From positions 1-27,584 of the IMG/VR virus record IMGVR_UViG_3300030110_001512: DNA of 27,584 nucleotides; one strand, 5' to 3'. The notes under the pieces are model-generated. The model saw only the letters and a list, made by a program, of their open reading frames with translations. It did not search any database and was not told where the DNA came from. This DNA comes from a virus. Numbering within the stretch: position 1 is the stretch's first letter; each line of letters begins with the position of its first letter. Position numbers and translations under genes: made by a program. This document shows positions 1-27,584 of the stretch, in pieces.

Positions 1-2016
1 ATTTGGGCGCAAGAAAATGCAGCCGTTACTTTATTCCATAATAATGTAGCAAAATTTGCAACTACAAGTACAGGAGTAAAAGTAAGTGGTAGTGCAGAAA
101 AAGTTTTAGAATTAGATTCAAGTGCAGATACAGGTTCAATACATTTTGAGGAAGCTGGTACATTGAGAGGAATATTAGGTTTTAGTAATGGTTCAACAAT
201 TACTTCATATGCTTCTGATAATGATATGGTGCTTAGAAGTGAAGCAGGTTTATTATTAACAACAAATGCTGCTAATGTAGCTTTAACTTTAGATACATCA
301 CAGAACGCAACTTTTGCAGGAAATGTAAGTTTATCAGCAGGAGCATTGTCTATTACAGGAGATGGATCAAATGCCGCAACCTTAACAGAAAGTTCAGCAG
401 GTCTTTTAACAATAGCAACAGTTGATGATTTAATATTAGATTGTGGAGGAGATTTAACTTTAGATGCAGCAGGGAATGATATAAGATTAAAAGTTAATAA
501 TGTAGAGTATGGTAAATTTAAAGATGATTCTGATGATTTTGCTATTTTCTCATCAATACAAGACAAAGATATTTTATTTAAAGGAAATGATGGTGGGAGT
601 GTAATTACTGCTTTACAATTAGATATGTCTGCAGGTGGTAATGCAACTTTTGCAGGAAATGTAGGTGTAGCAGGAAAAACACCTGCTTATGGATTAAATT
701 TAGCACAAGGAACAGGGGCAGGTAATAAGATAGCTTGGACAGATGGAACACCAGATTTCGCAGCAAGTATTTATGCAAGTTCTTCAACTGATAAATTAAC
801 TTTTGCTACTAAAAATGCAAGTAATGTTGAAACTACTGCTTTAGAAATAGACACATCACAAAATGCAACTTTTGCAGGAACAGTTACAGCAACTGATGTA
901 TATGGCTCAAGCAGTTTACGATTAGCAGCTTTAGGTGGAACTGCTTATTTAGATTCAGGTTCTGGTTCTTCTGTAATAATTAGAACTAATGGCACAACAA
1001 CTGCTCTTACGCTGGATTCGTCACAAAATGCAACTTTTGCAGGAAATGTAACAGGTGGTAATGGTTCATTTACAAATTTAACAATTAATGCTACGGAAAA
1101 ATTAAGATTTGATGGTGCAGGCGGACATACTTATATTGAAGAAGATTCAAATGATACTTTAATTTTTGCAACAGGAGGTTCTACTGCATTATCAATAAAT
1201 ACAACTCAAGATGTTAGAACATATGCAAAACTTGGAATTAGAGTAGATGGGGATGCAATACCTTGGAGAGGAACTGCACAAATACCAGCAGTAATAAATT
1301 TAGCAGGAAATGGTGCACTATTTACAAGACCAGACCAAACTTATTTAAGTCAAAATTTTTATTATGATGCAAATGATAGTGGTGCAGTTATAGATGCGGG
1401 ACAAGCAAGTTTAATACAATGTAATGCAGGAGAAATTATATTTTCAGGAAGTACAACAGGGGCAAGTAGTGGTGCAACTATTAGTATTCAAGAAAGAATG
1501 CGTATAGACAGTTCAGGAAATGTTTTAGTTTCTAAACAAAGTCTAAATATTGGTACAGTAGGAACTGAATTTAGAGCAAATGGTCAATCGTTATTTACTT
1601 GTGATGGAGATAATTCAATAGATTTGAACAGGCTTACAAATGAGGGTGGAATTGCGATTTTTAGACAAGCGGGAACTGTGGTTGGTAACATATCTGTAAC
1701 AAGTTCAGCAACTACCTATAACACATCTTCTGATTATAGATTAAAAGAAGATTTACAAGACTTTGCAGGATTAGATATGGTTTCTAAAATACCTGTTTAT
1801 GACTTTAAATGGAAAACAGATGAAAGCAGAAGTTATGGGGTTATGGCTCACGAACTGCAAAAAGTTTTACCTCAAGCTGTAAGTGGAGAAAAAGATGCCG
1901 AAGAAATGCAATCTGTTGATTATTCGAAGATAGTACCATTGTTAGTTAAATCTATACAAGAACTAAAAGCAGAAATAGATAGATGCAAACAGAATAAATG
2001 TGAATGTAAAAATTAG
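1..2016 (+). CDS. Tail fibre protein with C-terminal S74 chaperone domain (5' partial)
   Basis: The frame is open from base 1 with no stop, so the start lies outside the window; the TTG at 163 is internal. The visible 671 residues are rich in Ser, Thr, Ala, Asn and Gly with a recurring SQNATFAGN unit, as in trimeric beta-helical fibre shafts. The last ~100 residues match the peptidase S74 intramolecular chaperone: an SDYRLKED motif (Ser-Asp at 1729-1734), then YDFKWK, YGVMAHELQ and VDYSKIVPLL, ending in a short helix. In this family the chaperone helps trimerisation and then cuts itself off just before that Ser. The protein probably binds the host surface. It lies upstream of the lysis genes, the usual late position. 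Domain call strong; receptor unknown. Confidence 0.85.
   Translation: MWAQENAAVTLFHNNVAKFATTSTGVKVSGSAEKVLELDSSADTGSIHFEEAGTLRGILGFSNGSTITSYASDNDMVLRSEAGLLLTTNAANVALTLDTSQNATFAGNVSLSAGALSITGDGSNAATLTESSAGLLTIATVDDLILDCGGDLTLDAAGNDIRLKVNNVEYGKFKDDSDDFAIFSSIQDKDILFKGNDGGSVITALQLDMSAGGNATFAGNVGVAGKTPAYGLNLAQGTGAGNKIAWTDGTPDFAASIYASSSTDKLTFATKNASNVETTALEIDTSQNATFAGTVTATDVYGSSSLRLAALGGTAYLDSGSGSSVIIRTNGTTTALTLDSSQNATFAGNVTGGNGSFTNLTINATEKLRFDGAGGHTYIEEDSNDTLIFATGGSTALSINTTQDVRTYAKLGIRVDGDAIPWRGTAQIPAVINLAGNGALFTRPDQTYLSQNFYYDANDSGAVIDAGQASLIQCNAGEIIFSGSTTGASSGATISIQERMRIDSSGNVLVSKQSLNIGTVGTEFRANGQSLFTCDGDNSIDLNRLTNEGGIAIFRQAGTVVGNISVTSSATTYNTSSDYRLKEDLQDFAGLDMVSKIPVYDFKWKTDESRSYGVMAHELQKVLPQAVSGEKDAEEMQSVDYSKIVPLLVKSIQELKAEIDRCKQNKCECKN
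289..1050 (+). repeat. Four dispersed copies of a fibre-shaft repeat unit
   Basis: Four copies of a short coding repeat, core ATGCAACTTTTGCAGGAA (first copy ACGCAA...), lie near 301-327, 640-663, 851-885 and 1021-1050. Three of them are preceded by codons for LDTS/IDTS/LDSS-like residues. They are in frame and encode SQNATFAGN(V/T) or a variant, so they look like structural repeats of the fibre shaft. The spacing is irregular (about 200-340 nt). Confidence 0.7.
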
Positions 2017-2049
2017 TATCTTAGTAACTTAATTTTAAAAATAAATAAA

Positions 2050-2298
2050 ATGTCAAAAATCAAAGAAAAAGAGTTAGAAGTATTACAAGAACAAGAAAAA
2101 AAGAAAGGTGCAATTTTGCACGATCTTGGCCTGTTAGACACGCAACGTCATTCATTAATGCATATTTATGCGGATTTAATGAAAGAACAACAAGATTCTA
2201 AAACTGAATTAGAAGAAAAATATGGTAAAATAAATATCAATCTTTCTGATGGTTCTTTTGAGGAAATAAAAGAAGAACAAGATGAAAAAAATAAGTAG
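2050..2298 (+). CDS. Small coiled-coil hypothetical protein
   Basis: An 82-residue, highly charged protein (Lys/Glu/Gln-rich), predicted helical through about residues 1-62, with no signal peptide or membrane segment. The ATG follows an A-rich leader typical of Bacteroidetes. Its end overlaps the endolysin start by 17 nt, so the two are probably translationally coupled. Small coiled-coil proteins at this place before the endolysin are common in flavobacterial phages, but I know no function. Confidence 0.75.
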   Translation: MSKIKEKELEVLQEQEKKKGAILHDLGLLDTQRHSLMHIYADLMKEQQDSKTELEEKYGKININLSDGSFEEIKEEQDEKNK

Positions 2299-2752
2299 TC
2301 ATATAAGTTATAAGGAAGCTACTAATTCTGCATATGCAAAGCAATTTGGTATAGTAAATAAGCCAAAGGCCGAACATATTAAAAATATGGAGTTAGTAGC
2401 TGAAAAGGTCTTTGAACCATTAAGAGAATGGGTTGGGGGACCTATTAAAATAAATAGTATGTATAGGTGTGAAGAACTTAATCGCGGTTTAAGAGGAAGT
2501 CCTGTTAGTAGTCATTTGACTGGAAATGCGATTGACTTAACCACAATGGGTAAAAAAACTAATGCTGAAATGTTTTATTACATTAAAGATAATTTAGATT
2601 TTGACCAATTGATTTGGGAATACTATAACGGCGATCAGCCGATATGGTTGCACGTTTCATACAAAAGTAAAAAAGATAATCGAAAGCAAGTATTAGTCAT
2701 CAAAAAAAGAGGTGTTTATCATACTTGGCAAGATTGTAAAGATTGTGAATAA
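2282..2752 (+). CDS. Endolysin, peptidase M15 family (D,D-/L,D-carboxypeptidase-like)
   Basis: A 156-residue zinc peptidase of the M15_3/VanY-like fold, predicted to cut the peptide part of peptidoglycan at lysis. The zinc site is readable: the SHxxGxAxD pattern gives His78 and Asp85, and His124 in the LHVS segment is the third ligand. The MYRCEELN segment before it is typical of the family. No N-terminal signal peptide is visible, so export would need a holin; a 3TM holin lies downstream at 4125-4556. Length is normal for a single-domain M15 endolysin. The cassette of membrane genes that follows supports a lysis role. Confidence 0.88.
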   Translation: MKKISSHISYKEATNSAYAKQFGIVNKPKAEHIKNMELVAEKVFEPLREWVGGPIKINSMYRCEELNRGLRGSPVSSHLTGNAIDLTTMGKKTNAEMFYYIKDNLDFDQLIWEYYNGDQPIWLHVSYKSKKDNRKQVLVIKKRGVYHTWQDCKDCE

Positions 2753-2882
2753 CTGGGAATTTGCAATAATAGATAAATCAAAAACTGGATTGTTATTGGG
2801 TTTCAGTTATATACCTGATAATGATTTTACAGAGCTTAACATTTATTTTTTTATTGTAGTTTTTCATTTTAAATTTTATTAA
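2745..2882 (+). CDS. Small hypothetical protein, GTG start
   Basis: A 45-residue frame begins with GTG inside the last codons of the endolysin (8-nt overlap), and its TAA directly abuts the ATG of the next gene (TAAATG). The product starts VNNWEFAIID, has a TGLLLGFSY stretch, and ends in a hydrophobic, aromatic tail (residues about 31-45). That tight packing on both sides argues for a real gene. Small proteins with a WEF start and an aromatic C-terminus seem familiar beside lysis genes of flavobacterial phages, but this is from memory. Function unknown. Confidence 0.6.
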   Translation: MNNWEFAIIDKSKTGLLLGFSYIPDNDFTELNIYFFIVVFHFKFY

Positions 2883-3347
2883 ATGCCAATACCAAGCAAA
2901 AAAGTAGGAGAAAAGCAAAGTCAATATATGATTCGTTGTGTTCCACAAATGATGAAATATCACGATAAACAACAGGCTATTGCTATTTGTTATAGGGCTT
3001 TTCAAGGTAAAATGATAAACCTAGAGACTTATAATGATTACCCCCAAAGTGCCTCAAATAACGCTAAAAAGGTGCTTAGATGGCGAGATAAACACGGAGA
3101 CGAAGTTAAAGGAATGACAAGAGTTGGTTGGGTTCGTGCAAATCAACTAGCAAACAAAGAGAATATAAGTCGTGAAACAATAGCTAGAATGTCAGCTTTT
3201 CAAAGACATAAAAAAAATGCAGAAGTAGATGCTAAATTTAAATCAACACCTTGGAAGGATAAAGGCTATGTAGCTTGGCTTGGGTGGGGTGGTACAAGTG
3301 GCATTAATTGGGCATCAAAAAAACTAAAACAGATTGATAAAAAATGA
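2883..3347 (+). CDS. Phage protein with the RAxQLA/WGG structural-module motif
   Basis: A basic 154-residue protein with two parts. Residues about 8-40 contain YMIRCVPQMMKYHDKQQAIAICY, in spaced form a Cys-containing module (C19, C36) that I associate with head-protein extensions. Residues about 55-145 contain SNNAKKVLRWRDKHG, GWVRANQLANKE, a RMSAFQRH segment, and GYVAWLGWGG near the end. That second module occurs alone or fused to phage head proteins (portals, protease/scaffold proteins). Here it is separate and in the lysis region. It overlaps the next gene by ATGA. Its biochemical role is not known to me; a virion-associated role is inference. Confidence 0.72.
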   Translation: MPIPSKKVGEKQSQYMIRCVPQMMKYHDKQQAIAICYRAFQGKMINLETYNDYPQSASNNAKKVLRWRDKHGDEVKGMTRVGWVRANQLANKENISRETIARMSAFQRHKKNAEVDAKFKSTPWKDKGYVAWLGWGGTSGINWASKKLKQIDKK

Positions 3348-3526
3348 TTATGGATTATAAAACCCTCGCAATTAATATTGGCACTTTTGGAATATCATTA
3401 ACAAACATAGATATGGTTTTAAAGATTATTTTACTTAGTGTTACAATTGGGTACACGGCACAAAAATGGTATTTAATGAACAAAGACAAAAACAGCAAAA
3501 AAAACAATGGCAACAAAAATAAGTGA
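3344..3526 (+). CDS. Small membrane protein (lysis cassette)
   Basis: A 60-residue protein with a hydrophobic span of roughly residues 9-38 and a strongly basic Lys/Asn-rich tail. Its start overlaps the preceding stop (ATGA); an in-frame ATG at 3350 is an alternative. It lies within a run of membrane proteins after the endolysin and could be a holin or holin partner. That role is inferred from topology and place only. Confidence 0.65.
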   Translation: MIMDYKTLAINIGTFGISLTNIDMVLKIILLSVTIGYTAQKWYLMNKDKNSKKNNGNKNK

Positions 3527-3815
3527 AGATACAAACGTACAATTAGATCTTAAAACTATTGCAATGATAGTTGGTGGGGCTATATCTCTTGCAAGTATGT
3601 GGTTTACTTTACAAGGCGAAATACAGGATTTAAACAACAAACTAGATAATTTTAGTAGTGATGAGTTTGTACAAAAAATGGAGTTTCAATTAAAAGATGA
3701 GCTTGTAAGAAGTACAATAATTACAATAGAAAAATCTACAGATGGTTTAAAAGAAGATATAATTGACAATAAAGACAGAATAAATAAGTTAGAAGATAAA
3801 GTTTACAGAAGATGA
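3507..3815 (+). CDS. Membrane-anchored coiled-coil protein (holin/spanin-like)
   Basis: 102 residues: a short polar N-terminus, one hydrophobic segment at about 16-35 (TIAMIVGGAISLASMWF), then a charged helical region to the end with heptad-like spacing. This layout resembles phage inner-membrane anchors of lysis cassettes, such as i-spanin-like or haemolysin XhlA-like proteins. The gene overlaps its neighbours by 20 nt upstream and 4 nt downstream. It is a lysis accessory candidate; the exact class cannot be decided from sequence alone. Confidence 0.65.
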   Translation: MATKISEDTNVQLDLKTIAMIVGGAISLASMWFTLQGEIQDLNNKLDNFSSDEFVQKMEFQLKDELVRSTIITIEKSTDGLKEDIIDNKDRINKLEDKVYRR

Positions 3816-4135
3816 AAAAATTAATATACATATTTTTTTTCTTATTAGCTTGTTCAATCAACGCACAAGAATTAAAATTATTACACATTAACGCTAAATG
3901 GAATCAATCTAATAATTATAATCTTAGGGGCATACAGAATTGTGTTGTACAATATGCATTATTAGAAGATCAAACACTTTCATTAAGAGAACAAATTAAA
4001 TCCGTACCGGTTATTATTTTATTGGATAAACACGGAAAGCCAAGAGGTCAATGGAAAGCAGGCCTTAATTTTAAAATACTTGTGCCTAAAGAAGAAATAC
4101 AGGACAGAATAAATGTAATTTATAATGAAAACTAA
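3812..4135 (+). CDS. Secreted thioredoxin-fold-like protein lacking the CXXC site
   Basis: 107 residues with a clear signal peptide (MKKLIYIFFFLLAC...), probable cleavage after INA at residue 18; LLAC at 11-14 could also be a weak lipobox. The mature part follows thioredoxin layout: LLHINAKW stands where thioredoxins have FxAxWC, and SVPVIILLD (Pro66) matches the cis-Pro strand, followed by GKPRGQWKAG. Tryptophan 30 is followed by Asn-Gln-Ser-Asn, so the redox CXXC is missing. It is probably a periplasmic binding or structural protein, not an oxidoreductase. It sits inside the lysis cassette and overlaps both neighbours. Fold assignment is moderate. Confidence 0.65.
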   Translation: MKKLIYIFFFLLACSINAQELKLLHINAKWNQSNNYNLRGIQNCVVQYALLEDQTLSLREQIKSVPVIILLDKHGKPRGQWKAGLNFKILVPKEEIQDRINVIYNEN

Positions 4136-4556
4136 AAAGAAATTTAACGAAACTAAAGTAGGAAAATTCCTTAGTAAAGTCGCCCCTAAATTACTAAATA
4201 CAGTTGGAGGGGTATTACCAGATGGAGGTGCATTAGGTGTTCTTAAAAACATTATAAGTGAAGCTCCAACAGTAGATATAACACCACAAGATAAAGAAAT
4301 GGCATTAAAATTGCTAGAACAAGATATTACAGAAATGCAGGAAATTACAAAAAGATGGGAAGCAGATTCTAAGTCTGGATGGTTAGCTGCTAATGTAAGG
4401 CCATTAACCCTTATATTTTTTTCTTTAGCTTACGTTGTAGGGTGGTATTTAAATTATTCATTAGATAGTATTACAGGTTTATTATCGTTGATTGTAGGAG
4501 CTTATTTTGGCTCTAGAGGAATAGAAAAAGTAATGGGTAATAATAGACACAAATAA
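4125..4556 (+). CDS. Holin of the GTA-type 3TM family
   Basis: 143 residues. Residues about 60-80 give the conserved helix with EMALKLLEQDITEMQEITKR (charged, amphipathic), followed by ADSKSGWLAANVRPLTL and two hydrophobic segments at about 95-110 and 117-128 around a short Asn/Ser loop. The W-x-x-x-N-V-R-P-L motif and layout match the holin family first named from gene-transfer-agent release clusters. Its job would be to perforate the inner membrane and time endolysin release. The downstream 39-residue gene starts in its stop codon. Confidence 0.82.
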   Translation: MKTKKKFNETKVGKFLSKVAPKLLNTVGGVLPDGGALGVLKNIISEAPTVDITPQDKEMALKLLEQDITEMQEITKRWEADSKSGWLAANVRPLTLIFFSLAYVVGWYLNYSLDSITGLLSLIVGAYFGSRGIEKVMGNNRHK

Positions 4557-4675
4557 TGGCAAGAAAAATAATTAGTACCTTTATAAAAAGTAATAGAAAA
4601 AAAAGACCAGGAAGACACTCTAAGAATCAATCATTATCTCAACGTAAAAAAAAATACATAGGTCAAGGTAAATAA
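4556..4675 (+). CDS. Very basic 39-residue microprotein
   Basis: ATG overlaps the holin stop by one base and the frame runs 39 codons to TAA. The product is almost wholly Lys/Arg/Ser/Gln and polar, with KKRPGRHSKNQS and a YIGQG end. The RPGRH...YxGQG pattern is familiar as a tiny gene in flavobacterial phage lysis regions. Packing (1-nt overlap upstream, 1-nt gap downstream) supports translation. It may bind nucleic acid, but that is only a guess from charge. Confidence 0.6.
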   Translation: MARKIISTFIKSNRKKRPGRHSKNQSLSQRKKKYIGQGK

Positions 4676-4676
4676 T

Positions 4677-4799
4677 ATGGAAACACTAAAACACTTACTA
4701 GGAATTTGTGGTGAACCTCACCCAAACATTTATACAATTATATTATTAATAATTATTACAGCTTCTATTTTAAAATACAAAAAATCAAAAGTTAAATAA
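4677..4799 (+). CDS. 40-residue single-span membrane protein
   Basis: The frame begins one base after the previous stop and encodes 40 residues: METLKHLLGICGEPHPNIYT, then a hydrophobic helix of about residues 18-33 (Ile/Leu-rich), then a Lys-rich tail. The GICGEPHP N-terminus recurs in my memory in small flavophage proteins. It is a likely inner-membrane lysis accessory. Last gene of the cassette before a non-coding stretch. Confidence 0.6.
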   Translation: METLKHLLGICGEPHPNIYTIILLIIITASILKYKKSKVK

Positions 4800-4958
4800 T
4801 TTTTATATATTTGTCAGCCTGTCGCAAATCAGTCTAAGTTGCAAAACTTCTGGAAACACCAGTTGGATCGTGTAAATATTTTTATTAAGATTTTTTTTCT
4901 TTTTTTTTGGGGGTTTTTTTTTCTTTTTTTTTACTATATTATTAAAAAGTATAATAAG
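4800..4958 (+). promoter_or_regulatory. Non-coding leader with a -7-like box and a T/G homopolymer tract
   Basis: Bases 4806-4813 read TATATTTG, matching the Bacteroidetes -7 box TAnnTTTG, but no TTG lies at a suitable distance upstream, so this is at best a half-promoter. Downstream are two small inverted repeats, AAGTT-GCAA-AACTT (about 4838-4851) and CTGG-AAACA-CCAG (about 4851-4863), then a nearly pure T tract broken by C and by GGGGG (about 4891-4931). An open frame from 4839 passes through this tract but its translation is low-complexity Phe/Leu and not gene-like. Confidence 0.35.
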
Positions 4959-5360
4959 ATGCCAAGAAAAATATCTAGAAAGAATTTAATAAAAAAATTA
5001 GATACTATATTTAGTGAATACATAAGACGTAAATATGCTAATAAAAAAGGTATAGTAAAGTGTTATACTTGTAATAAGAAAGCATATTGGAAAGGTCAAG
5101 GTATGCAGAATGGTCATTTCATATCTAGAGCATCTAGAATACTTAGATGGGATGAAAGAAATTGTCGAGTACAATGTTATGCTTGTAATTGTATGAGATA
5201 TGGTCAGAATTACATATTTGCTATGAATCTTAATAAGGAATATGGGTATGATATTGCTGCTGAATTACTACAACAATCTAGACAACTAATTAAACAAACA
5301 GATTTTGAATTGCAAGATTTAATAAATAAATATAAATGTCTTGTCGATAATATGGAATAA
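4959..5360 (+). CDS. ninG: NinG-family recombination nuclease (HNH-like zinc protein)
   Basis: 133 residues from the ATG at 4959, chosen because the frame upstream (to 4839) only translates the T-rich leader. The zinc/HNH core is visible: CYTC (Cys35, Cys38), NGHF with His53, RWDERNC, and CYAC (Cys73, Cys76), followed by a helical tail with LQDLINKY. This matches lambda NinG, a recombination-associated protein thought to act as a structure-dependent endonuclease in place of RecBCD-type functions. The ERF annealing protein downstream fits the same pathway. A terminator follows. Confidence 0.85.
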   Translation: MPRKISRKNLIKKLDTIFSEYIRRKYANKKGIVKCYTCNKKAYWKGQGMQNGHFISRASRILRWDERNCRVQCYACNCMRYGQNYIFAMNLNKEYGYDIAAELLQQSRQLIKQTDFELQDLINKYKCLVDNME

Positions 5361-5373
5361 ATCAGTATATTTG
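5341..5373 (+). promoter_or_regulatory. Candidate promoter (TTG-N22-TATATTTG) at the end of ninG
   Basis: TTG at 5341-5343 and TATATTTG at 5366-5373 match the Bacteroidetes -33/-7 elements with a 22-nt spacer, within the known 17-23 range. Transcription would begin near 5380 and meet the terminator at 5404-5432 after only about 50 nt. In A+T-rich DNA such matches arise by chance, so confidence is low. Confidence 0.35.
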
Positions 5374-5403
5374 ATTGTTCTTGTTGTATTGTCTTTGAGA
5401 AAG

Positions 5404-5432
5404 GGGTAAATTTATTTTTACCCTTTTTTTTT
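5404..5432 (+). terminator. Intrinsic terminator after ninG
   Basis: GGGTAAA (5404-5410), a 6-nt loop and TTTACCC (5417-5423) form a perfect 7-bp stem followed by nine T (5424-5432). It closes the lysis/ninG unit. Confidence 0.85.
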
Positions 5433-5437
5433 ATTTT

Positions 5438-5470
5438 ATAGTTAATTATTAAATTTTTTGTTTATATTTA
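5438..5470 (+). promoter_or_regulatory. Candidate promoter for the ERF/SSB unit
   Basis: TATATTTA at 5463-5470 is identical to the -7 box of the promoter at 8936-8943, and the sequence before it (GTTAATTATTAAA) resembles that promoter's GTTAATTAATAAA segment. The -33 position reads TAG rather than TTG, with a 21-nt spacer. It lies directly after a terminator and 25 nt before the next ATG, which supports a fresh start of transcription here. Confidence 0.5.
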
Positions 5471-5494
5471 TAGTCTAATTTAAAAACAATAGAT

Positions 5495-5650
5495 ATGGCA
5501 ATACGCACACAGTCAGATGACTTAAAACAGGAAATTAACACTTTAGAGGTTCAATTACAACACGCACAATTATTTGGTGATGTAGAATCTCAAAAAAGAA
5601 TCTTCAATCAAATATGCGAAAAGAAAAGCATATTAATTAACATACAATAA
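5495..5650 (+). CDS. 51-residue hypothetical protein
   Basis: ATG after an A-rich leader (AAAAACAATAGAT), 51 codons, TAA one base before the next ATG. The product (MAIRTQSDDLKQEIN...) is predicted mainly helical with a possible short coiled coil (residues about 8-28) and one Cys. It is the first gene of a four-gene unit with ERF and the SSB-like protein. Function unknown; a structural or regulatory helper of recombination would be a guess. Confidence 0.6.
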   Translation: MAIRTQSDDLKQEINTLEVQLQHAQLFGDVESQKRIFNQICEKKSILINIQ

Positions 5651-5651
5651 T

Positions 5652-5876
5652 ATGTATAGTAATATAGATAAAGATAAAAATAAAACAGTCTCATTTTATG
5701 AGCATAATGTTCTCGTTTCTTATTACATTAATATTATTAAGAAACGTGAGAAAACTATTTCAGAACTTAAACAAGAAATAGTAAAGCTAAAAGGACAGAA
5801 AGAATGTTTAGAAGCTAAATTAGAAATCAAAGATAGAACAGTAAATTTAAATAATTATGAAGGGTATATACAATAA
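5652..5876 (+). CDS. Coiled-coil hypothetical protein
   Basis: 74 residues; residues about 26-63 are a Lys/Glu-rich helix with heptad-like Leu/Ile spacing. It begins one base after the previous stop and overlaps the ERF gene by 20 nt, so it belongs to the recombination unit. No recognisable catalytic motif. Function unknown. Confidence 0.68.
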   Translation: MYSNIDKDKNKTVSFYEHNVLVSYYINIIKKREKTISELKQEIVKLKGQKECLEAKLEIKDRTVNLNNYEGYIQ

Positions 5877-6369
5877 GTTGTTTAGTCTCCAGAGTGAGAT
5901 TGGCAAAATCAATAAAGATCAAACAAATCCATATTACAAGTCAAAGTATTTTGATATTAATTCTTTATTATCACAACTACAACCATTACTTAAAAAACAT
6001 AAGTTATTATTAATTCAACCTATAACAGACAATTATGTTAGAAGTGTATTAGTAGATTTAGAACACAAAGGAGAATTAATGAGTTCAGTAGAATCTTCTA
6101 TTAAATTACCAACAGACTTAGATGCACAAAAAATAGGTGGTGCAATTACATTTTATCGTAGATATTCATTAACTTCATTATTGGCTTTAGAGGCTGAAGA
6201 TGATGATGGAAATTCTACAGTAAAAAAACCTAATCTATATGAAAATGTAGGTAAGTGGAATGAAGTTGTTTCTGCATTAAAAGATGGAACAGTTAGCTTT
6301 GATTATGTTAAAAGTAAATTTAATATTAGTAAAGTAGAAAATAAATTAAAATCAATAATAAATAAATAA
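5857..6369 (+). CDS. ERF-family single-strand annealing protein
   Basis: 170 residues. The N-terminal helix contains LQSEIGKINKDQTNPYYKSKY, in which NPYYKSKY is the typical ERF entry motif; residues 94-103 (GGAITFYRRY) and the following SLTSLLALEAEDDDGN are the family signature (P22 Erf / ul36 Sak-like). The protein would anneal complementary single strands during phage recombination and repair. It pairs logically with the SSB-like protein directly downstream and NinG upstream. The C-terminus (about 130-170) is a short Lys-rich tail, perhaps for partner contact. Confidence 0.9.
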   Translation: MKGIYNKLFSLQSEIGKINKDQTNPYYKSKYFDINSLLSQLQPLLKKHKLLLIQPITDNYVRSVLVDLEHKGELMSSVESSIKLPTDLDAQKIGGAITFYRRYSLTSLLALEAEDDDGNSTVKKPNLYENVGKWNEVVSALKDGTVSFDYVKSKFNISKVENKLKSIINK

Positions 6370-6372
6370 ATT

Positions 6373-6714
6373 ATGAGTACATTAATAAATGCAAGTATTA
6401 GGGTAGATAAACTTCCCAAAGAAAAATTCATCAAAGGTAAAATACAAAAAGTAAATGGTAAAGAAGTACAGCCTGTTTACTATAATTTAACAATTTCTGT
6501 TAGTGATGAAACTAGATATGGTAACAATGTTGCTATAACTGATTCTCAAACAAAAGAAGAACGCGATGCTAAAAAAGAAAAAAATTATTTAGGTAATGGG
6601 AAAGTTGTTTGGACTGATGGCAATGTAGTATTAGCTGAAAAAGAAAATACTGACCATATAGTTGCAGGGACTGAATCTGCCTACATTAAAGAAAAATCCG
6701 ACTTACCATTTTAA
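6373..6714 (+). CDS. Single-stranded-DNA-binding-protein-like
   Basis: 113 residues, beta-rich in appearance, with INASIRVDKL, YYNLTISVSDETRYGNN and LGNGKVVWTDG. The last residues are KSDLPF, which matches the DxxPF acidic-aromatic tip by which bacterial SSBs hold partner proteins. No strict OB-fold motif can be proven by eye. Its place 3 nt after the ERF gene and before a terminator supports a single-strand-binding role alongside annealing. Proteins with this sequence pattern are frequent in flavobacterial phages. Confidence 0.72.
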   Translation: MSTLINASIRVDKLPKEKFIKGKIQKVNGKEVQPVYYNLTISVSDETRYGNNVAITDSQTKEERDAKKEKNYLGNGKVVWTDGNVVLAEKENTDHIVAGTESAYIKEKSDLPF

Positions 6715-6737
6715 TAAATTAGTTTTTTTTAATAATT

Positions 6738-6774
6738 AAAAGGTATGGATGTTAAATCTGTACCTTTTTTTTTT
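6738..6774 (+). terminator. Intrinsic terminator after the SSB-like gene
   Basis: AAAAGGTA (6738-6745) pairs with TACCTTTT (6761-6768), with GAT/ATC as an inner helix, followed by an unbroken T run to 6774. It separates the ERF/SSB unit from the ATPase gene. The outer stem resembles that of the terminator after the capsid gene (24590-24624). Confidence 0.85.
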
Positions 6775-6785
6775 ATCTTTATTCA

Positions 6786-7628
6786 ATGCCTAACAAACAA
6801 GATCAACACGAAAAGCTAATGAACATTATTGCTGAAGAATGTATTGTTAATACAGAAAAAATTTTAGAGTACCCTCCAGTAGCATTATCATTAGGACAAA
6901 AATCAATTAAATCAAAAGAAGGAAATATAATTGTTCCGATTCCAATAGGCACTTATGGTAACTTCAGTTTTGTACAAGCACCCCCCAAAACAAAAAAAAC
7001 ATTTTTTATATCATTATTAGCTTCTGCGTATTTAAGTGGTACTAATCATTTTGCTGGGGACATAAAAGGACATAGAAATGGAAGGTGTTTAATTCACTTT
7101 GATACTGAACAAGGCAAATGGCATTGTCAAAGAGTATTTAAAAGAGTAATAGATATGAACACTAATGTAGAACCTGGATGTTATCACACCTATGGACTTC
7201 GAACTATTTCATATAAAAGAAGAATAGAATTCATACATCATTGCTTAAAAAGTAAAATAAATAATGTAGGGCTTGTTATTATTGATGGAATTGCCGATCT
7301 TGTAAGCGATGTAAATAACTTAGAAGAATCAAATGCTTGTATTCAAAAAATTATGGAATGGTCGGCAGTATTCAATGTACATATAATAACCGTGATACAT
7401 TCTAACTTTGGTTCAGACAAGCCTACCGGACATTTAGGAAGTTTTCTTGAAAAAAAAACGGAAACTCAAATACAGCTTGAAGCAAATACAGTTAACAAAG
7501 AATGGGTTACAGTTAAATGTAGAAGAAGCAGAGGCTATTCATTTGAAACATTTAGTTTTAAAGTAAATGAAATAGGTTTACCTTGCATTGTAGATAATTT
7601 ATATGATCCTTTAGATAGTTATGATTAA
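6786..7628 (+). CDS. RecA-fold AAA ATPase (RepA/DnaB-like or RadA-like)
   Basis: 280 residues. A degenerate P-loop APPKTKKT lies at 65-72, where the usual Gly before Lys is Lys; HFDTEQGK at 104-111 and Walker B LVIID at 163-167 are followed by sensor-like TVIHSN at 202-207. The order matches RecA-fold ATPases of the AAA_25 / RepA helicase type. It probably acts in replication or recombination as a DNA-dependent motor. No separate primase or polymerase is visible. It overlaps the sigma gene by 8 nt. Whether it is a hexameric helicase or a recombination mediator is open. Confidence 0.78.
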   Translation: MPNKQDQHEKLMNIIAEECIVNTEKILEYPPVALSLGQKSIKSKEGNIIVPIPIGTYGNFSFVQAPPKTKKTFFISLLASAYLSGTNHFAGDIKGHRNGRCLIHFDTEQGKWHCQRVFKRVIDMNTNVEPGCYHTYGLRTISYKRRIEFIHHCLKSKINNVGLVIIDGIADLVSDVNNLEESNACIQKIMEWSAVFNVHIITVIHSNFGSDKPTGHLGSFLEKKTETQIQLEANTVNKEWVTVKCRRSRGYSFETFSFKVNEIGLPCIVDNLYDPLDSYD

Positions 7629-8106
7629 AAATAAAATGATATTATTATTTAAAAAAAATGAAGATTGGATAAAAATATGTCAATCATTTGGGTGCGATAA
7701 AAGAACGGCGGAGGATCTTGTACAGGAAATGTATATTAAAATTCAATTAAAACTTGAAAAAGGTTTAAATATTTATTACAATGAAAAAAACGAAATAAAT
7801 TATTATTATATTTTTAAAACTTTAAGAACAATGTTTTTAGATTTAAAACTTAAAACAAAGAATATTAAAATGCAGGAATTTAACAGTAATATTATTGAGG
7901 GGGGTATAACAGATATAAATTATATAAAAAACTATGATATTATTTTAAAAGAGCTTTCAAAAATGTATTGGTATGACCGAAAAGTTTTTGAAATTATTAA
8001 TTCAGGCGAATCAATCGCTGAATTTTCAAGAAAATCTGGAATTGCTTATCACTCCCTTTATAATACATATACTACAGTTAAAAACAAATTAAAAAAATTA
8101 CTATGA
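7621..8106 (+). CDS. Phage ECF-like RNA polymerase sigma factor
   Basis: 161 residues with two domains. Region 2 covers about 11-78: TAEDLVQEMYIKIQ (29-42) matches the core-binding helix, and YYYIFKTLRTMFLDLKLK is at the place of regions 2.3-2.4 (promoter melting and -10 reading). Region 4 covers about 107-160, with a helix-turn-helix SIAEFSRKSGIAYHSLYNTY at 131-150 and a basic end. There is no region 1 or 3, as in ECF factors. It would redirect host polymerase to phage promoters; the CGTTATATA motifs before late genes are candidate targets. Family moderately strong, targets inferred. Confidence 0.75.
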   Translation: MIKNKMILLFKKNEDWIKICQSFGCDKRTAEDLVQEMYIKIQLKLEKGLNIYYNEKNEINYYYIFKTLRTMFLDLKLKTKNIKMQEFNSNIIEGGITDINYIKNYDIILKELSKMYWYDRKVFEIINSGESIAEFSRKSGIAYHSLYNTYTTVKNKLKKLL

Positions 8107-8282
8107 AAAATGATTATTACAGAATTAAATTAGGAAACTTAATTGAGCTAATAATAAAAATTATAACATTAGGGCAAGGTAAAAGAATAGCCTCTTATAT
8201 AGCAAAGAAGGTTGGATATGAAAGTTGTAACTGCGAAAATAGGAAGGAAGCATTGAATAATTTAAAAATAAAAAGATGGTAA
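8103..8282 (+). CDS. 59-residue hypothetical protein with a CNC motif
   Basis: ATG overlaps the sigma stop (ATGA) and the frame ends seven bases into the next gene. The 59-residue product has a helical first half (KLGNLIELIIKIITLGQGKR) and a GYESCNCENRKEALNNL segment. This IxxITxGxGK...CxCxxRxxxLN pattern is familiar from many marine phages, where it is annotated as hypothetical. The tight overlap on both sides supports it. Two close Cys could bind metal as a dimer, which is inference. Confidence 0.7.
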   Translation: MKNDYYRIKLGNLIELIIKIITLGQGKRIASYIAKKVGYESCNCENRKEALNNLKIKRW

Positions 8283-8488
8283 CCAAATTAAAAAAAGATG
8301 ACTATAAAAAATGGACACAATTTCGTATGGGTGAAAAATCAGTCATTACAAAAACAGAACTTGAAATGGTTTCGTACCTCCACTCTAAATACTACAAACA
8401 TTCATATTACATACCTTGTACCTGTTCTCCCAAAACAATAAATAGATGGATAAAAGATCTTAACGTATTGTGGGAAAATGGGGATTAA
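8276..8488 (+). CDS. 70-residue hypothetical protein
   Basis: A basic protein with a WTQFRMGEKS segment, a central ELEMVSYLHSKYY helix, an IPCTCSPKTINRWIKDLN stretch and an acidic end. The CTCSPKTINRWI part looks like a small helix-turn-helix or DNA-binding element and recurs in phage replication regions, usually as hypothetical. It overlaps both neighbours. No firm function. Confidence 0.65.
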   Translation: MVTKLKKDDYKKWTQFRMGEKSVITKTELEMVSYLHSKYYKHSYYIPCTCSPKTINRWIKDLNVLWENGD

Positions 8489-8894
8489 TAAAATACATAA
8501 ATGGGAACAAGCTGTAGTTAACATTTTAAACATCATTGGGTGGGAATTAGAATGGACAGGTAAAAAGTTTGAATCTTGGGATGCTAAAGGTAAAACACCT
8601 AAAGGATTTGATTGTGTAATAGAAATGAAATTTAGGGATAAATACTATGAAGAAAAGCTATTAGAAAAATCTAAGTATGATACATTAATGAAATTACCGA
8701 AAAATATAGTAAAAATTTATTTTGTTAATGATCCTAAAGGTAATTATATGTATTGGCTAAACGAATTAAAAATGCCAAATCTTATTAAATTATATTGTCC
8801 TGACACTTCATTTTGGACAAAAAAAAGGCTTAAAAAAGAAGTTTATTTATTAAAAGAAAATCAAGCAAGTAGAATAAATTTAAATAATAATTAA
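8478..8894 (+). CDS. PD-(D/E)XK-type nuclease
   Basis: 138 residues. Glu10 in the first helix, Asp45 in KGFDCVIEMKFR and the E-x-K pair Glu49/Lys51 form the expected PD-(D/E)XK core (E...D...ExK); helix EKLLEKSKYDTLM follows as usual. Later IVKIYFVNDPKG and MYWLNEL fit the remaining strands. Such small phage nucleases serve as Holliday-junction resolvases or recombination nucleases; which applies here cannot be told. It lies between the sigma/ATPase genes and the exonuclease, so a DNA-processing role is consistent. Confidence 0.72.
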   Translation: MGINKIHKWEQAVVNILNIIGWELEWTGKKFESWDAKGKTPKGFDCVIEMKFRDKYYEEKLLEKSKYDTLMKLPKNIVKIYFVNDPKGNYMYWLNELKMPNLIKLYCPDTSFWTKKRLKKEVYLLKENQASRINLNNN

Positions 8895-8900
8895 AAAAAA

Positions 8901-8928
8901 GTTATTAAATATTTTGTTAATTAATAAA
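8901..8928 (+). repeat. 28-bp repeat, copy 1 (promoter-associated)
   Basis: This 28-bp stretch differs at one position (the fourth) from 13868-13895. It carries the -33 TTG of the promoter at 8914-8943. Confidence 0.8.
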
Positions 8929-8943
8929 AAAGTATTATATTTA
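8914..8943 (+). promoter_or_regulatory. Host-type promoter P1 (TTG-N19-TATATTTA)
   Basis: TTG at 8914-8916, a 19-nt spacer and TATATTTA at 8936-8943 match the Bacteroidetes -33/-7 promoter (TTG / TAnnTTTG) with one -7 mismatch. A second copy with the same -33 region and the same spacer lies at 13881-13910. It lies in the gap after the nuclease gene, 24 nt before the next ATG, and probably drives the exonuclease-to-MazG run. Confidence 0.72.
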
Positions 8944-8967
8944 TACTATAATTAAAAACAAATAATT

Positions 8968-9057
8968 ATGAAAAAGACATTAAAACTTATTGGAGAATTT
9001 ATTTTTGTAGTATCAATATTTGTCCTGTTCTGGGCATCACTATGGATATTTGCATAA
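8968..9057 (+). CDS. 29-residue single-span membrane microprotein
   Basis: ATG right after promoter P1 and an A-rich leader (AAAAACAAATAATT). The product, MKKTLKLIGE followed by an unbroken hydrophobic helix (about 9-29, with two Trp), looks like a minimal membrane protein. Being the first frame in the transcript supports it; the shortness lowers confidence. A role in host takeover would be a guess. Confidence 0.5.
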   Translation: MKKTLKLIGEFIFVVSIFVLFWASLWIFA

Positions 9058-9082
9058 TACAATAACAACTAAAAAAAATAAT

Positions 9083-9226
9083 ATGGTAATAGATAACCAA
9101 ATTTTTCACGCATTTCGACAAAACGAGAAAGAAATTAAAAAAGCTATTAATCTTCTAAAAAAAAATAAATTTACTATATTCGACCCACAAGGAAATAGAG
9201 TATATGAAAAAAAAAAGACAGTATAG
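9083..9226 (+). CDS. 47-residue hypothetical protein
   Basis: Start taken at ATG 9083, preceded by AACTAAAAAAAATAAT, a good A-rich ribosome site; an in-frame TTG at 9020 would read through the previous microgene and is rejected. The product has a helical, Lys-rich first half (RQNEKEIKKAINLLKKNK) and FTIFDPQGNRVYEKK, which suggests a helix plus beta-hairpin fold. Overlaps the next small gene by 23 nt. Function unknown. Confidence 0.6.
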   Translation: MVIDNQIFHAFRQNEKEIKKAINLLKKNKFTIFDPQGNRVYEKKKTV

Positions 9227-9347
9227 AAGTCAACAAGGCAGATCACCAAAGCAAAGAAAAACAAATTATAAATTAATGTTTTACTCCTTGCTTGGTCTGT
9301 TTATAACAATGTTATATATATTTTTAAAATATGGTTTTATTAATTGA
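9204..9347 (+). CDS. 47-residue basic single-span membrane protein
   Basis: The frame starts at ATG 9204 with a strongly basic N-terminus (MKKKRQYRSQQGRSPKQRK) followed by a hydrophobic helix of about residues 24-41, and ends inside the exonuclease gene (17-nt overlap). The inside-positive topology is convincing for a small inner-membrane protein. It fills what would otherwise be a 100-nt gap. Function unknown. Confidence 0.5.
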   Translation: MKKKRQYRSQQGRSPKQRKTNYKLMFYSLLGLFITMLYIFLKYGFIN

Positions 9348-10050
9348 TGCTGATTCCTTAATATTTGCTTCTTGTTATCGGTCTAAAAAAGAATCTAAAA
9401 ATATCCTGGACAAGTTTTATTCTAACATAGAAGATGCTATTGTTAAGTTTGATGAGCAGTATATGAAAATTGTAAACGACTTAGAAGAACATTTTGAAAT
9501 TAATGAAATTATTACATTCAATGGATGCAAAGGAAACTTTAGAAAACAAATAACAAAGAAGTATAAGGCTAATAGAAAAAAGCAAGATTTGCCACCGCTC
9601 CTTCACGAAATGCACGACTATGTTAAAAAGAACTATAATAGTATATATGGGTTTGGAATAGAAACCGACGATCTTGTAGCAAAATATTGGTATGAAATAA
9701 GCAATAGTATTGGGAGAGAAGAAGTAATGATAGTATCAATAGACAAGGACTATAAACAGTTTCCCTGCTTAATATATAATTATCATCATAAGCATAAAAA
9801 AATAATAGACATAAGTTTAGATGAAGCTCTATACAATTTTTACGAACAAATGATAGTAGGAGATACAGCAGACAATGTAAACTACTTTAAAGGAAAAGGA
9901 AAAGCATTTGCAAAAAAGTATTATAAGGATTGTAAAACAAAGTATCAATACACTAAACAACTATACAACTTATTTAAAGAAATATACAAAGGCAAAGCGA
10001 GACAGAAGTATGTAGAATGTTATAACCTTTTAAAATTAAGAGAAAGATGA
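9331..10050 (+). CDS. 5'-3' exonuclease (FEN / T4 RNase H-like)
   Basis: 239 residues with the FEN/PIN metal site in order: Asp6/Asp8 (LIDADS), the basic arch region FRKQITKKYKANR (about 70-82), Glu111/Asp113/Asp114 (ETDDLVAKY), Asp138/Asp140 (SIDKDYKQ) and Asp178/Asp181 (VGDTADN) before the H3TH-type KGKGKAFAKK. It would remove RNA primers or process 5' ends during phage replication. Overlaps the DnaA-like gene by ATGA. The family call is firm; the exact substrate is not. Confidence 0.88.
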   Translation: MVLLIDADSLIFASCYRSKKESKNILDKFYSNIEDAIVKFDEQYMKIVNDLEEHFEINEIITFNGCKGNFRKQITKKYKANRKKQDLPPLLHEMHDYVKKNYNSIYGFGIETDDLVAKYWYEISNSIGREEVMIVSIDKDYKQFPCLIYNYHHKHKKIIDISLDEALYNFYEQMIVGDTADNVNYFKGKGKAFAKKYYKDCKTKYQYTKQLYNLFKEIYKGKARQKYVECYNLLKLRER

Positions 10051-10523
10051 ATTTAAAGCCTATAGAAATAGCAAATAAATTAAAAGAATTTTCTGGTGTT
10101 GATCCATTTAATAAATCAAGAATACAACCAGTAATAGAAATAAGATCATTATTATGTTACTTATTAAGAGAAAAAAAACAAATGAGATGGACAGCAATAA
10201 GTAATTTTTTTATAAACAATGATAAGCCTATGAATCACGCCACAGCAATTCACGCGGTAAAAACTTATCCAATAAATAGAAATCATAATAAAAAATTAAT
10301 GGAGTATGAAAGAATGTTTAAGTTTAAAAGTGATCTAAATTATGACCAAATAGATAAAATCCATTATTTAGAAAATAAAGTAAGAAACCTAGAAAATAAA
10401 TTAGTGCATCCTTTGTTGGGTATAATAAAAAACATTCCCGAAGATAAATATGATGAAACATTAGAGTTTGTTGAAAGACTTAGAAAGGGATGGAAATGGA
10501 AAGATAAATTAAATAAAAAATAA
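10047..10523 (+). CDS. DnaA domain IV-like DNA-binding protein
   Basis: 158 residues. Residues about 30-75 show the DnaA domain IV layout: RSLLCYLLREKKQMRWTAI as the first helices and PMNHATAIHAVK (61-72) at the signature helix that in DnaA reads DHTTVxHAxxK and contacts DnaA boxes. The AAA+ ATPase part is absent. The C-terminal third is a coiled coil (IDKIHYLENKVRNLENK). It could bind a phage origin or modulate host DnaA. It follows the exonuclease with a 4-nt overlap, consistent with replication. Confidence 0.75.
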   Translation: MNLKPIEIANKLKEFSGVDPFNKSRIQPVIEIRSLLCYLLREKKQMRWTAISNFFINNDKPMNHATAIHAVKTYPINRNHNKKLMEYERMFKFKSDLNYDQIDKIHYLENKVRNLENKLVHPLLGIIKNIPEDKYDETLEFVERLRKGWKWKDKLNKK

Positions 10524-10527
10524 TAAT

Positions 10528-10731
10528 ATGAAAAAAAAAGAAATACAATTTAGAGATCCAGTAGTAGAAAGAGTAGTTGACAAATTTATTTCACGCTCTG
10601 ATACAGGTTTTAAAAAGTATGGCGTTACTATGGATAAGGACACACTATCAAAAAAAGAATGGCTTAATCATTTACAAGAAGAATTAATGGATGCTATATT
10701 ATATATACAAAAATCCAAAGAAATTTTATGA
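10528..10731 (+). CDS. Small NTP pyrophosphohydrolase-like protein (all-alpha type)
   Basis: 67 residues: RSDTGFKKYGVTM then WLNHLQEELMDAILYIQK, with Glu51, Glu52 and Asp55 as the ExxxD-type acidic cluster of all-alpha (MazG-like) nucleotide pyrophosphatases. It resembles the short phage dATP/dGTP-pyrophosphohydrolase-like family, though only half of the usual metal site is obvious. It overlaps the thymidylate-synthase homologue by 4 nt, so nucleotide metabolism is likely. Substrate unknown. Confidence 0.68.
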   Translation: MKKKEIQFRDPVVERVVDKFISRSDTGFKKYGVTMDKDTLSKKEWLNHLQEELMDAILYIQKSKEIL

Positions 10732-11483
10732 GTAGTTTTGAAAAAAAGTATAAAAAAATATTATTAGAATGTTTAAATAAAGGGGAAGAATGTTCTAATA
10801 GAACCGGTGTAAATACATTTAAGTTATTTAATAAATCATTTAATATTAATTTAAATAAAGGTTTTCCTATTGTCACAGGAAAAAAAATATTTTTTGATAA
10901 AGCCCTTGCCGAATTTAGGTGGATGTTTGAGGGTAGAACAGACATTACTTATTTAAATAATCACAATATAAGATGGTGGGATGATTATACTAGCACGAAT
11001 GATTTGGGCAAGGTTTATGGCTACCAAATAAGAAATTATAATAACAACATAGATCAAATTAAATATGTTGTTAAAGAGATTAAAAACAATTCTCGCCGTG
11101 CTATAATAAATTTATGGAATCCCAGCGATCTGCAAGATCAGGCGTTACCTTGTTGTTTTACTCAATTTAATTTTGTACGAGCAAATAATAAATTAAGTAT
11201 GAGTATAAATTTTAGAAGCTCAGATTTATTTTTAGGATTACCTTACGACATAGTTATTGGTTCTTTATTTTTAATTACAATAGCTAAAAAAACAAATTTA
11301 TTACCAAACTTTTTAGGAATTAATTTAATAGATGCACATATATATAAATCGCATATAGATCAAACATTAAAATATTGTAAAAACAAAATATATAAACTTC
11401 CTTTTTTACAAGGCAAATACGAAGACTATAATTTAATAAATTACAATTGTAATAATTATATAAAAGCGGAGTTAATTAAATAA
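10728..11483 (+). CDS. Thymidylate synthase-superfamily enzyme, likely dCMP hydroxymethylase
   Basis: 251 residues across the full ThyA fold. Matching E. coli ThyA residues: Arg25 (RTGV), Glu62, the VYGYQ segment, Arg123/Arg124 (SRRAI), catalytic Cys142 (LPCC), RSSDLFLGLPYD at 163-174, His204/Tyr206 (DAHIY). At the place of Asn177, which selects uracil in thymidylate synthases, there is Asp174 (codon GAC at 11247-11249). The same Asn-to-Asp change marks T4 dCMP hydroxymethylase (Asp179) and shifts thymidylate synthases toward dCMP. So dCMP is the more likely substrate. Pyrophosphatase-type genes lie on both sides. The superfamily is certain; the dCMP preference is inferred from one key residue. 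Confidence 0.85.
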   Translation: MSSFEKKYKKILLECLNKGEECSNRTGVNTFKLFNKSFNINLNKGFPIVTGKKIFFDKALAEFRWMFEGRTDITYLNNHNIRWWDDYTSTNDLGKVYGYQIRNYNNNIDQIKYVVKEIKNNSRRAIINLWNPSDLQDQALPCCFTQFNFVRANNKLSMSINFRSSDLFLGLPYDIVIGSLFLITIAKKTNLLPNFLGINLIDAHIYKSHIDQTLKYCKNKIYKLPFLQGKYEDYNLINYNCNNYIKAELIK

Positions 11484-11493
11484 ATTTAAAATT

Positions 11494-11592
11494 ATGAATA
11501 AAAATATGGAATACATTTTAGTATTATGGCCAGATAGTCAAGAACATTACGACAGCTCATACTTTGCATCTAAACATAGATTAACTAATTAA
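11494..11592 (+). CDS. 32-residue hypothetical microprotein
   Basis: ATG after AAATTTAAAATT, 32 codons to TAA, with a second ATG at codon 5. The product contains YILVLWPDSQEHYDSSYF; short phage proteins beginning with a similar V-x-WPxSQ segment are familiar from marine phages. It fills the gap between the hydroxymethylase-like gene and the GIY-YIG/MazG gene. Function unknown, and it may be a remnant of a longer protein. Confidence 0.45.
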   Translation: MNKNMEYILVLWPDSQEHYDSSYFASKHRLTN

Positions 11593-11600
11593 TTTTTTTA

Positions 11601-12329
11601 ATGTATTATATATACCACATTAAAGGAATCAAAATAGGTTGTACTACTAATCCTGTTGAGAGGGTAGAAAAAAAACAGGGGTATACAAATTACGACATAC
11701 TATATACAACAAATAATATACAAGAAGCTTCAGACAAAGAGTTAGAGCTACAAACTAAATACAATTATAAACAGGATAAAAAACCATATAAAGAAGTAAT
11801 TATGAATATTAAAAACAAATTTTACATAACAGACAAAACAGTTACATTAAATAATACGTTTGATAAAGATTTAACAGGATTTGAATTTCCTGATTATATT
11901 GCTTATGAGGATAAAAAAATATATTTTACAAAAGAATTAATTACTTGGATAAAAAATAATAATATTAAATCTCAAAATGATAATAAAAGATATGTATATA
12001 GAAATCCCTTTGAAAAAGCCTCTAACAATAATTTAGAAACAATATTTGATAAAATAAGAAATTGGGCTGAAGTTAGAGAAATATATAAAAAAGGCAATTC
12101 TCATACCCAATATGTTAAACTGCAAGAAGAATGTGGAGAGCTTGCAAAAGCTATATTAAATAAAGACAGATCCGAAGCCGTCGACGCTATAGGCGATATT
12201 GTAGTGGTTTTAACAAATTTAGCCTACTTTGAAGATTGCACAATTGAAGAATGCATTGAGTCAGCTTATAATGTTATTAGTAAACGCAAGGGCAAAATGA
12301 TAAATGGAACATTTGTAAAAAATAAATAA
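11601..12329 (+). CDS. GIY-YIG-like / MazG-type NTP pyrophosphatase fusion
   Basis: 242 residues. The N-terminus (about 1-62) looks like a T5orf172/GIY-YIG nuclease: MYYIYHIKGIKIGCTTNP (start YIYHI, then KIGCT), Arg21 and an acidic helix DKELELQTKYNY carrying the probable catalytic Glu. The middle (about 70-145) is not recognised. The C-terminus (about 150-242) is MazG-like: EECGE at 176-180 and EAVDAIGD at 192-199 form the metal-binding ExxE...ExxD set. It would hydrolyse NTPs or dNTPs to monophosphates. Last gene of its run before the late motif at 12346. Confidence 0.78.
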   Translation: MYYIYHIKGIKIGCTTNPVERVEKKQGYTNYDILYTTNNIQEASDKELELQTKYNYKQDKKPYKEVIMNIKNKFYITDKTVTLNNTFDKDLTGFEFPDYIAYEDKKIYFTKELITWIKNNNIKSQNDNKRYVYRNPFEKASNNNLETIFDKIRNWAEVREIYKKGNSHTQYVKLQEECGELAKAILNKDRSEAVDAIGDIVVVLTNLAYFEDCTIEECIESAYNVISKRKGKMINGTFVKNK

Positions 12330-12354
12330 ATAATTTATATTTATTCGTTATATA
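12327..12354 (+). promoter_or_regulatory. Late-motif copy 1 (CGTTATATA) before terminase
   Basis: CGTTATATA at 12346-12354 with TAAATAA starting 19 nt upstream (12327). One of five copies. Here the motif is 36 nt before the GTG of the small terminase, with an AATTAATTAATTAATA-type tract in between; the other copies lie 3-7 nt before their start codons. Confidence 0.62.
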
Positions 12355-12390
12355 GATATAGAGAATTAATTAATTAATATTTTATTAATT

Positions 12391-12663
12391 GTGGATAATA
12401 GAAAAAACAATGGTGGACATTCAACAAAAGGCTTTGCAGGAAGACCTAAAAAAGCTGATGAATTAAAGTTAATAGAAAAGCTGGATAATCTAATTGATAA
12501 CGATGAGGTTATTAAAACATTAGGTCAGCAAATCTTTAAAGGTGATTCAAGGGCAATGTCATTATACTTTGGATATAGATATGGTAAACCAAAAGAATCA
12601 GTAGATATAAACTCTAGTGAAGGTTTCAATATCAACTTCAAAGACCTTATTAAGTTTAAGTGA
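12391..12663 (+). CDS. Putative small terminase subunit, GTG start
   Basis: 90 residues, basic N-terminus with GGHSTKGFAGRPKKADE, a central helical part (LIEKLDNLIDNDEVIKTLG...GDSRAMSLYFGYRYGKPKE), and NINFKDLIKF at the end. Its place directly before the large terminase, overlapping it by 4 nt, and the GRPKK motif followed by helices fit small terminases that bind the packaging site. It is short for the family. Function is inferred mainly from context. Confidence 0.72.
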   Translation: MDNRKNNGGHSTKGFAGRPKKADELKLIEKLDNLIDNDEVIKTLGQQIFKGDSRAMSLYFGYRYGKPKESVDINSSEGFNINFKDLIKFK

Positions 12664-13868
12664 TTGAAATAAACAAAAAGTATTCTCCTATAACTAATAC
12701 AGATTCTAGGTACTTTATAGTTACTGGTGGCCGAGGTTCTGGAAAGTCATTCTCAATAAACCTGCTTTTAGTTCTTCTAACATACGAAGCTGGACATACT
12801 ATCCTATTTACTAGATACACGTTAGCATCAGCTTACATATCTATCATCCCAGAATTTATAGATAAACTAGAAACACTAAACATCCAAAACGATTTCTACA
12901 TTACAAAAGACGAAATCAGAAATAAGCGTTCAGGAAGCAAGATATTATTCAAAGGCATCAAGACATCATCAGGAGATCAAACAGCTAACCTAAAGTCATT
13001 ACAAGGCGTTACAACGTGGGTTATGGATGAAGCCGAGGAACTAACAGATGAGGGCATCTTTGATAAGATAGACTTATCGGTAAGAGACCTTACACAAACA
13101 AACAGGGTAATTATGATATTAAATCCTGTTACTAAAGAGCATTGGATATATACCAGGTTCTTTGAAGAAAGAGGAATAATGGAAGGAAGCAATGTTACAA
13201 AAGACAACACTACATACATACATACTAGTTACCTAGACAACATAGACAACTTATCAGAAAGCTATTTAAGTCAAATAGATAACATCAAAACAAGAAGACC
13301 TGAAAAGTATAAACATCAAATATTAGGACAATGGTTAGCAAAAGCAGAGGGTGTTATATTTACTAATTGGAAAATAGGGGAGTTTAAAGAAATAGGAGTT
13401 TCTGTATTTGGCCAAGACTTTGGATTTGCTAGTGATCCATCAACCTTAATACAAACAAACATAGATACTAATAACAAAGTGATATATTTAAAAGAGTGTT
13501 TCTTTCTCCCAGGATTAACAACATCTAAAATAGCATTACTGAATCTTAAACACGCTAAGAGTAGTTTAATAGTAGGCGATAGTTCTGACCCCAGACTACT
13601 GTCTGAAGTTAAATCAAAAGGATGTAACATAACTCCATCAATTAAAGGTCAGGGCAGCATAACCTATGGCATATCACTATTACAGGACTATGACTTAGTG
13701 ATAGATGAAGATAGCACAAACCTCATCAAAGAGCTTAACAACTATTGTTGGCTTGAACGTAAATCTAATACACCTATAGACAAGTGGAATCATTGTATAG
13801 ATGCTATACGATATGCAGTAAGTTATCAGCTCCAAAATCCTAATCGTGGAACATATTACATAAATTAG
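12660..13868 (+). CDS. terL: Large terminase subunit (TerL)
   Basis: 402 residues from GTG at 12660 (overlapping the previous stop). The ATPase domain has Walker A GGRGSGKS at 23-30 and Walker B VMDEAEEL at 121-128, followed by a coupling segment with MILNP. The RNase H-like nuclease carries Asp253 (GQDFGF), Asp307 (VGDSSD) and Asp381 (CIDAIRY). This is the PBSX-type terminase that pumps DNA into proheads and cuts it. It is separated from the portal gene by about 12 kb of tail and head genes, which is unusual. Codon use is less extreme in A/T than in many neighbours. Confidence 0.95.
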   Translation: MIEINKKYSPITNTDSRYFIVTGGRGSGKSFSINLLLVLLTYEAGHTILFTRYTLASAYISIIPEFIDKLETLNIQNDFYITKDEIRNKRSGSKILFKGIKTSSGDQTANLKSLQGVTTWVMDEAEELTDEGIFDKIDLSVRDLTQTNRVIMILNPVTKEHWIYTRFFEERGIMEGSNVTKDNTTYIHTSYLDNIDNLSESYLSQIDNIKTRRPEKYKHQILGQWLAKAEGVIFTNWKIGEFKEIGVSVFGQDFGFASDPSTLIQTNIDTNNKVIYLKECFFLPGLTTSKIALLNLKHAKSSLIVGDSSDPRLLSEVKSKGCNITPSIKGQGSITYGISLLQDYDLVIDEDSTNLIKELNNYCWLERKSNTPIDKWNHCIDAIRYAVSYQLQNPNRGTYYIN

Positions 13869-13895
13869 TTGTTAAATATTTTGTTAATTAATAAA
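13868..13895 (+). repeat. 28-bp repeat, copy 2 (promoter-associated)
   Basis: Matches 8901-8928 at 27 of 28 positions. It begins one base before the terminase TAA ends and carries the -33 TTG of the promoter at 13881-13910. Confidence 0.8.
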
Positions 13896-13910
13896 TTAAT
13901 TGTATATTAG
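13881..13910 (+). promoter_or_regulatory. Host-type promoter P2 (TTG-N19-TATATTAG)
   Basis: TTG at 13881-13883, the same 19-nt spacer as P1, and TATATTAG at 13903-13910. It lies 16 nt before ATG 13927 and probably drives the three-gene unit that ends at the terminator 14521-14549. Confidence 0.7.
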
Positions 13911-13926
13911 TATAAAATTAATATAT

Positions 13927-14085
13927 ATGAAAACAAGAACAATGACAAACCAAAACAGAGATTCCTACAGGGTTGATGTTATTGATAAAGGCGAACTATC
14001 AAGCCATTATTTTAAAACAGAAAAAGAAGCTAACAGATTTGTAAAATGGAAACAAAATTTAAATAAATATAAAGAGTTTATTTAA
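13927..14085 (+). CDS. 52-residue hypothetical protein
   Basis: ATG 13927 is chosen because it follows P2 and an A/T-rich leader; the in-frame TTG at 13900 lies inside the promoter spacer and is rejected. The product has an RDSYRVDVIDKGELSSHYF segment suggesting a beta-hairpin, then KTEKEANRFVKWKQNL, a helix. This resembles small two-stranded phage proteins of unknown role. It ends four bases before the next gene. Confidence 0.65.
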   Translation: MKTRTMTNQNRDSYRVDVIDKGELSSHYFKTEKEANRFVKWKQNLNKYKEFI

Positions 14086-14089
14086 AGGT

Positions 14090-14365
14090 ATGGATGCAGA
14101 ACAGAATTTACATAATTTAAATTACCTAAACAACTCCATACTTGTTTCAGAGATTCTTAAAAAATGGCATAAGCAAAAGCCGGATCATAAAGAACTAAAT
14201 GAAGTAGTAAGTGCTTACATTAAAATAGTGTTTTATATAACTAGAGTAACACAAGACAATACAGTTAAAGACAGCTTGATTTCCAAATTTAGATATGAAA
14301 GAAATAAAGCACGTTTAGAATTAAAAGAATTAAAAGAAAAATATAACAACTTAAAAGACTTATAA
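14090..14365 (+). CDS. Helical/coiled-coil hypothetical protein
   Basis: 91 residues, predicted mostly alpha-helical; residues about 66-91 form a Lys/Glu/Leu coiled coil (RNKARLELKELKEKYNNL). It contains no Cys and no membrane segment. Middle gene of the P2 unit. Function unknown. Confidence 0.68.
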   Translation: MDAEQNLHNLNYLNNSILVSEILKKWHKQKPDHKELNEVVSAYIKIVFYITRVTQDNTVKDSLISKFRYERNKARLELKELKEKYNNLKDL

Positions 14366-14366
14366 T

Positions 14367-14495
14367 ATGTCAGATTGGTTTGACCATTTAAATCCTATTG
14401 ATGCGCCACAATACCAATGTTGTGTTTGTGAAAAGCCTTTATATCAGGATAAGCAATATTGTTCTAACAACTGTTTTGAAGCTGATATGATGTGA
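14367..14495 (+). CDS. 42-residue zinc-ribbon-like microprotein
   Basis: ATG one base after the previous stop; 42 codons to TGA. The product has CCVC (C18-C19-V-C21) then CSNNC (C34, C38) after a YQDKQY turn, an arrangement able to bind zinc (C-x-C or C-x2-C ... C-x3-C), close to treble-clef/zinc-ribbon ends such as YCSxxC. Very acidic tail. It closes the P2 unit just before the terminator. Function unknown; a nucleic-acid or protein adaptor is inference. Confidence 0.65.
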   Translation: MSDWFDHLNPIDAPQYQCCVCEKPLYQDKQYCSNNCFEADMM

Positions 14496-14520
14496 GTTAG
14501 TTTTTGTTTAGTTTGATTAG

Positions 14521-14549
14521 AAGGGTGGTAGAAATACTGCCCTTTTTTT
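14521..14549 (+). terminator. Intrinsic terminator after the P2 unit
   Basis: A 10-bp stem (AAGGGTGGTA with TACTGCCCTT, two G-T wobbles) closes a GAAA tetraloop at 14531-14534, followed by a T run to 14549. Strong form. Confidence 0.9.
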
Positions 14550-14566
14550 ATTATTTTTACTTAAAA

Positions 14567-14594
14567 TAAAATCCACTTTTAAATACGTTATATA
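14567..14594 (+). promoter_or_regulatory. Late-motif copy 2 before the tail operon
   Basis: CGTTATATA at 14586-14594, with TAAAATC starting 19 nt upstream. The ATG of the tail assembly chaperone is only 3 nt further. It lies right after a terminator, so a new start of transcription is needed here. Confidence 0.7.
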
Positions 14595-14597
14595 TAT

Positions 14598-15248
14598 ATG
14601 AAATTAAGTATCGATATTCCTACATCACTAAAAGATGTAACATTAAGACAATATAAGCACTTTTTAAAAATGCAAGATAAAAACGAAGATGAAAGATTTG
14701 TACAAGCAAAGATGATAGAGATATTCTGCAATGTCAGATTAGACCAGGTATTAAAGTTAAGGTTTAATGATACACAAGAGATAGTAAAGATACTATCAGG
14801 ATTGTTTGAAGAAAAACCTGCATTAGTGCATAAGTTTAAAATCAATAAAAAGGAATACGGATTTCATCCTGAATTAGATGATCTTAGTTTGGGTGAGTAC
14901 ATTGACTTAGATACATATATAGGTGATTGGGATAATATAGAAAAAGCAATGAATGTTTTATACAGACCTATTACTCATAAGCTAAAAGACAACTATAACA
15001 TAGAAGAATATAAAGCTGAAGATAATCCTGATTTATTGAATATGCCAATGGATGCAGTTCTAAGTTCTATTTTTTTTTTGTGGAATTTAGGAATAGACTT
15101 GTCGAAAACTATGACGAACTATTTGGACAATCAACAAACAGAAGCCTTGACGGAGTATCTGTCTTTGCAAGAAAATGGGGATGGTATCAATCACTTTATT
15201 CACTCTCTGGAGGGGATATTACAAGACTTGAAAGTATCTCTGAATTAA
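14598..15248 (+). CDS. Tail assembly chaperone, short form (gpG-like)
   Basis: 216 residues: a beta-like N-terminus (KLSIDIPTSLKDVTLRQYK), helical middle, and ...SSIFFLWNLGIDLSK near residue 160. It sits upstream of the tail genes, and a second frame overlaps its 3' part; this is the standard arrangement of lambda gpG/gpGT-type chaperones that coat the tape measure during tail assembly. A run of ten T at 15070-15079 provides the slip site. Sequence similarity to lambda gpG is not visible; the assignment rests on arrangement and on resemblance to flavobacterial phage chaperones. Confidence 0.75.
   Translation: MKLSIDIPTSLKDVTLRQYKHFLKMQDKNEDERFVQAKMIEIFCNVRLDQVLKLRFNDTQEIVKILSGLFEEKPALVHKFKINKKEYGFHPELDDLSLGEYIDLDTYIGDWDNIEKAMNVLYRPITHKLKDNYNIEEYKAEDNPDLLNMPMDAVLSSIFFLWNLGIDLSKTMTNYLDNQQTEALTEYLSLQENGDGINHFIHSLEGILQDLKVSLN
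15069..15080 (+). other. Probable -1 frameshift site (T10 run)
   Basis: The zero-frame codons ATT TTT TTT TTG run through ten T. Slipping back one base moves ribosomes from the 14598-15248 frame into the 15080-15334 frame, giving a 245-residue long form. The -1 frame is open from the slip site and has no convincing start of its own. Confidence 0.72.
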
Positions 15249-15334
15249 ATGTACATAAGTGTTTTATGATGTTAGCTTTTGTAAAAGAGAAAAACGAATT
15301 AGAATCAAAACAAATTAAAAAGAAATTTAAATGA
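15080..15334 (+). CDS. Tail assembly chaperone extension (gpT-like part of gpGT)
   Basis: This frame is -1 relative to the upstream gene and opens exactly at the T10 run (its GTG at 15080 is not needed as a start). Its 84 residues, with FARKWGWYQSLYSLSGGD and LNVHKCFMMLAFVKEKNELE, look like a genuine conserved protein: KWGWY followed by SGGD and a helical end is typical of the C-terminal part of flavobacterial tail chaperones. It would be made as a fusion to the first ~160 residues of the short form and recruit tail-tube subunits. It overlaps the next gene by 4 nt. Confidence 0.78.
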   Translation: MEFRNRLVENYDELFGQSTNRSLDGVSVFARKWGWYQSLYSLSGGDITRLESISELNVHKCFMMLAFVKEKNELESKQIKKKFK

Positions 15335-15801
15335 GCAATCAAGGAGTAAGGGGTTTTTATCAATTAAGCGAAACAATAAAAGAGCAGTTATTACAAGACC
15401 AAAACATCAACACAGTAACAACTGGAAACATATCTGATGTTAACCTAAACAAACAAGACATCTTCCCAATGGGTCATATAATAGTCAACTCAGTAGTAGA
15501 TGAAGAACAAGTGCTAAGGTTTAACATAAGCGTTCTAGCTATGGACATTGTAGATTTCTCTAAGAGTGAAACTATTGATAGATTTAAAGGTAACAACAAT
15601 GAACAAGACATTCTAAACACACAACTAGCAGTATTAAACAGACTTATACAAAGACTAAGAAAAGGTCAACTATATACAGAGATGTATCAGCTTGATGGTA
15701 ATCCTAGCTGTTTACCTTTCTATGATAGGTTTGAAAATGGACTAGCTGGATGGACTGCTACTATGGATGTTCTAATTTATAATGACATATATATCTGCTA
15801 A
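15331..15801 (+). CDS. Putative tail terminator / tail completion protein
   Basis: 156 residues: GVRGFYQLSETIKEQLLQD, then VTTGNISDVNLNKQDIFPMGHIIVNS, beta-rich LRFNISVLAMDIVDFS and a NNNEQDILNTQLAVLNRLIQ helix. The fold pattern (helix, strand, strand, helix, C-terminal strands with GWTATMDVLIY) resembles lambda gpU/HK97 gp10-neighbour tail terminators, and a connector-like gene follows. It is a member of a conserved flavophage family; the terminator role is inferred from place and secondary structure. Confidence 0.6.
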   Translation: MSNQGVRGFYQLSETIKEQLLQDQNINTVTTGNISDVNLNKQDIFPMGHIIVNSVVDEEQVLRFNISVLAMDIVDFSKSETIDRFKGNNNEQDILNTQLAVLNRLIQRLRKGQLYTEMYQLDGNPSCLPFYDRFENGLAGWTATMDVLIYNDIYIC

Positions 15802-16361
15802 TGAAGTATAACAATCTAGAAAAAGCAATAGAGAAATATGCAAAGTATGTAGTACAGCAATCTAAGTCAAACTTGACTAGAGATAAAAAAGGTGGTGGTG
15901 ATTTATACAACTCTATTTCTTATGATCTTGATGTTGAAACAAATGCTTTTTTACTAGACTTCCTTATGGATGATTATGGTGCTTTTGTTGACAAAGGGGT
16001 AAGAGGTAAGAATCCTAGTAAGGTTTCACCTAATGCTAAACTTAGAGGACAACAAGCTCCTAATTCACCATTCAAGTTTGGTAGTGCAAACTATGCTGGT
16101 ACTTGGAAAACCTTTTTAAAGAGTATAGAGGGATGGGCAAAAAGCAAGAACATAAGATTTAGAGATGAGAAAGGAAAATATAAAGAGGGAGATTATAAAA
16201 GCCTTGCATATGTAATTGCAGGTAATATCTACAATAGAGGTTTAAAAGCTAATATGTTTTTTTCAAAACCTTTTGAATCAGGATTACAAAAGTATGGAGA
16301 TGACTTCTTAGAAGGCTTCATTTTAGATATAGAAAGACAAACAATATTCGGACAAAAATAA
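15801..16361 (+). CDS. HK97 gp10-like head-tail connector protein
   Basis: 186 residues. The motif YGAFVDKGVRG (about 53-63) is the hallmark of the HK97 gp10-like family, after an N-terminal helix with TRDKKGGGDLYNSISY. A long insertion (about 63-125) follows, and GLKANMFFSKPFESG leads into the C-terminal helix. Family members sit at the head-tail joint or help tail completion. It starts in the last base of the previous stop. Good family match; exact place in the particle not provable here. Confidence 0.75.
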   Translation: MKYNNLEKAIEKYAKYVVQQSKSNLTRDKKGGGDLYNSISYDLDVETNAFLLDFLMDDYGAFVDKGVRGKNPSKVSPNAKLRGQQAPNSPFKFGSANYAGTWKTFLKSIEGWAKSKNIRFRDEKGKYKEGDYKSLAYVIAGNIYNRGLKANMFFSKPFESGLQKYGDDFLEGFILDIERQTIFGQK

Positions 16362-16367
16362 ACAACT

Positions 16368-17372
16368 ATGGCATTAATAGCATTAAGAAGCCCACAATAT
16401 AAATACATAACAATACCTGCATCAGGGGTGTTATCAGCTAAGTGTACAATTACAATAGCTGGAACATTAAGATATACATTAGTAAAAAACACAACTCCTA
16501 GTACAGGATGCAATTTTGATATATCAGAACTGGTAAGAGATTATTTAAGTATTACTTATTCAACATCTTATGCTGTAGATAGTATAGCTATTGTAACTGT
16601 ATTACAAAATTACAGCTCTTTAAATGCTGGTAGTGGCGATGAGGTTGGTAGTGCTGTAACATATACCGATACAGGTTTTGAAGCATATGGAGAATTTATG
16701 GAACAATCAAATCCAACAATTCCATTTAGAACAAAACCAAGTTGGTTAATAGCATCACAAAATTTAAGTGCAAGTGAAAGTTTTGAAATCTTTGTTCCAA
16801 CAGGTATAAGTGGATATGTTCCATTTGTAAGAGGTAATGATACAGTAGGAACTGTTTCGTATAATACAACAGATACTTCTAAAACAGAAGATGGAGTAGC
16901 TTTAACAATAACTAGAATAGATTGTACTAAATATGGAGATGGTATAAAAGCAATATTTATAAATAGATATGGAGTTCAACAAGATTTATGGTTTTTCTTA
17001 AAACAAGTTAAATCATTAAATAGAACAAATGAATCTTTCCAATCTAATACAATAGAATATCCAGATGATGAAGCAGCAGTATATAGTACAGCAGTTGCAC
17101 CTAAAAAAGTATTTAACACACAAGCAACACAATCTCATAGTTTAAATTCTGGTTACTATCCAGAATGGGCAAACCAATATTTTGAAGAACTATTATTAAG
17201 TGAATATGTTTGGTTACAATTACCAAGAAAAGAAACTCCTACTTTATTTTATACAACCCCTGTAAAAGTAAAAACATCAAGTATGTTATTCAAAACATCT
17301 GTTAATGATAGATTAATCCAATATACAATAGAATTTGAGGAAGCATTTGACCATATACAAAATGTTAGATAA
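16368..17372 (+). CDS. Putative distal tail / minor tail protein
   Basis: 334 residues, beta-rich, with little charge: ALIALRSPQYKYITIPAS at the start, repeated GT-rich strands, INRYGVQQDLWFFLKQVKSLN at about 200-220, and a C-terminal part with LLLSEYVWLQLP. The NRYGxxQDxWFF segment is familiar from Bacteroidetes phage tail-tip proteins. It lies before the hub-like gene and tape measure, so a baseplate/distal-tail role is likely, but no defined family is proven. It ends exactly where the next begins. Confidence 0.6.
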   Translation: MALIALRSPQYKYITIPASGVLSAKCTITIAGTLRYTLVKNTTPSTGCNFDISELVRDYLSITYSTSYAVDSIAIVTVLQNYSSLNAGSGDEVGSAVTYTDTGFEAYGEFMEQSNPTIPFRTKPSWLIASQNLSASESFEIFVPTGISGYVPFVRGNDTVGTVSYNTTDTSKTEDGVALTITRIDCTKYGDGIKAIFINRYGVQQDLWFFLKQVKSLNRTNESFQSNTIEYPDDEAAVYSTAVAPKKVFNTQATQSHSLNSGYYPEWANQYFEELLLSEYVWLQLPRKETPTLFYTTPVKVKTSSMLFKTSVNDRLIQYTIEFEEAFDHIQNVR

Positions 17373-19445
17373 ATGCAAAAACTTCAATTATATATAGGAA
17401 CTGAAAGGGTAGATTTATTCAAAGATGAAACAGTAAGTCTTACACAAACTATTCAAAATGTAAAAGACATTAGTAAAATATTTACTGAATTTAGTAAAAC
17501 TTTTTCATTACCAGCTTCAAAAGTAAACAACAAAATATTTAAACATTATTACAATTTTGATATTGATGGTGGTTTTGATGCTAGAAATAAAGTTGCTGGT
17601 AAATTAGAATTAAATACAATACCATTTAAAGAGGGTTTTATACGATTAGAGGGTGTTGATTTAAAAAAAAATGTACCTCATACTTATAAGATTACTTTTT
17701 TTGGGAATACAATTAATTTAAAAGATGTGCTTGGTGATGACCAGTTATCAACTTTAGGAGGATTAAATACTAGTAATTCATTAGATTATACATTTGCTAA
17801 TATAAAAAGCAAATTAACAAATAATCCTACAACTAATATATGCGCACCTTTAATAACACATACAAGAAGATTATATTTCGATTCAGCTGGAACAGGTGAT
17901 GGTAATGTTGATTGGGATAGTGCAACCAGTGTTAATGGTGTTTATTGGAACGATTTAAAATTTGCGATACGTTTACAAGCTATAATAGATGCAATAGAAG
18001 CACAAACAAATTATGGATTAACATTTAGTAATGATTTTTTTAACGATAGTTCTAATACTGCATTTTATAATTTATGGATGTGGTTACATAGAAAAAAAGG
18101 AAGCGTTGAGCCAACAGGACAATTATCTTTAAATTTTGTTCAAGTTCAAAACCTTGGTAAAATTTCTGGTAATACAGGTTATACAACAGAGATAGCTGGT
18201 ATTTTAACTTTAGCAAGTGTAAGTGGCAATATACATTATGTACAAACAGATTTAGATATAACTCCTACTGCCAATAATGTTGATTATAGTATAAGGGTTT
18301 TTAGAAATGGTGCACAAATTGCAGAAAGGTTAAATGTTCAAGGTCCTCAACAATTATTTGCCACCTCATCAACTAGGTTGGGTGCTGGTAGTTATACTAT
18401 TGAAATAGCTTCAATCGCAGGTATTACTTTTAATACTAATAATATTAAATGGACTATTGCTGTTGCTGATTTAAGTCCAGGCGGAGGTGGTGGTGCTGAC
18501 CTTTGGGGTAATGGTCAACAATTTTCAACAAGTTCAACTATTGAATTTATTATAACTCAACAAATACCAGAAATGTCTATTATAGATTTCTTAACAGGTA
18601 TTTTTAAAATGTTTAATCTTACAGCGTATGTAGACAATACAGGAACAATTGTAGTTAGAACTTTAGATAGTTATTATGCTGCTGGAAAAGGTACTTTAGC
18701 AGGTACTACTCCTTGGAATATAGACCAATATTTAGATGTAACAAAATCTACAGTTGATGTAGCTTTACCTTTTAGGGAAATAAAATTTGCTTATAAAGGA
18801 TTAGGAACTTTTTTAGCTAAACAATTTTATCAAGTCAATAACTTAACTTGGGGAACAAACAAATATACTTTAGGTGATGATGTATATGATGCACCTACTG
18901 CAGTTTATAATGTACAATTACCATTTGAGCACGTTATGTATGAAAGATTGTTTAATGTAGCAACAAACGCTGCAACATCTGTTCAATATGGGTATTTTAC
19001 AGATGACAATCAACAACCCTATTATGGTTCGCCTTTAATTTTTTATGCTGTATATATTCAAAATGGAGATGATATATCTTTGAAAGAATCAGCAAACGAC
19101 AATGACCAAATAAATGATTATATTATTCCATCTAATAGCTTAGCAATAAGTGCTTCAACAAGTAAGGTAAATATAAATTTTGGTGCTATGGTAAATGAAT
19201 ATGACCCTAACAACCCATTTACAGATACTTTATTTAGTAGTTATTATGAAACTTACATAGCAGATGTATTTAATTTAAAAACAAGATTAACAAAAGTTCA
19301 AGCAATGTTACCCTTAAAAATGTTATATAATTTACAATTAAATGATAAAATTCAATTTCAACAAAATAATTATAAAATAAATTCTATAACAACAGATTTG
19401 ACAACAGGTAAAAGTAGTATCGAATTATTAAATGTAGTACAATGA
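17373..19445 (+). CDS. Putative tail-tip / baseplate hub protein
   Basis: 690 residues. The N-terminus, YIGTERVDLFKDETVSLTQ then FTEFSKTFSLPASK and FDIDGGFDARNKV, is a conserved block of tail-tip proteins in Bacteroidetes phages; later YKITFFGNTINLKDVLGDD follows. A middle region (about 250-385) is Thr/Asn-rich and ends in a Gly run (GGGGGAD near 370), probably an inserted loop or surface domain; the C-terminal part (LKMLYNLQLNDKIQFQQNNY) resembles tail-associated hub ends. It probably links the tape measure with the fibres. Role inferred from place and block similarity. Confidence 0.6.
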   Translation: MQKLQLYIGTERVDLFKDETVSLTQTIQNVKDISKIFTEFSKTFSLPASKVNNKIFKHYYNFDIDGGFDARNKVAGKLELNTIPFKEGFIRLEGVDLKKNVPHTYKITFFGNTINLKDVLGDDQLSTLGGLNTSNSLDYTFANIKSKLTNNPTTNICAPLITHTRRLYFDSAGTGDGNVDWDSATSVNGVYWNDLKFAIRLQAIIDAIEAQTNYGLTFSNDFFNDSSNTAFYNLWMWLHRKKGSVEPTGQLSLNFVQVQNLGKISGNTGYTTEIAGILTLASVSGNIHYVQTDLDITPTANNVDYSIRVFRNGAQIAERLNVQGPQQLFATSSTRLGAGSYTIEIASIAGITFNTNNIKWTIAVADLSPGGGGGADLWGNGQQFSTSSTIEFIITQQIPEMSIIDFLTGIFKMFNLTAYVDNTGTIVVRTLDSYYAAGKGTLAGTTPWNIDQYLDVTKSTVDVALPFREIKFAYKGLGTFLAKQFYQVNNLTWGTNKYTLGDDVYDAPTAVYNVQLPFEHVMYERLFNVATNAATSVQYGYFTDDNQQPYYGSPLIFYAVYIQNGDDISLKESANDNDQINDYIIPSNSLAISASTSKVNINFGAMVNEYDPNNPFTDTLFSSYYETYIADVFNLKTRLTKVQAMLPLKMLYNLQLNDKIQFQQNNYKINSITTDLTTGKSSIELLNVVQ

Positions 19446-19585
19446 TAAAAAATATAATAGATTTATTGCATTTAAGTGTAGGGGAAACTGAAAACATTAA
19501 AATAGCAAAAGGTAAATATGCTTTACCAAAAGATTTTAAAACTGCTATGAAACAAATAAAAACAAATATCAAATGGCAACAGTAA
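19442..19585 (+). CDS. 47-residue hypothetical protein between hub and tape measure
   Basis: ATG overlaps the hub stop (ATGA) and the TAA lies 13 nt inside the tape-measure gene. The product contains LLHLSVGE and IKIAKGKYALPKDFKTAMKQIK and ends NIKWQQ; KGKYxLPxDFxxAxxxxK is a pattern I recall from small proteins at the same place in flavobacterial phages. Double overlap supports coupled translation. Possibly a tape-measure chaperone or tail-tip part; not proven. Confidence 0.6.
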   Translation: MIKNIIDLLHLSVGETENIKIAKGKYALPKDFKTAMKQIKTNIKWQQ

Positions 19586-21669
19586 CTAAAGAATATGATT
19601 TAAAAATATCAACTAAACAAGCACAAGCTAATATAGATGAATTAAATAAATCGTTAGAATTACAAGAAACATTAATTGATGATATTGAAAAAGAATTAAG
19701 ACAATATCAAAAAGAATTAAATAAAACCTCTGCAAAAGATTTATCTAAACGACAAAAATTAAACGATAAAATTAAACAAACTAAAGAAAGATTAGTTGAC
19801 GAAAAAGTTGCTTTAAAACAAGTTAACAAAGACAGAAAGAAAGCTAACGAGGTAATGAAAGAATCTGAAAAAAATGCAGCAGATTATTCTGGTGTATTAG
19901 GAACAATAGATTCACAAACAGGTGGTGCTATATCAGGGTTTACTAATTTAACTAAAACAATTGGCGGAGCAACAAAAGGTTTTGGATTGATGGGTAAAGC
20001 TATTATGGCAACAGGATTAGGTGCTTTAGTGTTAATAGTTTCATCTCTTGGTGCAGCATTTACAGGTTCAGAGGAAGGACAAAACAAATTTGCAAAAATA
20101 ATGAGTGTTATTGGTGCTTTAACTGGTAACCTTGTTGATTTATTAGCAGATTTAGGTGATGCTATTATTAGTGCTTTTGAAAATCCAGTAGAATCTTTAA
20201 ATTCTTTTGTTGATTTATTAAAAAATAACTTAATAACAAGATTTGAGGGTTTATTAAATCTTATACCTAATTTAGGTAGAGCAGTTGAACAATTATTTAA
20301 AGGTAATTTTTCAGAAGCAGGTAAAATTGCAGCTGATAGTGTAGGTCAAGTTGTTTTAGGTGTTGAAAGTGTAACTGATACTGTTGCTAATGCTACAAAA
20401 GCAGTAAAAGAATTTACAGCAGAACAAATCAAAGAGGGTAAAGCAGCAGCAGAAGTTGCTGATATGAGAGCAAAAGCTGATAAAATAGAAAGAGCATTAA
20501 TAGTTGATAGAAGTAAATTAGAATCAGAAATAGCATTATTAAGATTAAAATCAAGAGAAGAAGAAAAATTTAGTGCAGCTGAAAGAAAACAAGCATTATT
20601 AGATGCACAAGCATTAGAAGACCAATTATTAGACAAAGAAACAGAATTTTTAGAATTAAGGCGTGATGCACAAATGTTAGAAAATACATTTAGTAGAACA
20701 AACAAAGAAAATTTAACTAAAGAAGCAGAAGCAATAGCAGCAGTAAATAGACAACAAGCAGCTAGAGCAAATACTGCTAGACAACTACAAAGAGAAGTAA
20801 ATACTATATCAAAACAAATAACAGCAGAAGAAAAAGCAGAAGCAACTGAACTTGCTAATTTTAGAAAGTCTTTAAGAGATGCAGAAGCAGTTTCAGAAGA
20901 AGATAGACGAGCATTGGAATTAATTAAAATACAAGAACATTACGATGCTTTAATATTACAAGCAGAAGAAAATAATGTTAATACAGATGCTTTAAATGAT
21001 GCAAGACAATTAGCTTTGGCTGAAAAACAAGCTGCTTTTGATGCAACAGATTTAGAAAGAAAAAAGAAAATAGCAGATGATGAAGCAGCTATTGAACAAG
21101 CTAAAGAAGATAGAAGACAAGCAACATTTGATAATGCAGTTGCATTAGCTGGTGAAGAAACTAAATTAGGTAAAGCATTATTATTAGCTAAACAATTTTT
21201 ATTAGCTAAAAATTTTATAATGGATGCTAAAGCTTCTATAATGAACGCTAAAAAAGCAACTACTGACGCTGTTGTTACAGGTGCAGAAGCAAGTACTGAA
21301 GTATCAGGTTCAGTTGCAAAAGCGGCAAATACAGCACCACCACCATTTAATATTCCTTTTATATTAACAGCAATAGCAACAGGTGTTAGTATTATTAGTG
21401 CAGTAAAATCAGCAGTTGGTTCTACTAAAAAAGCAGCAGCAGCAGCAGGTGGTTCAAGTGGAGGGGGTACTGTTCCATCACCAGCATCAGTAACACCATC
21501 AGCAGCACCACCAGCGTTTAATATAGTGGGTTCTAGTGGTACTAATCAATTAGCAGATGCTATTGGTGGTCAAACACAACAACCTATACAAGCATTTGTT
21601 GTAGCAAGTGATGTAACAACTGCACAAAGTTTAGAAAGAAATACTATTGAGGGAGCAACCATAGGATAA
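19573..21669 (+). CDS. Tape measure protein
   Basis: 698 residues. Long coiled coil at about 10-105 (QANIDELNKSLELQE...), a hydrophobic segment at about 141-163 (GKAIMATGLGALVLIVSSLG), further helical, Ala/Glu/Lys-rich coiled coil at about 280-530, another hydrophobic stretch at about 590-615 and an Ala/Ser/Pro-rich, low-complexity end. This is the normal composition of tape measures, which set tail length and may leave through the membrane with the DNA. By the rule of about 0.15 nm per residue the tail would be near 100 nm. It is short for a siphovirus and has no visible lysozyme domain. Confidence 0.88.
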   Translation: MATVTKEYDLKISTKQAQANIDELNKSLELQETLIDDIEKELRQYQKELNKTSAKDLSKRQKLNDKIKQTKERLVDEKVALKQVNKDRKKANEVMKESEKNAADYSGVLGTIDSQTGGAISGFTNLTKTIGGATKGFGLMGKAIMATGLGALVLIVSSLGAAFTGSEEGQNKFAKIMSVIGALTGNLVDLLADLGDAIISAFENPVESLNSFVDLLKNNLITRFEGLLNLIPNLGRAVEQLFKGNFSEAGKIAADSVGQVVLGVESVTDTVANATKAVKEFTAEQIKEGKAAAEVADMRAKADKIERALIVDRSKLESEIALLRLKSREEEKFSAAERKQALLDAQALEDQLLDKETEFLELRRDAQMLENTFSRTNKENLTKEAEAIAAVNRQQAARANTARQLQREVNTISKQITAEEKAEATELANFRKSLRDAEAVSEEDRRALELIKIQEHYDALILQAEENNVNTDALNDARQLALAEKQAAFDATDLERKKKIADDEAAIEQAKEDRRQATFDNAVALAGEETKLGKALLLAKQFLLAKNFIMDAKASIMNAKKATTDAVVTGAEASTEVSGSVAKAANTAPPPFNIPFILTAIATGVSIISAVKSAVGSTKKAAAAAGGSSGGGTVPSPASVTPSAAPPAFNIVGSSGTNQLADAIGGQTQQPIQAFVVASDVTTAQSLERNTIEGATIG

Positions 21670-21672
21670 ATA

Positions 21673-21700
21673 CAAAATCAAATTAAAATTACGTTATATA
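21673..21700 (+). promoter_or_regulatory. Late-motif copy 3 before the protease
   Basis: CGTTATATA at 21692-21700, with CAAAATC starting 19 nt upstream (21673). The protease ATG is 3 nt downstream. The 19 nt before the motif resemble those of copy 4. Confidence 0.72.
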
Positions 21701-21703
21701 AAT

Positions 21704-22309
21704 ATGAAAATTATAGAATTAATATTAGACGAAGAACAAGAAGAAAGTGGAATTGATGCTATATCTATAGTAGAAAACCCAGCTATTGAATCAGATTTTG
21801 TTGCTTTAAGTAAACAAAAAGAATTTAAATTAGCAGAAATAGATGCTGAAAAGCAAATATTACTTGGTGCTTTACTTATTCCAAATAAAACAATATTTAG
21901 AACAGGTGCAGAGGGAGATTATTATATATATTTTTCACGAGAAACTGTAGCCAAAGCAAGTCAATTATATTTAACTAGAGGAAAACAAAACAATTCAACA
22001 CTAGAACATCAACATTCTTTAAATGGATTAACATTAGTAGAAAGTTGGTTAGTTGAAGACAAAGTTCACGATAAATCAAGAAAATATGGATTAGATGTTC
22101 CGTTAGGTACTTGGATGGGTGCAGTTAAAGTTAATAATAAAGAAGTTTGGAATGAATATGTTAAAACAAATAAAGTTAAAGGTTTTTCTATTGAGGGTTA
22201 CTTTGCAGACAAAATGGAAAGACCTAAAGAAAGCGTTGAAGAAAAAATGGCAGATACTATTTTAATTGAAAAAATAAAAGAAATATTATCATCAGATGCA
22301 AAGAAATAG
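21704..22309 (+). CDS. XkdF-like prohead serine protease (S78_2)
   Basis: 201 residues of the XkdF-type phage protease: SGIDAISIVENPAIESDFV at the N-terminus is the family entry motif (D-A-I-S-x-V-x-x-P-A-I), STLEHQHSL (98-106) contains the probable catalytic His, and KVKGFSIEGYF (157-167) the probable catalytic Ser162. The C-terminal tail is charged and helical. It would mature the prohead by cleaving scaffold and capsid. The acidic scaffold candidate and major capsid gene follow. Active-site assignment is by analogy. Confidence 0.83.
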   Translation: MKIIELILDEEQEESGIDAISIVENPAIESDFVALSKQKEFKLAEIDAEKQILLGALLIPNKTIFRTGAEGDYYIYFSRETVAKASQLYLTRGKQNNSTLEHQHSLNGLTLVESWLVEDKVHDKSRKYGLDVPLGTWMGAVKVNNKEVWNEYVKTNKVKGFSIEGYFADKMERPKESVEEKMADTILIEKIKEILSSDAKK

Positions 22310-22457
22310 AAAACAATCAACTTACATTCCAAGTCGTACATCTCCCAGAGGAAGTGGTAGGGCTTGTTTATGTAAAGATACAAATACCTATTCACGAAAA
22401 TGTTGTGATGGGGATATTTGGGCGCAAGGTATTGGCGTAATTACAAGAATAAATTAA
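22296..22457 (+). CDS. 53-residue Cys-rich basic microprotein
   Basis: ATG 22296 lies inside the protease end (14-nt overlap); the frame runs 53 codons to TAA at 22457. The product has a basic N-terminus (MQRNRKQSTYIPSRTSPRG), CLC and KCC pairs (Cys24, 26, 36, 37) and DIWAQGIGVI. The ACLCKDTxTYSRKCCDGxxxAQGIG pattern is one I recall from small genes in flavobacterial phage structural regions. It may bind zinc; function unknown. It fills the otherwise empty gap before late motif 4. Confidence 0.68.
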   Translation: MQRNRKQSTYIPSRTSPRGSGRACLCKDTNTYSRKCCDGDIWAQGIGVITRIN

Positions 22458-22467
22458 TGCTTAAATG

Positions 22468-22495
22468 CAAAATCAAAATTAATAATCGTTATATA
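22468..22495 (+). promoter_or_regulatory. Late-motif copy 4 before the scaffold
   Basis: CGTTATATA at 22487-22495 with CAAAATC starting 19 nt upstream (22468). The scaffold ATG is 7 nt downstream. Confidence 0.72.
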
Positions 22496-22502
22496 TATAA
22501 TT

Positions 22503-23135
22503 ATGAAATCAAGTGAAATGCTAAATCAAATTAAAACACTTCTTAATATCGAAGTTAAATTCGAAGAAATGAAGTTAGAAAATGGTACAGTTGTCGAGGC
22601 TGAATCTTTTGAAAAAGGAAAAGAAATTTTCATAAAAACAGATGATGAAAAAGTAGCTATGCCAGTTGGCGAATATATACTTGAAGATTCTCGTTTGTTA
22701 GTTATAGAAGAAGAAGGAATTATTGCAGATATGAGAGAAGTATCTGATGAAGTTCCTGAAAAAGAATCTGCAGAAGAAGAAGAAATTACTGAAGATTTAA
22801 AAGATGAAGAATACAAAGAAGAAGATGAAGAAGATGAAGATAAAAAGAAATATGAAGATGATGAAGCTGATGTAGGTGATTGGAAAGGAATGGAAAAAAG
22901 AATTAAAAACTTAGAGGATGCAATTGCAGACTTAAAGTCAAGATTTAGCGATAAAGAGGAAATGGGAGAAGATAATAAAGGGTTAAAATCAAGAACAGTA
23001 AAAGAAGAATTTTCTGAAGCAGCTGTAAAACCAATCAAACATAATCCAGAAATTAAAGAAGTTGAAAAAAGGGTATTTGCTAAAAGTAAAACACGCACAA
23101 CTTTAGATAGAGTATTAAATAAATTAAATAAATAA
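22503..23135 (+). CDS. Putative head scaffolding protein
   Basis: 210 residues. A beta-like N-terminal part (about 10-80: LNIEVKFEEMKLENGTVVEA...) is followed by an extremely acidic stretch (about 85-125, mostly Glu/Asp with Lys) and a helix MEKRIKNLEDAIADLKSRF that looks like a coiled coil; the end is basic (TRTTLDRVLNKLNK). Acidic, helical, with a basic C-terminus that can dock on the capsid protein, directly between protease and capsid genes: this is the usual scaffold profile. Family not identified, so the role is inferred. Confidence 0.75.
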   Translation: MKSSEMLNQIKTLLNIEVKFEEMKLENGTVVEAESFEKGKEIFIKTDDEKVAMPVGEYILEDSRLLVIEEEGIIADMREVSDEVPEKESAEEEEITEDLKDEEYKEEDEEDEDKKKYEDDEADVGDWKGMEKRIKNLEDAIADLKSRFSDKEEMGEDNKGLKSRTVKEEFSEAAVKPIKHNPEIKEVEKRVFAKSKTRTTLDRVLNKLNK

Positions 23136-23142
23136 AAAAAAT

Positions 23143-23562
23143 ATGAGTTCATACAGTTATACTTCAAATGATGATGTAAAAGTTCAAGTTTCACAAAAAA
23201 CATTGACTGCATCAGTTTCTGTACCTGCAGGAGATGCTGGTATAGACCACAATATTGCAACCGATGCTTTAGTAATGAGTTTACCAAAGATTGGTTCTGG
23301 AAATTTAGGAATGACTTTCTTATTTAGAAACACAGGTGCAGATGGAAATAACATTATTACGTTATCACCAGATTCAGCTGATTCTTTTAACGGAAGTATT
23401 GCAAACGCAGCAGCAGATTCAGTAGCTGGTGGTGTTGCAGGTAAAGATTGGATTAACACAAAGGCAACAGCAAACAACGGAGATTACGTTGTTATTAGAG
23501 CAGTAGCATTAACAAAATGGTACATTGTAGGTGGTGTTGGAGTTTGGGCATCCGAAGCATAA
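23143..23562 (+). CDS. Putative head decoration protein
   Basis: 139 residues, beta-rich, small side chains and no long helix: VSVPAGDAGIDHNIATDALVMSLPKIG, FLFRNTGADGNNIITLSP, and a C-terminal WYIVGGVGVW. It lies 7 nt after the scaffold and 25 nt before the major capsid protein, the classic position of capsid decoration or cement proteins. No defined family recognised; assignment by position and composition. Confidence 0.55.
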   Translation: MSSYSYTSNDDVKVQVSQKTLTASVSVPAGDAGIDHNIATDALVMSLPKIGSGNLGMTFLFRNTGADGNNIITLSPDSADSFNGSIANAAADSVAGGVAGKDWINTKATANNGDYVVIRAVALTKWYIVGGVGVWASEA

Positions 23563-23587
23563 TATTAATTAAATAAAAAAAAAAAAG

Positions 23588-24568
23588 ATGAGTAATTTAA
23601 AAAATGTAAATCTAGGTACCACTGCTAATATTACGACGACGTATGCCGGCGAATTTGCGGGTGAGTATATAGCGGCAGCACTTCTTTCGGCAAGTACAAT
23701 TGATGATGGAGGTTTATCTGTAAAAGCAAATATAGCATACAAAGAAGTAATCAAAAAATTAGCTACTGGTAATTTAGTAAGTCCAGCATCTTGTGATTTT
23801 GACCCAAATTCTTCTATTACATTAACAGAAAGAATAATTCAACCAACTGAATTACAGGTTAATTTACAATTATGTAAAAAAGACTTCGTGAATGATTGGG
23901 AAAGTCAGCAAATGGGCTATGGAATGGGACAATCATTACCACCGAAATTTGCAGATTTTATGATTGCTCACGTAGCAGCAGAAGTAGCACAATCAACTGA
24001 ATTTAATATTTGGCAAGGTGATACAGCAGCAGCTTCTAATAATTCTTATGATGGTTTTTCTAAACTAATTGCAGCATCAGTTGCAGCAGGAGATGTTCCA
24101 GCAGGTCAATCAGTAGCAGCAGTTGGTGGTGGATTAAGCGCAGCGAATATCATTGCAGAATTATCGAAAGTAGTAGATGCTATTCCAGGCGCATTATACG
24201 GAAAAGAAGATTTATATATCTATATTCCAAGTAGTGCCGCTAAATTTTATGTTCAAGCTTTAGGTGGTTTTGCAGCAGCAGGATTAGGAGCAAATGGTGT
24301 AAATGCACAAGGAACACAATGGTGGAATAATGGTTCATTATCTGTAAACGGGGTGAAGATTTTTGTTTGTCCAGGAATGGCTGACGATAAAATGTACGCA
24401 GCACAAAGAAGTAATTTATATTTCGGTACTGGTTTACTGAATAATATGAATGAAGTAAAAGTTTTAGATATGCAAGACCTTGACGGAAGTCAAAATGTAA
24501 GAATGATTATGAGATTTACGGCTGGAGTCCAGTTTGGAATCGCATCAGATTTAGTTTCTTACGCATAA
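23588..24568 (+). CDS. Major capsid protein
   Basis: 326 residues. Begins after an unusually A-rich leader (AAATAAAAAAAAAAAGATG), suitable for very strong translation in Bacteroidetes. It contains ITERIIQPTELQVNLQLCKKDF-like segments (in the protein LTERIIQPTELQ then NLQLCKKDF), an Ala/Gly-rich middle (VPAGQSVAAVGGGLSAANI), and VNGVKIFVCPGM, a pattern of HK97-fold capsid proteins of Bacteroidetes phages. The first codons contain rare C/G-rich triplets (ACG ACG ACG, GCC GGC). A terminator follows. Position after protease and scaffold fits. Confidence 0.85.
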   Translation: MSNLKNVNLGTTANITTTYAGEFAGEYIAAALLSASTIDDGGLSVKANIAYKEVIKKLATGNLVSPASCDFDPNSSITLTERIIQPTELQVNLQLCKKDFVNDWESQQMGYGMGQSLPPKFADFMIAHVAAEVAQSTEFNIWQGDTAAASNNSYDGFSKLIAASVAAGDVPAGQSVAAVGGGLSAANIIAELSKVVDAIPGALYGKEDLYIYIPSSAAKFYVQALGGFAAAGLGANGVNAQGTQWWNNGSLSVNGVKIFVCPGMADDKMYAAQRSNLYFGTGLLNNMNEVKVLDMQDLDGSQNVRMIMRFTAGVQFGIASDLVSYA

Positions 24569-24589
24569 TAAATTAATTAACCAATAAAC

Positions 24590-24624
24590 AAAGGTAGGTG
24601 GGTTATATCTACTTACCTTTTTTT
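24590..24624 (+). terminator. Intrinsic terminator after the major capsid gene
   Basis: AAAGGTAGGTGG (24590-24601) pairs with CTACTTACCTTT (24609-24620, two G-T wobbles) around a 7-nt loop, followed by T to 24624. The next ATG is at 24646 with no promoter motif between, so partial read-through is implied. Confidence 0.85.
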
Positions 24625-24645
24625 ATAAAATAAAATAAAAATACT

Positions 24646-25176
24646 ATGGCTTGTACATTATCTACAGGAAGAAAAGTACCTTGTAAATCGGCATTTGGTG
24701 GAATTAAAAGTGTTTGTTTTGCTGACTTTGGAACTATTGCTAGTGTAGCAGTAGATTCTACAACAAAAGTAGCAACAATTACAAATGGTTCGCCAGCACC
24801 AGTTTGGTACGAATATGATGTAAAAGGTAATTCATCTTTAGAAACTACAGTAACAAGTTCTAGAGAAAATGGTACTACTTTTTACACTCAAACATTAAAT
24901 TTAACATTAACTTATTTAGATGCTAAAACACAAGCAGAGCTTCAAGTTCTTGCAGTAGCTAGACCATATGCTGTAGTACAGGATTACTATGGAAATCATT
25001 TCCTTTGTGGATTTGAGAATGGAATGGAAGTTACAGGTGGAACAGTTGTTACAGGAGCAGCAGCAGGGGATTTAAGTGGGTTTACTCTTACATTTGAAGG
25101 AATGGAAGAAACAGCACCTTATTTCTTAGGCGCAGGAGTTACTCCAGCAGCAGGTCAAATTGACCCAACAGCTTAA
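24646..25176 (+). CDS. Putative major tail tube protein
   Basis: 176 residues: MACTLSTGRKVPCKSAFGGIKSVCFADFGT, then beta-rich Thr/Ser segments, an EYDVKGNSSLETTVTSSRENGTTFY strand pair, LNLTLTYLDAKTQAELQVLA and a C-terminal FTLTFEGMEETAPYF. The CK(D/S)xxGGIK start and the strand-helix-strand order resemble tail tube proteins of Bacteroidetes siphoviruses. It lies between two terminators just after the capsid gene, as would fit an abundant virion protein. Role inferred. Confidence 0.65.
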   Translation: MACTLSTGRKVPCKSAFGGIKSVCFADFGTIASVAVDSTTKVATITNGSPAPVWYEYDVKGNSSLETTVTSSRENGTTFYTQTLNLTLTYLDAKTQAELQVLAVARPYAVVQDYYGNHFLCGFENGMEVTGGTVVTGAAAGDLSGFTLTFEGMEETAPYFLGAGVTPAAGQIDPTA

Positions 25177-25198
25177 TCTAAATTAAGTTTAAAAAATT

Positions 25199-25226
25199 AA
25201 GCATCCTTTATGGGTGCTTTTTTTTT
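25199..25226 (+). terminator. Intrinsic terminator after the tail tube candidate
   Basis: AAGCATCC (25199-25206) pairs with GGGTGCTT (25212-25219, one G-T wobble) around a TTTAT loop, with an uninterrupted T run to 25226. Confidence 0.88.
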
Positions 25227-25241
25227 GCTCTTTTGTTTTTA

Positions 25242-25269
25242 CAAATTACATACTTTATTACGTTATATA
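25242..25269 (+). promoter_or_regulatory. Late-motif copy 5 before the portal module
   Basis: CGTTATATA at 25261-25269 with CAAATTA starting 19 nt upstream (25242). The ATG is 4 nt downstream; a terminator lies just before, so a new promoter is expected here. Confidence 0.7.
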
Positions 25270-25273
25270 AGTA

Positions 25274-25705
25274 ATGATTATATTAACAACATCAGCAGCA
25301 GCACAAACATTGTCTGTAATACCTAGAAGTTATCCTAGTACATTTACAATGGATGTTAGAGATGACAGTACAAATGTTACTGTACCCTATGGTGTTACAA
25401 CAGCTACTACTTCAGGTAATTATCTTACATTTAATAATGCATTTAATCCTATTTTAGTAGAAAACCATTTTTATGATATACATTTATATGCAGATTTTAA
25501 TTATTGGAATACTAATTACAGCTTTTGGAACTTATATGATGAGGTCTGGCAAACAGATGCAAATCAAAAAGAAGACATATATAGAGATAGAATTTTCTGT
25601 ACAGACCAAGACATAGACCAATTAAATGATAATGATCATTATGAAATAAATAAAAATCAATATACCCAATATAATGGCTACAATAATGATTACCTTGTAA
25701 TATGA
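25274..25705 (+). CDS. Small structural protein candidate upstream of portal
   Basis: 143 residues: a hydrophobic/beta-rich N-terminal half (LTTSAAAQTLSVIPRSYPSTFTM...), FNPILVENHFYDIHLYADF, and an acidic C-terminal half with YRDRIFCTDQDIDQLND and YEINKNQYTQYNGYNNDY. The V-x-x-x-FYxLxV...YRDRIFxTxQ-like pattern is familiar from small Bacteroidetes phage proteins near the portal, which I take as virion parts; proof is lacking. It shares ATGA with the portal start. Confidence 0.6.
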   Translation: MIILTTSAAAQTLSVIPRSYPSTFTMDVRDDSTNVTVPYGVTTATTSGNYLTFNNAFNPILVENHFYDIHLYADFNYWNTNYSFWNLYDEVWQTDANQKEDIYRDRIFCTDQDIDQLNDNDHYEINKNQYTQYNGYNNDYLVI

Positions 25706-27584
25706 AAAAAAGAAACAGAAATAGATTAGGACAATTTACTAAAAACTCAAAAGTATCAGAATTTGGTTTTGTAAATTTAAGTACATATACAAGTCCAGAA
25801 ATAAAAGAAGTAAAAGGAAAAGACTGGATAGAATATGGAGCAGATAATAACTACTTCCAATTTATATTAAACAGGTATAATGGCTCACCAACCAACAATG
25901 CAGCTATTAATGGTATATCACAACAAATATATGGTAAAGGTTTAAATGCAACAGATGCATCTAGAAAACCTAATGAATATGCACAAATGGTATCATTATT
26001 CCGAAAAGATATGGTACGAAAACTATGCTATGATTTAAAACTAATGGGTCAATGTGCTATACAAGTAATTTATACAAAAGACAGAAAGAAGATTGCTATG
26101 CTAGAACATATGCCAATAGAAACATTAAGAGCAGCAAAAGCAAACGAAGATGGAGATATTCCTGCATATTATTACTTTAATGATTGGTCTAAGTTAAAAA
26201 TGGGTGATAAACCATTAAGAATACCTGCTTTTGGTATGTCTAAGGAAAATATAGAGATATATTACATAAAACCATATAAATGTGGCTTTTATTACTATGC
26301 TCCTGTGGATTACCAAGGTGGGTTACAATATTGTGAGCTTGAAGAAGAAATAAGCAACTATCACCTAAACAACATTATGAATGGATTAAGTCCTTCTATG
26401 TTAATTAACTTTAATAATGGAACTCCTAATCAACAAGAAAGAGAATTAATAGAAGCAAAAATAGCGCGTAAATTTTCTGGAAGTTCTAATGCTGGTAAAT
26501 TTATTTTAGCTTTTAATGACAATAAAGAAGCACAAGCAGAAATAACTCCTGTACAATTATCTGATGCTCATCAGCAGTATCAATTTTTGTCAGAAGAATC
26601 AACTAAAAAGATTATGGTTGCTCATAGGATTGTTAGTCCTATGCTATTAGGTATAAAAGACCAAACAGGATTAGGAAACAATGCAGAAGAAATAAAAACA
26701 GCATCCTTGTTAATGGACAATACAGTTATTAGACCATTTCAGGAGCTTTTAATCGATTGCTTTGACCAACTATTAGCTTACAACGATATTGCCTTAAACC
26801 TCTATTTTATTACGTTACAACCACTAGAATTTACTGAGGTTGATCCTACAATACAAGACAAAGAAACAATAGAAGAAGAAACAGGAGTAGAAATGAGTAA
26901 GGTTAACTTAAAACCATACCCTTGGGATCAATGTATTAAAGAACAAACCGCAAGATATGGAGCAGATGCAGCACCAAAAATATGCGGATGGATAAAAGAG
27001 AATATGTCAGGAGTAAATCTAAAAGAAATAGATGGACAGATGGTTTTTGAAACTCCAGAAGAAGCAGAAAGTATGGCTAAAGCTATGGGTTGTGATGGTT
27101 ATCATCCACACGAAGAAAATGGTAAGACTTGGTATATGCCTTGTAAATATCACGAGGAAGTTATTGACTTAAAAAAACCTTGTCAATCAGGCTATGAGCA
27201 GTATGGAATGAAAATAAAAGACGGAAGAAAAGTGCCAAATTGTGTGCCAATACAGATGTCAACAGAATTAGGAGAAAATATACTAGAAAGCCTAAAAGGA
27301 GAAAGAGTTTCTAGCAAATGGGTTGTTGTAGATGAATTAGATGAAAGTGAAAACATTAGTGATGAAGATTGGGCAAACATTTGTATAAAAGAAAAAAGAA
27401 GTTTGTTTACAAAACTTAAAGATGAGATTTATTCTCGTAATAATGGTAGTGCTTTTAGTTATTTAGATTCTAAAAACTATAAAATAAGATATAAGTATGC
27501 AGTAGGCTCTAGAAAACCTAGTAAATCTACTAGAGAATTTTGTTCAAATATGATGAGATTATCACAAAGTGGAATTGTATATAG
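25702..27584 (+). CDS. Portal protein with long C-terminal extension (3' partial)
   Basis: Open from ATG 25702 to the window edge (627 codons, no stop). Residues about 1-400 look like a portal: WIEYGADNNYFQFILNRY, SPTNNAAINGISQQIYGKG, an LKLMGQCAIQVIY segment, RIVSPMLLGIKDQTGLGNN and helices of the crown/stem. After about 405 come modules not normal for portals: DQCIKEQTARYGADAAPKICGW; YHPHEENGKTWYMPCKYHEE (about 458-480); KKPCQSGYEQYGMKIKDG then NCVPI (about 491-515); and, at 553-627, KLKDEIYSRNNG with SRKPSKSTREFCSNMMRLS. Such additions suggest fusion to a head-morphogenesis (gp7/MuF-like) part that continues beyond the edge. Confidence 0.85.
   Translation, partial: MKKRNRNRLGQFTKNSKVSEFGFVNLSTYTSPEIKEVKGKDWIEYGADNNYFQFILNRYNGSPTNNAAINGISQQIYGKGLNATDASRKPNEYAQMVSLFRKDMVRKLCYDLKLMGQCAIQVIYTKDRKKIAMLEHMPIETLRAAKANEDGDIPAYYYFNDWSKLKMGDKPLRIPAFGMSKENIEIYYIKPYKCGFYYYAPVDYQGGLQYCELEEEISNYHLNNIMNGLSPSMLINFNNGTPNQQERELIEAKIARKFSGSSNAGKFILAFNDNKEAQAEITPVQLSDAHQQYQFLSEESTKKIMVAHRIVSPMLLGIKDQTGLGNNAEEIKTASLLMDNTVIRPFQELLIDCFDQLLAYNDIALNLYFITLQPLEFTEVDPTIQDKETIEEETGVEMSKVNLKPYPWDQCIKEQTARYGADAAPKICGWIKENMSGVNLKEIDGQMVFETPEEAESMAKAMGCDGYHPHEENGKTWYMPCKYHEEVIDLKKPCQSGYEQYGMKIKDGRKVPNCVPIQMSTELGENILESLKGERVSSKWVVVDELDESENISDEDWANICIKEKRSLFTKLKDEIYSRNNGSAFSYLDSKNYKIRYKYAVGSRKPSKSTREFCSNMMRLSQSGIVY

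Follow-up and report, generated by a model that had tools for sequence, protein, structure and literature searches.

A predicted dCMP methylase of the thymidylate synthase family, encoded beside a MazG-type gene in an unnamed clade of marine phages

The thymidylate synthase homologue encoded in a 27,584-base viral contig from IMG/VR (the whole of this stretch is referred to as the window) carries Asp at the dUMP/dCMP selector position, Asn177 in E. coli ThyA. We observed a characteristic set of active-site residues and their conservation among phages, a thymidylate-synthase tail and fold, and a recurrent gene linkage. Our preferred reading, to which we give about even odds (a probability of roughly 0.5), is that this enzyme is a dCMP C5-methylase evolved within the thymidylate synthase family, that a MazG-type enzyme supplies its dCMP, and that 5-methyl-dCTP enters the phage DNA. 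MetaGPA has already revealed Asp177 enzymes in phages whose cytosine is modified (PMC8670742); the present analysis adds a coherent clade in which the thymidylate-synthase cycle is intact, the linkage of this clade to MazG, and a caution on the anti-restriction explanation.

Results

Gene and genomic context

The terminase of the window phage shares 55% identity with its counterpart in the flavobacterial Nonlabens phages P12024L/S. The features discussed below are the following.

10528..10731, plus strand: 67-aa conserved protein (HLQEELMDAILYI) with an HLQEELMDA motif, matching PHROGs of unknown function
10728..11483, plus strand, ATG to stop: 251-aa member of the thymidylate synthase family, with Asp in place of Asn177, predicted to methylate dCMP
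11145..11147, plus strand: codon of Leu140, the Cys-3 position (Asp/Glu in hydroxymethylases), from the alignment and the signature in PMC6400193
11154..11156, plus strand: codon of Cys143, most likely the catalytic nucleophile (E. coli Cys146), from the alignment; invariant in the aligned set
11247..11249, plus strand: codon of Asp174 (E. coli Asn177, T4 gp42 Asp179), the dUMP/dCMP selector, from the alignment
11460..11480, plus strand: C-terminal tail IKAELIK, aligned with E. coli IKAPVAI (residues 258-264)
11601..12329, plus strand: MazG-type NTP pyrophosphohydrolase (C-terminal domain) with an N-terminal extension; Pfam MazG above cut-off, phrog_715 at 2e-29

A Pfam profile search assigned the 10728-11483 protein to PF00303 over its whole length (E 1e-62), and we agree with the earlier note on this DNA that an automatic annotation would name it ThyA. 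The stop codon of the 67-aa gene overlaps the synthase start (ATGA), and the MazG-type gene begins 117 bases past the synthase stop. Positions 11494-11592, between the latter two genes, form an open frame of 32 aa (MNKNMEYILVLWPDSQ...).

Active site

Asp174 lies in the block RSSDLFLGLPYDIV (residues 163-176) and aligns with Asn177 of E. coli ThyA and Asp179 of T4 gp42, as had been proposed; the same alignment bears out the retention of Glu62, Arg123/124, His204 and Tyr206. The catalytic cysteine, formerly placed at Cys142, has to be moved by one residue: when the stretch from the active-site Cys to Arg163 is aligned without gaps, Cys143 matches E. coli Cys146 and Cys142 the preceding Pro145, so that on this alignment the nucleophile is probably Cys143. 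Phe144 stands at the position of E. coli His147, where most relatives have Tyr; Tyr is found at the position of Phe176, Phe at that of Gln165, and Tyr87 at that of Trp83, which also varies among phage enzymes with Asn at the selector (Asn-type). Of the marks of a dUMP thymidylate synthase, the window enzyme lacks Asn177 and His147 and keeps the C-terminal tail. One mark of the T4 gp42 type, Asp at position 179, is present as Asp174, and so is that of dCMP methylases of the Xp12 or N229D type, namely an Asp selector without Asp/Glu at Cys-3.

Conservation of the selector and phylogeny

Asp was found in 14 of 14 relatives collected by a search that did not use this residue, and at all 107 loci with the clade motif LPCC[YF], a pattern without the Asp position (some contigs are counted twice among the 107). 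Since the residue is fixed in relatives and both of its codons are used in the clade (GAT 75, GAC 14), a sequencing error or chance change is excluded. The same Asp is present in the more distant named phage MedDCM-OCT-S28-C10 (L015), the enzyme of which is 55% identical. In a sample of 117 phage thymidylate synthases that was neutral with respect to Asp or Asn, 107 carried Asn and 10 carried Asp; Tyr at position 176 accompanied Asp in 9 of these 10 and occurred in a single one of the 107 Asn-type sequences.

In the tree, the clade has support 100/99 and stands apart from gp42 and the enzyme of phage DLP4, both of which form long branches. A second Asp-type clade, with the motif PPCH[YH] and His147 kept (L036, L044, L052, L086 and relatives), may be its sister, judging from these sequences. 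The full tree has two Asn-to-Asp changes, but independent origins are not claimed: once the long branches are taken out, the Asp types with a tail all group together (support 85). Each record holds one synthase, and neither a second thymidylate synthase nor ThyX was found in the same records. A scan of bacterial genomes gave one match (L281, 33%). At one locus (L058, record G020:1333-2038) the synthase gene gives two separate matches, with a TAA in frame, and probably contains a frameshift or is broken.

Substrate

An Asn-to-Asp change at position 177 turns thymidylate synthase into a dCMP methylase with the product 5mdCMP, and such mutants of characterised enzymes lose their dUMP preference (PMC8670742). 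The same work ranked 177 and 147 first among the positions by which synthases from modified-cytosine phages can be told from other thymidylate synthases (PMC8670742). Since Asp occupies the former and Phe or Tyr the latter, the best reading of the sequences is that the window enzyme very probably acts on dCMP. The preference for dCMP over dUMP expressed in the earlier note is thus supported, at the level of sequence, by the fixed Asp177, the loss of His147 and the presence of Tyr176. The enzyme could also be an ordinary thymidylate synthase acting on dUMP, or one acting on both dUMP and dCMP, that tolerates Asp177; this would agree with the overall fold, the tail and the best sequence matches, all of which are those of thymidylate synthases, and with the position of this protein as the sole synthase in these records. 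We nevertheless regard this alternative as quite improbable: Asp is fixed at 107/107 loci where Asn is near-universal in ordinary phage enzymes, it is accompanied by changes at 176 and at 147, a residue that contacts the base on its C4 side, and the characterised Asn-to-Asp mutants behave as described above (PMC8670742).

Methylation or hydroxymethylation

In T4 gp42, Asp145, located three residues before the Cys, activates the attacking water and pairs with Ser94; Asn at this position leaves no product, and gp42 is without the C-terminal tail by which thymidylate synthase is closed for hydride transfer (PMC6400193). The hydroxymethylase signature accordingly consists of Asp/Glu at Cys-3 and Ser/Thr two residues before a conserved Tyr (PMC6400193). 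Both parts are absent from the window enzyme, which has Leu140 at the first position and Lys95, two before Tyr97, at the second. Its tail IKAELIK is kept and ends exactly where E. coli IKAPVAI ends. Among 97 Asp-type sequences, position 143 of the E. coli enzyme (Cys-3) is occupied by Leu in 94 and Ile in 2, with a gap in the remaining one. The signature is visible where it is present, as demonstrated by an enzyme of an uncultivated phage from the neutral sample (L253) with Asp at 143, Thr at 147 and no tail; the other nine Asp-type enzymes of that sample have Leu at 143.

The AlphaFold model of the window enzyme has a mean pLDDT of 85, with low values for the last residues. Among solved structures it is matched best by true thymidylate synthases, along its entire length (E. 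coli ThyA, Z 31.5, 245 aligned residues). T4 gp42 is missing from the 50 structural matches listed, an absence that is no argument against a resemblance. Because of Leu140, Lys95, the full tail and the fold match, methylation is likelier than hydroxymethylation, and on present sequence evidence the protein is more likely to be correctly described as a predicted dCMP methylase than as the "likely dCMP hydroxymethylase" of the earlier note, where the methyl product figured only as an alternative.

A hydroxymethylase of the gp42 kind, making 5-hydroxymethyl-dCMP and hence 5hmC in phage DNA, appears improbable to us. The equivalent of Asp179 is conserved together with the catalytic Cys, Glu, Arg pair, His and Tyr, and the replacement of Trp83, the shield of the E. 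coli ThyA active site, by Tyr is a mixed sign in its favour. However, an Asp-to-Asn change at Cys-3 is already sufficient to abolish hydroxymethylation by gp42 (PMC6400193), and here the acidic residue is replaced by Leu140; Ser/Thr94 is replaced by Lys95, the tail is retained, and both structure and tree put the enzyme with thymidylate synthases and not with gp42, although gp42 is a very long branch in the tree.

A Tet/JBP oxygenase partner, which would convert 5mC to 5hmC, was found in none of 40 Asp-type records and in none of the control genomes; the Pfam model used does find the family in P12024L. This phage, which has the closest terminase (L280), carries at 7672-9934 a Tet/JBP oxygenase and a TET-associated glycosyltransferase adjoining a DNA methylase, a set that is another route to modified cytosine. 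P12024L is also free of GGCC (0 vs 23 expected).

The MazG-type partner

The MazG-type protein of the window scores 24 bits with PF03819 (cut-off 22) and carries the EExxE...ExxD motif (EECGE...EAVDAIGD). Its N-terminal part (11601-12080, MYYIYHIKGIKIGCTT...) looks GIY-YIG-like, with no more than a weak Pfam hint (MUG113, E 0.042). Neighbourhoods were counted at 89 clade loci with distinct enzymes, part of which came from an Asp-specific scan. A MazG-type gene lies within 4 kb of the synthase at 85 of the 89 clade loci and at 21/27 other Asp-type loci, compared with 0/108 Asn-type loci; it nearly always follows the synthase on the same strand, and at 83 of the 89 loci it is at most 300 bases away. 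The family of the 67-aa protein shows a similar exclusion, being present near 26/89, 21/27 and 0/108 loci, respectively. When the whole record is considered, Pfam MazG occurs in 19/20 Asp-type vs 4/20 Asn-type records, the latter being mostly longer and having their MazG at least 7 kb from the synthase.

Relatives of the window MazG are common in phages (1002 phage records), with no such synthase known there. The linkage may be inherited rather than repeatedly selected, because the tail-bearing Asp types may share one origin (support 85, see above). As to specificity, a cyanophage MazG prefers dGTP and dCTP (PMC6850273), and human DCTPP1, a MazG relative, hydrolyses 5-methyl-dCTP better than dCTP (PMC4491611).

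Near the gene, a deoxynucleotide kinase was not found except in the L015 type, and a T4-type dCTPase (gp56) was found nowhere in the window's clade. dCMP deaminase was rejected as a constant partner, as only the L015 type has it. The gene run in L015 consists of pyrophosphohydrolase, kinase, synthase and deaminase, and DLP4 has DHFR, dCMP deaminase, Asp177 synthase and pyrophosphohydrolase side by side; the same kind of gene set is thus found in two other phage families.

Restriction sites and the fate of the product

CATG is absent from the window, where 86.5 +/- 8.6 sites are expected from dinucleotide shuffles and 69 from a Markov estimate, and 26 other clade loci also lack it where at least 8 are expected. 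This points strongly to selection by a host enzyme that cuts CATG. Over the 89 clade loci the observed-to-expected ratio is 0.41 for CATG and 0.65 for GATC, compared with 0.82 and 0.85 in Asn-type phages. Within the window, GATC is missing from positions 15928-25633 (9.7 kb, structural genes) and occurs 29 times before that stretch.

Since this avoidance of CATG and GATC is strong, full restriction protection is unsupported for the window's clade. The avoidance does not fit restriction-shielded DNA unless the enzymes concerned ignore 5mC, and, as an indirect proxy, it counts against the suggestion of the earlier note that modified cytosine serves as an anti-restriction measure, at least in the sense of complete protection. 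Xp12 DNA is still cut by several enzymes (PMC7653180), so 5mC would protect only against some of them. A post hoc grouping of restriction sites by adenine-methyl or C5-methyl class seemed to speak for 5mC in the DNA; it depended on AGCT alone and was dropped. In the other Asp-type clade, C-containing palindromes are hardly avoided (0.91 overall), and this clade, with PPCH[YH] and the same MazG partner, is a good candidate for truly modified DNA.

The GC content is 0.297 in the window and 0.297 as the clade median, 0.343 in other Asp-type and 0.39 in Asn-type phages. Because these phages are AT-rich, use of 5-methyl-dCMP as a dTMP precursor is a serious alternative, if an unlikely one. MazG would convert dCTP to dCMP, the synthase homologue would make 5-methyl-dCMP, and a dCMP deaminase of host or phage would yield dTMP, so that cytosine nucleotides are turned into thymidine nucleotides for an AT-rich genome and the DNA has no unusual base. 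Consistent with this are the low clade median GC, the dCMP deaminase genes adjoining the Asp-type synthase in L015 and DLP4, the single synthase per record without ThyX, and the persistence of restriction-site avoidance. On the other hand, 19/20 Asp-type records have no deaminase (these are fragments, and hosts have their own), none is seen in the window, and in environmental phages Asp177 is statistically associated with DNA in which cytosine is modified (PMC8670742).

Discussion

For the substrate, the product, the specificity of the MazG-type enzyme and the fate of the product, we infer the following scheme, which corresponds to the preferred reading of a dCMP methylase feeding phage DNA. 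Asp174 would read and protonate N3 and receive the cytosine 4-amino group, Cys143 would attack C6, and methylene-tetrahydrofolate would donate the one-carbon unit. Since the thymidylate-synthase tail closes the site and Leu140 replaces Asp, the reaction would end with hydride transfer from the folate, giving 5-methyl-dCMP and dihydrofolate, instead of water attack leading to 5-hydroxymethyl-dCMP. The downstream MazG-type enzyme would hydrolyse dCTP to dCMP, both feeding the methylase and lowering unmodified dCTP, like T4 gp56. Phosphorylation, probably by host kinases, would then give 5-methyl-dCTP for incorporation into phage DNA, as in Xp12.

Extended to the whole group, the proposal is that a large unnamed marine phage clade, far from Xp12, has natural dCMP methylases with an unmodified thymidylate-synthase cycle, a MazG-type dCTPase cassette, and genomes with 5-methylcytosine or with thymine made via 5-methyl-dCMP; we advance it tentatively, with confidence slightly short of even. 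If it is true, many of the phage genes annotated as "ThyA" have been given the wrong substrate (in the neutral sample, about one in twelve), and the tail together with residue 143 would give a simple sequence rule for distinguishing dCMP methylases from hydroxymethylases. The MazG partner would suggest a dCTPase-methylase cassette analogous to T4 gp56 and gp42, and it would become possible to test for marine phages whose cytosine is completely 5-methylated or whose thymine is made via 5-methyl-dCMP.

Comparison with known systems

T4 gp42 shares with the window enzyme the Asp selector and the catalytic Cys/Glu/Arg/His/Tyr set, but it is only about 20% identical, has Asp145, Ser94 and Val85, lacks the tail and makes 5hmdCMP. 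The engineered enzymes L. casei N229D and E. coli N177D are alike in the Asp selector, Leu at Cys-3 and the intact C-terminal tail. In contrast to them, the window enzyme is natural, is encoded beside a MazG-type gene and has further replacements (Pro145 to Cys, His147 to Phe/Tyr, Phe176 to Tyr, Gln165 to Phe).

The MetaGPA synthases (PMC8670742), likened here by description, resemble the window enzyme in Asp177, an altered residue 147 and their origin in environmental, partly coastal, phages; modified cytosine was shown experimentally for the MetaGPA contigs, whereas the window contig is known from sequence alone. The closest named relative is ThyA of MedDCM-OCT-S28-C10 (Votkovvirus; 55%), which has the same PCC[YF], LPYD and tail and an NTP pyrophosphohydrolase nearby, but belongs to another phage family, and its gene run also includes a kinase and a dCMP deaminase.

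Finally, in Xp12 5mC replaces all C (PMC7653180). Its close relative DLP4 (PMC9206674, PMC7653180) stands in for Xp12 (MT664984) in our comparisons. The Xp12 relatives DLP4 and AXL1 have Asp at 177, no Asp/Glu at 143, and a pyrophosphohydrolase beside the synthase, as in the window. The DLP4 enzyme differs in being 27% identical to that of the window, with Asn at 143 and Pro at 147, in forming a separate branch of the tree, and in being accompanied by DHFR and dCMP deaminase. The Xp12 group is the closest experimentally modified group.
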